From Candida dubliniensis CD36 (Eukaryota; Ascomycota; Pichiomycetes; Serinales; Debaryomycetaceae), in NCBI RefSeq assembly GCF_000026945.1, contig NC_012861.1, positions 2,046,001-2,110,000 on the forward strand: a DNA stretch of 64,000 nucleotides. The letters are read 5' to 3'. Below the pieces are notes generated by a model, which was not told the origin of the DNA, did no database searches, and saw only the letters and a list, made by a program, of their open reading frames with translations. A program made the position numbers and the translations under genes. Position 1 is the first letter of the stretch. Every line of letters starts with the position of its first letter. Of this stretch, positions 1 through 64,000 are shown piece after piece.

Positions 1-71
1 TTCAAATTTCAAATTTCAACTTTAGCCGCGTTTTTACTTATTTAGGTAAATAATTCCGTACCGGCCAACTA

Positions 72-81
72 CTATTACTAC
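72..81. repeat. Left target-site duplication (10 bp)
   Basis: CTATTACTAC directly abuts the left TIR and is repeated exactly at 2275-2284 directly after the right TIR. The surrounding DNA is a CTA/TTA-rich simple sequence, so part of the match could be coincidental, but the positions abut both TIRs exactly. Confidence 0.8.
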
Positions 82-112
82 GATGCTATCTATTTTGGCG
101 GTGAATTGACAG
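82..112 (+). repeat. Left terminal inverted repeat of the MULE
   Basis: These 31 bases are the exact reverse complement of 2244-2274. The outermost bases are GATGCTATC, and the inner end is GAATTGACAG. Confidence 0.92.
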
Positions 113-966
113 AAAATTGCCAATGGCGATAACATGCATATTTGAGCATAAGAATTCTGCATGTTGTACTCCTTTTGTTTACATTTTTTGTTTACATTTT
201 GCTTACCTCCAAAATATCTTTCATCCCTTGCTCTGTCCTTTTTCTTCTTCATGATGATAAATGCCAGGCTGGCGTGACCTCAATTATTTTCCTCTCACCA
301 CCACTTTTTTCTCCTTCTTCCTTCACCATTCGTTCATCAATCCATCAGTTTCCATCATAAATCAATCAAATAGTTACTGCTACTGGGATTACAGATACTT
401 TAAGTCATGATATGTATGATTAATACCCTTGTTTTTGAAGAACTGTGCTTACTAACTAACTAATATAGATGAGTTATTGATTTTTGTTTGACCAGTAGGT
501 GTCAAACTTTTGGAATTGCTATTTGGTGAGTTATAATAATTCAAGAATGGTGTACTTCTATTTGACAATTTCTGTCGGATGTTATTGCTCAAATTGCTTG
601 ATGCTAAAGTGGGTTTTTATTTTGAGGATTGAATAGCGAGTGGCATGTTCATTATCCATGAAATCTTATTATTAGGGCTGTTGAGTGGATCATTTAACTT
701 GAATTGGACAGGGGCTTAGGGCTATTAATTTGCATTTACTCGAAGTTATGGTATGATCTAAACTAGTTTTCCACTTCAACAATTACAGATAGATAAATTG
801 TTAGTGTGATGTACATTTTCCAGCCAACTTGGATTTATGATTCAATATTAAGGGCACAAACGAGTTTTTATAAAGTATATACTTGTTTATAGAGGCTTTG
901 TATTCAATGAGATGAGTTTAAGTTAATGATTTGATCATAATTAATGTGTCATATCACATAAAGTAG

Positions 967-1858
967 CCTAAGGTTTCTCACGGTCACAAGAACGCTGCTG
1001 TGGAATACGAGGAATACCACTGCAACCGTGGTGATTCCTATACTCAAACAAGTTTAAACCATCAACAAAATCAAAGTGAAGCTGCGAATGAAAACAATAT
1101 CAACAATGTATTTGCTGTGAAAAAAAGAAACAGAAAAGAATCCATAAAAATAAACTGTCCAGCAAAAATCATAGTTCAGCAGAAACATAAAGGGGAACAG
1201 TGGTTTGCTGATTGGATTTATCACCATAACCATGTTTTTTCAAATAGCTACTACCATAATAGTCGGCTAAGCAAAAAATTGGTTAATTCAATGTTGGATC
1301 CAATTTACAGAAGTTGCCAAAATGTGGCTCTGAAATTAAAACGAATTGTAGTTTTTGAAGACAAGCAGCGACAAAAGGCTATTCATGATCTGATAATAAA
1401 AGACTTGCAGCATATTTTATTCAATCCAGAAAATACTGAAAATGATATCCAAAGTTTTCTTAATAAATATGCATCTTTTGAAAGATTTATAACCTATTTT
1501 AATTGAGCTGCTCACTTCACTGCCACCTCCACAGCACAATACAACAGCTTTAGCAATTGACAATACAACAGCCTCAACAAGTCATAATACAACAGCTTCA
1601 ACAAGTCAGAATATGCTGAATATATCAAGAATAAGTGCAGATAACTTTGAGAAACTCGATGATATGGAGAACGGTCTCCCCCAACTACCCGAATTAATTG
1701 CTGATATTAAAAGACGAAAGCTATACGAAAAAAGCCAGTTCAATGATATTTATATAACGTACCTTGTACTTAAGAAAGATTTGAAACATTTATCTTCTGG
1801 CAAGAGAAACTTATCATATACTAACAAGTCAGAAAAACGAAGGAGATTAAATGAATGA
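967..1858 (+). pseudogene. Remnant of FAR1-domain transposase-like ORF, split in two frames
   Basis: The first open stretch (967-1506) has no ATG near its beginning and is preceded by a TAG at 964; it could be a broken 5' end or a later exon. It encodes a pattern typical of FAR1/WRKY-GCM1 DNA-binding domains: YHCNRGD, then a basic KKRNRKES stretch, INCPAKI, an aromatic core (QWFADW) and HHNH, giving Cys, Cys, His and His zinc ligands. After TGA at 1504-1506 the next frame is open from about 1493. It reads through a Thr/Ser/Asn-rich linker into a second segment (1613-1858) ending in a basic KSEKRRRLNE tail, so a one-base slip near the T run at 1497-1500 would join the two. No DDE/RNase-H-like catalytic region is seen. 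It could alternatively be a domesticated DNA-binding protein. Confidence 0.6.
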
Positions 1859-2243
1859 ATTGTTCTTATTATTTTATATAAAGTTTGATTTTATATATAG
1901 TTGTTTGTATTATTGAGTATAAATTATTAAGACTTGAAGTGAGAAGCCGAAGAGATGGGGCCGAGTTCAATTCTCTAGTGCGAGGAAGTAGTACCACTTC
2001 GACCTAGAGTTGTCGACCTAGGCAAAGATCAAGGGATAAAGAATCCAAAAAAGGAAATTTAGGGGAGGATAATTGCATATTTTTTCTATTTATAGTAATA
2101 GAAATACTAATTTCGAACCGGCTCCATACATATTTTGCAGTAGAAAAGATGACTCTTTATTGAATTTTCTTCCTAAACTAGTAACTGAGAATCTGAAAAT
2201 CACACGAGAAATATGCATGTAGTAATTAAAAAAAAAGAAATTC

Positions 2244-2274
2244 CTGTCAATTCACCGCCAAAATAGATAGCATC
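2244..2274 (-). repeat. Right terminal inverted repeat of the MULE
   Basis: Exact reverse complement of 82-112 over 31 bases. Inward of it the similarity is lost except for an 11-bp block, CATGCATATTT on the complement, at 2209-2219. Confidence 0.92.
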
Positions 2275-2284
2275 CTATTACTAC
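2275..2284. repeat. Right target-site duplication (10 bp)
   Basis: CTATTACTAC is identical to 72-81 and abuts the outer end of the right TIR. A duplication of this length fits Mutator-type insertion. Confidence 0.8.
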
Positions 2285-2671
2285 TATTACCAATTGTTAA
2301 CAATAACAAAAAAAAAAAAATTGACTTCTTCTTCTTCTTCTTCTTCTATTTGTTCTACTTTAAATTGTTTTCCGCACTTTTTCACTTTTTTACTTTTTCA
2401 CTTTTATTCTAAAACAACAAGAAAAAAAAAAGAACTACTAACCCACCATCATCCATCAACCAACAATAAGGAAGCAAAAGAACAAAAAAAAAAAAGTTAA
2501 TCATCTTTCCATTTCCCTTAACGAATACTTTCCCTTCCTCCCCTCCCCCCCTTCTTTTTTTTTATAAACCATAAACCCTAAAGATTAATTTAATAGATAT
2601 ATATCCTTAAAATCCTATTTTTATTCTACTAGAATAAAGATTAATAAATTAATCAAAAATTAAAGAAAAAA
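2285..2671. other. Short gene-free region upstream of the PQ-loop gene
   Basis: About 390 bases of low-complexity A-, TTC- and CCT-rich DNA lie between the transposon and the next ATG. It presumably holds the promoter and 5' UTR of the PQ-loop gene. The open reading frame at 2294-2500 is made of simple repeats and is not a convincing gene. Confidence 0.5.
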
Positions 2672-3844
2672 ATGCTGTCAATAATCTACAATATATTCAC
2701 CAGTTCCTCCTTCATCTCTTCCTCCAATGCTGCTACTATACAACCATCAAAATGGAGGATACAAATCAGTGGAGTTATGGGATCAACATCATTAGCATGT
2801 TGGATAGTTTTATTAATGCCTCAATTAATTGAACAATGGAAATTAAAATCTGTTGAAGGTATAGCTATTGGATTTATAACTATTTGGTTTATTGGAGATA
2901 TTTTTAATCTTTTAGGAGCAATTTGGGCAAATTTATTACCAGAAATGATTTTTTTAGCTATATGGTTTTGTATTGCTGATTTTTTAATGATATTTTCATA
3001 TATTTATTATACTAAAATATATCCCAAACATCATCATGAGCATCATCACGAGCATCATCACGAACATCATCACGAACATGGAGAAAATGAACATCATCAT
3101 CAACATCATCATCACAGTAAGAGAAGAAGTAGAGGAAATGATAATGAATCTAGTCCATTATTAAATACTACTAGAAGCAGTAGCAGAAGCAGAAGCAGAA
3201 GCAGAAGCAGAAGTAATAGTAATGATCATGATCATGATAATATTCATAAAACTAGGAGAATAAGTAGTAATAATAAAAGAAGAAGAAGAAGAAGTAGTAC
3301 ATTAACTGATATTGCTTTAGAACCAGAATATCATTCAATTTTTATTAAATATATTTTACCAATTTTATTTGTTATTGGATGTGGAACATTAGGATTTTTT
3401 ATTAGTGGATCATCATCACCACCATCATCACCACCATCATCACCACCACCACCATCAAACGATGATTCACCTCCTTCCGATGATCAAAATCATTATAATG
3501 ATAAAGATATTATTGCTATTGGACCACAAATTATGGGATATTGTAGTGCCATATTATATTTAGGTGCAAGAATCCCACAAATTATTCAAAATTATCAACG
3601 TAAAAGTGTTTATGGATTAAGTTTATTATTTTTTCTTTTTTCAACTTTAGGTAATTTAACTTATGCTGGACAAATATTATTTTATCGTAATGATAAACAA
3701 TATATTTTATTAAATTTAAGTTGGTTATTAGGTTCATTAGGAACAATTTTAGAAGATTCATTGATTTTTTTACAATTTTATATATATCGTGATAATAATA
3801 ATATCAATGATAATGATGATAATGATGAAGCAACAATTGAATGA
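2672..3844 (+). CDS. PQ-loop vacuolar membrane transporter (Ypq1/2/3-like)
   Basis: This 390-aa membrane protein carries two PQ-loop motifs. The first is LLMPQLIEQWKLKSVEG (about residues 47-63) and the second ARIPQIIQNYQRKSVYGLS (about 298-316), each within hydrophobic helices in the usual seven-helix arrangement. The family includes yeast Ypq1-3 and human PQLC2, lysosomal or vacuolar exporters of cationic amino acids. The long hydrophilic loop between helix sets is unusual. It contains a His-rich HHHE array (about 118-148), an Arg-Ser repeat (about 167-182), KRRRRRS and a Pro-Ser run, which suggests metal binding or phosphorylation, by inference. Codon 2 is CTG, read as Ser in this clade. 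Which of the three Ypq paralogues it matches cannot be decided here. Confidence 0.85.
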   Translation: MLSIIYNIFTSSSFISSSNAATIQPSKWRIQISGVMGSTSLACWIVLLMPQLIEQWKLKSVEGIAIGFITIWFIGDIFNLLGAIWANLLPEMIFLAIWFCIADFLMIFSYIYYTKIYPKHHHEHHHEHHHEHHHEHGENEHHHQHHHHSKRRSRGNDNESSPLLNTTRSSSRSRSRSRSRSNSNDHDHDNIHKTRRISSNNKRRRRRSSTLTDIALEPEYHSIFIKYILPILFVIGCGTLGFFISGSSSPPSSPPSSPPPPSNDDSPPSDDQNHYNDKDIIAIGPQIMGYCSAILYLGARIPQIIQNYQRKSVYGLSLLFFLFSTLGNLTYAGQILFYRNDKQYILLNLSWLLGSLGTILEDSLIFLQFYIYRDNNNINDNDDNDEATIE

Positions 3845-4174
3845 TAAAGAAAGGTGTTTGTATGTGTGTGTGTGTGGAGGGTTAACACCAATTCAACTAA
3901 TTCATTTATTTTTTTTTTTTTTTTTTTTGCATTTTTTAAAGAAATAGTTAGATTTTTGTAATACTAAGAATAACAATAATAACAATTAAACAATATATGT
4001 GTATATATGTATATATATCTAAAATAAAACAAAACCACCAAAAAGAAGAAGAAGAAAAAGTTGTTATCCTATCTATCTATCTATTTATCCATCTATCTAT
4101 TATTTTCACTTTTTAATTAAAATTCAAAAAAAAAAAAAAAATTACATATCTCTCTTCTCTATCTATATTTAATC

Positions 4175-4227
<53 letters not shown>

Positions 4228-4830
4228 TCCTTTATTGTTGTTACCTTGTTGTCCTTGAATTTAATATACCCATTAGAATATCTTATTCCCTTTCTTGCAA
4301 ATCAATTTCTTAAATTAGTGACTTGTTTCTATTCCTTTTCTTTTTTTTTTTCCACACAAATAAATTAATAAATAAATTAATAAATAAATTAATAAATTAA
4401 TTAATAAAATCCAAATTCTTTTTGATAAATAAAACCTTTTCTACCTTTTTCCTCTTTCTTTGTTAATAAATAAATAAATAAATAAAATAAAAAAAATCCA
4501 AATCCAAATCCAAATCCAAATCCAAATCCAAATCAATATAAAAATAAAAATAATAATAATGAAAAAACAAAAAAAAAACCCCTTGAAATAAATAAATAAA
4601 TAAATGAGTAAATAAATGAGTAAGTAAATAAAACCTTCTTTGTAATGATTAATTAACCTTAACCTGTACCTGTACCTGTACCTTTACCTTTACCTTTACC
4701 TTTACCTTAAATCAATAAACTGTTACAATATATATGTACAACAAATGAACTTATTTTATTCATCAACCTCCTCATCCTCATCCTCCTCCTCCTCTTCCTC
4801 CCCTTTCACCTCAATTATTTTTTTTTTTTT
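3845..4830. repeat. Microsatellite mosaic between convergent genes
   Basis: Nearly one kilobase between two convergent genes is built of different short tandem repeats: (TG)n near 3858, a T run near 3908-3928, ATCT repeats around 4066-4100, (TAA)n at 4175-4227, AATAAATT-type repeats around 4358-4410, ATAA repeats around 4463-4490, (AAATCC)n at 4494-4535, ATAA/TGAG repeats around 4590-4630, and ACCTGT/ACCTTT hexamers at 4662-4708. It presumably carries both 3' UTRs. No gene is seen. Confidence 0.8.
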
Positions 4831-6132
4831 TTATAAATACTTTTCAAATAATTCATCATTTAACCAACCAACTTTTTCAAAAGCAGCAAATAATCGACTT
4901 GCTTTATTAACATCAATTCTACAAGCTTTTTGAGCATCAGTTCTTCTAAAACTTTTCCCTTGTTTTAATCTTGATACTTTTTCATAAAATAATCTTCGTT
5001 TTGAATCTAAATAAACTGCAATTGGTAATCTTAATATACTAGCCAATAAAATTTCTCCTGGATGTTTCAATTTATTTAAATTAGGATCATTAGATAAATC
5101 CATTGGTTGACCTTTCCAATCAATTTTTAAACATTTAGAGTTATTAGGAGGTAATGTTGTTGTTACATCTGGAGAATAATCAGGTATAGATTCATCAATT
5201 AATTGTTGTTGTAATGTCAATATTGGTATTGAAGATGAAGATGAAGATGAAGAATGACCATGAGGAGGATTAACTTTCTTCTTCTTCTTATTATTCTTCT
5301 TTTTTGGTGCAAGTGGTGTTGATGGATTATTTAATGAATCATAATTATAATTATAATCATAATCAGTATCAGTATCTAATTTAGTATTACCAGAAGATCT
5401 AACAACTCTTCTAGTTCTAATTCTTTCAACATCGGTATTATTATTAGTAGTAGAAGTAATATCATCATTAGAAGAATCATATACTAATCTTTTTTTATAT
5501 TTTCTTATTGGTAAAGTACCACTAATATTATTGACCCCCATAATAGAATTATGATTAAAATTTCTTTTAATATCATATTTATTTAAAAATTTCAATTGAT
5601 TATAATAATAATTTTTAGAAATTGGTTTAATATTGATAGTTAATTTATAATCATTAAAATTTTCTAAATTAAATTCATTATGATTGTTACCATTAACTAA
5701 ATATGATTTACTATTAGGATTACAAGTTGGTAATTTAGTTGGTAATTTGGTTGGTAATTGAGGTAATGGTTGTTTAATGGAATATAATGTAGCATTTCTT
5801 TGATAAGGTGATAATGGTGGTGATAATGGTTGCAAAGTTTCACTAGGAGATGAGACGTGCGAATTTGTTGTTGTAGTAGTAGTGGTAGTGGTGGTGGTAG
5901 TATTATTATTAGTTTTAGTGAAATTAGTTGTTGAAATAGAATTTGAGTTTGAATTGGATGATAATTGTTGTTTCATCAATTTCAATTGATCTTCAAGATT
6001 AATAGTAGGAGTAAGACAATTAGGAATATCCATTGTCATTGTTGTATTAGTGGTAGAGGTTGTGGTGGTATTATCTGAGGATGAATTAGAGTGATTATAA
6101 TAACTCATTGGTTGAGGATATATAAACGACAT
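4831..6132 (-). CDS. SWIRM-domain protein (yeast Fun19/Yor338w-like)
   Basis: A 433-aa protein whose last 90 or so residues form a SWIRM-type helical domain. Recognisable blocks are HPGEILLASILRLPIAVYLD, KRRLFYEKVSRLKQGKSFRR and TDAQKACRIDVNKASRLFAA followed by FEKVGWL. The block order resembles yeast Fun19 and its paralogue Yor338w. SWIRM domains bind DNA or chromatin partners. The remainder is disordered: Thr and Asn runs, a Pro-Leu stretch (LPQLPTKLPTKLPT) and a basic KKKNNKKKKKV patch that could be a nuclear signal. It shares a 2.8-kb divergent promoter region with SMM1. Function in this species is unknown; a nuclear role is inference. Confidence 0.85.
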   Translation of the reverse strand: MSFIYPQPMSYYNHSNSSSDNTTTTSTTNTTMTMDIPNCLTPTINLEDQLKLMKQQLSSNSNSNSISTTNFTKTNNNTTTTTTTTTTTTNSHVSSPSETLQPLSPPLSPYQRNATLYSIKQPLPQLPTKLPTKLPTCNPNSKSYLVNGNNHNEFNLENFNDYKLTINIKPISKNYYYNQLKFLNKYDIKRNFNHNSIMGVNNISGTLPIRKYKKRLVYDSSNDDITSTTNNNTDVERIRTRRVVRSSGNTKLDTDTDYDYNYNYDSLNNPSTPLAPKKKNNKKKKKVNPPHGHSSSSSSSSIPILTLQQQLIDESIPDYSPDVTTTLPPNNSKCLKIDWKGQPMDLSNDPNLNKLKHPGEILLASILRLPIAVYLDSKRRLFYEKVSRLKQGKSFRRTDAQKACRIDVNKASRLFAAFEKVGWLNDELFEKYL

Positions 6133-6225
6133 AAAGAAGTAGATTGTAAAAAGTAAAGAAATAGAAAAAGGAAGGAAAGAATATAAATTTCAAGAAAAAG
6201 CAATTGGAGGGTGGGGGGGATGTCA

Positions 6226-6259
<34 letters not shown>

Positions 6260-7152
6260 TATATGGGTTTAAAAATGAGACAGAGAGAGAGATGTGAATG
6301 ATTTGATTAAAATGTGAAGAGGAAGGAAGGAAAAATTTTTTTTTTTTTTTTTTTCTTTTCTTTATCAGTTCCTGCAGACAATAAATTTTTTTTTTTTCTT
6401 TTTTATCTTTCTTTCTTTTTGGGTAAACATGAATTTCTTTTTTTATTACTAAATTTAAAGACAACAACAACAACTACAAAGTCACGATTCGTGTTGTGGT
6501 TGCCCCCCTCCAGACATAAAGTCTCAAAATCTTTTATTTGTTGTGGTTGTTGTGGTTTCAAAGCCCACCACCATTCTTTTATATTTACAGGAAAAATAAA
6601 CAAATTTTGGTATATTATCAATTGATTAATCAATTGACAAAAATTTAAACCTATAAAATACTCCATTTACTCAATTTACTCAATTTTTAATAATAAATTG
6701 CGTCTGGGTGGGTATATGTGGAATTTTAACATTCCCATCCACCCATCACGTATTCTATTTTATTCTATTTTTTGTTGTTGTTTTATATATGTTTCAAAAG
6801 CGATAAGATAAAGTTCTTTCTTTTTTTTTTTTTTTTTTTTGACGGCTTCAACCGTTGACTTTCCTATTTTGGCAATATACATCCCATTTTGACAGACAAA
6901 AAAAAAAAAATAAAAAAAATCAGTACTGATTTATAGTAAGAGTAAGTCATTCTTTTTTTTTTTCTCTATTTTTTCTTTACATTGGAAATCGACTTTATAC
7001 ATTCCCTACTCATCCACCCACCCACCCACCCACTGACATACATCCAATTGAGTGGAAATTGACCATTTTTCTGGTGTATTAGAATATTCTAGATTATATC
7101 AATTGTTTCTATCCATGATGGTGATAATCATATTATTGTGCCACCATTTCTG

Positions 7153-7183
<31 letters not shown>

Positions 7184-8915
7184 ATTTTAAAGAAGAAAAA
7201 ACTGTGGGGTGAGGAGGGGAGAGACGTGAACAGACAAGAAAAAAAAAAAAAAACCTGATCTCGTGACTACTAAAACAACAACAACAACAACAACAACAAC
7301 AATCTATACAAAAATACACATGACACGCATTTCAACTAAAAAAAAAAAAGAAGATCCATTGTTAGTAGTATGACAGTGGCAGTGGCAGTGAAATTGGGGG
7401 AATAGGTGCAATTGGTGGAATTGGACTAAGAAAAATATCCACATTGTAGACATTTCCTAATAATAAAACAAAATTAAAGAAATGAATAAACCAAAAAAAA
7501 AATATGACGATTTGTTTCTTGTATTGTTTTATATATCACATTACTTTGCAACAATTGATGATTGTTACAAAGTTATAATTGATTCCTGCGGAAAAACGGG
7601 AAAGGAAATTAGGGGAAGGAAGGAAAGAACCACGCAATTTGAAATTGTCTAGTTCTTTTAAAACTTAGACAATTGTTTAAGCATAATAATTGACACGTAA
7701 AACAAAGACAATTGATTTCTTTCTATACCTACTATATAATAATATAACAACAACTGCTAATATTGATGGTGATGGTGGATGGGTGGGTGTTGATTGATTG
7801 ATTGATTAGTAAGTTAAATGCACGACTCCAGAACTCATCGTGCAACATTCCTAATAATTGTCTAATTCTTTTACTGTCTGTATTGTACATTTTTCACGTT
7901 TCTTTTTTTTTTTTTATTTCTTTTTTTGATAACATTTCCAGACATTTTATTGTAGGAGAGTGGTGGATTTTCTTCTTCTTCTTTTTCATCTTTTTCTATT
8001 TAATGTTATTTCCGAAATACTGTCATACATATCAGGCCTAACCAATCACTCACTCATTCACTCACTCACTTCTTTGTCAATATTAAAAACGTTTGAACTA
8101 AAACTTATCTTCCTTACAGACATTTTACTTCAAATACACTACTACTACTAGTACTGCCTGATTTCCAAGTACGTAAGAAGAGAAAAGTGTCACACCTTTT
8201 TTTTTTTTTTTCTCTTTTGTTTCCTTAATCGGAATATACCGATGACTAATGATCAAAGTGTTATTGGTTGGTCATTGACTTAAATGGATTTGTAGTATTG
8301 GATTTGGGAATGTGGTTTCTTACCACCAAATTATTATGCCCAGTCCATCATTCGTTAATTCTCTTTCCTCCCCCCCTTCCCCCTATTATTCCACACCAAC
8401 ACCCCTGTTTGTTTCATAAGTTTTGTACCTTCAATAATTACAACCACTTTCATTCTAATGCCACCTTGAACTCTCAATTCATTAGTTAAAAGTTTTAACC
8501 ACCCTTTAGTAGGTAAGGGAGCGGGAATAAATGTATAGGAAAAGATGGGTAAGTTGCAAGAATTATATCCACTATAATCTATTAATCAAAGGATTCTTAT
8601 TCTTTCCAATATCATAATTAGTACCAATATATGTTCCTATTTTTTTGTTTTGCTTTCAATTGATGGTTTTATCATTATCAATTTTTGCAACCAATTTATC
8701 AATTTCTCACGATTTCCATTTCTATTGATATTGAAGATTGTGAGTGAGTGAGTGTGTGAGTGTGTGTGTGTTGGAAATTTTGACACACTTACACAACCTC
8801 ATCATCATCAACAACCACCTTGAAAGAAAAAAAAAAAAAAGATATATATATATATATTTGTCAACCTGATAAAAAACACTATCCCGATATCTTCACATTA
8901 TTATATACACCACAA
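6133..8915. other. 2.8-kb gene-free divergent promoter region
   Basis: No convincing gene lies between the SWIRM gene (minus) and SMM1 (plus). The open frames here are shadows of T, A, CAA and TA tracts: a (TA)n run at about 6230-6256, long T runs near 6334-6354 and 6820-6840, CCCA repeats near 7015-7033, and (ACA)n near 7273-7302. It probably contains both promoters and long 5' leaders. I saw no tRNA or snoRNA boxes. Confidence 0.6.
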
Positions 8916-10271
8916 ATGATAGAATATGCTAACAAAGTATGTCTTGCTCCTATGGTAAGAAGTGGAGAACTACCTATTCGTCTTTTATCATTAAAATATG
9001 GTTGTGATTTACTTTGGACTCCAGAATTAGTTGATAAAAAAATTTTACAATCGACTCGAATCATCAATCAAGAATTAAATACCATTGATTATATTGTATC
9101 TAATCATCAACAACTGGATAAAAAAACTGTGATATTCCGTAAACATCCTGATGAAACTGGGAAATTAATATTACAACTTGGATCGAGTGATCCTCAATTA
9201 GCTGTCGAAGCTGCTAATAAAGTGATTGATGATGTTGATGGTATTGATTTAAATTGTGGTTGTCCGAAAAATTTTTCTACTCATAGTGGTATGGGAGCAG
9301 AATTATTGAAAACTCCTGATAAATTATGTTGTATATTAATTAATTTAGTTGAAAAAATTGGTATTCCTAAAAAAAAATCCATTAGTTGTAAAATTCGATT
9401 ATTTAATAATTATTATCAACTGAAAAATTTAATTGAAAAAATTTTACAAACAGGGATATCTAATTTAACTATTCATTGTCGAACTCCAATTATGAGAAAT
9501 CGTCAAGATCCAATTTGGAATTTTTTACCAAAATTAATTCCAATTATTGAAAATTCTCAAGTTAATTTAATAATTAATGGTAATATGCAAAATGTTAATG
9601 ATTTAAAAAATCTTCAAATGGCTTTAAATGATAATGAAAAAAAATTAAGTATAATGATAGCTGAAGCTGCTGAAGCAAATCCTTCAATTTTTAATCAATT
9701 TCCAAAACCTCAATATTTAATTATAAAAGAATTATTTGAAATTTGTCAAAAATATTATGAAAATTTCCTGGCAACAAAATTTTTAATGTTAAATATGATA
9801 CCTGGTAAATCAAAATATTTTCAAAAAATATCTCAAACGAAAAATTTTCATCAAATGGATAATATATTAAATGAAATATTTCAAGAATATGAAGAAATTT
9901 TGCAACAACAACAACAACAAAAACAACAAAAACAACAAAAACAACAACAACAACCAATAAAGGGGTTGGATAAAATTTTCACTATAATGAATCGTGATTG
10001 TCAAAAATCCAATTTTTTCAATTTAGAACAATTTCATAATCATATTAATAAAAGAGGTGAATATATGACGAAATTTTTCCATGAATGGAAAGACAAAGAA
10101 TCAATTATGTTAAAAGATTTTGATGATACTCCAACTAAAAGACCACTTGTAATGAATGATAATATCAATATATCTAAACGACAAAAGAAAAAGAAAAAGA
10201 CAAACAATCAACAACTACAACAACAACAACAAACACTACCACTCAAAGAAAACCCAATCAAGGTTACTTAA
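8916..10271 (+). CDS. SMM1: tRNA dihydrouridine synthase, Dus2 family
   Basis: The start is placed at the ATG at 8916, giving 451 aa and the family-typical N-terminus MIEYANKVCLAPMVRSGELP. The open frame extends upstream only through a Lys/Tyr simple repeat with no ATG. The enzyme is an FMN-dependent TIM-barrel synthase that reduces U20 of cytoplasmic tRNAs to dihydrouridine. The active-site block is LNCGCPKNFS with GMGAELL, the Cys in GCP being the usual catalytic acid. A second conserved block is TIHCRTPIMRNRQDPIW. The C-terminus is longer than in S. cerevisiae (384 aa there) because of a poly-Gln/Lys insert (about 363-380) and a basic KRQKKKKKT plus Gln-rich tail, possibly for RNA or nuclear targeting. 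Confidence 0.92.
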   Translation: MIEYANKVCLAPMVRSGELPIRLLSLKYGCDLLWTPELVDKKILQSTRIINQELNTIDYIVSNHQQLDKKTVIFRKHPDETGKLILQLGSSDPQLAVEAANKVIDDVDGIDLNCGCPKNFSTHSGMGAELLKTPDKLCCILINLVEKIGIPKKKSISCKIRLFNNYYQLKNLIEKILQTGISNLTIHCRTPIMRNRQDPIWNFLPKLIPIIENSQVNLIINGNMQNVNDLKNLQMALNDNEKKLSIMIAEAAEANPSIFNQFPKPQYLIIKELFEICQKYYENFLATKFLMLNMIPGKSKYFQKISQTKNFHQMDNILNEIFQEYEEILQQQQQQKQQKQQKQQQQPIKGLDKIFTIMNRDCQKSNFFNLEQFHNHINKRGEYMTKFFHEWKDKESIMLKDFDDTPTKRPLVMNDNINISKRQKKKKKTNNQQLQQQQQTLPLKENPIKVT

Positions 10272-10406
10272 ATAATCTTAATAATTAAATTTATAGATAA
10301 ATCATTTACCTACCTACCTACATATATATATATTTGTTTATTCTTCTTCTTCTTTATACAAGTATTATAACAAACCCCATCATCAAAAACTTACTTTTTT
10401 TTTTTT

Positions 10407-11075
10407 TTACTCTTGTAAAAATCTTTTCAATCCACACCAAATACCAGCAACTCCAGCCATCATTACTGAAGAATAAGTCATTGGTTTTAATCCAGCACTA
10501 CTTTTAAATAATGCTCCAGCTAAAGCACCAGAAATTACCGAATTTAAATCATCATGTTTTTCTCTTATACCATCAATAGTTGAATCAATTAAATTATAAG
10601 TTAAAGCTAATACCCCAGCATTATTACCTAAAAATGGACCTCTTTTAGTAATATTATTTAAAATATGATTTAATTTAACTTTAAATGGAATTGATGAATT
10701 AGGTAAAGTTTTTAAACCTTGTTGAAAACCATATAAACCTCCAATTCCTAAACCTAATAAATATATTGCTCCAGTACCATAACATAAATCATCAGTCCAT
10801 GATCTACTTGGAATTAAACCTTTTGAACCTTCAACTGTATTTAATTGTTCTTCTTCTAAATCTAAATATTCAATTCCTTTATCTAATCCAGCTAATGGAT
10901 GTAATCTACTAGCAGAAATGGCTCCAGGAGTAGATATAATGGTATTGACATCAGTAACTTCTTTAGGATCAAAACCTAAAGTTTGTTTAATGGTTGATTG
11001 ATCGTTATTATTAGTAGTAGTGGATGTTGTTGTTGTTGTTGATGATGTTGATGATTTTCCAAATATCCACGACAT
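10407..11075 (-). CDS. TIM23: Mitochondrial inner-membrane translocase subunit Tim23
   Basis: A 222-aa Tim17/Tim22/Tim23-family protein and a channel component of the TIM23 complex, which imports presequence proteins into the matrix and inner membrane. The N-terminal half faces the intermembrane space: a Ser/Thr/Asn-rich start, then LGFDPKEVTDVNTIISTPGA and SRLHPLAGLDKGIEYLDLEE. The C-terminal half (about 96-220) has four hydrophobic helices with the family signature GLGIGGLYGFQQGL, then KRGPFLGNNAGVLALTYNLI and a Gly-rich SGALAGALFKSSAG segment. Length matches S. cerevisiae Tim23 (222 aa). Its 3' end converges on SMM1 with a gap of 135 bases. Confidence 0.95.
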   Translation of the reverse strand: MSWIFGKSSTSSTTTTTSTTTNNNDQSTIKQTLGFDPKEVTDVNTIISTPGAISASRLHPLAGLDKGIEYLDLEEEQLNTVEGSKGLIPSRSWTDDLCYGTGAIYLLGLGIGGLYGFQQGLKTLPNSSIPFKVKLNHILNNITKRGPFLGNNAGVLALTYNLIDSTIDGIREKHDDLNSVISGALAGALFKSSAGLKPMTYSSVMMAGVAGIWCGLKRFLQE

Positions 11076-11847
11076 TATGATGATTATTATTATTATGATA
11101 TTATTATTGTTCTTGTTGTTGTAGGTGTTATTATTGATGAAACTAGTCTCTAATAGTGGTTTCTCTTTTTTTGAATTTTGGGGGGGGGGTTGTTTTTTTT
11201 TTTTTTTCGACCAAAATAATACAAAATAAATAAATAATAAGAATAAGAATAAGAATAATAAGTTAATACTATTATATGATATTCTTTCTTTCTTTCTTTA
11301 TATAACAATGAATATAAATCAAAAGCTCTTTTATATATATCAAGGAAGGTAAATCACTCTCTTTCTATCAAATACAGGAATGAAAATTTTTTTTTTTTTT
11401 TTTTTTTTTTTTGCTTCGTCCTCTTCTTCGCCTTCTTCTTCTTCTTCACCCTTTTAAAACACACTATAATATATATAAAAGATTTTTTTCCGGTATATAG
11501 GAGGGAAAAGTCGGCAAAGGTCACGTGTCAAACACATACAAAGTAAAAATCAACAAAGCAAAGTTATATATTCAATTAAAAAGATATATATGTATATATA
11601 TATAGGTGTATGGGTGTGTGTGGAAGGGGGGGGGGAAGATTTGTATTTATGATATCAAATAAAAACCATCTTCCATTACTATATATTATTATCACCATAT
11701 TAGCTTTGTAAATAGAATTATCTATGATTAAAAATATAAATGACAACTTTCCATCAATTTTTTTTATTTGGTTTTCTTTACTTATCACAATAGTTTCAAT
11801 ATCCATTTATTTTAGTAAATGAATGAAGATATTAAATGAATGAATCA
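11076..11847. other. TIM23 upstream region and OST4 3' side
   Basis: About 770 bases of poly-T, poly-A, CTTC and TA tracts. A CACGTG E-box (Cbf1-type) is present at 11522-11527. A 76-aa open frame on the minus strand (11576-11806) shows no recognisable motif and ends in repeat-encoded Tyr/Ile, so it is not called. Confidence 0.5.
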
Positions 11848-11964
11848 TTATTTTTTTTGTAATTTATATAAATTGGTGGATATGGCATGATATATTATGA
11901 TTAGTATTATTGATGCAAATCCAAATGTCAATGCAATAGTATTTAATTGTTCATCAGTTATCAT
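11848..11964 (-). CDS. OST4: Oligosaccharyltransferase mini-subunit Ost4
   Basis: A 38-codon gene found by reading the minus strand between TIM23 and RRG9. It begins MITDEQLNTIALTFGFAS, continues with IILIIIYHAI and ends in LYKLQKK. This closely matches the yeast Ost4 pattern MISDEQLN, then a single hydrophobic helix, then IYHAV, in a protein of 36 aa. Ost4 is a single-span ER membrane peptide that stabilises the Stt3-Ost3/6 subcomplex of oligosaccharyltransferase, which transfers the N-glycan to nascent proteins. It is too short for usual ORF cut-offs. It is divergent from RRG9 with about 310 bases between the two starts. Confidence 0.93.
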   Translation of the reverse strand: MITDEQLNTIALTFGFASIILIIIYHAISTNLYKLQKK

Positions 11965-12273
11965 ATTATCAAGTTATATATGTATATGTATATATATATA
12001 TATTATGGGAACGTGGAGATGGTGAGTGAATTAGAAGAAGACCAGCTTATTAACTTTGTTGTTGTTGTTGTAATACGTGGTGGGTGGATGTTTTTCAGGT
12101 CAAGTCCAGATTTTTTTTGGTGGTGAGTGGGTGGTGGTTTTGTTGTCCTTCCAAAAAAAAAACACAGCCTAATTACACGACTAAATATAACAAGAAAAGA
12201 AAGCAAGAAGAATATTTTTTTAATTCTTTGATTCTTGATTCATCTCATCTATTCTATATTTATTATTCCAACA

Positions 12274-12768
12274 ATGATAAAACAACTATTTATAAGTCCA
12301 AGTTGTAAAATATCACCAATAAATAGATTTATATATAATTGGTATTCATATTATTCAACAAATAATAAATCTCGAAAATCATCAAAAGGCAAGAAATTAC
12401 CCACCACCACCACTACCACCACCACGACCACAACTTCTTCTTCTTCTTCTTTATCAAATCATTCATCTTCCATAATAGACCCTATAGACTCCATATCATA
12501 TGAACAATTTCGAAAATCAATTATTAAAAATGATATAAAACATAATCCTTATAATCAACCATTTTGGTTAAAACGAAATCGAACTATTAAATTAAAACAT
12601 AATCATTGGAATCCATTGAAAAAATTATCAAGATCTGAAATGAATAAATTAAAAGAATTAAAACAATATTTCCCTCATTTTACTACTGCTGATTTAGGAA
12701 AAATTTTCCATATTTCACCAGAATCAGTAAGAAGAATTTTGAAAAGTAAATATATTCCTAATGATTGA
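12274..12768 (+). CDS. RRG9: Mitochondrial respiratory growth protein Rrg9 (neugrin-like)
   Basis: The first ATG is at 12274, giving 164 aa; the open frame starts earlier only at a TTG. The N-terminus, MIKQLFISPSCKISPINRF, is basic and lacks acidic residues, consistent with a mitochondrial targeting sequence. It is followed by a Thr/Ser spacer. The C-terminal block FWLKRNRTIKLKHNHWNPLK, then KLSRSEMNKLKELKQYFP and a helix-turn-helix-like ADLGKIFHISPESVRRILKS, matches the Rrg9/neugrin family. Yeast Rrg9 is needed for respiratory growth and mitochondrial genome maintenance. Molecular activity is unknown; RNA binding is inferred from human neugrin. Confidence 0.88.
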   Translation: MIKQLFISPSCKISPINRFIYNWYSYYSTNNKSRKSSKGKKLPTTTTTTTTTTTSSSSSLSNHSSSIIDPIDSISYEQFRKSIIKNDIKHNPYNQPFWLKRNRTIKLKHNHWNPLKKLSRSEMNKLKELKQYFPHFTTADLGKIFHISPESVRRILKSKYIPND

Positions 12769-13327
12769 AAAAAAAAGTAAAAAAAAATTAAAAAAAAGGG
12801 GGGGCTGGAGTAGGGTGGGGGGTAAGATACTCCAAAAAGTTTATCAAATGAATGAAATTTTAATTTATTTTGTTTCACTTGTATATATATATGTGTATAT
12901 ATATATATATGTACGTACAGATGTAATATTTGGGGACAAGTTTAGAGAAATGAAATAGGTGTATATTCTCCAATATTTAATAATAATAATAATAATAAGA
13001 CTTGTAATTATGGAAGTTATTGCAACTTGTAATCTCCTATGTAATACTAGGATTATTATTATGTATCTAATCATATACTAAGATAAATGACACTTTCATA
13101 ACTTAACTTATTGTAATGGATTTTTCCAGTACCTGCCATCCATTTTTTGGTCGTGCAGATTGGAGAAGATCTCAACTCAATACTTTTTGTTTCTTGTTCA
13201 ATTGTTCAATTGTTCAAATGTTTTGACAATTTTCTTAATGATTTGCCACTAAATCAATCATCCAAAACAATTCCTCTCTATTCATCCAAAACTAAACTCC
13301 TCTCTATTCATCCAAAATCAATTTACA
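12769..13327. other. Gene-free region RRG9 to UBX4
   Basis: A/T-rich DNA with G runs at about 12798-12821, (TA/TG)n tracts near 12884-12920 and an (AAT)n run near 12980-12998. The 13240-13327 segment contains tandem near-copies of a CTATTCATCCAAAA unit just before the UBX4 start. It presumably holds the UBX4 promoter. No gene is supported. Confidence 0.5.
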
Positions 13328-14716
13328 ATGTCTTTATCTTCATCATCAACACCTACAATCAATTTTTTTATTAATTATAATCAACCATTACAAGGTAAAA
13401 AAATCACGGTTCCTAAATCAATATCAATTAATCAATTAATATTACAAGCTTTAACAGTATATAAAATTGATAGTAATAATTATGAAGGTCAACTTTATCA
13501 TAATGGTAAATTATTAGATGGATCATTACCTATTCGATTAACTAATTTATTAAATAATGCTAAATTGAATTTAAAAACCATCGCCAAATTGAACATCAGC
13601 AACACGGCAACCACCAATACCACCACCACCTCTACCACCACCACCTCTACCACTAATCAACATGAAATTAATGTTAAATTTATTAATGATAATACTGGTT
13701 CAATTAAGGTAGAAAAATGTTTTAGTGGATTAAATTTAATTGAATTAATTAAGAAATTTAATGGTGGTGGTGATGATGATGATGATGATAATAGTACCAA
13801 AAAATCAGAATTACGAATTGTTAATGTTATTATTGAATCGGAAAAATATCATGAAACTACATTAGAATCAATTGTTGGGAAATCTAATAATGTTGTTATT
13901 CGATTTAAATATAAAAAAATAGATAATGATAATGATAATGATAATGATAATGATAATGATAGAATTGTTAAACAAAGACAAGAAGAAGCAATTAAATTAC
14001 ATATTAAACAAGAGAATATTAGAAAGAAAGTACAAGAACAAGAGAAATTAGAACAGAGATTAAAAGAGCAAGAGCAAGAGCAAGAGAAACAGAAACAGAA
14101 AGAGAAAGAGAAGCAAAATGTTAGGGTTGTGGAAGATGATATTATTGAAGAAGATCTAAAAGAAAATCAACCACAACCACAACCACAACCACAGGAGTTT
14201 TCTTCTTTGAATGATATACAAATATTGGAACCAAAACAAGAAAAATCGGCACATCCAACAATTGTACAACCTCAACAACAATATACATTTCAATTAGAAG
14301 AAAAAGAAGAAAAAGAAGAAGAAGAAGAAATCAATGATACTCCTCAATTATACATTCCTTCCATTAAGAAACAAGAAGAAGAAGAAGAAAAAGAAAAAGA
14401 ATTATACGAAAATCCTGATGAAGATTATGAATTAACATTAAATCAATTGAAAACATATCAAAATATCATTAGAGATTCTGGTAAAAAAAAAAATCATATT
14501 AATCATGCTATAATTTCATCACCACCTAATAAATATCAAATTAGAATAAAATTTCCTGATTTAAAAATTTTACAAATTAATTTTATTAAAAATATTGAAA
14601 AAATTAAATTTAATGATTTAATTAAAAAAATTGATGAATTATTATTACCAAAATTTATTAATAATTATAATTTAAAATTTGGTTATCCACCTTTTAAAAC
14701 TATTGATATATTATCT

Positions 14717-14751
<35 letters not shown>

Positions 14752-15029
14752 TAATAAGAATGAATATTTATATAATTTACCTGATTTTCAACAAGAAAAA
14801 ATTATGCTTATTTGGGAATTACAAAAATCTAATTTAAATTTAAAAGGACCTTATATTAAAAATGAAAGTTTAAATTTAAATTCAAATTCCAATTTAAATT
14901 CCAATTTAAATTTAAATATTAAACCAACTGAAGAATTACCTGAAAGAATATTAGAAAGACATAGAGGAGAATTACCAAATGAGATAGAAGAAAATGAAAA
15001 ATCAATTACCCTGTCAAGAAGAAACACCA

Positions 15030-15075
<46 letters not shown>

Positions 15076-15133
15076 TGATGATTCTAAATCTATTAAAAAA
15101 TCAAAAGTTCCTAAATGGTTTAAAATGAAGTAA
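13328..15133 (+). CDS. UBX4: UBX-domain Cdc48 adaptor Ubx4 (ASPL/TUG family)
   Basis: A 601-aa protein beginning with a TUG-type ubiquitin-like domain (about residues 10-85): a FINYNQPLQGKKITVPKSIS start, a LYHNGKLLDGSLPIRLTNLL middle and AKLNLK. A highly charged Gln/Glu/Lys coiled-coil region follows (about 215-380). A UBX-like fold then spans about 405-500 (YQIRIKFPDLKILQINFIKN, and later GYPPFKTIDI). The extreme C-terminus VPKWFKMK resembles the end of yeast Ubx4. The family recruits the AAA ATPase Cdc48/p97, acting in ERAD and proteasome-linked disassembly. The protein is longer than yeast Ubx4 (416 aa) because of Asp-Asn, Glu-Gln and poly-Asn insertions. Confidence 0.87.
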
Positions 15134-15576
15134 CAAAGAAACTACAATGCTTTATTGAGGTTTATAGGTTCTCTCTCTCATCATCATTATCATCATAATC
15201 ATCATCATCATCGCTAATAGTATTATGTTTTTGCGGTACCGGAGTTTTTTAATTTTTTTTTTTCAGTTATAGATTTTACTAATTTACATATAAATAAAAA
15301 AACCAATAAAATTAAATTGCACTACAACACGTGATAACTAACAAGAAAAGGGCATTTCATTTTGTAATATACTATAGCAAATTCTAAGGCAAATTTTGAA
15401 TATATGAAAATTGTTTAAAAGTTATAATAATATAATATAACATATTACTTTATGAAAACCGTTATTGTTATTTAAGGGATATAACAACTGAGAAAGTATG
15501 GAAAGGTAAAGGTAAAGGAAAGGAAAGGGAAGGAAAGGAAAGGAAAGGGATAATAGTAGTAGTAAATATAAACTTT

Positions 15577-15585
15577 ATGAGTCAT
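15577..15585. promoter_or_regulatory. Gcn4-type (GCRE/AP-1) site upstream of GCN4
   Basis: ATGAGTCAT is the complement-symmetric form of the optimal Gcn4 site ATGACTCAT. It lies about 540 bases before the first uORF and 950 before the GCN4 ATG. Autoregulation is inference. Confidence 0.5.
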
Positions 15586-16117
15586 ATCTCGTAGTTGTGT
15601 AGAAGAAGAAGTAAGGCTTTATCACCCATGGGACACGACCTTCTCACACACACAATAAATATTTGTTATTGTTATTGTTGTAGTCCTATTATTATTATTA
15701 TTATTATTATCATTGACCAATAATATTGTTGTGTAACTCCTCATTCAAAAACAATTGAATTGTTTGTGACACATTAACTTCTGGAACATGGAACACGACC
15801 TTTTTTTAAAAAATTTTTTTTCCTTTCCTTTGCATTATAAAACCAACTACAAATAACCTTGTAGGATTTAAATTACAAATTTTTTTTTTCCTTTCCTTTC
15901 CTTTCCTTTTCTTTTCTTTTCTCTTATTAATTTTAACACCAATTATAAATTAGGAACAAAGTAACATAACAACAACAACAACAACAACTAATACTTACTA
16001 CTACTTCTTATAAATTATTACTATTACTATTATTATTACTATTATTATTACTATTATTATTTACCCTTTTTATTCATTATATTGTCCAAGTTTTTATACA
16101 TTAGAATAAAAAAAAAA

Positions 16118-16129
16118 ATGTGTGCCTAA
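16118..16129 (+). promoter_or_regulatory. GCN4 uORF1 (Met-Cys-Ala-stop)
   Basis: The first ATG in the probable GCN4 leader reads ATGTGTGCCTAA, a three-codon ORF preceded by an A run, which is a good yeast start context. It resembles in size the first uORF of S. cerevisiae GCN4. Confidence 0.7.
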
Positions 16130-16275
16130 ATTTATTTTTACCCTCCACCCCTTTGTCCGTATTACAATAAATTTGTTTTTATTAATTTTAAAAAGAAAAT
16201 AGTTGTTTTTTTGTTATCAAATTAAGTTACAACAACACCTTTACCCTCCCCCCCTGACTTTTTTTTTCATTAAAT

Positions 16276-16287
16276 ATGCTAAAATAG
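16276..16287 (+). promoter_or_regulatory. GCN4 uORF2 (Met-Leu-Lys-stop)
   Basis: ATGCTAAAATAG, a three-codon ORF between uORF1 and uORF3 in the GCN4 leader. Confidence 0.65.
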
Positions 16288-16314
16288 AATTATTATAAAT
16301 TTTTAACCGTTAAA

Positions 16315-16356
16315 ATGGTGTCCCTTTTACTACTGCTATTGCTATTGCTACCTTAG
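16315..16356 (+). promoter_or_regulatory. GCN4 uORF3 (13 codons)
   Basis: ATGGTGTCC, then a run of Leu-type codons (one of them CTG), then CCT TAG. It starts after TTAAA and is the longest and last uORF before the GCN4 ATG, 179 bases downstream. In C. albicans a single inhibitory third uORF is reported to be enough for starvation control, so this is the likely barrier. Confidence 0.7.
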
Positions 16357-16535
16357 AAATTAAAATTAAAAGAAAGAAAGAAATATACTACTACTACTTT
16401 AGAAAGTCCTACCTCGATATTATTGTTATTATTATTATTACTACAGTTGTTATTAAATTACATTAATTAATTAATTAATTTTTTGTTAAGTTACCATTTA
16501 TTATTATTACTATTACTATTACTATTACTGTTATT

Positions 16536-17501
16536 ATGTCTGCTACTACTCCTATTATTTACGAAGATTCTTTATTTGAATCCCAAGATTTATTTGCTTC
16601 ACCAAAAGTTAAACAATTCCATCAAAAGGTTGTTGCTGATACTACCACCACCACCAATACTACTACTACTACTATTAAAAACGAACCTGGTTTGGAATTA
16701 AGTTTGAATTTACCAGAAATGCAAAAAGCTTCTGAAACTATTTCTACTCCATTTCAAATCCATTCTAGTGTATTGGAATCGGTTTTTAGTACTAATTTAC
16801 ATGGAGTTAATGATATTGATCATACTCCAATGTTTGATGAATTGGATTTGATTATGGACGGATGTAAAGTCAATTCATCAGATGATTGGGTTGCTCTTTT
16901 TGGTGATGATCATGATATTGTTGGAGAAGAACCAATATTATCATTGAAAAATGATAATGATAATGAAGTTGATGTTGATGTTGATGATGATGATGCTCTT
17001 GTTCCAAGAGAGGAAACTACTATTGAAGGTTTATTATTGGAACCATCACCAAATCGAACCATTTCTGCTTCTACTTCTGCTTCTACTTCATCATCAAATA
17101 GTCCAGAAAGTACTGTTGCTACCACAGTCATTACTGGTTGTGCTACTGCAAGTGGTAAAAGACAATTTCAATTGGAAACACCAAATCCTTCATCAACATT
17201 ACCAACACCATTATTGGATTCTAAAAAAAGAATTAAAGTTGATCATTTAGGTTGTGTTACTTATTCTAAAAAACAAAGATCTCAACCTTTACAACCAATT
17301 ATTATTGATGATATTAAAGATGCAGCTGCTTTAAAAAGAGCTAAAAATACTGAAGCTGCTAGAAGATCAAGAGCTCGTAAAATGGAAAGAATGAATCAAT
17401 TGGAAGAAAAAGTTGAAAATTTGATTAATGAAAAAGAAATTTTACAAGATCAAGTTGAAAAATTACAAGAATTGTTGAAAATTAATGGTATTCAATTTTG
17501 A
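16536..17501 (+). CDS. GCN4: General amino-acid control bZIP transcription factor Gcn4
   Basis: A 321-aa activator with a C-terminal bZIP. The basic region is ALKRAKNTEAARRSRARKME, with the NTEAARRSRAR contact residues of Gcn4, followed by a leucine zipper with heptad positions in LEEKVENLINEKEILQDQVE and KLQELL. Upstream are acidic activation-type segments, for example around FDELDLIMDGCKVNSSDDWVALFGDD. It induces amino-acid biosynthesis genes under starvation, and in C. albicans also affects morphogenesis. Three uORFs precede it, indicating translational derepression. Length is close to C. albicans Gcn4. Confidence 0.97.
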   Translation: MSATTPIIYEDSLFESQDLFASPKVKQFHQKVVADTTTTTNTTTTTIKNEPGLELSLNLPEMQKASETISTPFQIHSSVLESVFSTNLHGVNDIDHTPMFDELDLIMDGCKVNSSDDWVALFGDDHDIVGEEPILSLKNDNDNEVDVDVDDDDALVPREETTIEGLLLEPSPNRTISASTSASTSSSNSPESTVATTVITGCATASGKRQFQLETPNPSSTLPTPLLDSKKRIKVDHLGCVTYSKKQRSQPLQPIIIDDIKDAAALKRAKNTEAARRSRARKMERMNQLEEKVENLINEKEILQDQVEKLQELLKINGIQF

Positions 17502-18420
17502 AAAAAGGTTGAAAAAAAAAAGAACTATTATAAAAATATTATTTTCGTATCCGTATCCGTCCATTCGTCCATTCGTTCATTCGTCTACATAATATTTTTT
17601 AATATACACATACATACATACAAATATATGTTAATTTAAATGAAATGAAATGAAAAAAAAACACACACATTCTTCTACTTCTTCTGGTGTAAGCAGTTGA
17701 TTATTTCGTTGTAGAGTAGTGTAAAATTGGTTAGGCTTATAGCCCTAAAAGTCACGTTCTAGCGGTGCTACCAACTGAACAACAAAATGATGGATACACT
17801 TTTTTTATTTTAAACCCAAATCTTTACATTAAATAAATGGGGTTATATAATTTAAAAAGTTACTGTATGGAAAACTATATACATACATGTATGTATACAT
17901 GTATAACTAACTAACTGTATGGAAAACTGTATATTTAAATTTAAATTGGTGCCAATATTATATAGTTTATATAATTTATAAACTATATAATTTAATGATA
18001 TGTTGTTAGCCCAAATTCTCCAGTATGTTTGTGATACCTTTTTTTTTTGAAAACAACTAGAGTCAAAAAAAAAAAAATAACAATAACAACAACATTCGAA
18101 TAGAATAGAATAGATTAATAACATTGTAATAATAGAGGAAATTGTAATAAATGAAATAATATTAGAAAAGATAATGATAATGATATTGTGTGTGTGTGGG
18201 TGGGACAAGAAAAAAAAAAAAAAAAAAAATGCCGTTTTGTTTTTTCGGAGATTTTGTGGAAAATATCACAATCATCATAATCATCATCAAAATGGATTTA
18301 TTAGAAAACTTTAGAATTCAAAATAACTTCTACTTAATATATTAAACTAATTGATATTGAAAGAAACATTAGATTAATATAGATATAGTTGTGATGGTTG
18401 TGGGTGTGTGGGGTGTGTGG

Positions 18421-18433
18421 GGTGTGTGGGTGT
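18421..18433 (+). promoter_or_regulatory. Rap1-type telomeric motif GGTGTGTGGGTGT
   Basis: This exact 13-mer is the classic Rap1-bound unit of S. cerevisiae TG1-3 telomeres. It ends a TG tract starting near 18395 that includes two GGGGTGTGTG repeats. Whether the Rap1 encoded in this window binds it is inference. Confidence 0.45.
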
Positions 18434-18901
18434 ATATATATATATCATAGATTTATGGATTCATGAAATTTGATAAGACCGATAAAATCTAATCTTAACC
18501 CAATCAAAACCATTGCGAATAATAAGATATATTTGGTGCCGTATTAATACAACAACAACAACAAAAAAAAAAAAAAAGAAAGAATAATAATAATAATTCA
18601 GGCAGCATATTATAAACTACATTACATAATATTATTGATAAGATTCTTATTACAAAGGTGTAATGTAAAATTAAAAAAAAAGGGATATGGGATGCGATGG
18701 GATGGGATGGGATGGGAATCTCCATTAAGGGCGGAAGGCAACATCATTAAGGCGTTGACATACTATCAATATAAGCTTTTTTTTGATTGATTGACATGTC
18801 AGACATGTCAGATAAATCGACTAACAAGAAGAAGAAGAAGAAGAAGGTTATGTATCAATATTAAGGTTTTATTTAAATTTTCTTGGTAACAAGACAAGAC
18901 A

Positions 18902-18931
18902 AGATAAAGATAAAGATAAAGATAAAGATAA
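18902..18931 (+). promoter_or_regulatory. Five tandem AGATAA GATA-factor motifs
   Basis: Five contiguous AGATAA units match the HGATAR consensus for Gln3/Gat1 GATA activators. They sit about 800 bases before a purine-cytosine permease, a gene type often under nitrogen control. They could also be a plain microsatellite. Confidence 0.4.
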
Positions 18932-19734
18932 AGATGAAAATAAAAGACCCCTTTTTGTAAATTGATTATAGAAGGTAACAATTAATCATAATGATGATGT
19001 TGTTGTTATTCCACAATGGATTAGGCAAAAAAAAAAATAATAAGTAATAAATGATTGATATTGGTCAAAACAGATTTGATGATTAAATTAAAATGGAAAT
19101 GGAAATGGAAATGGAAATTAAAATGGAAATGGAGATTCCGATGGAATGGAGGACAAATTGTCATTAATTGATTGTCTTAATCTATCTATATATAATATTG
19201 ATTGTTTAAAATTGTGTAAAATTTTTTTAGTCAAATTTTAATTTAATTTAATTTAATTTCTTTTTTTTTCTGTTTTTCTGTTTTTGAGTAATAGTATTAG
19301 TGTGTGTGAGTGTGTGAATGAATGTTTTATTGCCTTAAGAGAAAAATTTTTTCTCTTACTTTGGTATATCAACTCATCGTCCTTTAACAACAACAACTAC
19401 AACAACAACAATAACAACTACAATAATAAATATCAAATCTTTTTCTTAAATGCTTATCTTTCTTTCATATTTAATATTTAATATTTAATATTTAATATCA
19501 TTTCTTTTCCCTTCCTTCCTTCCCTTCCCTTCCCTTCCCTCCCTTTCTTTATAACTTATTTTTCAATTTATTTTAAAGAAAAACCTTTAACCATTTTATC
19601 CCTCTTCATTCCCAAATCATCACCTATATATTTACTTAATAACAAACAAGTAAATATAATTCTTTCATCACCATCTTTACAACACATCTTATTATTATTA
19701 TTATTATTATTATACTAAGGTTTACCCTTTAAAC

Positions 19735-21285
19735 ATGTCTAGTGATCCAGAAAAAAATTTATCAATGCCAGAAAAGACATCAGTCAATCTGTATCTGTAT
19801 GATACTAACATTAGTACTACTATGGAACCATCATCATCTGGTGGTGAAATTGAATCAACAAAATTAAATTTTATTGATAAATGGGCTCATAAATTAAATG
19901 CAGAAACTAAAGGTATTGAATTAGTTACTGATGAAGAAAAAACTGATAATTCATTTTGGAATTTAGCTACAATGTGGTTAAGTGCAAATTTAGTTATTGC
20001 AACATTTTCATTAGGTGCTTTAGGAATAACAGTTTTTAATTTAGCTTTTGGTCAAGCAATATTAGTAATTATTTTTTTTTCAATATTAGGTGGATTCCCA
20101 GTAGCATTTTTTTCATGTTTTGGATCAGCTTTAGGATTAAGACAAATGTTATTATCAAAATTTTTAATTGGTGATCTTACTACCAGACTTTTCGCTGCCA
20201 TTAATGTTATTGCTTGTGTTGGTTGGGGTGCAGTTAATACCATGTCTTCAGCTCAATTATTACATATTGTTAATAATGGTGCTTTACCTCCTTGGGCCGG
20301 TTGTCTTATTATTGTTGTTTGTACAGTATTAGTGACATTTTTCGGTTATCATGTTATTCATATTTATGAAAAATGGGCTTGGATTCCTAATTTAATTATT
20401 TTTATTATTATTATTGTTAGATTTGCTATGACAAATAAATTTACTAATGAATCTTTTCAACAAGGTGAAACTACTGCTGGTAATGTTTTAAGTTTTGGTG
20501 GTACAGTTTTCGGATTTGCCACTGGTTGGACAACTTATCTGAGTGATTATGTTGTTTATCATCCTCGTAATACTAATCCTTGGAAAATTTTTTTCAGTAT
20601 ATTTTTCGGTTTATTAACTCCTTTAATGTTTACTTTAATTTTAGGAGCTGCTTGTGCTACTGGTATTGCTAATGATCCTCAATGGACTAAATTATATAAT
20701 GAAGATTCTGTTGGTGGATTAGTTTATGCTATTTTGGTTCAAGATTCTTTACATGGATTTGGTCAATTTTGTTGTGTTATATTGGCTTTATCTACCGTGG
20801 CTAATAATGTTCCCAATATGTATTCAATGGCTTTATCAGCTCAAACAGTTTGGTCAGGATTTAGAAAAATCCCTAGAGTAGCTTGGACTATTATTGGTAA
20901 TGGAGCAACTTTAGCAATTTGTATTCCAGCTTATTATAAATTTGAAGCGGTTATGGAAAATTTTATGAATTTAATTTCATATTATTTATCAATTTATGAA
21001 AGTATAATGTTTGCATCTCATTTCATTTGGAATAATGGTAGATTTGATGGTTATGATTATGAAAGATGGAATGATAAACAAGCTTATCCAATTGGTTATG
21101 CTGGAGTTTTCGGTTTTGCTTGTGGAGTTGCTGGAGTGGTTTTAGGTATGAATCAAACTTGGTATAGTGGAGTAATTGGTAGACAAATTGGAGAATTTGG
21201 TGGTGATATTGGATTTGAATTAGCTATTGGATTTGCCTTTATAGGGTTTAATGTGGCTAGATATTTCGAAAAAAAAATATATTAG
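19735..21285 (+). CDS. FCY21: Purine-cytosine permease, Fcy2 family (probably FCY21)
   Basis: A 516-aa, 12-helix nucleobase:cation symporter (NCS1 family) importing cytosine, adenine, guanine and hypoxanthine with protons. The family block FWNLATMWLSANLVIATFSLG (about 73-93) opens the first helix. Then follow SALGLRQMLLSKFLIGDL, GWGAVNTMSSAQ and the substrate-region FATGWTTYLSDYVVYHP (about 261-277). In that block residue 269 is a CTG codon, so it reads TYSSDY, a better fit to the small residue seen before SDY in the family. Two further CTG codons are at residues 19 and 21. In fungi this family mediates flucytosine uptake. The exact paralogue is inferred from gene order next to GCN4. Confidence 0.88.
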   Translation: MSSDPEKNLSMPEKTSVNLYLYDTNISTTMEPSSSGGEIESTKLNFIDKWAHKLNAETKGIELVTDEEKTDNSFWNLATMWLSANLVIATFSLGALGITVFNLAFGQAILVIIFFSILGGFPVAFFSCFGSALGLRQMLLSKFLIGDLTTRLFAAINVIACVGWGAVNTMSSAQLLHIVNNGALPPWAGCLIIVVCTVLVTFFGYHVIHIYEKWAWIPNLIIFIIIIVRFAMTNKFTNESFQQGETTAGNVLSFGGTVFGFATGWTTYLSDYVVYHPRNTNPWKIFFSIFFGLLTPLMFTLILGAACATGIANDPQWTKLYNEDSVGGLVYAILVQDSLHGFGQFCCVILALSTVANNVPNMYSMALSAQTVWSGFRKIPRVAWTIIGNGATLAICIPAYYKFEAVMENFMNLISYYLSIYESIMFASHFIWNNGRFDGYDYERWNDKQAYPIGYAGVFGFACGVAGVVLGMNQTWYSGVIGRQIGEFGGDIGFELAIGFAFIGFNVARYFEKKIY

Positions 21286-21739
21286 ATAAATAAATAGACA
21301 ATTAGATTAGACTAGACTAGACTAGACTAGACTAGACTAGACGGTTATGGTTATGGTTATGGTTATTGTGGGTGTGTGTTTTTGTTTTGTATATTAGATA
21401 TATCTTGTATTAATGTTAAATGAATAATTATTTTATTATTGTATTATATCTAATTAGTAATTAGTGGAGATTTTTTTTTTTTTTTACAGAGATTTCAATA
21501 TTTTACAACTTTAATTGGTGATGGAATTAGAAGAAGGATTGTTAATATTTGAGAATTGAGTTCTTTATTTTTAACAAAAACAAAAACAAAAACAAAAACA
21601 GGGGAAGAAAGGCTCATAGCTATATCAACGTTAAAAGAGAAATTAATTAATTAATTCTGGGGGGGATATGCAAAACCGTGCCCTCCCTCACTCCCCATAA
21701 ATTAGTCTTAGTCCTCCTCCCCAAATGGAACAAAAATTG

Positions 21740-21774
<35 letters not shown>

Positions 21775-21908
21775 AAAAAAAAAAATATGTATGGAGAGAG
21801 ACAGATCTCAAACAAACCAGATCTATAATCACCACCACCATTACCACCATTACCATCATCATTTCCTTTTTTTTTTTTTTTTATTAATTATTCAAACTAT
21901 ATATTAAA
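21286..21908. other. Gene-free region permease to TUM1
   Basis: 620 bases with an AGACT tandem repeat (about 21308-21342), four TTATGG units directly after it, a poly-T run, AAAAAC repeats near 21577-21600 and (AAC)n near 21739-21770. It presumably carries the TUM1 promoter. Open frames here are repeat shadows. Confidence 0.55.
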
Positions 21909-22952
21909 ATGTCTAAATCATTTTTAACAACAATTACACCATCAGCATATCGAGTATTATTATCTACATCAAACCCTACTAAAAGAGTAATTCCAATTGA
22001 TGCTACTTGGTTTATGCCTAATGATCCTAAAAATGCTAAACAAGAATTTATTAAAGAACGTATTCCTGGACTGAAATTTTTTGATTTAGATTATTATATT
22101 GATAAAAATAGTTTATATCCTCATATGTTACCAAAAGATTTATCAATTATTGAACAAATATATTCAAATTTAAATTTAAATTTAAATGATTCATTAGTAA
22201 TTTATGATAAATTAGGTATATTTCTGAGTCCTAGAATTGCTTGGACTTTTTCATTATTTGGTCATAACAAAGTATATTTATTAGATAATTATTTAAATTA
22301 TAAACAATCACAATATCCCCTTGATAAAAATCCACCACCACCAGAACAACTATCACCACCACAAGCACCACAACAACTATCACCAGAAAATCAAAATGAT
22401 AACGATATTGTTAAACTTGATGCAAAACAATTTAAACAAAATTATAAACAACAAGTTATTGAATATGAAGAATTATTACAATTAATTGAAAATAAAAATT
22501 TAAAAGATTATTTACTTTTAGATGCTAGATCATTAAATCGATTTATTGGTAAAATTAATGAACCAAGACCAGGTTTAAGTTCTGGTCATATACCTGGAGC
22601 AATTAATTTACCATTTAATTCATTATTAAAAAATAATTCAACTAAACAATTTAAAAGTAAACAAGAAATTATTAATATTTTTCAAACTTTATTAAATAAT
22701 CATAATAATAATCATAATCATAATAATCACAATAATCATAATAATAATAATAATAGATTTGATGATTTAATAGAAAGAAAAATATATCCTAAAGGAATTA
22801 TAGTTATGTGTGGAACTGGAGTTACTGCAGTTATTTTAAAATTTGCTATTGAATGTATTTTAAAATTAAATTTACCAGTTCGAGTTTATGATGGTAGTTG
22901 GACAGAATGGGCTTCTAGAGCTCCATCAGAATATATTCAAAAAGATGTTTAA
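21909..22952 (+). CDS. TUM1: Tandem-rhodanese sulfurtransferase Tum1 (mercaptopyruvate/thiosulfate)
   Basis: A 347-aa protein with two rhodanese domains. The N-terminal inactive domain (about 20-140) includes PIDATWFMPND, ERIPG-x-KFFDLDYYID and PHMLPKD. The C-terminal domain (about 180-340) has LLDARSLNRFIGKINEPRPG, GHIPGAINLPF and the active loop MCGTGVTA with its catalytic Cys, then YDGSWTEWA. Yeast Tum1 moves sulfur for tRNA wobble-uridine thiolation (the Urm1 pathway). CTG codons at residues 55 and 106 fall where the family has Ala/Ser (IPGA-FFD and F-S-APR), supporting Ser decoding. A Pro-rich linker and an Asn-His repeat make it longer than yeast Tum1 (304 aa). Confidence 0.92.
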   Translation: MSKSFLTTITPSAYRVLLSTSNPTKRVIPIDATWFMPNDPKNAKQEFIKERIPGLKFFDLDYYIDKNSLYPHMLPKDLSIIEQIYSNLNLNLNDSLVIYDKLGIFLSPRIAWTFSLFGHNKVYLLDNYLNYKQSQYPLDKNPPPPEQLSPPQAPQQLSPENQNDNDIVKLDAKQFKQNYKQQVIEYEELLQLIENKNLKDYLLLDARSLNRFIGKINEPRPGLSSGHIPGAINLPFNSLLKNNSTKQFKSKQEIINIFQTLLNNHNNNHNHNNHNNHNNNNNRFDDLIERKIYPKGIIVMCGTGVTAVILKFAIECILKLNLPVRVYDGSWTEWASRAPSEYIQKDV

Positions 22953-23223
22953 AAATATAAATTGTTAAATCAAGAACATCAAGAAAATCAATAAGATATA
23001 TAAACAAACAAACAAACAAAAAAAAAAACTATAATAAACTAAACTAAACTAAACAAAACTAAAGTGGAAATGTTAAATGTAAATACTACTACCACTAATA
23101 ATAATAATAGTAATAATGATTGAGCATATAATTGTGACAAACTATGAAATAAAAAATGCAAATTCCTTCCTGCCCCACCCTCTTTTTTGGGGGGGTTACA
23201 GATGTTGATTTAATCTTGTTTTG

Positions 23224-24294
23224 TTAATGATTTGGTTCAGGTATTGATAAATATTTATATTTCTTTTTAGTTATATCAAACAAATCATTCAATGCATCAT
23301 CATCAACAAACCAACTTACTCTACCAGCAGCACCTTCATTAACAATTGAACTTGGTAACCCCTTTTCTGGTCTTTCCATAATAGTTTTAATGATTGGTGC
23401 TTTAGTTAATCCTTCAACAACAAATGTTACTCTTGATGAATGACATATAACTGGTATAGATAAAGTAATTCTATTTTCTGGACCCAGAGGAGCATTTGAT
23501 ACTGGTAAAACCCAAGCTAATTTTTCTCTCAATTGTTCACCATGATTTGGAAATAATGAAGCAATATGACCATCTGGTGCACAACCTAATAAAAATAAAT
23601 CAAATAAAGGTAATTTTACTGAATCTTTTTTAGCAAAATTATTAATCAATTGTTTTTCATATTCATCAGCTGCTTCTTGAGAATCATTAATTAATGATTC
23701 ATCAACATGGAAAATTCGAGGTTTTTTATCACCAGTAATTAAATCAAATATTTCTCGTTTAGCTTGACCATAATTTGAATCATTACTTTTAAACGGTACT
23801 AATCTTTCATCAGCAAAATAAATATCCCATTTATCCCATTCAATATATTTTTGTCTTGGTAATAATCCTTGATGTAAAATTTTTATTAATGAACCACCAG
23901 AAATAGCAATTTTAAATCTAATTTCTTGTTTTTTTTGAATCTTCTTTTCCTTTTTAGGTCTAGTACTGCCACCACTACCACTACCACCACCACTACTACT
24001 ATTATTATTATTATTATTATTATTATTGTTATTGTTGTTCAATTTAGGTGATGATCCATTTCTTGATAGTGGAGTATTTAATGTTGAACTTGATGTCAAT
24101 TCTATACCACTTTGACTATGTCTTGGGGTATGTAAAGGGGTATTACCTGATCTTTGTTTGATTAGTTCAATTTGATCAAGATCAGTAGTATTGTAAAGAG
24201 TTTGATTTTGAGCAGTAATAATATGATCAGCAACAGCATCAGCAACTCCTAAAAACTCTGGAAATGAATAAATTAATGGAACTGTTGTAGTCAT
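23224..24294 (-). CDS. 6-phosphogluconolactonase-like protein (Sol family)
   Basis: A 356-aa protein of the glucosamine-6-P isomerase/6-phosphogluconolactonase fold. Family blocks are FKIAISGGSLIKILHQGLL, WDIYFADERLVPFKSNDSNYG, LLGCAPDGHIASLFPNH, ENRITLSIPVI and GAAGRVSWFVDDDAL near the C-terminus. The enzyme hydrolyses 6-phosphogluconolactone in the oxidative pentose-phosphate pathway. An insertion of about 60 residues rich in Ser, Asn and Gly (about 50-115) sits after the N-terminal helix; S. cerevisiae Sol1/Sol2 (linked to tRNA export) also carry an insert, while the enzymes Sol3/Sol4 do not. The catalytic blocks look intact, so lactonase activity is likely. A symbol is withheld because Candida SOL names are ambiguous. 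Confidence 0.85.
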   Translation of the reverse strand: MTTTVPLIYSFPEFLGVADAVADHIITAQNQTLYNTTDLDQIELIKQRSGNTPLHTPRHSQSGIELTSSSTLNTPLSRNGSSPKLNNNNNNNNNNNNNSSSGGGSGSGGSTRPKKEKKIQKKQEIRFKIAISGGSLIKILHQGLLPRQKYIEWDKWDIYFADERLVPFKSNDSNYGQAKREIFDLITGDKKPRIFHVDESLINDSQEAADEYEKQLINNFAKKDSVKLPLFDLFLLGCAPDGHIASLFPNHGEQLREKLAWVLPVSNAPLGPENRITLSIPVICHSSRVTFVVEGLTKAPIIKTIMERPEKGLPSSIVNEGAAGRVSWFVDDDALNDLFDITKKKYKYLSIPEPNH

Positions 24295-26384
24295 GATGTG
24301 TTTTAACAGTAAAGAATAACAAAATTGTAAATTGCAAGTTGTTTTTTTTCTTTGTCTTTGTCTTTGTTGTCCACCGTTGGTTAGTTGTTGTTGTTGGTTA
24401 GTTGTTGTCGTTTGGTGTTTTTAAAAGTTAAAAAAGGAAAAAAAAAAAAAAAAAAATTTTATAATATGGTAAATTTGGGAAAAAAAAAAAAAGGGAGACA
24501 GAGACAGCAGAACAACAACTATTAATATTTATGTTAGTAGGTAGTGTTATTTGATACAAATATAATGATAGGTTGATTTTCTTCTCTGTTTTATTAATCT
24601 TGCTATTATAATAATATATTAGTTATCTTGATTTTAATCCTAACCCTCTTTTCCCTTTCTTTTCGTTTTGATTTTGGTTTTGGTTTTGGTTTGTTTATTT
24701 CAAGTTAATATCTAATATATTGTTTATTATTATTATTATTATTATTGAATTGATTGAATAGGTCTAAATATATTTGGTTTTTTTTTTTGGTAACTATCAG
24801 ATTAGCTTTAAGGGGGATGCCTGCTTTGAACAAAAAAAATTTCTATCAATCAAGGGCAAAGTTTTAATTATTTATATAACTTGGACTTTTAGTTAATATT
24901 TGTTGGCCGTATATAATATATAACTTGTAGAAGAACAAAAGGAAAAGGAAAACGGGTTGGATAGTAGAAATTTCAAAGAATGTTAGAGAGTTGCATACAT
25001 ACAATTTGTTTGTAAATATTGAGAATATGACTTGGTGATACATAATTCATATATAGTACGATTCTTAGCATCCGGGGAGAGGAGGAAGGTGAAATGGTAT
25101 TTCATATCAATTTCCATATTGGGTCTACTATATGTGAGTGTCTAAAACTGTAGTGATTTGTTACCTGGGGGGATTGTTAACAATTTGAAATAAATGAATT
25201 GCAGCATGCTAGATGCAATGAAAAATATTCCGGCGACACCCTAGTATTGTACTGGTTAATTATTATATACCATCCACAATGATGACCACACTAATGAACT
25301 TAGTTATGGCAATATCAATTTACTCACAATCATTATCTACATTAATTAATGTTATCAATTTCTGAAATTTCATTTCAAAAAAAAAAACATATACATATAC
25401 ATATATAGAAACAACTAATTCCAACATTCTCTAGAAATATAGTTGTTTAGTAAAAGTTGCATTTCCTTTTGGTTGACTTTACAATAATCCCGAGATAAAA
25501 CGTTTTCAATTCAGAAATTGTTCCAAAATCATCATCATCACAACTAATATTCAACAATTACTTGTCAAAAAAAAAAAAAAAAACAAAAGAAGATTTCGTT
25601 TCCAATAATGAACTGTATAGAAAAGTAGAAATTAGAAATTCCTGGGCGAAGGGCATATATACAACTTAAGAATTAAATTGGAATTTAATTGTTTTCATCT
25701 TTTTGGTATCAACTTGGTCTGGGCTCATTTTAATTCTTCAATACAATCATTTCTTGTAATTACTGGAACAAAGGAAGTATCTAACACCACCTACCGATAT
25801 GGTACGATTTTCATTAGTAATGTCTGATATTGCTTTATAGGAAGAATGGTGATGCAAAGATTCCCCCCAAATTGTCTTTGCACCCAACTTCTACAAACAG
25901 TCGAAAGACTATACATTCTAAAACAATAATACTTCATATCATTCAAGTCATAAACTCACTCCTTTTTCTTCGAAATTGTAAATATCTTAGGTACTCAATT
26001 AACAAACTTCAAAGATCACCAAAAATAACCCACCAATGATCCATTAACAATCATTTCTGATGATCCCTTTTTCTTTCGTTTGTTTTTTAAATCAAAGTTT
26101 CCTCTAGAAAGTTCTTCTGTTAATCACCTGACTTGGGGGGAAGGGGGGCGGCGGGCTGGGAAGGGTCGTGTTTCCGTGATAAAATGAATGACACACTTTA
26201 ATCCTTGCAAGGGCAAATCATAAGAAAAAGGGAGGGGGGAGGGAAACGGAGCGACATGGATAAATATCATATAACATACAACTAAAGCAAAGCAAAGCAA
26301 TCAAATATATTAACACTTTATCAACATCATCTTTTTCTTTTATTATACTGTGTTGTTGTTATTACCCATAACTATCTTTGAAAA
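24295..26384. other. 2.1-kb gene-free divergent region
   Basis: Between the Sol-like gene (minus) and the PI31-like gene (plus) I find no supported gene. The 69-aa frame at 25830-26039 lacks an ATG start and any motif. A G-rich block at 26135-26165 could form a G-quadruplex near the PI31-like promoter. Long terminal repeats were looked for because of a TGTTGG at about 24899, but no matching end or target duplication was found. Confidence 0.55.
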
Positions 26385-27389
26385 ATGACTATTAATAATT
26401 ATTTCCAATTGACATTTTATTTGGTATCTCAATATATGAGTGAAATATATCCTACATCTCAAGGGTTTAAACAAGTTCAATTTACTGATGATACTAAACT
26501 TAAACAAGTGAAATTATTTAAAGGTGAAGAACAATTATTAATATTAAGTTTTACAGAAATATCTGAAACTCAATCATTAGTTAATGTATTAAATATTGCT
26601 GGTAGATTAGATAATGCATTAATTAATTGGGAATGGTTTATTACTGGTAGTAATGATTCAATTAAATTTCCTATTGATGATGATAATAATAATAATAATA
26701 AAGAAATTCCTCAAGATTTGATTGAAAAATTTAAAACAAAATTTAGATTACTTGTTGATGATGAAAAAGTTAGTTCTATTTTCAGTAATACTTCTTCTAA
26801 AGGTCCAATAATTGAAGAACATACCGATTCAGAAAGTATTAGATCACCAACTCCAGAATTACCATATAATCCACCACCACCACCACCACCACCACAAGCA
26901 CCAACCTCTGCACATCCTGATAATTCGATATTTACAGGATCATCTGCTCCCGCTCCTACTACGAAAAGACCTCTGGATATGCCTGATTTTGATGATGAAT
27001 ATGAAATTAAAAGTCCACCACCACCATTAACTAATCAATTGGGACGTGGCAACAATAACAATGTAGTGCCATCAATTGGATCTGATGATTTAAATCCTCC
27101 AGGAATTCCTCAACATCCTACATTAACACCATTTATAGATCCTTTACAAAACTCTCAAAATCATCATCAAGGAATGTATCCTGCTTTAGACCATCCAATA
27201 TTTGGTCAACGACAACAACAACAACAACAAGGTCCTAATTCAAGAGCTCCACCTGGTGCTAGATTTGATGATCCATTTGGAGGAAGTTCTTCTGAAGGAC
27301 CTTTTGGTGGTCCACTGGGTGGTCCTTTTGGTGGTTCACTGGGTGGTCCTTTTGGTGGTTCACTGGGTGGACATTTCGGTGGTATTTAA
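26385..27389 (+). CDS. FUB1: PI31-like proteasome regulator (yeast Fub1 homologue)
   Basis: A 334-aa protein. The N-terminal ~115 residues resemble the PI31/FP fold, with GFKQVQFTDDTKLKQVKLFK, LLILSFTEISETQSLVNVLN and a LINWEWFITG strand. The C-terminal half is Pro/Gly-rich: a run of nine prolines near 163-171, DMPDFDDEYEIKSPPPP, ARFDDPFGGSSSEGPFGG and (GGPFGGSLGG) repeats. A Pro-rich tail ending in an acidic-Phe/Gly motif is how PI31 and Fub1 bind the 20S proteasome and modulate its assembly or activity. The GGSLGG repeats use CTG codons, so they read GGSSGG here. The N-terminal domain seems slightly short, so an undetected 5' exon cannot be excluded. Confidence 0.75.
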   Translation: MTINNYFQLTFYLVSQYMSEIYPTSQGFKQVQFTDDTKLKQVKLFKGEEQLLILSFTEISETQSLVNVLNIAGRLDNALINWEWFITGSNDSIKFPIDDDNNNNNKEIPQDLIEKFKTKFRLLVDDEKVSSIFSNTSSKGPIIEEHTDSESIRSPTPELPYNPPPPPPPPQAPTSAHPDNSIFTGSSAPAPTTKRPLDMPDFDDEYEIKSPPPPLTNQLGRGNNNNVVPSIGSDDLNPPGIPQHPTLTPFIDPLQNSQNHHQGMYPALDHPIFGQRQQQQQQGPNSRAPPGARFDDPFGGSSSEGPFGGPLGGPFGGSLGGPFGGSLGGHFGGI

Positions 27390-27630
27390 AGTTGGTATAT
27401 CAATAAAAAGTTGTTATTGTTGTTGTTGTTGTTATTGTTGTTGTTGTTGTTGTTTTTTCATTTCTTAGTATAGTATAGTTTGGTTTTTTTATAGCTTATT
27501 ATTATCAGGATAAATTGGAATATCTTATAGGGTGTGTGTTACAATTGTAAATCAAGTTAAGGTATTAATCTCTATTAATTTAAACTATATAATAAAATAA
27601 ATACAACAACAACAACTACTACTATTACTA

Positions 27631-30600
27631 CTAAAATCCAGTAGCTTCTTGGAAATCTTGTTCAGTAATATTTGAACGATGACACATTTGTTGGAAAATA
27701 CTATTTTCACTATTAAATAAATTCCAAGGAGTATCAAATTCTTTAATTTCACCTTTATCTAATACTAAAATTCGATCATAATTAATGATTGTTTTCAATC
27801 TATGAGCAATACATAAAATGGTACAATCTTTAAATTCTTTAATAATTGTGTGTTGAATTTTAGAATCAGTTTCATAATCAACTGAAGATGTAGCTTCATC
27901 AAGAATTAAAATTCGAGAATCACGAACTAATGCTCTAGCAAAAGCAATTAATTGACGTTCACCAAGAGAAAAATTTGATCCTTCTTCTTCCACAGTTTGA
28001 TCTAAATGGAATTTATGTAATGTTGAACCAACACCATCATCATCATCATCATCTTCTTCTTCTTCTTCTTCTTCTTTCTTTTTATCATCTTTTTTATTAT
28101 TCTCAATTTTTGGTTTGATTTGTTTCTTTACAATATCTAATCTTGATTCTTCAATTAATCCTGTACGTCTTAATGCATCCCAAAGTTTATCATCAGAATG
28201 TTCATTAAATGGATCCAAATTTTTCCGAATTGATCCTCGGAATAATACTGGATCTTGAGGAATAATTGATAATTTTGATCGAAGATCTTTTAAACCTAAA
28301 GTTGAAATATCAATATCATCAATAATAATTTTCCCCGATTCTAATTCTGATAATCGATATAATGCTGTCATAATTGATGATTTACCAGCACCAGTTCTAC
28401 CACAAATACCAATTTTTTCCATTGGATTAATTTTAAATTTCAAATTTTTTAAAACTAATGGTAATCCAGGTCTATAAGCTAATGAAGCATTATCAAATTC
28501 AATGGCTCCTTTATTGGGCCAATTTGGTGGTGGAGTATTTTCTGTGATTATATAAGGAGCCTCTTTTGGTAAATTTTGAGCATAAGTATGTAATCTTTCA
28601 GCAGAATTCATTTCATTTTCAACTTGAGTATATGTTCTAATAAGCATGGATAATTGTCCAGCAATTTGGAAAACATATGATACAATTAAACCTACTGATG
28701 AAGCACTAATATTGAAAACTCGATTAACACAAAGTAAAGCAATCAATAAGGCAAAAAGAGCAGCAACAAAATCCATATGAATAGCTAACCAACGTTGATT
28801 AGCAATAGTAATATAATAAGCTTCATTCATTCTATCAATCAAATAATTGTTTTTCAAGGCAAATCTTTCAGTTGCATGATATGCTTTAATAGTAATCATC
28901 CCACTTAAAGTTTCATCAAAATTATTATAAACTAATGATCTTTGAATAGCTTCTAAACGTTTAATTTCTCTTGCTGAAGCTTGATAATAATTGGCAATAC
29001 TAACAAATAAAAATCCTAAAAATGGTATAGCAATTGCAAACCAAGGAAGATAAATAACACATAAAATTAATACTCCAATAATATTGGCGAAAACAAATAA
29101 GAAAAATCTTAATTGATCACCAATTTCATTATCTAGAACATCAGTATCTTTAGTAAAACGATTCAAAATTCTCCCCATAGGGGTAGTATCCATAAATGAC
29201 ATGGGGGCATGTAAAACTTTTTTCACTGCCATTACATTCAACATTACAGCAGCAGTATTGGTAATATATACCAAAACAATAAATTCCAATGTTAAAAGAA
29301 TAAATGATAAAAATGCAAACATAATATAAATACCAATATAAAATTTATCTGGTTGATTGAATTTATGAGCAGTCCAAAAAGATAACCAAGTATTAGTGAA
29401 AATTTGACAAAATGTCGCCAAGACAATAAAAGTTAATAAAATTGGAACAATAACCCAAGGTGAAAATTTTCCTGATCCTAAAACAAGATATTCTTTATAA
29501 ACACTCAAACTAATGGCATTAACAGCACGATCTTCAGCTTCAATTAATGTCCCATCAGCAGTTTTATCAACATTAAATTCACGATGACGTCCTTCTTCAT
29601 CTTCTTCATCTTTTTCATCTGGTTGAGTTCTTTGAGTCACTTGTCTTTGAATCATTTTCCTTTCTTCTTCAAGTTCATCATCTAATGGGTCTTCATCTCC
29701 AAACAATTCATTCTCTTCTTGTAGCTCTTCTTGTTCTTCTTCTTCTTCTTTCTCGTCGTTTTCTTTCTTTGATTCACTATTGTAAGCCATTAATTTACTA
29801 AAACTTTCATTAGTTGCTTGTAATTCTTCAAATTTCCCAACATCAATAGTACCATTAGGATTTAAAAAAATAACTCTATCAGCAGAACCAATTAATGATA
29901 ATTGATGAGTAGCCAATATTCTTGTTTTATTTTTCAATAAATCTAAAATACAATTATTCATAATATGTTTCCCGACACGAGCATCAACTGCACTTAAAAC
30001 ATCATCCAATAAAATAATGTCTTTATTAGCATATACAGCACGAGCTAAATTGATTCTAGCCTTTTGACCTCCAGATAAAGTAATACCACGTTCACCAATT
30101 TCAGTTCTATCTCCAGCAGGTAATATTTCTAAATCAGCTTCCAATGAACAAGCATAAATTACTTTATTATATTTTTCTTCATCCCATTCTGATCCAAAAA
30201 TAATATTTTCTTTAACAGTAGTGTTTTGTACCCAAGGATATCCACAAAGTAATAAAGATCCATTAACATTGACTGATCCATTAGTACGTTTCATAAATCC
30301 AGAAAGAGCATTCAATAATGATGATTTACCTGAACCAATTAATCCAGTAATAACAATAAATTCACCTTTTTTCACTTTAATATCAATATCTTTTAATCCT
30401 TTAAAAGTAACCTCCTCCTCTTCAACTTCTGTGTCTTTACTACTAGCTATTGTTGAATTTCCATTTTCTTTAGAATATGATTTCTCACTAGTAACTTCAT
30501 GAGTTGAAGTTATGACATCAACATGATTTTCTTCTTCTTCTTTTTTTTTTTCTTCTTTACTATTAGCTTTTTTCTCATCAGGGGTTTCTTCATCAGCAAA

Positions 30601-32088
30601 AGTTTCCCATTCAAAATCAGCATGATCTACTTCTATAGCTAAATCTTCTTGTTCCATCAATTGTTTCATTTCTGGAGTTGCTTCTATAGAATTTTCTCCT
30701 TTAGGTATTTCACCTTGAGACATAAATTCACCAACACGAGAAATCCCCATAAATGCATCAGCACCACTTGCTAAAGCCATTGGTAAAAGGAAAACTTGTT
30801 GAGTTAAAGTATTATATAATGAAAGTGATGAAAAAATTGATGCTGGATCTCGACCATGAGTTCTAATAGCATAAAGTACTAAAAAAGCTGTCATTGAAGC
30901 AAATAATGTTAATGACATGGCAAATGATGTAACAATATTTCTTAATACTTGCATATGATAAATGATTTTCATTTCTTTTTTACGAACATTAGAAATATTT
31001 TCATGATATGGAGGTTCCCAAGAATAAAATTTAATCACTTTTAAATTAGTTAAAGCTTCTTTAATATAATTAACTCTTGAATCAGTATAAAAATTGGCTT
31101 TTTTCCTATAAGCAAATAATTTCCCCGTAGAAAAGGCAATGGCAATCATAAATACAAATAAAATCCCTACTCCAACTAATGAAGCAGGACCAATATTAAT
31201 AATCAATATAGCAATAGCAATGCCAATTGGTACTGGGAATACAATTAAAAATGGTTGGAATCCAAGGGCAAAATCAATTCTTGATAAATCGGTACCTAAC
31301 ATTGAAGTTATTTTACCTAAAGGATATTTATGTTTTGCCTCAGCATTTAATTTAAATGATTTATCTAAAAGTGCTTTAGTTAATACTGCTTTGGCTTGAG
31401 CACCAGTAATCATGGATCTATAAAAGAAATGATTAATAAATACCCCAATAACAAACACAATTATTGCTGTACCAAATGAATAACCTATTCCTTTACCAAT
31501 ACCAGTTTCATGACCAAGAGCTTTTAATTCAACATATTCAATTAATTTTTTCGATAATAATGGTAATGTGGTTTGACCAACATTACTTAAAGTTAAACAA
31601 ATACATGCCCAAGTATATTGCCATTTAAAAGTTTTCGCTAAAGCCCATACAGTAAGAAATTTAGATAATTTGAAATCTTGTAAATCAGTATCTGAATCAA
31701 CTGATGAATTTTCTAATGTTTCACCTCTTTCTTTACATTTTTCAATAATATGTTGTTGTTGAGCTTTCGCTATATCTTCAGTCATATAACGATAAAATGT
31801 ATCGGCCATATGTTGTACTTTAATATCATCTGTTAAATAGAATAAATCATCAGGTTGTAAAGTTCGTTTATAACCTGATTTCATCACTGGTGATAACCAC
31901 CAAAAAAACATTCGGGAAAATATATTGGCAGAACTTGCTGGATATGGTTTCCTTTCATCTTCAGTAGGGACAGGTGGGACTTTTTTCGATAGCATGAAAC
32001 TTAGTAATCGTTTCTGTCTTTGAAGTAACTCTTGATTTTCAAGAGCATCTGAATTTGGTGGTGGTGGTGGTGGTGGTGGAGGGCCCAT
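27631..32088 (-). CDS. YOR1: ABC multidrug transporter Yor1 (ABCC/MRP family)
   Basis: A 1485-aa full ABC transporter with order TMD1-NBD1-TMD2-NBD2. After a Pro-rich start comes the Yor1-type block SRMFFWWLSPVMKSGYKRTL. NBD1 has Walker A GLIGSGKSS, signature LSGGQKARINLARAVY and Walker B DIILLDD. NBD2 has GRTGAGKSS, the degenerate-looking signature FSLGERQLIAFARAL and Walker B RILILDEATSSVD. An ERK/Glu-rich regulatory linker joins NBD1 to TMD2. Yor1 is a plasma-membrane exporter of oligomycin, beauvericin and other organic anions in yeasts. An acidic insert (Lys, then runs of Glu and Asp, near 28030-28110) sits in NBD2 before the signature. Length matches C. albicans Yor1. Confidence 0.95.
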   Translation of the reverse strand: MGPPPPPPPPPNSDALENQELLQRQKRLLSFMLSKKVPPVPTEDERKPYPASSANIFSRMFFWWLSPVMKSGYKRTLQPDDLFYLTDDIKVQHMADTFYRYMTEDIAKAQQQHIIEKCKERGETLENSSVDSDTDLQDFKLSKFLTVWALAKTFKWQYTWACICLTLSNVGQTTLPLLSKKLIEYVELKALGHETGIGKGIGYSFGTAIIVFVIGVFINHFFYRSMITGAQAKAVLTKALLDKSFKLNAEAKHKYPLGKITSMLGTDLSRIDFALGFQPFLIVFPVPIGIAIAILIINIGPASLVGVGILFVFMIAIAFSTGKLFAYRKKANFYTDSRVNYIKEALTNLKVIKFYSWEPPYHENISNVRKKEMKIIYHMQVLRNIVTSFAMSLTLFASMTAFLVLYAIRTHGRDPASIFSSLSLYNTLTQQVFLLPMALASGADAFMGISRVGEFMSQGEIPKGENSIEATPEMKQLMEQEDLAIEVDHADFEWETFADEETPDEKKANSKEEKKKEEEENHVDVITSTHEVTSEKSYSKENGNSTIASSKDTEVEEEEVTFKGLKDIDIKVKKGEFIVITGLIGSGKSSLLNALSGFMKRTNGSVNVNGSLLLCGYPWVQNTTVKENIIFGSEWDEEKYNKVIYACSLEADLEILPAGDRTEIGERGITLSGGQKARINLARAVYANKDIILLDDVLSAVDARVGKHIMNNCILDLLKNKTRILATHQLSLIGSADRVIFLNPNGTIDVGKFEELQATNESFSKLMAYNSESKKENDEKEEEEEQEELQEENELFGDEDPLDDELEEERKMIQRQVTQRTQPDEKDEEDEEGRHREFNVDKTADGTLIEAEDRAVNAISLSVYKEYLVLGSGKFSPWVIVPILLTFIVLATFCQIFTNTWLSFWTAHKFNQPDKFYIGIYIMFAFLSFILLTLEFIVLVYITNTAAVMLNVMAVKKVLHAPMSFMDTTPMGRILNRFTKDTDVLDNEIGDQLRFFLFVFANIIGVLILCVIYLPWFAIAIPFLGFLFVSIANYYQASAREIKRLEAIQRSLVYNNFDETLSGMITIKAYHATERFALKNNYLIDRMNEAYYITIANQRWLAIHMDFVAALFALLIALLCVNRVFNISASSVGLIVSYVFQIAGQLSMLIRTYTQVENEMNSAERLHTYAQNLPKEAPYIITENTPPPNWPNKGAIEFDNASLAYRPGLPLVLKNLKFKINPMEKIGICGRTGAGKSSIMTALYRLSELESGKIIIDDIDISTLGLKDLRSKLSIIPQDPVLFRGSIRKNLDPFNEHSDDKLWDALRRTGLIEESRLDIVKKQIKPKIENNKKDDKKKEEEEEEEDDDDDDGVGSTLHKFHLDQTVEEEGSNFSLGERQLIAFARALVRDSRILILDEATSSVDYETDSKIQHTIIKEFKDCTILCIAHRLKTIINYDRILVLDKGEIKEFDTPWNLFNSENSIFQQMCHRSNITEQDFQEATGF

Positions 32089-33227
32089 CTTGTTGAAAAT
32101 AGTTTAACTAAAATAAAAAAAAAAAAAAATTAAAGAACTTGAATAGAGTAATAACAGTAAAGGAAAATAAAAAGAATAAATATATAGAATAATCCCCCCA
32201 AAAAAGAAAAGGGAAAAACAAAGTTGTGGTTAATTCATGAAGTATATATAATAATAATAATAATTTTTTCACAAGGTTTATATATGATTGTGTGTGGGTG
32301 TGTTTAGTGAGTTCATCATCTTCGCAGTTATCGATATTTTAGTTGTGCGTGTGCCATCACTCAAATAATATCTCCGTTTGCCGTTTTCTTCTTAAGAAAT
32401 GTGACAAAAGAGGCTGAAAAAATTGGGCAAGCAAATGAGACGCAATTAATTAGTCATGGTCCCAAATGAAAATGCAACAACAACAACAACAAACAGCTGA
32501 ATATGAATACCAGTAGTATATCAATAATTAAAAAAAAAGTATAAAATGTCGGAATGGGTTGGGATTATCTTGGTGGCAAATAAACGGACAATAAAAAATT
32601 ATAATCTTAAAAGAAGATTAGCTATTTCTCCATTTCTTGTTTCTGGTGAAATTTTAGTCAGTGGAGTGAGTGAGTAGGTGTGGGAGGGCACTTGAGAGAG
32701 GCACGGTTTTACAAACACCCGATAGTAAGTCCGTAAGTTCGTGCGGATTACCTAAAACATATGTACATTAATGTATGTTATAATTCCTGTCATTTTAATA
32801 TTATCGTTTAAAGTTCCGATACGATTACTTATCGGATGTTAAAAAAAAAAATTGCGTTTTATCCGAACTCCTATCAATTTAACCTTAAATCTCATCTCTC
32901 CACTTCTTCTTCTTCTTCTTCTTCTTCTCTTTGTTGCCATTAAACAATAAATGAACATTTCTAATCCTAGGGACACTTATCTTTACACGAGGCATCAATT
33001 GCTTATATCAATTGAATATATTTTGCCACCCCAATTTAAAATTAGTCAAAGTAAATAAACACATAGCAATCAATATGCGTCATTTCATATTATTACCACT
33101 TCCAAAGCCAAATAATGGTAAGGCTCCAAAAAAAGAAAAAAAAAAATTTAGCCTGTTCAATGGAATTAATTTCCAATTCTAGTATAATTCAATAGCCTAT
33201 CTCTCTCTCTCTCTATCTCTGTATGTT
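32089..33227. promoter_or_regulatory. YOR1 upstream region
   Basis: About 1.1 kb upstream of YOR1. It contains an inverted repeat TCCGATA-N8-TATCGGA at 32815-32836, and CCG/CGG half sites around 32730-32746, both suggestive of zinc-cluster (Zn2Cys6) regulators. A (CTT)n tract spans about 32903-32928 and a (CT)n tract about 33200-33212. No gene is seen. Confidence 0.5.
32815..32836. promoter_or_regulatory. Inverted repeat TCCGATA-N8-TATCGGA
   Basis: Perfect 7-bp arms separated by 8 bases, about 730 bases upstream of the YOR1 start. Inverted CCG/CGG triplets are the usual core of Zn2Cys6-factor sites that control drug-efflux genes. Factor identity is unknown. Confidence 0.4.
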
Positions 33228-33887
33228 TTATAAATGTTTACTTTCATAATGTCGATTAAATCCTTTTAAATCCGTATACATGGCAGGACATGATTTACAT
33301 TGACGTTTTAATCGATTATCCAGATATACATTAATGAATTGACCAAGATATTTTGGAGTGTTTGATTTATTATACACCAATTGAACTTCTTCTACATCAC
33401 TTGGTATAGAAGATGAACTTCCAATTTGATAATTATTATCATCTTCATCCTCGTCCTCGTCCTGGTCATTGTCATTATTATTATCATTCTTTTGGTGGGG
33501 CGGACGACGATGGCGAGATAGAAATGTGAAATGTGGCTGTTGTTTCAATTTAGATTTTTTGCGGGCCGAGGATTTAGGTTTTACTAGTATATTTTTGCCG
33601 AAATCTATTCCCAGTTGACAGGTTTCTATTGGTGGTGGTGGTGGTGGCGGTGGCGGCGGTGTTGTTATTGCTAGAGGAAAGCTATCAATGAATTCAAGAA
33701 TGCTTTGTCCTAATTGTAGGGGAATTTTAGGTAATTGGGAAGATAGCCGCTGTTCCAGATTATGTGGTTGCTGCTCTAGTAAAAAAGGTGTAAATGAGTT
33801 TGCAAATTTGTATTCCGAACGTATTCGTTTACGTATAACGCTAGGTTTACTTTTGATGGAGTTGTTGTTGTTAGAAAAAAAGGGCAT
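33228..33887 (-). CDS. Uncharacterised C2H2 zinc-finger protein
   Basis: A 219-aa protein with a single classical C2H2 finger at its very C-terminus: Cys197, Cys200, His213 and His218 (CX2CX12HX4H) in CKSCPAMYTDLKGFNRHYES. The N-terminal part has a basic RKRIRSEYKF block, a run of ten prolines (about 77-86), a basic SARKKSKLKQQ patch and an Asp/Asn/Glu-rich stretch before the finger. A nuclear, nucleic-acid-binding role is inferred. One finger alone is rarely enough for specific DNA binding, so it could also bind RNA or protein. I do not recognise a named homologue. Confidence 0.7.
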   Translation of the reverse strand: MPFFSNNNNSIKSKPSVIRKRIRSEYKFANSFTPFLLEQQPHNLEQRLSSQLPKIPLQLGQSILEFIDSFPLAITTPPPPPPPPPPIETCQLGIDFGKNILVKPKSSARKKSKLKQQPHFTFLSRHRRPPHQKNDNNNDNDQDEDEDEDDNNYQIGSSSSIPSDVEEVQLVYNKSNTPKYLGQFINVYLDNRLKRQCKSCPAMYTDLKGFNRHYESKHL

Positions 33888-34239
33888 TATCTTAACTAGT
33901 TATAGGGTGAAAGACATACTCTATCATCGTTCTTGGCAAAGAATTGATGTTTGGTTGGCTAATATTTTTTTTGCAATTACACTAAAGATATAGGGGGGTG
34001 AATTTCTGTACCCAAAAAAAATGGGACATATGCAAAACCAAGGCTTTACAGTCTGTTTAAAAAACAGTTATATCTACTATACGGTTACTGAATAGATATA
34101 TAGGTAGCAGGTTAAAATGGAAACCATCAACCATGAGCACTTCAAGAATTGCTAATCAACCTCGGTCAATAGGTGCCTCGCATATTACTCTTAAATCAAT
34201 CACACTAACTTATATATACACATGAACAAATACTATCTC
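33888..34239. other. Promoter region of the C2H2 gene
   Basis: 350 bases between IRC22 and the C2H2 gene, both on the minus strand. No motif stands out. The plus-strand frame reaching 33993 is antisense to the C2H2 gene and not credible as a gene. Confidence 0.45.
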
Positions 34240-34953
34240 TTAGTTAACCTTCTTGGTTTTCTTTTGTTTTAAATGAGATTCTGGAATCCAGTTAGTATCA
34301 TATCCAGTAGCAGCAGAAGTACTTGCACTGGCAACTGGACTTGAAGCTTTAGTAGATGTCTTTTTAGCTTTAACTGGGGCAACACTTTTGAAATATTGTT
34401 TACCCCAAATTTCATAACCAACATATAATAACCCAGCAAAAGTAACTAACAATACCAATTCCAAAAAGATCAATCTGGGATCGAAAAATGAAACTGCAGC
34501 ATCAACAATAGTAGCCAATTGACCACGACATGGAATCACTTTAATTAAACTATCTTGAGCAATGAAAACATGAGGGATCAATTCATAATTAGCCGGGATT
34601 AAATCAACATTAATTTTTTGATCAAATTTAATTGCTTCACCAGGTGGAACAGCAATTGGACCAACTTTCCCTGTAGTCAAATTCGTAACAATTTCATTAT
34701 TGATGGGGTTTTTAAATTGTCCAGTAACACCCACAACGGTAATTTCGGTTTCTTCATTATTATTGACAACGTATTGAAGAGTGACAGTGTCTCCATTTTC
34801 CCAATTGGCCACGTCGTTTTGAGATAATTCTGGAGTTTCTTTAATGACATAATCAATAAGAATATCGACGGTTTGTTTAGAACCAGTGGTTTCGTAACCA
34901 GCTACAGTGGCAATTGTAGCTGCAAATACAGTAAAGATAGTAGATAATTTCAT
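34240..34953 (-). CDS. IRC22: ER membrane protein Irc22 (TRAP-alpha-like)
   Basis: A 237-aa type I membrane protein. A signal peptide, [20 protein letters not shown] (1-20), is followed by a lumenal beta-rich domain (about 21-160) with [20 protein letters not shown] and [20 protein letters not shown]. One transmembrane helix (about 165-187, [20 protein letters not shown]) precedes a basic Lys/Ser tail ending KKTKK. This layout matches yeast Irc22 and the alpha subunit of the translocon-associated protein complex. Its role is poorly defined; ER localisation is well supported. The sequence immediately before the ATG is a CCACAA repeat. Confidence 0.88.
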
Positions 34954-36067
34954 TGTGGTGTCTGGTTGTGGTTGTGGTTGTGGGTGTGGCTATGGTGGGA
35001 ATGTGGTGAAATTTTTCACTGATCTCTCAAAAAAAAAAAATACGTACCACCAGAAAGCAACGCAAGGAATATGAGTAACAAAAAAATCTTTTTGGTGTTG
35101 ACTCGTCACAAGAAAATAAGTCGTGTTTATAACGACCACCCCGTCGCAAGAAGAATTATTCTACGGCTGCAAAAAATAAGGGGGGGGGAAGGGGCTAATT
35201 ATCTTTTATAAAACCAGTTCAAAGTTTACTATTTATCTATCTGTTCTTTATCAGTATTCAAAGCTTTCTTTTTCTCTTTTATAGGTAATAATTGGTTTGA
35301 TTTAAGAGACCAAGTTGATAGAATATTTGTGCTGCTGTAGTTACAGATGTTATCCACACTTATGGTTTATAAATATCCTTTTCTTCGTTGCTAGTCACGT
35401 TGATAAGTTTTTGATCTAATTTCTATCTATAATACAAGATTTCTTGGTTTCTGCAACACTGGTAACTAGTAACTATTTAACCTACTACAACTACAACTAC
35501 AACCATTGGCTAAAGAAAGAGAGAGCAATCGCTATCTTTTTTTTTTTGGCTTATAATTGCTATAAGTAGTTCTAATTTAGATCAAAATCAAAACAACAGG
35601 TCTAGGCAAATATATATGTAGTTCATGTTAAGTAATTCTTTCTTTTTTGCGTAACTTCATTGAACAACTGAATTGCAAAAATTTCAACAATAACACAATT
35701 ATTCATGATTATATACAATGGAAGAAAGAAAACTGTAAACATGAAATGAAATTTTGACTAAACCAGGGACCCATAATCTTGGATGATTTCTGAGTCTCGT
35801 TCTATTTTAAAGTCCAAGACGGAATCAACCCAATTCAACGTGGTTATATATCACATCGAATTCCTTTAATAGGTATAGTAGGTATAAACACATTTATATA
35901 TTTCAATGTAGTAAAAAAAAACTTGTAAATAAAAATAAAACTAAAAAAAACACTAAAGAAGTAGAGTATAAAAAGTAAAGAACTGTTTTAATTGTTGTTA
36001 TTTGCAAAAAAACAAACAACGATTCAACGAGATATGGATGTAAGCAGCAGAGTTATTCTTTTCTTGC
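34954..36067. other. Gene-free region between MP65 and IRC22
   Basis: 1.1 kb upstream of IRC22 and downstream of MP65 (both minus). It has (CCACAA)n on the minus strand directly before the IRC22 ATG, a GGTGAAATTTTTCAC near-palindrome around 35006-35020 similar to an RRPE element, G runs near 35181-35195 and CTACAA repeats near 35483-35500. No gene is supported. Confidence 0.5.
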
Positions 36068-37189
36068 TTAGTTGGAGTAAATACCCCAGTATTTTTCAGC
36101 ATTGTATGGACCATCAGCCTTCCAGAAATCATTGAAGGCAGTGAACAATAATGCAGAGTCTCCACAAGTGGATTTGATAGAACTGACGGCAGCTTGTTGG
36201 TTACTCTTGGATGGAACAGCGACACCATTAGAGTCACCTTTAGATGGCCAACCAGTTTCAGTAATTAAAACATTCTTTTTACCACCACAAGCGGTCCAAA
36301 CTCTTTGAATTTGTTGTAAAACCCAAGCACCGGAATCTTCAGCAGCAACGTGACCATCAAAGAAAGCATGAGCGTTAACAGCCATGTAATCAGAGCAATC
36401 ACATAATTCTGGGTTATTAATAACAGCAATAAAAGTATCAACAGAAACAACTGGACCATTATAACCAGCAGCTTGTAAAGCTTTTTTACCTTGTTCAACA
36501 TAAGATTTGATTTGACTTGGAGTAGCAGAACCAGCATTAACCAATTCATTACCAATAGAAACGGTGTAAACATCATCCCAACCACCATTAGATTTAACGG
36601 CATCAGCTAAAGTTTTAATACCAGATTCAATGTTGGCAACATCAAAAATACCAGCAAAAATTTTTTGAGATGAAGATTTAGCTTTTAAAACAGCAGAAAC
36701 TTGATCACAATCAACCCCATATAAACGAATAATATCAAATCCAGATAATTGAGCAACTTCACTGGCAATTTGAGATGATGATTTACATCCACCATTGTCA
36801 GAGTATGGAGAATAAGTAATACCTTTAGCACCACCAGATCCAACACCACTTGAAGGTTCAGAGCCAGATTCAGTAGAAGAAGGAGAAGCGGCAGAACCAT
36901 CAGTGGAAGCAGGAGCAGTAGAAGCACTAACAGCATCTTGAGTAGTAGTTGGATGGTTTTGAGGAGGTTGAGTGTTGACAGAAACACTAACACTTGAATC
37001 AGCAGCTACAGTTGGAGCAGAAAAAGTGGTAGTTTGTTCACCATTACCAATAGTGACAACAACAACATTGGTTTGAGTAACAACATGAACAGCTCTTTTT
37101 TCTTCTTTATGTTGATGATGTTGATGAGCCAATGGGGCGGCCAAAGCGTTGGCTAAAACTGTAAAAGTAACGAAAGACTTGAATAACAT
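36068..37189 (-). CDS. MP65: Cell-surface mannoprotein Mp65 (GH17-like)
   Basis: A 373-aa secreted wall protein. It has a signal peptide (1 to about 18), a pro-region with a Kex2-type Lys31-Arg32 site and a Ser/Thr-rich stretch (about 55-118) likely to be O-mannosylated. The glycoside hydrolase family 17 domain runs from about 123 to the end. Likely catalytic glutamates are Glu215 in YTVSIGNELVNAG and Glu311 in VLITETGWPS. Mp65 is an immunodominant adhesin and putative beta-glucanase of C. albicans, required for wall integrity and adhesion. C. albicans Mp65 is reported to carry an RGD cell-binding motif; the matching place here appears to read Lys317-Gly-Asp (KGD). A 3.3-kb upstream region separates it from UBP15. 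Confidence 0.95.
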   Translation of the reverse strand: MLFKSFVTFTVLANALAAPLAHQHHQHKEEKRAVHVVTQTNVVVVTIGNGEQTTTFSAPTVAADSSVSVSVNTQPPQNHPTTTQDAVSASTAPASTDGSAASPSSTESGSEPSSGVGSGGAKGITYSPYSDNGGCKSSSQIASEVAQLSGFDIIRLYGVDCDQVSAVLKAKSSSQKIFAGIFDVANIESGIKTLADAVKSNGGWDDVYTVSIGNELVNAGSATPSQIKSYVEQGKKALQAAGYNGPVVSVDTFIAVINNPELCDCSDYMAVNAHAFFDGHVAAEDSGAWVLQQIQRVWTACGGKKNVLITETGWPSKGDSNGVAVPSKSNQQAAVSSIKSTCGDSALLFTAFNDFWKADGPYNAEKYWGIYSN

Positions 37190-37811
37190 TTGTAAACTAT
37201 AATAGTTGGGTATCTAGTAGTTTTATTTTATTTTTTAAAAAAAAGAACGAATAAAGTTACTTCTAAAGGATTGTAAGGAAAGACTGATAGAATATAACTT
37301 TGGTTTGCTTGATTTTTAAAAGAAAAGAAAAAGAAAAAGTAACAAGAAGTTGAAATAAAAAAAAAAAAAAAAATAAATAACGAGAGAGTGGGAGGAAATG
37401 GTTGTAGTTTTGTATGGAAAATCAACAACGAAACCAAATAAAGTAAGAAAAATAAATAACGTGGGAAAATAATGAAAACAGAAACGAAGAATGTTTCGTG
37501 TAATTGCGGCGAAAGGAGAGTGAGAGAGAGAGAAAGGAAGAAGAAAAAAAAAATTTTTTTTTTTAATCTCAAACAATAAACAAACACAACACAAGAAATC
37601 CTTGAAGGAGGTTAAGTAGAAATGTGTATATTACACAAAACTCAATAATACTATAATCTAATCTAATTGGTGGGAAATTTAAAATCCTTTAGAATTTCAA
37701 CACTATTACACGACCATTTCTTCCTCTTAGTTATTGTTTATAAATTAGACGAATACGCACTACCTAGTTGCAGTTAAAACATAACACAAAATTCAAAACA
37801 ACACCACCTAT

Positions 37812-37851
37812 TCACTCACTCACTCACTCACTCACTCACTCACTCACTCAC
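37812..37851. repeat. (TCAC)10 microsatellite
   Basis: Uninterrupted tetranucleotide repeat in the MP65-UBP15 intergenic region. Confidence 0.9.
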
Positions 37852-39105
37852 TAGCCAGCTTCTACTTATTTACATTTTACCTTACTTTGTACTCACTTAG
37901 TACATATAAACTTTCCTTCTTTCTGTTATAGGTTGTTGCTGCTGCTACTGCTCCTGCTGCTGCTGCAACATCTAAACTTATCACAATTCTATATAACAAG
38001 TCTAGATTCTTTTGATGTGATGGTTAAGCAGTTGATGCAACTAATTTATTCGGCATCAAAGTATTCTACCACCACTACCATTATATAACCGAAGAAAGAA
38101 AAAAAAAAAATTCATTGTTTCTTCTTCCCTTATCAATGAATTGGATACTCTTGTCAATTATTCCTTCACATACATTATCTCGCAGACCTCCCCCCAGGAC
38201 AAGAATGTATTCTTCGACTTGATCCAAATTCTCTATTATGGCTTAGACCTATTGTAAGATGTCTTGATTATGTGGTATGTGAGGCGATTGGGTAAGAAGG
38301 CCTTCTATTCATTCATTCCCTTAATGAACACATAAATGGAACTGTGACGAGTAACATTCAAAAATGTTCGTGTTCTATTTTTCCTGATTTGGTTTCTTTT
38401 TCTTAGCCCACGGTTGTTTTACCTTTTGTACATTTACACCTCCTACGACAACAACAACTAGCGTTTACTCCTATTTCTTTTTATGCAAATATGCCTTAGA
38501 CTCATCTTATTCAACAAAATTTGAAAAATTTGCTCACTCTAAATTAACCTCGACCGATCATTTCATTATTAATTAAGTTTAAATTGAACTTTAAGGGTTT
38601 TTAAATTGTATCTCTTTTTATTTCTTACACTAAATTGTAGTTCATCCAATTAGAAAATAATAAAAACGGGAAGATAAAGTGGATGTTTGAATTTTGAAAC
38701 ATTTAGGAGATCAAGTGACAAACAAACAAATGTGTTTGTGTGTGTTGATTCCCCCTTTTTTATTAGATTAAGCCAAAAAAGGATACGACAACAACACATT
38801 ACAACTACAAATATGGGAAAGATAAAAACATGTCCTTCAGTAACAGTTAGTAGAGGTGTGTTTGAACAAATATGTATCATCATCTCATATTCTGCAGTGT
38901 GGTAGTGGTGTGTGTATGTATGTATGTACATGTTGAAAGTGACGGAATTTTCGGATTGCTTCCTTCCCTAACCATAGTAATACTAAGAAAATTCTTTCAA
39001 AATTTCAAATTAAATGCATGTAATCTTATCCCTAAAGAGAATAATGTACAAAATTAAAATTGATAACCCACTTATTAATTAATCCCCGATGTTCGATTAT
39101 TTAAA

Positions 39106-39115
39106 GCGATGAGAT
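39106..39115 (+). promoter_or_regulatory. PAC box GCGATGAGAT
   Basis: Exact match to the PAC consensus GCGATGAGNT of RNA polymerase I/III and ribosome-biogenesis promoters. An RRPE-like TGAAAAATTT lies about 580 bases upstream at 38522-38531. No obvious target gene is close. Confidence 0.35.
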
Positions 39116-40558
39116 GAGCTTGGGCTTTTTTTTTTTCAAGGTTTGTTCAATAACTCTTTACCATTTGTTCCTATTATCAATAATTCAAACAATCAACTGA
39201 TATTTCCTTCTTGGTAGACTAACTTTTAAAACTATGATACTTGCCAATGAGGTTAAATTAATCACTTCTTAAATCCGAACTATTTTTAATTGAATATCAA
39301 ATTGCAGAGACTAATGGATACTTAGTATGGTATAGACTGTCCATATAAATCTTTATCTCCTAAAGCATAATATGATCCGTTTTATTGAGGGGGGGGGGTG
39401 CAATCTTGTTTCAATTTCGGTTGGATTAACTTGAATGTACATTGTAAAAAGAAAATATCACCACAAATCTAAACTTTTTCTTATTTGGTTGCAAATTCTT
39501 CCTTTTGTAAATAATTTGCCATCATTTATAGATCTTGTTGTATTTATCATTTCTCTTTTAATAATAGTCTTTAGTGGTTTTAACTTGTTTTATTGATTTG
39601 TTAATCTTTCTGTAAACACAATTTAAGTCATATTATGCAGAAGTATTCAACCAAAAACAACCAACCAAACGACGATACCACATAAAAAACTCGTTTTATC
39701 CTATTTGACAATCTTCCTAAAAGTACTCACAACCGCATTTCCCTCCAACAAACAAGCTCATACTTAATTGATTAAACTGCACTGAACCTGGCATGGCCAT
39801 CGGATACTAGTTGACAATTCCAATTCCAATCATGCAACAAAATCAAATTACGTGTACTAGTACCAAAAAATTACGTAAGCAATATAGTTGCTCCACATAA
39901 ATAGTCATTCACTCGTGTTCAATTTGTATATCAGTCTCCAGGAATATGATTGTGGCTATGGAGTGGTGGTGGTGGTAGGCAATCAATCAAGAAGATGGTT
40001 AAGCAATAGAGATACTACAAATGTAATAACAGCAATAACTGTTTAATTAACATTAATAAGCGAAAGTGTTATTGGGGGTTAATTAATTAAATTGCCATTC
40101 TTTACCCACAGACACGCACCCACCCATTAATCCTCCTAACTATTTTCTTTGTAATTAAATTCCACAAGTTTCTATTTTTCTGGCTTCTTTCTTTCTTGAT
40201 TTTATCAACCACTATCTATTATATCAATTGATATAACTACATCAATCGAATCGAATCGAATCGAATCAATCAATCAATCAATCAATCAAACCTATTGTGA
40301 TTGAACTTTGAACATTATATTTTTTCTTTTTAAAATTATCCAATTCTAACGCAAATTACCACCACCACCCCCTTTTTTTTTAATTTGATCCAACAGTTTT
40401 TACAAAGGGAACCCCATTGATATTAGTATTATTTTTCACTTTTGTGAATATCCAATTTTGTCAAAGAGAATAAAGTAAAACCTAAAAAAGTGAACGGCAA
40501 ACACAATAATCAAAACTTGAGCTCAATTGATTCTGGGTCTAAAAGGAGTTTTAAGAAT

Positions 40559-43500
40559 ATGATAACAAATAATAACAATAATTCTGTGGCTTCATCAATA
40601 AATGTTGAGGAATTACCTGATTCCAAGAAACAATTGAAAGAAGACGTGATTGATCCACCAGATGTTACCACTGAGGAACCACAACCAATAGAAATAGATG
40701 TGGAAACAAATCAAATTATAAATGAAAATGGATTTGAAAACCATGGTATAGTCAGTCCCGAAGTAATTGATATGACCGGTGATGATGATGACAACCATAA
40801 CCATCACCACAATATCAACAACATCACCATTGAAGATGATGAAGAAGATGAGGAAGATGATGAAGATGAGGAGGACGATGATGACATACAAATAATTGAT
40901 GCCGAACCTAATAGAAATACTGTTGCTCCGCAAAAGTTCATTCGTAACTTCCCACTAGCTAATGATTTTAATGCCCTTGCAACCAAACTAATGAAACCAA
41001 TTCAAGATTATCCAACAAAAGATGAAACATATTATGTTTGGGAAATAAAGGACTGGATGCAAATTTTAAAGGAAGAAAAAGTCAGATCACCAAGATTTAA
41101 ATGTGGTGGATTTGAATGGAACATTTTATTATTTCCTCGTGGTAACTCACAAAACAATAGTATATCAATATATATGGAACCTCATCCACCAACTGATGAA
41201 AATGGCAAACCATTAGACGAAAATTGGTATGTTTGTGCTCAATTTGGATTGGATATTTGGAATCCAGCACATCCGGATGCTCATTTACCAAATCAAAGTC
41301 ACCATAGATTTAGTAAAAATGAAACTGATTGGGGGTTTAGCTCATTGATAGAATTGAGACAGTTAGGACAAGTCAATAATCCAAGAAATCAATCATCAAT
41401 GTATGCCATTTTAGAAAATAATAAATTAAATATTACCGGGTTTGTTCGAGTTATAGATGACTCTTCAACCGGAGTATTATGGCATTCATTTTTAGATTAC
41501 GATTCCAAGGTCAATGCTGGATATGTTGGTTTAAACAATCAAGGGGCTACATGTTATTTGAATTCATTATTACAAAGTTATTTCACCACCAAATTGTTTA
41601 GAAAATTGGTGTATGAAATCCCCACCGATCTGAAATCTGCTGGTGTACCTTTATCATTGCAAAGAATTTTCTATTTGTTGACCAATTCAAATGATCCAGT
41701 GGGGACATTAGAATTGACAAAATCTTTTGGTTGGGATTCTTCAGATGCATTCACACAACACGATGTACAGGAATTGAATCGTATTTTAATGGATAGATTG
41801 GAAACTGCCATGAAAGGATCGAAAATCGAAGGAGCATTAAATGATATATTTGTTGGGAAAATGAAATCATACATTAAATGTGTAAATGTTCCATATGAAT
41901 CATCCCGGGTGGAAGATTTTTGGGACATTCAATTGAATGTGAAAGGGTTTCAAAATCTCGAACAATCATTCCAAAATTATATCGAGATTGAAATGTTAGA
42001 AGGTGAAAACAAATACCAAGCAGGTGAAGAACACGGATATCAAGACGCCAAGAAGGGAGTGGTATTTGAATCATTCCCACCAGTATTGCATTTACAATTG
42101 AAACGTTTTGAGTATGACTTTATGGTTGATGATTTAGTTAAGATTGATGATTTTTATGAATTCCCCGATCAAATTGATTTGAAACCATACCTTGATGAAG
42201 ATTTATCAGAAGACGTAAAAAACCAAAATTGGAATTATAAATTGCATGGTGTGTTGGTGCATCAAGGTAGTATTTCTAATGGACATTACTATGCTATGAT
42301 CAAACCAAATGCCAATGACAATACTTGGTTAAGATTCGATGATGATAAAGTTTGGAAAGTTACTAAAACTCAAGTTTTCAAGGAAAATTTTGGTGCTATC
42401 GATTTGACTCAAGAACAATTACAACAAATGACTAGACCTGAACAACAAGAACATATGGTTCGAAGAGTAACGTCAGCATATATGTTGGTTTATTATCGTG
42501 AATCTGAACTAGACAAGATATTACCAGTAGATGATAAGACTATCAATTCAGCTATTCCAGAACATATCCCTAAACAAATTGAATTTGAAATTGAGGAACG
42601 TGAAAAATTGGAAAAGGCAAGACAAGAAGCTTTGTATTATACAACTGCGAAATTGATAACTTCTTCCACATTCAATGCAAATCTTGGATTTGATCTTGCA
42701 TTAGATCCAACAAATAACAAGTTTTATGATGAGTCTTTGAGTGGAACTGAATGTGATCCAATATCTTTGAAAGTAAGAAAAGATAGCACCTTCACACACT
42801 TGGTTGAAGAAGTGGGTAAAACAATTAAATGTGCTGATAACAAGTTGTTTAGATTAGCTGCTATTTGTCATAGAAATAACCACACCAATAGGTTGGATGC
42901 CCCTGTTAATGAAGAATTCCAAAATTCAACGATAAATAATGTTTATCTGAAATTATTTAATCGGAAATATGATGAAATGGTGTTTTACGTTGAAGAATTG
43001 AATAAAGACATTAAGAATGTTGTTCAATTGGTTAAAAATGAAGATAATTCATATATTGAACCCGAGAATTTTACATTTGAACAAGTATTTAGTAAAATTG
43101 ATTCTGTTGGCACTAATGTTCATCCAGATATTGAATTCAAAAATACTGAAGAATATTCTAATTATGTTACTATATTTATAAAATATTTTGATCCTGTATC
43201 ACAAGAGATTAGAGGGTTATCACATATTACTGTGGCAAAGGAAGATAAAATTGATTCAATAGTGGATCCAATACGTGAATTACTTGGATTTGAAAAAAAT
43301 ATTGGATTAGAACTTTATGAAGAATTATCTCAATCTAAAGTTGAAAAAATTGATTGTAATTTAACTTTTGAAAAACATGAATTGAGTAGTGGAGATATTA
43401 TTACTGTTCAAGTTGATAATCCAGGAGAAATCAACAAAAATGGGAAATATAAAGATTTGAAAGATTATTACAAGTTTTTGTTGACTAGATTGCATGTTAA

Positions 43501-44629
43501 TGTTAGACCATTCAAGGCAGAAATTGATGAAGAGGATTCTGATTTTATAGCTCATGATGATGAAGAAGAAGAAGAAGAAGAAGAAGGAGGAGGAGATGGA
43601 AATGGAAATGGAAACGGCAATGGTAATAATATTGAGAAAGACAATCAAGCAACTAATGAAGAAATTCAATTGGCGAAAAATTTGAGTAAAAGTTTTGATT
43701 TTTGGATTTCTACAAATTATAGTTATCAAGAATTAGCTAGAGATATTGCCTTAAGATTAAATTGTGATCCTTTATATTTAAGAATATTTATATTAAATGC
43801 TCAAGGACAACGATTCCCATTAAAGACCAGTCATCATTTATCACAATTATTCCCGAAAACGGTATCAGTTAATCAAATTGTTGAGTTTGAATATGAGATA
43901 CTTAATATTCCATTAAAAGATTATGAAAATTTAAAGGCAGTTAAAATCCATTGGTTAACAACATTATTACAATATCAAGTATTAGAAGTATTAGTACCTA
44001 AACGTGGTACTGTAGCTGATGTTGTTACTAAAGTTTTACACAAGGTCAATGTATCTGAAAAAGATTTACCACATTTATTTGTTTGGTCAGGACATAATCA
44101 CAAGTATTATGATTTACATAGATTTGATGCGGCATTAAGTACTATACCTGATGATCTTGATTTATTTTGTGGTATTTTCCCAGCTGAAGTTGAAGTTTTA
44201 TGTGATCATGATATGTATAAAAGATTTACTGATAAAGAAATTGATGAAGAAATAATGGAAGAATCAGTTCATGAAGAATATTTAGAAAGTATTAAATGGA
44301 GTAAAAATTTAAATCTTTTACCTTCATTTCATTTCCATAAAAGTAATAATTATCATCATGGGATTCCATTTATTTTTATAATTTTCCCTAATGAATTATT
44401 AAGTGAAACCAAGGAAAGATTAAGGAAAAAATTAGGATTAGGGAAACAAGCATTTGATAAAACTAGACTTGCATTAGCTGATAATAATAATAGAATCAGA
44501 TATTTGGAAGATGATACTTTAGTGTTGTTTGATGAAGTTGCCAATAAACGGTATAGTTTGGCTCTTGATAATGTTGATAGAAATCCTAAACGTCAAACAT
44601 TATTTGAAAAAGGGATATCAATCAAATAG
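40559..44629 (+). CDS. UBP15: Ubiquitin-specific protease Ubp15 (USP7/HAUSP-like)
   Basis: The first ATG, at 40559, gives 1356 aa. The same frame is open for 37 codons upstream with no ATG. Order: acidic disordered N-terminus, MATH/TRAF-like domain (about 120-310, with FKCGGFEWNILLFPRGN and ETDWGFSSLIELRQL), USP catalytic domain (about 320-670), then ubiquitin-like repeats as in USP7. The catalytic Cys box is GLNNQGATCYLNSLLQSYF with Cys332, and the His box is HQGSISNGHYYAMI with His576. Yeast Ubp15 acts in cell-cycle progression, peroxisome biogenesis and permease trafficking. A Glu run followed by a Gly-Asn repeat (near 43560-43625) is a low-complexity insert. Confidence 0.94.
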   Translation: MITNNNNNSVASSINVEELPDSKKQLKEDVIDPPDVTTEEPQPIEIDVETNQIINENGFENHGIVSPEVIDMTGDDDDNHNHHHNINNITIEDDEEDEEDDEDEEDDDDIQIIDAEPNRNTVAPQKFIRNFPLANDFNALATKLMKPIQDYPTKDETYYVWEIKDWMQILKEEKVRSPRFKCGGFEWNILLFPRGNSQNNSISIYMEPHPPTDENGKPLDENWYVCAQFGLDIWNPAHPDAHLPNQSHHRFSKNETDWGFSSLIELRQLGQVNNPRNQSSMYAILENNKLNITGFVRVIDDSSTGVLWHSFLDYDSKVNAGYVGLNNQGATCYLNSLLQSYFTTKLFRKLVYEIPTDLKSAGVPLSLQRIFYLLTNSNDPVGTLELTKSFGWDSSDAFTQHDVQELNRILMDRLETAMKGSKIEGALNDIFVGKMKSYIKCVNVPYESSRVEDFWDIQLNVKGFQNLEQSFQNYIEIEMLEGENKYQAGEEHGYQDAKKGVVFESFPPVLHLQLKRFEYDFMVDDLVKIDDFYEFPDQIDLKPYLDEDLSEDVKNQNWNYKLHGVLVHQGSISNGHYYAMIKPNANDNTWLRFDDDKVWKVTKTQVFKENFGAIDLTQEQLQQMTRPEQQEHMVRRVTSAYMLVYYRESELDKILPVDDKTINSAIPEHIPKQIEFEIEEREKLEKARQEALYYTTAKLITSSTFNANLGFDLALDPTNNKFYDESLSGTECDPISLKVRKDSTFTHLVEEVGKTIKCADNKLFRLAAICHRNNHTNRLDAPVNEEFQNSTINNVYLKLFNRKYDEMVFYVEELNKDIKNVVQLVKNEDNSYIEPENFTFEQVFSKIDSVGTNVHPDIEFKNTEEYSNYVTIFIKYFDPVSQEIRGLSHITVAKEDKIDSIVDPIRELLGFEKNIGLELYEELSQSKVEKIDCNLTFEKHELSSGDIITVQVDNPGEINKNGKYKDLKDYYKFLLTRLHVNVRPFKAEIDEEDSDFIAHDDEEEEEEEEGGGDGNGNGNGNGNNIEKDNQATNEEIQLAKNLSKSFDFWISTNYSYQELARDIALRLNCDPLYLRIFILNAQGQRFPLKTSHHLSQLFPKTVSVNQIVEFEYEILNIPLKDYENLKAVKIHWLTTLLQYQVLEVLVPKRGTVADVVTKVLHKVNVSEKDLPHLFVWSGHNHKYYDLHRFDAALSTIPDDLDLFCGIFPAEVEVLCDHDMYKRFTDKEIDEEIMEESVHEEYLESIKWSKNLNLLPSFHFHKSNNYHHGIPFIFIIFPNELLSETKERLRKKLGLGKQAFDKTRLALADNNNRIRYLEDDTLVLFDEVANKRYSLALDNVDRNPKRQTLFEKGISIK

Positions 44630-44666
44630 GAAAAGAAGAAACATCATTGAAAATACGTTCGCTTAG

Positions 44667-44700
<34 letters not shown>

Positions 44701-44816
44701 TAGGTTCTACAAGTTATATGATATATAATATATATATATATATATATTTATATATATTTATCTTGTTGTAAAATTGTATATTAAAACCATACTTGATAAA
44801 ACCAAACCAAACCAAT

Positions 44817-45764
44817 TCAAGATTTTTGATTCAATAATCGATTATATTCTCGTTCTCTAATATCAGTTGAACTTAATTTCCCTTTCCATGAATTTTTTTC
44901 ATCAACATTATTACCATTATCATCTCCTCCACCACCACCACCTATGACTTTAATTATTGTGATATCTAATAATTTAAATCCATGATCTTTACGAAATTTA
45001 TTAACAAATTCTCCACCAGATTTAGTTTCTTGAGATATTATTAAATTATCAATATCATTTATATAACCAGTTGGACCACAAATATCATTAATTTTATAAA
45101 TTTCAAAAAATTTCTCAGGTTCAATTAATAAATTTATAAATTTTATAACTAAATTTTGTCTATTTTGATAATTTTGTAATTGAGATTTAAATTTTTTATT
45201 AATTAATAAATTTTCATCAGTTATACCAATAATTAATTTTGTTGAAGTTAAAAAATTTGCCATTGATAATAAAATTTTATGACCATCATGTAAATGATCA
45301 AATGTTCCTCCAACAGCTGTAGTTTTAAATTGTTGATAATATCTCCTAGTCACTGCACCATTATCATTGTCGATATTTGAACTTGATTGGATTATTGGAG
45401 GGATTTCAATGTTTGATATTTGAGTAATTGGTATTGACAATGACAAAGATAATTCATTAATACTATATCCATGATTCCAATTATTTAAAGATAATTGATT
45501 CAATTTCTTTTGTGATAAATTAAATAATATATTAATTTCAAATCGATAATCAAACATAAACCCATCATTTTCATCATCCTTATGGTTACGAATTAATTGA
45601 TAATAAAAATATAAGATATCATTCAATTGATTTGATTCATTGATTTGAGAAAGTATAACTAAATCAATACGATTACAATTAATAAATTTGGGAAGTAAAG
45701 AAATAATAAATTGTGAATAATCATATTTGATAGGATCTTTAATAAATATTACTGGATTTAACAT
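44817..45764 (-). CDS. CAB4: Phosphopantetheine adenylyltransferase Cab4
   Basis: The first ATG is at 45764, giving 315 aa (MLNPVIFIKDPIKYDYSQF); the frame extends upstream without an ATG. The C-terminal half is a nucleotidyltransferase fold: TAVGGTFDHLHDGHKILLSM with the HxGH-type ATP motif HDGH, LIIGITDENLL, ICGPTGYINDIDNLIISQET and the closing LSSTDIRERE block (ISSTxIR type). It makes dephospho-CoA from 4'-phosphopantetheine and ATP, the fourth step of CoA synthesis. The N-terminal half is divergent, as in yeast Cab4. A Gly/Asp/Asn insertion lies near residues 278-290. It is convergent with UBP15 across a 190-base gap with (GTT)n and (TA)n repeats, and divergent from RAP1. Confidence 0.92.
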   Translation of the reverse strand: MLNPVIFIKDPIKYDYSQFIISLLPKFINCNRIDLVILSQINESNQLNDILYFYYQLIRNHKDDENDGFMFDYRFEINILFNLSQKKLNQLSLNNWNHGYSINELSLSLSIPITQISNIEIPPIIQSSSNIDNDNGAVTRRYYQQFKTTAVGGTFDHLHDGHKILLSMANFLTSTKLIIGITDENLLINKKFKSQLQNYQNRQNLVIKFINLLIEPEKFFEIYKINDICGPTGYINDIDNLIISQETKSGGEFVNKFRKDHGFKLLDITIIKVIGGGGGGDDNGNNVDEKNSWKGKLSSTDIREREYNRLLNQKS

Positions 45765-47082
45765 TTTTGCTAAAAGTAAGGATAGGGATAGGGATGGGGA
45801 AATGTATGGTTTGGGGTTTTGGGTGTTTATTTTTCTTTGGCAAGGCCAAAGAAAACCTTTTTCCACTCAAGTTGTTTAATCACTTTTCGTTGGAACCCAA
45901 ACATCTACTTCTTCTTACAGATCAGTTGAATTTATCCAATTACAAAGATTAAGCAATATATATATATATATATATATATATGTATAATAAATGATTTGAT
46001 TGTATATTCATGTAAAACTATAATCTAAAGCGGTTTCCATCCACAATAAGGTTGAAAACCACCCAAAAAATCCTATTAAGTAATTTCCATCAATCTAGTA
46101 TCAGAGAAAACTCTTATTGGAGGAAATGTTAATAATCACATATAACACACATATGTATGTGGATATATATGATTTTAGTCATTTAAGACTTCCACAGGTA
46201 AGAGTTAAAATCTTTGAAATCATCTATAACAAATGATCAAAGACAAACTAACTCTGTGTGCAATGCAGATCCAATAAAACTATCAACTTAGAGACGACCT
46301 GGATGAAATAATAACACTGTATATGGTTACGGAAAATGAATAGTTCCCCATCATGAAGAAACCCAATTCTCTTGAAAACTTTAGAAACAACAGTTGTGAT
46401 TTTCTCTTGTTTTTATTTTGTTCATTCTAAATAGTAATTCACATCCATGTGACGACCATTAGATAGAGCCATATTTACACGTGCTCTTACCAATAGTTTA
46501 TTATTATAACACATGCTATTGTCATTGTAGGTGATATCACGTTGTATCATACATATCTACTCATCAAATGAGAGAACTTAAGTACTACGGTTTCCTCCTC
46601 ACCACATATCTTTATATAGTTTACATACTAATGAATCAAGACACTAGTCGTTGATCCTTACAAGTATAAGTTAAATTGTTCATTAATTTATAAATCCTAA
46701 TTTATTAAATCTCTCAATATGTCCAACATCATCACTATGCCTGAAACAGGAATAAATGACTGTTTCACTATGACAATTTCTTGAGACTAAGTTGTTTTTT
46801 ATTATCTTAGGAAGAGGAAAGAACAAGTTGTTGTCTACTTCTCATGACTTTTGTTGTTGTTGTTGTTGTTGTTGTTGTCGCACACATTGTTTTTTGTTCT
46901 TGTTTTTTTTTTTTTAACCATTTCACACTACTCTTAATTATCAAAACATTCTCCCCCTGATTGTGATATTCACCTCATTACAATTACTAAATTAAAACAT
47001 CCAAACATCCATACATCCAAATATCATAGTTCCCTTTTTTTCTTTTTTTCTTTTTCTTTTTGTCTTTTGCAACCAAAAGGGT
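45765..47082. promoter_or_regulatory. 1.3-kb divergent region CAB4/RAP1
   Basis: No gene seen. It contains a (TA)n run at about 45957-45980, two inverted TGAAACA motifs at 46742-46767, a (TTG)n run at about 46850-46876 and a CATCCAAA repeat near 46996-47025. It presumably holds both promoters. Confidence 0.55.
46742..46767. promoter_or_regulatory. Inverted pair of TGAAACA motifs (8-bp hairpin arms)
   Basis: TGAAACAG and CTGTTTCA are separated by 10 bases, about 315 bases before RAP1. TGAAACA is the pheromone-response element bound by Ste12/Cph1-type factors. In RNA the same sequence would form an 8-bp hairpin. Confidence 0.4.
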
Positions 47083-48339
47083 ATGAGTTATTCTTATTCA
47101 TCTTTTGAAGATGATGGACAATATCAAACGGATTTGTCGGAAGTTGCTTCAAGAAATGCTGATGAACAAGCCGCAGGGCATCAACAACAACAATTACAAT
47201 ATTATCGTCGAGTACAAATAGAAGAAGCAACAAGACAACGACAACAACGAAAACAACAACGAAAACAACTGCAACTGCAACTGCAACTGCAACTGCAACA
47301 ATCTATACCCATACCAAATCGACCAAACCGGTCACCTCCTAAACCAATATTTATTGATAAAGATGGTAAATCAATGTATTTTTATATTCCTGAAGATGAA
47401 CCTAATCGAAATAAATATCGAGATTTAATAATAACTCATGGAGGTGTATTAGTTGAAAAATATTTCCCCTCAATTATCCCATTAAGTAATAATGAAGAAT
47501 TGATTGGATTTATCAAATTAACATTTATTGATGATTGTATTGCTCAAAATCAATTACTTCCAGTAATTGATTATGGAACTTATGGGAATCCTGAAGATGC
47601 CCCATTTGATGCATCATCAATAATTGATGAATTTCATAGTGATTTGACTAATGGTATATCATCACTGTTTGGACCAATAGAAGGAACAAGTACAAGCTCT
47701 ATGGTTGGTCCTCCTCCTCCTCCTCCTAATCGTCGTACTGTAAGTGCATTTCCTAATGCTCAAATCAATCATAATTATAATAGTAGACGTGGATCAACGG
47801 GTCATAGATTTACTATAGAACAAGATGAATTTATTCTTGAACAAGTTCGAAGGAAACCTCGATTTAGACAATCACAAAAATTTTATCGTAAATTAGCTGA
47901 ATTAGAACCTTTAAGAGGACATACAGGGAATTCAATTCGATCAAGATTTAGAAAACATTTGGAATCAAGATTAAATTATATTTATAAAACTAATGATATG
48001 GATGAATTAATTTATGATGAAGCAGGGAATTTAATTAAAATTGGACTTGATCAAATGCCAGGAACTCTTAAAAATAAATTCATCCCACAAGATGATTATA
48101 TTCTTTGTTGTTATGCATTAAAATATATGGAGACAACAAATACTGATTCTTCAGCTTTACCTTATTCATTTTATGATAGTATGTATAGAAAATGTCCTAA
48201 ACATACTTTACATTCTTGGAGAGATAGATTTCGGAAATTTATTCGTGATAAAACTGATCTTGTTGAATATAAAGAATATTATGAGAATTGTGAAAAAGTA
48301 GGTATGACTCCTAGATGTTTAACAAGAATTGCTCCATAA
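47083..48339 (+). CDS. RAP1: Telomere-binding and transcription factor Rap1
   Basis: A 418-aa protein with a BRCT domain (about 88-170: IFIDKDGKSMYFYIPEDEPN, LIITHGGVLVEKYFP, FIKLTFIDDCIAQNQLLP) and a Myb-type DNA-binding domain (about 240-300: HRFTIEQDEFILEQVRRKPR, FYRKLAELEPLRGHTGNSIR, SRFRKHL). A second Myb-like helical unit follows (about 328-395), ending in the C-terminal tail. As in C. albicans Rap1 there is no RCT domain, so recruitment of silencing partners must differ from S. cerevisiae. It binds telomeric repeats. Residues 63-72 are a CTG-CAA repeat: five CUG codons, read Ser in this clade, giving Gln-Ser repeats. Confidence 0.94.
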   Translation: MSYSYSSFEDDGQYQTDLSEVASRNADEQAAGHQQQQLQYYRRVQIEEATRQRQQRKQQRKQLQLQLQLQLQQSIPIPNRPNRSPPKPIFIDKDGKSMYFYIPEDEPNRNKYRDLIITHGGVLVEKYFPSIIPLSNNEELIGFIKLTFIDDCIAQNQLLPVIDYGTYGNPEDAPFDASSIIDEFHSDLTNGISSLFGPIEGTSTSSMVGPPPPPPNRRTVSAFPNAQINHNYNSRRGSTGHRFTIEQDEFILEQVRRKPRFRQSQKFYRKLAELEPLRGHTGNSIRSRFRKHLESRLNYIYKTNDMDELIYDEAGNLIKIGLDQMPGTLKNKFIPQDDYILCCYALKYMETTNTDSSALPYSFYDSMYRKCPKHTLHSWRDRFRKFIRDKTDLVEYKEYYENCEKVGMTPRCLTRIAP

Positions 48340-48550
48340 GGCGTATAGGGAGAAGGGAGAAGGGAGAAGGGAGAGTGGAGAGTGGAGAGAGATTTTTAAC
48401 TATATAGTGTTTGCTTATCATTATATAGAATGTATTATTATTATTACAATTAAAGTTGAACGTATTCATTGGTTTAAGGTATTGTGCTATTATCAAAGGC
48501 ATCTAGGTAATTTCTCTATATACATGTAAATTCTCCTTATTCTTCTTAGT

Positions 48551-51400
48551 CTACACTGCTTCAACTGACTTATCTTTATTAGTTTCAACTGACTTATTTT
48601 CATTAGTTTCACCAGTTTCACCAGTTTCACCAGTTTCACCAGTTTTACTCTCTTCATTATCAGATTTAGTGAATTTTGTATCACCAATTTCTATAGCATC
48701 ATAAATAGCATTAGTTGTTTCCATAAATAATCTTTTAGATTCTTCTTCATTACATGGTTTTGCATTTCGGAAATTTTTAAGACCAATTAATAATTTGACA
48801 TTATTATCAGTTAAATTCTTAGTTTTACATAATTTTATAAATAAATATCGAATAATTTCTGGTTCCATTAATTTAGGATAATTTCCATTCCTTTTAATAG
48901 AAGTACTACCATTGTTAATGATAAATCTTTTAGGAATTAATAATTTAATTGTTGATTTTAACATTAATTTATAAAAATAAATTTTTTTTGATTCATCTTT
49001 AATAATATTGAACCATTTAAAATTATGTAAGCTAATAATGATTTGATTTATTTGTTCAATAAATTCATCAGGTATAGGTTTTGACATTAATAAATTTTTT
49101 GACCATTGATAATTTATATCACTAAATGAAATTAAATTATTAAAAAATTGTTCTAATTGAATATATCTTAAATTATGATGATGATGATTATTGTTATTCT
49201 TCTTCTTCTTATTATTATTATTATGCAAATTAAAAGCATTATAATATTGTAAATCATCATGTAAAACCCACCAAATTCTTGTAAGATGTTTCAATTGAAT
49301 TTGTATACCATTTTTAGAAGAATTTAAATCTTTTGATATTAAAGATTGAAATAATTCTATAATTAAATGAGTTTTGGTTAATCCTTTTTCTCTTCCATAT
49401 TCATTTATTTTATTAATGAAAATCCCTGGAGTTACTTCATCAATTATACAACGATCTGGTTCTTTATTCCCATTATTTGATAAGGCGGTTTCTGGCAAAT
49501 CAATGAAAACACCATTTAAAACATTAGGTTTATTATTGAAAATTGATAAATTAACATTTATCCCACCCCATCGAATCATGGAATACCAAAATGCAATGAC
49601 AAATTCATTTAATTTACCCATATTAGTTAATGAATCAAATAATGGCATCAATAAAAATTTCGTCAATCCACCATGAGGTAAACAATTTTTTTTTATTCCA
49701 TCATGTCTAGTGAAATCAATTAATGGAATTGGTGTTAACTTTTTAAAAGTTTTATTATTTTTGGAAGGAATAATTATATCAGGATTAAAATTTTTATCTT
49801 TAATTAAATTGGCAATTTTATAAGGATCCAAATCTTTAATTTTATCATTAAATTTTAATTTCACATTAGATTTCATAGCCAGTTCCATTACTAAATTGAT
49901 TTTCTTATCAATTCTAGATTTAAATAATTTCTTAGCAACAATATGGCCTTCTTCTTTTTCTTTAGTTACTTGTTTGATAAATTTTAATAATGAATTGATT
50001 TCTGGTGATGATTGTTTTAATATGGAAATAGCTTTTTCATTATATAAATAATGTGAACCTATTGGAATTTTAGTTTTAATTCCTGAATCAGTAGTTATTA
50101 CTCCTCCATTACATAACAGACTAACATAACTAGTAATTAATGGTGAATCTAATTCAATTCTTTCTTTATACCATTTATGAATATTATAAGAAATTATTTC
50201 TTGATTATCATCATTAACAGTATCAGTATCAGTATCAACAATATTAGGTGGCATGGCTAATGATTTAGCTCTTTCGAAAATTTTTTGTGATGTTTTAATA
50301 TGACCAGCTTCAATATCTAATAATTTAATTATACGTTCATTATGAGAAATGGGTTGAGTTTTATTCATAATTTCTTCCATTTCATGATCAAAATATTTTT
50401 TAACTCCTTTTAAAAAAATTGTAAAAGTTTTAGAATCAGGTATTATTGATGGTAAATTTTCTTTAGGATTAGCCATTAATTCATTGAAAAAATTCCAAGC
50501 TCTAAATTGTTCATCACGGAAATCTTTAACTAATACACTTAAACAAGCATTAAATACTTCTATAGGAACAGTATTAATTTGATTTTTCGATTTAAATTCA
50601 GATTTATTGACTAATTCTAATCGCCAAGTTTTAAAAATTCTCTCCACTCTATTGAAAAGTTCTTCATTAATATTTGATGATTGTTGTCTTTCACCATCCC
50701 ATGATATAGATTTAGCAATTCCATGAAATAATATAACATAAGTTTGTAAATTTGTTGGTATACCACTTGATTTCCGTTTACTATATAATTTAAGTGCTTC
50801 ATTAATTTTCCCTTTTGATAATAACCATGATAAAATTTCATTTTGAGCCACAATACTACATTGTTTATCAGATATTTGACATAAATACATTGCTCTTTCA
50901 ATATCATCATCAATTTTCAATAATTCTTTAACATTTTGTGATATATAATAAGAATCTTTTAATTGTTTCCCATCAGTTCCTAATAATGCAAGAGCTAAAT
51001 TACGATTGATTTGTCGTCCACTAAGTTTTTTCACTTGCATTAAATTTTTGAAAATTATTTTTGATGTTAATGATGAATATTTGATTTGTTGAGTTGTTAA
51101 TTTTTGAATATCTATAGGTTTATTATTATAATCTCTAAATGTTACTGAATCATACTGATTTTGTAATACTTTAAGAGCTCCGTTAAGATTATAACTTGTA
51201 GTAGATTTATTTTCAAATTCTTCATTGTGGGTCTTACGTTGGAGTTTACGTTGATGATGATTATGATTATGATGTTTCCGTATAGTTAAAGGATCAATAT
51301 CATCACGTAATTTATTGAGTAATTGTTTCCCACAAAGTGTAGTGGTTTCATGGAGATTTCGACTCCAAATAGATCTTATATATTGCCTAGATCTTAACAT
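48551..51400 (-). CDS. Mitochondrial pentatricopeptide-repeat (PPR) protein
   Basis: A 949-aa protein with a typical matrix-targeting start, MLRSRQYIRSIWSRNLHETT (basic, no acidic residue in the first 16). A clear PPR-like helix pair lies at about residues 185-230: LSWLLSKGKINEALKLYSKR, then SGIPTNLQTYVILFHGIAKS, with a further helical repeat near VFNACLSVLVKDFRDEQFRA. Fungal mitochondrial PPR proteins stabilise or translate specific mitochondrial RNAs or sit in the small ribosomal subunit. Which one this is cannot be told (Ccm1- and Rmd9-type were considered). The C-terminus has a TGE repeat (near 48605-48645 on the complement) and an acidic tail. It is divergent from CWC22 with a shared promoter region. 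Confidence 0.75.
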   Translation of the reverse strand: MLRSRQYIRSIWSRNLHETTTLCGKQLLNKLRDDIDPLTIRKHHNHNHHQRKLQRKTHNEEFENKSTTSYNLNGALKVLQNQYDSVTFRDYNNKPIDIQKLTTQQIKYSSLTSKIIFKNLMQVKKLSGRQINRNLALALLGTDGKQLKDSYYISQNVKELLKIDDDIERAMYLCQISDKQCSIVAQNEILSWLLSKGKINEALKLYSKRKSSGIPTNLQTYVILFHGIAKSISWDGERQQSSNINEELFNRVERIFKTWRLELVNKSEFKSKNQINTVPIEVFNACLSVLVKDFRDEQFRAWNFFNELMANPKENLPSIIPDSKTFTIFLKGVKKYFDHEMEEIMNKTQPISHNERIIKLLDIEAGHIKTSQKIFERAKSLAMPPNIVDTDTDTVNDDNQEIISYNIHKWYKERIELDSPLITSYVSLLCNGGVITTDSGIKTKIPIGSHYLYNEKAISILKQSSPEINSLLKFIKQVTKEKEEGHIVAKKLFKSRIDKKINLVMELAMKSNVKLKFNDKIKDLDPYKIANLIKDKNFNPDIIIPSKNNKTFKKLTPIPLIDFTRHDGIKKNCLPHGGLTKFLLMPLFDSLTNMGKLNEFVIAFWYSMIRWGGINVNLSIFNNKPNVLNGVFIDLPETALSNNGNKEPDRCIIDEVTPGIFINKINEYGREKGLTKTHLIIELFQSLISKDLNSSKNGIQIQLKHLTRIWWVLHDDLQYYNAFNLHNNNNKKKKNNNNHHHHNLRYIQLEQFFNNLISFSDINYQWSKNLLMSKPIPDEFIEQINQIIISLHNFKWFNIIKDESKKIYFYKLMLKSTIKLLIPKRFIINNGSTSIKRNGNYPKLMEPEIIRYLFIKLCKTKNLTDNNVKLLIGLKNFRNAKPCNEEESKRLFMETTNAIYDAIEIGDTKFTKSDNEESKTGETGETGETGETNENKSVETNKDKSVEAV

Positions 51401-51865
51401 ATGAGTCTTGGGGGGGGGGGGGGGATATTTATAATATTGATAATGAAGAAGGTCAAGTCATCGAAGAGAATTAAAAAAAAAAAGAGAAAAAAAGAAAAAA
51501 ATTTATTGAAGAGGAGATTTTTGTTAGTATACACGGATTATTCGTGAGAATTAGTCCTAGTACACGATCGGTTATATTTGTAATAAACAAGAAACAGAGT
51601 AAATGAAGTTATACGCCCACTAAATGTCTCTATTGAAGCTCCCTCTCTATGTAGAAAATATCCTAAATCTCTTTCTTTTCTCTTTCTTTTATACTAATTT
51701 CCTGGCTCTCGATGAGTGAAAATTTTTCACTATTGTTGATCTAATACGCACGACTATATCAAGGTGCTATTTCCCTGACACAAACGTCGCATAAACCAAC
51801 AATTTTCACGCAAAGCCCAAGGCTCCTAAACAACCACATCCACAACCACAACCACAACCACAACC
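51401..51865. promoter_or_regulatory. Divergent promoter region, PPR gene / CWC22
   Basis: 465 bases. It has a PAC-like CGATGAG at 51710-51716 directly beside an exact RRPE (AAAATTTTTCA) at 51719-51729, a C/G run at 51410-51424, and a (CCACAA)n tract ending at the CWC22 ATG. Confidence 0.6.
51710..51729. promoter_or_regulatory. PAC-like box plus RRPE element
   Basis: CGATGAG (7 of 8 core bases of GCGATGAG) is followed two bases later by AAAATTTTTCA, the exact complement of RRPE TGAAAAATTTT. The pair marks ribosome-biogenesis promoters in yeasts. It lies about 135 bases upstream of CWC22 and 310 upstream of the PPR gene. Confidence 0.55.
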
Positions 51866-53683
51866 ATGAACAACTCTACAACTAAACCTGATACATATGA
51901 TGTATCATATCAAAGAACCCAATGGATTGAAACTAAAAAGACCATTAAACAGTTATTACGGCAATTAACCCCTTCTAATATCAAACAAATTGTATTACAA
52001 TTATTTGAAGTCAATCTTTTACGATATCGAGGATTATTTATTCGAGAAATAATGAAACAACAAATCACTAATACCAACAACAAAGTTGAATTATATGCTA
52101 GTCTTATTGGTATAATAAATTCTAAAATACCTGAAATTGGTGAATTATTAATCAATAGACTTATCTTACAATTTAAGAAAAATTATCTTAATAACCATAA
52201 AAAATTAACTCAATCATCAATTATATTCTTATGTCAATTAATTAATCAACAAGTATTAAATGAAATATTAATCCTTCAAATATTACAAATATTATTAGAA
52301 TCTAATATACCAAGTACAAATATTAATAATAATATTGAATTGGCCATGATAATATTGAAACATGTTGGATTATATTTATTTAAACATTCAAATACAGCAT
52401 TAATAATGATTTTAAATCGATTAAAAGATTTATATCAAGATGGACAAAATCAATTAAATTTATGGAATAAACAATCTATTGAATATATACTTAAATTGGC
52501 TCGAAATGATTTTAAAAATGCTCTTCCTATTATAAAAAATGGATTAGATTTAGTAGAGGAAGAAGATAAAGAAACTCATGTGATTACATTAGAAGATAAA
52601 TTATATTCACAAGATCATTTAAATGTTTTCATCATAGATGGAAATTATCAAGATAATGAAAATGAATATAATGAATTAAAGAAAGAAATTTTGGGTGAAA
52701 ATACTAAAAAAGAAGAAGAAGAAGAAGAAGAAGAAGAAATAACTGATATGTCACAATCAGAATTATTACAATATCAGAAAACAGTATATTTAACAATTAT
52801 GTCATCTATGTCATCTGATGAAGCTGTTCATAAATTACTTAAATTGAATTTCAAGAACAACAACAAGAACAAGAACAAGGACAAGAACAAGAACAATAAC
52901 AAATCAAATGATAATGAAATTTTGGTAGATATGGTAATTAAATGTTGTTCACAAGAGAAAACTTATCTGAAATATTATGGAATTATAATTGAGAAATTAG
53001 TATCAAGAAATGATTATTGGCATAAAATATTTATTAAATTATTTAAACATTATTATGATATAATTGAAAATTTTGAAACTAATGCATTAAGAAATTTAGG
53101 TAAATTATTTGGTCATTTATTTGCTTCAGATAAAATTGCTTTAGATCAAGCATGGATTGATATTAAATTAACTGAACAAGATACTAATCCAGGTAAAAGA
53201 ATTTTACTTAAATTTATATTTCAAGAAATGATTGAAGAATTAGGAATAAATGAAGTTAAACAAAGATTAATTAATGATGAATATTTAAAACCTTATATTG
53301 TCGGGATTTTCCCCGTAATTAATGTTGATGAGAAAGATGCAGATTCAATTAGATTCTCAATTAATTTTTTCACGGCTATTGGATTAGGAGTTTTAACTGA
53401 AGAAATGAGATATGTATTAGATAATTTACCGGAACCAGAATATGATCGTGGTCGAAGTAGATCAAGAAGTTATTCAAGAAGTGTCTCGGAAAGTAGGAGT
53501 TATTCAAGAAGTGTTTCAGGTAGTAGTTATTCACGGTCAAGAAGTTATTCTCGTAGTCAATCAAGATCACCAAGTCAAAGTCCGAGAGGTCGACAAGAAT
53601 TTAAAACTAGACAACCTAATGAATCAAGAACTCCTTCACGAGAAAACTTAAAACGGAAACGAAGTGAATCAATAACGGATAAT

Positions 53684-53737
<54 letters not shown>

Positions 53738-53767
53738 CTTCAAGATTTGTTAAACAATTTAAAATAG
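51866..53767 (+). CDS. CWC22: Pre-mRNA splicing factor Cwc22
   Basis: A 633-aa protein. The N-terminal MIF4G domain (about 10-210) includes YDVSYQRTQWIETKKTIKQL and LFEVNLLRYRGLFIREIMKQ, the block that identifies Cwc22. The MA3 domain (about 300-470) includes YLTIMSSMSSDEAVHKLLKL and a helical FGHLFASDKIALDQAWIDIK. The C-terminus is an Arg-Ser-rich region (about 530-575) and a long poly-Asn run. Cwc22 joins the spliceosome, promotes the first step with Prp2 and, in metazoans, loads eIF4A3. Unlike budding-yeast Cwc22 (577 aa), this one has an RS tail. The 5' UTR ends in (CCACAA)n. Confidence 0.92.
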
Positions 53768-54500
53768 AGTTTTGTTTTGTTTTGTTTTGTTTTGGTTGTT
53801 GTTGAGTTGTAATAGAAAGAGATGGATTTATCTGATTGAGGTGTCACCAATTGTAGTAGTAAAATAAGTTGTAAAGTGTTGAATTTAATCACATTGTTAA
53901 TAGACTGATGTAGTAGTATGATGTTAGTTAATTGAATATGGCTCGGGGGGTCGGGGTTTGAAAGTGTGTATTAAACAATTCATTTGAAAAACTTGTGCAT
54001 AATCCGCGTAATATATATATAGAACCAGTCAGTCCCATATTTCGGTGTTATCGGTGTGATCTATATTTAAATCTACACAAAAAGTAATTAATGGATGGGT
54101 CTACCAATAGAATCAATTTTAATAGTCATCAATTAACTAACAATCTATAATAAACCACATTGTCTGTGTGTGTGCATATTTTTCTTTCTTTCTTTTAGTC
54201 ATTAGTCAATTGTCTTTTATGGAACAATTCGGAATAACTTTTTTGTAAGTCAATAAGAACAAAGTATAATAGTACACACACTCTCTGTCTATTAATATTG
54301 TTGTTACAAATGAATATAATTCAAACAACTCACTATACAATACGGTTAAAATTTCAAAGTTAAAAAAAAACAAAAAAAAAAACAAAAACAAAAACAAAAA
54401 ACAAATTGGGCTTTCTAATTAGTTACAGTGATAAATTAAAATAAGTTGAGGCTGGTATAACCCATTAAATGACCTTCTCTGATGTACATCAACATCAACA

Positions 54501-54535
54501 TCAACCGGTCAGTCATGTTCCTTATTACCGGTTGA
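54501..54535. promoter_or_regulatory. Inverted repeat TCAACCGGT ... ACCGGTTGA
   Basis: Perfect 9-bp arms (54501-54509 and 54527-54535) with a 17-base spacer, about 290-320 bases before CYC1. The core AACCGGT resembles the CP2/Grainyhead-type half site. No factor can be assigned. Confidence 0.4.
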
Positions 54536-54611
54536 AACGTGACACTGTATCCTGCATATAGCCCAACAAGAGTAAATATTTTTTTGTGTTTTGTTTTTTT
54601 TTTGTTTCCAA

Positions 54612-54616
54612 CCAAT
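54612..54616 (+). promoter_or_regulatory. CCAAT box (HAP complex type)
   Basis: CCAAT in CAACCAATAG, about 205 bases before CYC1. The Hap2/3/5 CCAAT-binding complex controls respiratory genes, including CYC1, in yeasts. Confidence 0.55.
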
Positions 54617-54686
54617 AGAAATTTTTCAGTTTGAAATAGCAACAAGAAGAAGAAGAAGTAGAAGAAGAAAACTTGAAATAGTTATT

Positions 54687-54696
54687 TATATAAATA
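54687..54696 (+). promoter_or_regulatory. TATA element TATATAAATA
   Basis: A consensus TATA sequence about 130 bases before the CYC1 ATG, at the usual yeast distance. Confidence 0.5.
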
Positions 54697-54821
54697 AACA
54701 CTTTTTCACTTTTTTCAACGTCTTTAATTTTGCCCAAAAAATTTTTTTTTACTTTCTTTCTTTCTTTCTTTTATTCTTATTTCTTCAATTTAATTTAATT
54801 TAATATAACTATATATCAATA

Positions 54822-55154
54822 ATGCCAGCTCCATACGAAAAAGGTTCAGAAAAGAAAGGTGCTACTTTATTCAAAACTAGATGTTTACAATGTCATACCG
54901 TTGAAAAAGGTGGTCCACATAAAGTTGGTCCAAATTTACATGGTGTTTTCGGTAGAAAATCCGGTTTAGCTGAAGGTTATTCTTATACTGATGCTAATAA
55001 AAAGAAAGGAGTTGAATGGTCTGAACAAACCATGAGTGATTATTTAGAAAACCCAAAGAAATATATTCCTGGTACTAAAATGGCTTTTGGTGGTTTAAAA
55101 AAACCAAAGGATAGAAATGATTTAGTTACTTATTTAAAGAAAGCTACTTCTTAA
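54822..55154 (+). CDS. CYC1: Cytochrome c
   Basis: A 110-aa protein matching yeast cytochrome c almost throughout. The heme-binding CLQCH box is Cys21, Cys24 and His25. The sixth heme ligand, Met87, lies in [11 protein letters not shown]. Core blocks are [19 protein letters not shown] and the C-terminal helix [10 protein letters not shown]. It carries electrons from complex III to complex IV in the intermembrane space. Codon use is strongly biased to GGT, AAA and TTA, as expected for a highly expressed gene. The upstream CCAAT and TATA elements fit heme/oxygen/iron-responsive control. Confidence 0.98.
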
Positions 55155-55790
55155 ATATCATAATAAAACAAGTGTTTTTTTGTTTTTTTTGGGTGGTATT
55201 TATTTTGTTTTTATTTCCGGAAAAATTATTAAAAGCTTTACAATAACAACAACAACAACAAGACGTATTCAAAGAATGTTTTTTTAGTTTTTTTTTTTAC
55301 GATTTAAATCCATTATGATGATTTGATTTGTTTTCTTTAAAACAATTCAATTTGATAGAAATTTATTGGGAAACAAGAGATGTCATTTTACTGCTTATTG
55401 AATTAGATATCAAAATTTATAAAGTTGTTAAAAATGTGATGTCCTTGTTTTTTTTTTCATATAATAATATTAGTTTCTTTTAACCTTACTTTACTGTATA
55501 TATATATATAATTTATTATTGTCTTATTCAATTTGTAATCCACGCCACCAATCAATGAAAAGAATATTTGGTACGGTTGTTGTTGGAATCATGAGTTAGT
55601 TTTAAGCTGACCATGCGCCGTTCCAATTCCAATTCCGTTGGAGTATAAAATTCTTTACCAGTTTTACTACGACACGACTGGATCTTGGTCGCAAAATGAA
55701 AAAAAAAAAAAAAAACTTCTTAAAGATTCTAAGCAATTCATTTTCCATTCTTTCTTTCCCTCTATGGCGCCCCTCCCCCCCCTTTAAGCT
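55155..55790. other. Gene-free region CYC1 to PLP2
   Basis: 640 bases of T runs, (ACA)n near 55240-55260 and a (TA)n tract at about 55498-55510; a C/T-rich block with a run of C's lies just before the PLP2 start. No gene is seen. Confidence 0.5.
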
Positions 55791-56582
55791 ATGAATAACG
55801 ACCCCAAATTCCAAGTACAAGTTGATCCTAATGAAGATACAGAATGGAATGATATATTAAGACAACATGGTATTATTCCAGAAAAGCCACCATCTCCAAC
55901 TGCTGAACTAGAGTCCGCATTAGAAGAAGCCATTGTTAAACAATATGATAACAGATTAGAAAATAAAGATTTAGATGAATTAAATGAATTAGAAGATGAA
56001 GAAGATGAAGAATTTCTTAATCATTATAAACAAAAACGAATGGCAGAAATTAAAAAACTTTCTGAAAAGAAGAAATTTGGTCATGTATTACCCATTAGTA
56101 AAAATGAATATGAAGATGAAGTAACAAAAGCTTCCAAAGAATCATATGTATTAGTTCATTTATCATTACAATCAAGTTTACAAAGTAGATTATTATCATC
56201 TATATTGATTAATTTGGCATCAAAATTCCCGGAATTGAAAATATGTGATATCCCAGCACAAAGATGTATAGAAAATTATCCTGAATCAAATTGTCCAACA
56301 TTAATTATATATCATGATACAAATGTTGTCAAACAATTTATTACATTGACTCAATTGGGTGGTAATGCCACTACTTTGAAAGATATTGAAACTGCTTTAG
56401 CAGATTTAGATGTAATTGGTTTCCATGATAAACGATTGATTATTAATAATGAAGATGAAGATGAAGATTTAAAAGAAGCAAAGAAATTAAGATTTGCAAA
56501 GAAATCTATAAGAGATGGAAGGAGGAGGAATAGTGAGGATGATGAAGATGAAGATGAAGATGAAGATGATTTTTACGATTAA
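55791..56582 (+). CDS. PLP2: Phosducin-like protein Plp2 (CCT co-chaperone)
   Basis: A 263-aa phosducin-like protein with the conserved start KFQVQVDPNEDTEWNDILRQ, then HGIIPEKPPSPTAELESALE. A thioredoxin-like domain follows (about 105-215), including YVLVHLSLQSSLQSRLLSSI and IENYPESNCPTLIIYHD. The blocks closely match yeast Plp2 rather than Plp1. Plp2 is essential in S. cerevisiae and assists the CCT/TRiC chaperonin in folding actin, tubulin and cell-cycle proteins. The C-terminus is an acidic Glu/Asp tail, as in the family. Confidence 0.93.
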   Translation: MNNDPKFQVQVDPNEDTEWNDILRQHGIIPEKPPSPTAELESALEEAIVKQYDNRLENKDLDELNELEDEEDEEFLNHYKQKRMAEIKKLSEKKKFGHVLPISKNEYEDEVTKASKESYVLVHLSLQSSLQSRLLSSILINLASKFPELKICDIPAQRCIENYPESNCPTLIIYHDTNVVKQFITLTQLGGNATTLKDIETALADLDVIGFHDKRLIINNEDEDEDLKEAKKLRFAKKSIRDGRRRNSEDDEDEDEDEDDFYD

Positions 56583-57037
56583 GAAAATCGGGTGTTGATA
56601 TTTAAGTTAGAGTAATTTAGACGAGGGAGGATTTTATTTTCATTGTCAAAAGAATACAAAAAGAATAAATATGTATTAGTACAATAACGTTTGTTGTTTC
56701 GATGAGCTTCTTTTTGAATTCTTCTATGTTTATTATGTTCATTATTCTAATTGTATATAATAATAGGCCATATTGAAAAAAAAAAAAAAAACCCTTCAAA
56801 TCAGATTTTTATTGTATAACAAATATCAGAAGCAGAAGAGCATAATATTTTTTTTTTTTTTTCTTTGCTTCTTTATTTGTGATATTCTTCTTATTTACTT
56901 ACTTTTTATTTTTTGTTTAACCGCCATATATACTAATTCCTTTTATTCAAGTATACTAAATTAAAGAAAACATCTGTTTACCAGTTTGATTGACTTAGTT
57001 TCTTCAATTGATTCATTAGATCAATCTAAGGAAAACG
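56583..57037. other. Gene-free region PLP2 to the LRR gene
   Basis: 455 A/T-rich bases with poly-A and poly-T runs near 56777-56791 and 56849-56864. It presumably holds the promoter of the LRR gene. Confidence 0.45.
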
Positions 57038-60000
57038 ATGGGTACTTTAATTGATGATTCAAATGGATTAACAAACCCAATAATTATGGCGCCAAAAAAC
57101 AGTGTTGCAAAGTATCAATCCTCACTAAATGACAACGAAGCTACCACCACTACTACTACTACTACTAATACCACAACAACAACAACCACCACTATATCGA
57201 GGGAATCTACTATTGATAAAGTAAGTATCCTAGAAGAAAATACATCATCGATCATTAGTCAAGAAGAACTTCATACCGCCATTGATGATACTAAATCAAA
57301 TCCATTAACCGCTGATACTGAAAACCACAAACCCATTCAAAACTCAAATTCTTACACTTCTTTTATTGACCATGACATTGATCTACCACAATTTGAAAGA
57401 ACAGTATTTCAACATCATGATATACAAATTAATGTCCCTGAATCCAAACATAGCTTAGAGGCAACAGAAACCGATATGGAAATTTCTGAGATTTTGCAAT
57501 TGCCTCAATCATATTTTGCTTACGCAAATTCACCAGAAGTTAAACATATAGATACACTAACAAATGAAAATGACGAAAAAGACTTGCAAGATACAGAAGT
57601 TGTTGCAGAAAAGGAGGAAAACACAATACTTCCACCACCACCACCACCACAACTACAACAACAACTACAACAACACCCCATCCTTGCTTCAGAACCCACT
57701 GAAGACAAAGTTAATCCAGTAAGTCAAGCTTTAAAAATGAATACTAGTATTAAAAAATTAAAACTAGCCACTTCTAATAACATAGATGGAGCTACTCCAC
57801 TTATTATTAATAGTCCTACGGCAAATGAAATCAAATTACCAACAAATAATTCCTGGGTTCTACAAGATTATGAACAATTATTTGGAACAAAGGAATTCCA
57901 TAAGGAGATTGAATTGGCAAAATCTTTACGATTTGCAGACACTCAAAATAGTGTTTGTTCTGATCTTAAAAATGAAAAAATAATCTATATTTCAACTAGA
58001 ATAATAAATCCAGGGAAAATTCTATCATTTTATTTAAAACATCCACCACAACTACCACCACCAAAAAATAAAAGAGATTTATATATTGATTTGATAATGA
58101 ACAATAATGGCTGTAATATATTATTACAATTGATAAAATATATTCATGAAAATGAAACTTTAGTGGAAAACTCAATTGATTCAGTTCATGTTAGAATTCT
58201 GGCTTTTTATGTTCATCAAATCAAAGTTTTCCTTAATTTAATTACTGAACTGATGAAAATTTATCAAAAAATTAAAACTTTAGGATTATTTGTTCGTATA
58301 CATCAATATGAAAATGGATATGTTCTAGGTGCTCCTCAAGAGGAAAGAGTTAAACTCCCACAGAAATTAGAAAAATTGTATTTGGCCAATGAATTGAAAT
58401 TGGATGAATTCTTTCATTTACCAGTTTCAATAAAGGCACTTGGTTTACATAATACTAACTTGTCAAGTTTAAGTAAATTCAATTTATGTAAAAATTTGGA
58501 AAGTCTTCATATTAGTGGTGAAACGATAAATCAAAATAATCGATTAGAATCATTCCCCAAAGGATTTTACTTATTAAGAGATATCAAATTTGAAGCATCA
58601 ACCATTGTTAGTTTTAATTTTGAAAAATTTGTTCATTTAACCTCGTTAAGTTTACTGAATATTGATTTTGCTCAATCAAGACAATTGGAATTCCCCTTGG
58701 GTTTAAAAAAATTAGAATTTATTGATTGTTCTCTTTCATCTCATATACTGGCTTTCCCTGATTCATTACGAGTATTAATTATTACTCGAGGTAAATGGAG
58801 TACTAAACGAAATCCCAATATTTCTCGATTGCAAAAATTAATTGTATATGGTGTTCAAGTCAAAGATTTAACTGAAAAATTAAACAGTTGTTTTGGGTTA
58901 TTCCATCTTGAAGTAAGTAACTGCAATTTGAATAATGTTGAGATATTGAAATTGTCTAAAAATTTGGTGTATTTGAAACTTATTAATGTAAGTTTAGTTG
59001 GTGTGAAGTTTCCAATATTCCCATCATCATTGGAAGTGATTAATATTGATAGGAATGGAATTTTGCAATGTGAATTAAAATTAAATTGCAAATTGAAAAC
59101 ATTAAGAATTGCTCATAATAATTTGACGGATAAATTTGACCTTAATACTCAACCAGTTTATGATGTTAATTTGGAAGGCAATAATAAATTGACTTCATTG
59201 CTACTACATGATAAAACTAAAATCTTGAATGTTTCTAATACAAATATTCAACATATTGTTGGCAATGGACTCACCAAACTTGTTTTAAATGGATGTAACA
59301 AAATTGATTGGACAACATTCAAGTTATCACGATTTGTAACTCAATTAAGTCTTCAAAATTGTCAACTTGAAACTTTTGAGTCTCAAGGAACTGGATTACA
59401 CCTTAAAGTGTTAGATTTATCGAAAAATATACTAAAACTGATAAATCTAGTTGAATATGAAAATTTAGAAGATGTTGAATTATCAAAGAATGAATTAGAA
59501 AGTCTTACTAGTGAATATTTCCCACCAAATATCAAATCAATTAATGCTGAGAAAAACCAAATTAATCAAGTTGATTTACAAGAGTTAGGTAATTTAACGT
59601 GGTTACAAGTTTCTGAAAATAAATTGAATGGAATTGAACAAATTAAAATTCCTGATAGTTTAAATACACTTATATTAAATGGTAATATTTTCAATGATAT
59701 TAATGATTCTAATTTTAAGATACCGGACAAATTACGACATTTGGAATTGAATAAATGTAAAATTTCCAAATTTAATTTAACTTTGAATCAAAATCTAATG
59801 TCATGTAGTTTAAATGGGAATAAATTACATACAAAAAATTTCCATATTAAATTTATCGAACAAATACCACCATTACCAAATGGTTTAAAATTTCTTGATT
59901 TGGGTAGTAATTTTTTCAAAACATTTGATTTTAATATGGTTAAAGGAATTGAATTATCGGAAATTAATTTAGCAAATAATATGTTTGATGAAATACCTGA

Positions 60001-60049
60001 AGCTATTCCTGATAATATTTTATCAGCAATCATGTTTAAAGTGGATTGA
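57038..60049 (+). CDS. Large leucine-rich-repeat protein, uncharacterised
   Basis: A 1003-aa protein. Residues 1 to about 270 are disordered, with Thr and Pro/Gln runs. A helical segment (about 330-420) follows, including LYIDLIMNNNGCNILLQLIK and VHVRILAFYVHQIKVFLNLI. From about 440 to the end are irregular leucine-rich repeats, for example NLESLHISG, LTSLSLLNIDF, LKKLEFIDCSL, LKTLRIAHNNL and LKVLDLSKNIL, with Asn at the usual repeat positions; about 20 units is a rough count. No F-box, kinase, cyclase or phosphatase motif was recognised and there is no signal peptide or membrane span. An intracellular protein-interaction scaffold is the most that can be said. Confidence 0.8.
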   Translation: MGTLIDDSNGLTNPIIMAPKNSVAKYQSSLNDNEATTTTTTTTNTTTTTTTTISRESTIDKVSILEENTSSIISQEELHTAIDDTKSNPLTADTENHKPIQNSNSYTSFIDHDIDLPQFERTVFQHHDIQINVPESKHSLEATETDMEISEILQLPQSYFAYANSPEVKHIDTLTNENDEKDLQDTEVVAEKEENTILPPPPPPQLQQQLQQHPILASEPTEDKVNPVSQALKMNTSIKKLKLATSNNIDGATPLIINSPTANEIKLPTNNSWVLQDYEQLFGTKEFHKEIELAKSLRFADTQNSVCSDLKNEKIIYISTRIINPGKILSFYLKHPPQLPPPKNKRDLYIDLIMNNNGCNILLQLIKYIHENETLVENSIDSVHVRILAFYVHQIKVFLNLITELMKIYQKIKTLGLFVRIHQYENGYVLGAPQEERVKLPQKLEKLYLANELKLDEFFHLPVSIKALGLHNTNLSSLSKFNLCKNLESLHISGETINQNNRLESFPKGFYLLRDIKFEASTIVSFNFEKFVHLTSLSLLNIDFAQSRQLEFPLGLKKLEFIDCSLSSHILAFPDSLRVLIITRGKWSTKRNPNISRLQKLIVYGVQVKDLTEKLNSCFGLFHLEVSNCNLNNVEILKLSKNLVYLKLINVSLVGVKFPIFPSSLEVINIDRNGILQCELKLNCKLKTLRIAHNNLTDKFDLNTQPVYDVNLEGNNKLTSLLLHDKTKILNVSNTNIQHIVGNGLTKLVLNGCNKIDWTTFKLSRFVTQLSLQNCQLETFESQGTGLHLKVLDLSKNILKLINLVEYENLEDVELSKNELESLTSEYFPPNIKSINAEKNQINQVDLQELGNLTWLQVSENKLNGIEQIKIPDSLNTLILNGNIFNDINDSNFKIPDKLRHLELNKCKISKFNLTLNQNLMSCSLNGNKLHTKNFHIKFIEQIPPLPNGLKFLDLGSNFFKTFDFNMVKGIELSEINLANNMFDEIPEAIPDNILSAIMFKVD

Positions 60050-60964
60050 AAAGAATTAGCTAGAAATGGCCAATGTATAGTAATGTTTTATTAATATAGC
60101 TTTTATCACAACTCAATTCAATAATTGATGTTACAAGTATAAATGTTGATCTCATTCGATTATATATCAGAGAAGTACGTCATTGACAATATCTTGATTG
60201 TTTAGTAAAACAATATAAACAATACTAATAAACTTGAGATAGATCCAGTTTAAGAATTGGCAATGAAATGTTTCATAGAATGGATAACAAGGCTATTAAG
60301 AAGTTCCATTATAGAATTGGAACAACATTTGAAAATGTAAGGGTTGTCAATGATCTTTTAGATGTCACACGCGCATTATTTATTGATCTTTGGTTGTTGT
60401 TGTATGTATGTATGTGTGTGTGTGTTATCGCTCCACTTCAAAACCGTTCCTGAGAAAACTATTTTGTTTTGTTCTTTTTTTTTCCCTCGGGGCGAGAAAA
60501 AAGTGGAGGCCACTACCACCGCCATTAGATTTCCGTTTTTGTAGCCGACTTGCTACCACCATTTGCCACGACCACTATTTCGCCCTTTTTGCTTTACTTT
60601 TCTTTTCTTTTTTTTTTCTTTTTTTTTTTTTGCTGTTTCATCGAAATTGAAAAATTTACAACCAACCTATATAAAAGAAAAAACCCACAGACACAGACAC
60701 AGACACAGACACAGACACATAATCAATACAAAGATTGAAAGGAATTCTTCAATCGATTACTTTCCTTTATTGTCTATTCATTGCAATACCTCCTAATTCC
60801 AATTAGTATATTTATCATTCCTATTGAAATCCATCAACATATAATTGTCCTCCCCTGATTTTGGAAAAGCTCTACATTGGTTTGCCCCATTCAAATTCTG
60901 AAGATAGATCAAATCCAAATACAAAATCAAAAATCAAATCACATATATATATATATATATATAA
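60050..60964. other. UBP8 upstream region
   Basis: About 915 bases without a supported gene. It has T runs near 60609-60630, (CACAGA)n near 60687-60717 and a (TA)n tract at about 60943-60962 immediately before the UBP8 ATG. Several short open frames overlap here only because of these repeats. Confidence 0.5.
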
Positions 60965-62710
60965 ATGCCTTCTGATGAAACAATATCTAAATCGAATGGC
61001 AATATCAATACTGCCACCAATAATATTCCTACTACTACTACTACTACTGCTGCCATTACACAGCAACAAGACGGACAAGACATACTAGAGGATCAATCGA
61101 CATTATTTTATAATAAATTGAATTTTGTTCGAGAATTAACACCTCGACCCGATAATTATTCCACAATTAATTCATGTAATCATATTGATTCAGTCTTAAG
61201 ATCCAAAGCTAAAACCACTGTATTTGAAACTTATAGACAAGCAGTATTAATATCTCAACCATTAATTAAATCATATAAATTGAAAAAAGATGGATCAATT
61301 ATACCGATTAAAAAATTAATTATGTCGAAAATATCAGCATTAAAATGTAGTCAATGTCATTTAAATAATTTTAATAATTCAATGATTTGTTTACAATGTC
61401 CTCATGTTGGTTGTTGTTTTAATGATTATAATCATTCTTATTCCCATTATAAATCAACTAAACATATGTTTTCTATTGATTCAAGTTGTGGATTATTATA
61501 TTGTTTTAAATGTAATGATTTTATTAATCACCCTGAATTAGAAAAAATTCGATTACAAATTATTCTTGGTGATGATGATAATATTGAAAATATTAATGAT
61601 AAAAATAATAAAGATATGAATAATTTTATTAAACAAAATTATGTTGATCCAGGAAAAATTGCTATAAAAGGATTAAAAGGATTTATTAATTTAGGAGCAA
61701 CATGTTTTATGAGTTCAATTTTACAAACTTTAATTCATAATCCATTAATTAAATATCAATTTTTTAATAATGATTTACATTATTTTAATTGTGAAAAAAT
61801 TCATAATCAATTTATTAATAATGGGAATATTGATGAAAATAATGCATGTATAACATGTAGTATTGATAATATTTTCCAATCATTTTATACATCAACTACT
61901 AATGAAGGATTTGGTATGACTAATTTATTAACTACTGCTTGGTATAAACAAAAATCATTAGCAGGATTTGAAGAACAAGATGCTCATGAATTTTGGCAAT
62001 TTTTATTAAATGAATTTCATATGGATTATCAAAGAATTATAATGAATTTAAAAAATGAAAAATTGTCAAATATATCCAAAAATGATGGATTAGAATCAGT
62101 GATAAATTCAAATTCTTGTGGATGTATTATGCATTCAACATTTTCATTTGAATTACAAAGTTGTATTAAATGTAATTCTTGTGAATCAATTACTGAAACT
62201 GTTGATCCAATGATTGATTTATCATTAGAAGTCAATTTTACAAATTTATATCAATCTTTACAATCATTTACTAGAGATGAAAAATTAGATGATTATAATT
62301 GTAAAAATTGTAACACCACCACCACCACCACCAACAATAACAATAACGGTAATTCAAAAACTTCAGCAATTAAAAAATTACGATTGAAAACTTTACCACA
62401 AATATTATCAATTCAATTGAAGAGATTTAGACATGATACATTAGGTAGTTTCCAAGCAACAAAAATTCAATCTCACATAGATTTCCCATTATTTTTAAAT
62501 GTTACAGAATATTCAGTTATTAATGATACCGATTATATTTATCAATTATTTGCAGTTGTTGTTCATCAAGGATCAATTAATACTGGTCATTATACAGTAT
62601 TTATAAAAAATAATGGTAATTGGTATAAATTTGATGATAGTGTAGTTACCATGGTTTCTCAAGATGATGTTATCAATTCCGAAGCATACTTATTATACTA
62701 TATAGTTTAA
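60965..62710 (+). CDS. UBP8: Ubiquitin-specific protease Ubp8 (SAGA DUB module)
   Basis: A 581-aa protein with an N-terminal zf-UBP domain (about 125-190) built from Cys/His pairs: LKCSQCHLNN, ICLQCPHVGCC, HYKSTKHMFS and LLYCFKCNDF. The USP catalytic domain (about 235-581) has the Cys box GFINLGATCFMSSILQTL with Cys247, and the His box HQGSINTGHYTVFI with His542. Two CxxC pairs (SCIKCNSCES and YNCKNC) are the finger zinc ligands. It removes ubiquitin from histone H2B as part of the SAGA coactivator. It is longer than yeast Ubp8 (471 aa), mainly from the Thr/Gln-rich N-terminus, an Asn/Asp insert near 205-225 and a Thr/Asn run near 450-462. Confidence 0.94.
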   Translation: MPSDETISKSNGNINTATNNIPTTTTTTAAITQQQDGQDILEDQSTLFYNKLNFVRELTPRPDNYSTINSCNHIDSVLRSKAKTTVFETYRQAVLISQPLIKSYKLKKDGSIIPIKKLIMSKISALKCSQCHLNNFNNSMICLQCPHVGCCFNDYNHSYSHYKSTKHMFSIDSSCGLLYCFKCNDFINHPELEKIRLQIILGDDDNIENINDKNNKDMNNFIKQNYVDPGKIAIKGLKGFINLGATCFMSSILQTLIHNPLIKYQFFNNDLHYFNCEKIHNQFINNGNIDENNACITCSIDNIFQSFYTSTTNEGFGMTNLLTTAWYKQKSLAGFEEQDAHEFWQFLLNEFHMDYQRIIMNLKNEKLSNISKNDGLESVINSNSCGCIMHSTFSFELQSCIKCNSCESITETVDPMIDLSLEVNFTNLYQSLQSFTRDEKLDDYNCKNCNTTTTTTNNNNNGNSKTSAIKKLRLKTLPQILSIQLKRFRHDTLGSFQATKIQSHIDFPLFLNVTEYSVINDTDYIYQLFAVVVHQGSINTGHYTVFIKNNGNWYKFDDSVVTMVSQDDVINSEAYLLYYIV

Positions 62711-64000
62711 TGAAACAGAGTCCATCATATAAACACAACGTGGTCAAAACTATGAATAAGTTATTAATAGTAATCATGTTTGTTGCTGATTATTAAATCA
62801 TTACAGATCTTGCATTATTGGAGATACAAGTAATTCTAGAACATCCTAACAGTAAATGCATAAAAAATTACAACAATACGATAAACGAGGATGATTATTA
62901 CTTAACAGATAAGAGATAGTGAATTGATTGTTTAATAATGAAGAAAGGGATATCTAAAGAGAAGCAGTTTGTTTGTTTGTTTCTTTGTTTCTTTCTTTTT
63001 TTTTTTTTTTTTTTGTTTTCCATAAACCAATGACTAAAAAAATTTCAGCAAGTACAAGAAATAAAAGTTCAAATAAACGTTAAGGAAAGGATTAAATAAT
63101 TGGTTTCCCATTAATTGATAGTAAATCTTTCGCCCTGTTATTATCATTATTCATGATTGAAAATTTTTCAGTTTCAAAAAAGTTTTAGTTCCAATGACGT
63201 CAGATAACTTAAACCAATCATGGTTTTTTTTTAAAAAAGGGGACAAAAAATTGAGAAGTTGATAGTATTTTCCTTATCCAGTTAATTTAGGGCTATTCAG
63301 TTGAGTCAAAGTGCCAATACTAACAATAAACGAGGCGTTGTTTAATTTCAATTCCAGTTTTAAGTCCAATTCCATTTAGTCATTATTAGTATTATTATTA
63401 TTGGTTGTAGTTTGATGTTGTTGCTATTTCTTATTCATGGTCTTTCTTTGCCCCCCCCCCCCCTTTCAAAATCAGTTATTTCGTAACAGTATAATTTAAA
63501 TAAATTCAATCCACTAATGGTAAATGATTTAAGGACCACTTTCTAATTTAGGCAATCACAATCAGATTTGAATTTCCTAATTAGTAAACTTGATTTGCAT
63601 CTACATTTCTTCTTCTTCTGATCTCAATCAATTAATTCAAGTTGCATCAAAAGTAATTTATAAAAAAATGATACAAAAATCAAACAATCAGAGTTTATTG
63701 TTGTTGTTGTTGTTGTTTTGCAGTCTTACCTATTTCCCCTTTGCCATGATGAAGATCACTTTTAATTTCCCAAATTCAAGTTTATAACTCTATCTCTACT
63801 CTTTCCTTCAAAAACTTCCACACATATATATATATATATAGGTCTATCGATCTTTTTAAATTCTTCTATTATTTGTAGTCAATCGTTTTAATACCTGTCC
63901 TTCTTATACCCTAAAACCCAGTTCCTTGTTTGTTTTCTATCAAAATATAAATTAAAAACCCTAATTATATCTAATAAATGATATGTATATTATTATATCC
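62711..64000. other. Gene-free right end of the window
   Basis: 1.3 kb with T runs (near 62995-63014), a C run (near 63451-63463), an exact RRPE-type AAAATTTTTCA at 63160-63170, a TGAGTCA at 63302-63308, (TTG)n near 63696-63717 and (TA)n at about 63825-63840. It probably includes the promoter of a gene beyond the window. The small frame at 63590-63787 has no ATG start or motif. Confidence 0.5.

What the first reader, a model, noticed from the sequence alone, without database searches (positions are those of the whole stretch)
72..2284. Complete-ended Mutator-type transposon in a CUG-clade yeast
The sequence shows 31-bp perfect TIRs, an inner 11-bp inverted match and a perfect 10-bp duplication directly abutting both ends. 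Identical TIRs and TSD imply a fairly recent insertion. Together with a FAR1-domain ORF this is a MULE, a class little documented in Candida. Part of the TSD match could be due to the CTA/TTA-rich target.
Basis: partly seen in the sequence, partly recalled or inferred. Interest (0 to 1): 0.75.

Follow-up and report, generated by a model that had tools for sequence, protein, structure and literature searches.

The report
Seven-copy yeast Mutator-like DNA transposon
This is one of seven near-identical copies of a cut-and-paste DNA transposon in a Candida genome; its own transposase gene is a dead remnant, so it must have been moved by an enzyme made elsewhere, which makes it a new example of a known kind.

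Summary
Window 82-2274 has 31-bp perfect terminal inverted repeats (TIRs) and a 10-bp direct repeat abutting both ends. The empty-site check in relatives could not be run. It is a Mutator-like (MULE) insertion family in a CUG-clade yeast, most likely Candida dubliniensis. It is not a complete transposon in coding terms. The recognisable coding sequence is half a FAR1 DNA-binding domain plus a probable fragment from behind the catalytic core, with no start codon and, in three copies, shifts or stops. No MULE catalytic domain was found in any copy. So it is a non-autonomous deletion derivative. No MULE gene examined here shares its TIRs, although three intact full-length MULE genes exist elsewhere. 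Copies are mosaics, so divergence does not date insertions simply. MULEs in Candida albicans were already in print. Extra: core-less MULE derivatives that keep FAR1 recur in this genome, two with open frames. Verdict: real, a new member of a known kind, modest interest.

The parts
72..81 (.). target-site duplication, left copy (CTATTACTAC)
   Evidence: 9-10-bp duplications at 7 of 7 copies
82..2274 (+). non-autonomous MULE copy, 2193 bp
82..112 (+). left TIR, 31 bp
   Evidence: one distinct sequence among 14 TIR arms of 7 copies
2244..2274 (-). right TIR, 31 bp
132..143 (+). subterminal inverted match, left
2209..2220 (-). subterminal inverted match, right
967..1503 (+). open frame 1 (179 codons stop to stop, code 12), no ATG before the FAR1 part: transposase relic
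1096..1239 (+). C-terminal half of a FAR1 DNA-binding domain (profile 47-88 of 90)
   Evidence: E 0.0022, below cut-off; 32.1 bits; 0 of 1979 scored shuffles reach it
1321..1500 (+). probable stretch from behind the MULE catalytic core
   Evidence: 11.8 bits, 1 of 1988 scored shuffles reaches it; suggestive only
1493..1855 (+). open frame 2 (121 codons); possible transposase C-tail, not established
   Evidence: 30 of 1743 scored shuffles reach the score
1535..1613 (+). 24-bp direct repeats; a 24-bp unit is missing in 2 of 7 copies
2275..2284 (.). target-site duplication, right copy

Best explanation
Window 82-2274 is one of seven copies of a non-autonomous Mutator-like (MULE) DNA transposon. 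Shown: intact identical 31-bp TIRs, 9-bp (once 10-bp) target duplications, seven dispersed copies, no catalytic domain found in any copy, a FAR1-half relic of a MULE transposase. Inferred: an autonomous MULE lost its catalytic core by internal deletion; the core-less version kept both ends and was cut and pasted in trans by a MULE transposase that recognises these TIRs. That source is not recognisable in this assembly by its TIRs: either it has been lost, or it is one of the intact MULE genes elsewhere, around which I saw no TIR. After insertion the copies exchanged sequence, by gene conversion or template switching.
For: Seven full-length copies on contigs C1 (2), C3 (2), C4 (2), C5 (1), the only full matches listed; the 149-bp end finds the same seven and their opposite arms, 14 matches. 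The 15-bp TIR core has 14 exact places, all in these copies; the two one-mismatch hits (C2, C6) lie in unrelated sequence, one inside a fatty acid synthase gene. TSDs exact at 7 of 7. Pairwise substitutions 6/2231 to 46/2178. FAR1 is the best Pfam hit of the relic in the two copies tested, and a profile of six MULE-protein segments scores it 32.1 bits against at most 8.0 for 1979 scored shuffles. PF10551 finds four other places in the genome, none in the seven copies. Mosaicism: 205 of 435 pairs of informative sites fail the four-gamete test; 0 of 5000 order shuffles are as low in failures among sites up to five apart, 8 of 5000 among adjacent sites.
Against: No autonomous element with these TIRs was found. 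The FAR1 score is under Pfam's cut-off at every place listed in the genome. The post-core relic is only suggestive and the C-tail relic weak. No empty site in a relative was examined. The window copy's duplication is 10 bp, or 9 bp plus one added C at the left end. 31 two-mismatch hits of the TIR core were not inspected; the reversed pattern gives 29 hits in all, so most are expected by chance.
Confidence: 0.9

Rival explanations
1. The family is moved in trans by one of the intact MULE genes of the same genome (843, 1004 or 1059 aa), around which no TIR was seen and which may be host-adopted transposases, rather than by a lost partner with the same TIRs.
For: Three uninterrupted genes with MULE or related RNase H-like matches exist. 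The 1004-aa gene has two core-less relatives at 98-99% DNA identity on C2 and C3, so that lineage was recently duplicating.
Against: None shows a TIR of this kind in the stretches scanned (only about 0.8 and 1.1 kb of flank for the 1004-aa gene), and the relic in the element is far from all of them in sequence.
Confidence: 0.2
2. A Pack-MULE: TIRs around captured host-gene fragments.
For: About 900 bp of the left half have no recognisable coding relic.
Against: The whole element matched nothing else in the genome but the other copies at E 0.001; Pfam on six frames of the window copy finds only FAR1 at E 0.1.
Confidence: 0.04
3. A different cut-and-paste superfamily (hAT, with 8-bp duplications, by recall) with a FAR1-like chance hit.
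For: FAR1 is under its cut-off.
Against: Duplications are 9 bp in 6 of 7 and 10 bp in 1 of 7; the FAR1 match beats every scored shuffle.
Confidence: 0.03
4. Segmental duplication or host repeat, not transposition.
For: None found.
Against: Copies end exactly at the TIRs, each flanked by its own different exact duplication.
Confidence: 0.01

Closest known systems
Candida albicans MULE, 'Phantom-Ca' group and TvCaMULE clade (PMC6446971, PMC2725143; passages)
   Same: close relative host; 9-bp TSD; TIR of similar length (34 bp reported)
   Different: those encode transposases; this family does not. Their TIR letters were not available, so identity or descent was not tested
Mutyl of Yarrowia lipolytica (PMC5014426; passages)
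   Same: yeast MULE, 9-bp TSD, short TIR (22 bp, imperfect)
   Different: Mutyl is 7.4 kb and codes for MudrA and MudrB; this family is 2.2 kb with only a broken transposase relic
Hop of Fusarium oxysporum (described in PMC5014426; passages)
   Same: fungal MULE, perfect TIRs, 9-bp TSD
   Different: Hop has 99-bp TIRs and an 836-aa transposase
MATalpha3 of Kluyveromyces (described in PMC5499181; passages)
   Same: MULE-derived gene in a yeast
   Different: a host-adopted transposase gene, not a dispersed family

Membership tests
Mutator (MULE) superfamily, non-autonomous member | target-site duplication of 8-11 bp | tested here: met
   9 bp in 6 of 7, 10 bp in 1 of 7; range as given in PMC6446971 passages
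Mutator (MULE) superfamily, non-autonomous member | terminal inverted repeats at both ends | tested here: met
   31 bp perfect, one distinct sequence among 14 arms
Mutator (MULE) superfamily, non-autonomous member | dispersed copies with independent insertion sites | tested here: met
   7 copies on 4 contigs, different duplications
Mutator (MULE) superfamily, non-autonomous member | sequence relic of a MULE transposase | tested here: met
   FAR1 half, 32.1 bits, 0 of 1979 scored shuffles; under Pfam's cut-off
Mutator (MULE) superfamily, non-autonomous member | an autonomous relative with the same TIRs | tested here: inconclusive
   none found in this assembly; other genomes of the genus not held
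Autonomous MULE | own D-D-E MULE transposase | tested here: not met
Phantom-Ca | same TIRs and transposase lineage as the C. albicans element | not testable with these tools
   the paper I recall as its source is not held, nor is the sequence
Pack-MULE | captured host-gene fragment | tested here: not met
   none seen at E 0.001 by DNA or E 0.1 by Pfam

The most novel reading that the evidence does not exclude
Core-less MULE derivatives that keep the FAR1 DNA-binding part are not mere debris in this genome. Several lineages produced them, two as single-locus genes with open frames of 392 and 556 codons. They may act as TIR-binding repressors or as host DNA-binding proteins, while full-length MULE genes without recognisable TIRs act in trans on orphan families such as this one.
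Probability: 0.1. Interest if true: 0.6.

Novelty: new member of a known kind. Interest (0 to 1): 0.3.

Why it matters
DNA transposons of Candida albicans are described as present but not characterised in detail (PMC7175516, passage). This is a well-delimited, multi-copy, exactly bounded family with near-identical copies, so insertion polymorphism between isolates can be tested directly, and the matching transposase can be sought by its TIR. It also warns that copies exchange sequence, so divergence is a poor clock.

Tried and rejected
Autonomous partner: the TIR letters were sought in 11 fetched loci, best match 20 of 31. A TIR-plus-TSD scan was run around MULE-related loci: seven loci were truly scanned, and the window copy as positive control was recovered. 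L034 gave only one weak AT-rich pair, in two registers, and six gave none. The eighth, L058 (1004-aa gene), had an empty left range, a fault found on checking. It was repeated on 4,893 bp: no pair, best TIR match 18 of 31. Solo TIRs: two one-mismatch hits rejected; 31 two-mismatch hits not inspected. Protein relatives: a search with the FAR1 frame among long proteins gave none of 71 candidates. The 843-aa gene gave one (P0001) of 7,995 scored candidates. The frame itself gave three of 14 candidates (P0002-P0004), of the same family from unnamed assemblies. P0002 and P0003 have an indel and frame combination not seen in the seven copies. Selection: frame 1 has 10 nonsynonymous and 8 synonymous changes with 79% nonsynonymous expected; frame 2 has 15 and 4 with 77% expected. 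I do not read frame 1 as selected, since four of its changes sit beside a 51-bp indel and may be misaligned. Broken host gene: joined flanks showed frames over the junction of 154, 103 and 70 codons from the first ATG at three of seven sites. For the first, 29 of 109 residues of the left piece and the whole 56-residue right piece, searched apart, hit no Pfam family; the other two were not searched. tRNA on the seven loci with 1.5-kb flanks and Rfam on window 1-4000: nothing.

Full report
Observation. The finding's coordinates are exact. The element runs from 82 to 2274, with perfect 31-bp TIRs (82-112, 2244-2274) and a 10-bp direct repeat at 72-81 and 2275-2284. A 12-bp perfect inverted match lies just inside (132-143, 2209-2220).

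Host. The genome has 14,618,422 bases in 8 contigs. C. dubliniensis CD36 is listed as 14.6 Mb and 8 chromosomes, C. albicans as 14.3 Mb and 8, C. tropicalis as 14.6 Mb in 24 pieces (PMC5499181, table passage). A 107-residue piece of the fatty acid synthase beta gene is 107 of 107 identical to chain 6u5v_B, which I recall as C. albicans; the table names no organism. I take the host to be C. dubliniensis; this is inference.

Copies. The whole element finds seven full copies and nothing else but their ends (the tool scores only its best candidates). The left 149 bp find the same seven; the 15-bp TIR core has exactly 14 perfect places, 2 at one mismatch and 31 at two, against 29 in all for the reversed pattern. 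Element lengths are 2170, 2195, 2171, 2249, 2248, 2231 and 2193 bp. All 14 TIR arms are the same 31 letters. Target duplications are exact in 7 of 7: 9 bp in six, 10 bp in the window copy. Random 9-mers from the two flanks match at 0 to 2e-5 for six copies and 1.2e-4 for the window copy. No 9-bp rule could be seen from one copy; seven make it plain.

Coding. Frame 1 (967-1503) is open for 179 codons in 4 of 7 copies but has no ATG ahead of the FAR1 part. In the other three copies it is broken by frame shifts or stops. Pfam's best hit is FAR1, profile 47-88 of 90, E 0.0022 (window) and 0.0011 (copy L010), below the cut-off of 28.1 bits. A genome-wide FAR1 scan lists 13 places, seven of them these copies, none over the cut-off. 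A profile of segments cut by me from six MULE proteins (after seeing) scores frame 1 at 32.1 bits; 0 of 1979 scored shuffles (2000 made) reach it, best 8.0. The end of frame 1 matches the stretch behind the catalytic core at 11.8 bits (1 of 1988 scored shuffles reaches it). Frame 2 against MULE C-tails gives 2.6 bits (30 of 1743 reach it) and is not established. The genome-wide PF10551 search, to E 1, lists no place in the seven copies and Pfam on six frames of the window copy finds only FAR1. So the element is a MULE without its engine.

Divergence and mosaicism. Pairwise substitutions run from 6 of 2231 (0.27%) to 46 of 2178 (2.1%), gap columns left out. The first 102 and last 47 alignment columns are invariant. 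Thirty two-state sites have each state in at least two copies. 205 of 435 pairs of them fail the four-gamete test. Failures are fewer among near sites than expected: 0 of 5000 order shuffles are as low for sites up to five apart, 8 of 5000 for adjacent sites. The copies have therefore most likely exchanged sequence. The pair C4:1583070 and C1:125056 is closest, but this need not date an insertion.

Other MULEs in the genome. Three uninterrupted full-length genes were found: 843 aa at C5:291123, 1059 aa at C3:2018908, some 24 kb upstream of the window copy, and 1004 aa at C7:1065515-1068526. By eye each has LD-TH, IDCS and NNY-E motifs of a D-D-E enzyme; this was not tested. None shows this TIR, or a 20-bp TIR with 8-11-bp duplication, in the stretch scanned (for the 1004-aa gene only one search counts, with about 0.8 and 1.1 kb of flank). 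Core-less derivatives recur. C7:535754 is a relative of the 843-aa gene at 84% DNA identity over both ends, with residues 257-776 unmatched. Two copies at C2:1853275 and C3:88686 are 99.6% alike over 1,664 bp and keep residues 1-266 and 880-1004 of the 1004-aa gene, with stops. Two single loci, 392 codons (C2:1744812) and 556 codons (C7:581953), are open throughout and have no MULE match in Pfam at E 0.1; the second has no FAR1 match either, its kinship resting on 31-41% identity to the 1059-aa protein. Internal deletion keeps ends by nature, so repeated core loss alone is expected; open frames in two of them are the part worth testing.

Mechanism. Shown: ends, duplications, copies, missing core. 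Inferred: core lost by internal deletion, then movement in trans by a MULE transposase with fit to these TIRs, 9-bp staggered insertion, later gene conversion or template switching. The source is either gone from this assembly or one of the intact genes without a recognisable TIR.

Literature. MULE-type proteins of C. albicans are in PMC2725143, 'Phantom-Ca' (9-bp TSD, 34-bp TIR) in PMC6446971, and C. albicans DNA transposons, MULEs among them, are called not characterised in detail in PMC7175516 (all seen as passages). I found no description of this C. dubliniensis family in searches. Those cover open-licence papers only; I read listings and the passages cited. The C. dubliniensis genome paper and the paper I recall as the Phantom source were not held, and Repbase was not searched.

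Noticed in passing
G000 C2:1853275-1854397 and C3:88686-89808 (L077, L076): two 99.6% alike core-less copies related at 98-99% DNA identity to the intact 1004-aa MULE gene on C7; homology to that gene begins exactly at its ATG. Left ends not seen.
   Followed up: partly
L040:1492-2667 and L059:1060-2724: core-less relatives of MULE transposases (L040 with a FAR1 match, L059 without) with open frames of 392 and 556 codons; possible host-adopted DNA-binding proteins.
   Followed up: partly
L033:3124-5655, L035:2909-6088, L058:13-3027: three uninterrupted full-length MULE transposase-like genes with no TIR detected in the stretches scanned.
   Followed up: partly
G000 C3:2018908-2026552: cluster of an intact MULE gene and a decayed one about 20-27 kb upstream of the window copy.
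   Followed up: no
L036:3526-7813: decayed MULE gene next to retrotransposon-like frames (reverse transcriptase-like sequence, recognised by eye).
   Followed up: no
window 2672-3844: 390-codon gene starting 398 bp downstream of the element; looks like a PQ-loop membrane protein (by recall), so the element sits in its upstream region.
   Followed up: no
P0002-P0004: proteins of the same family from unnamed assemblies; P0002 and P0003 have an indel and frame combination not present in the seven copies, so further copies or strains exist.
   Followed up: partly
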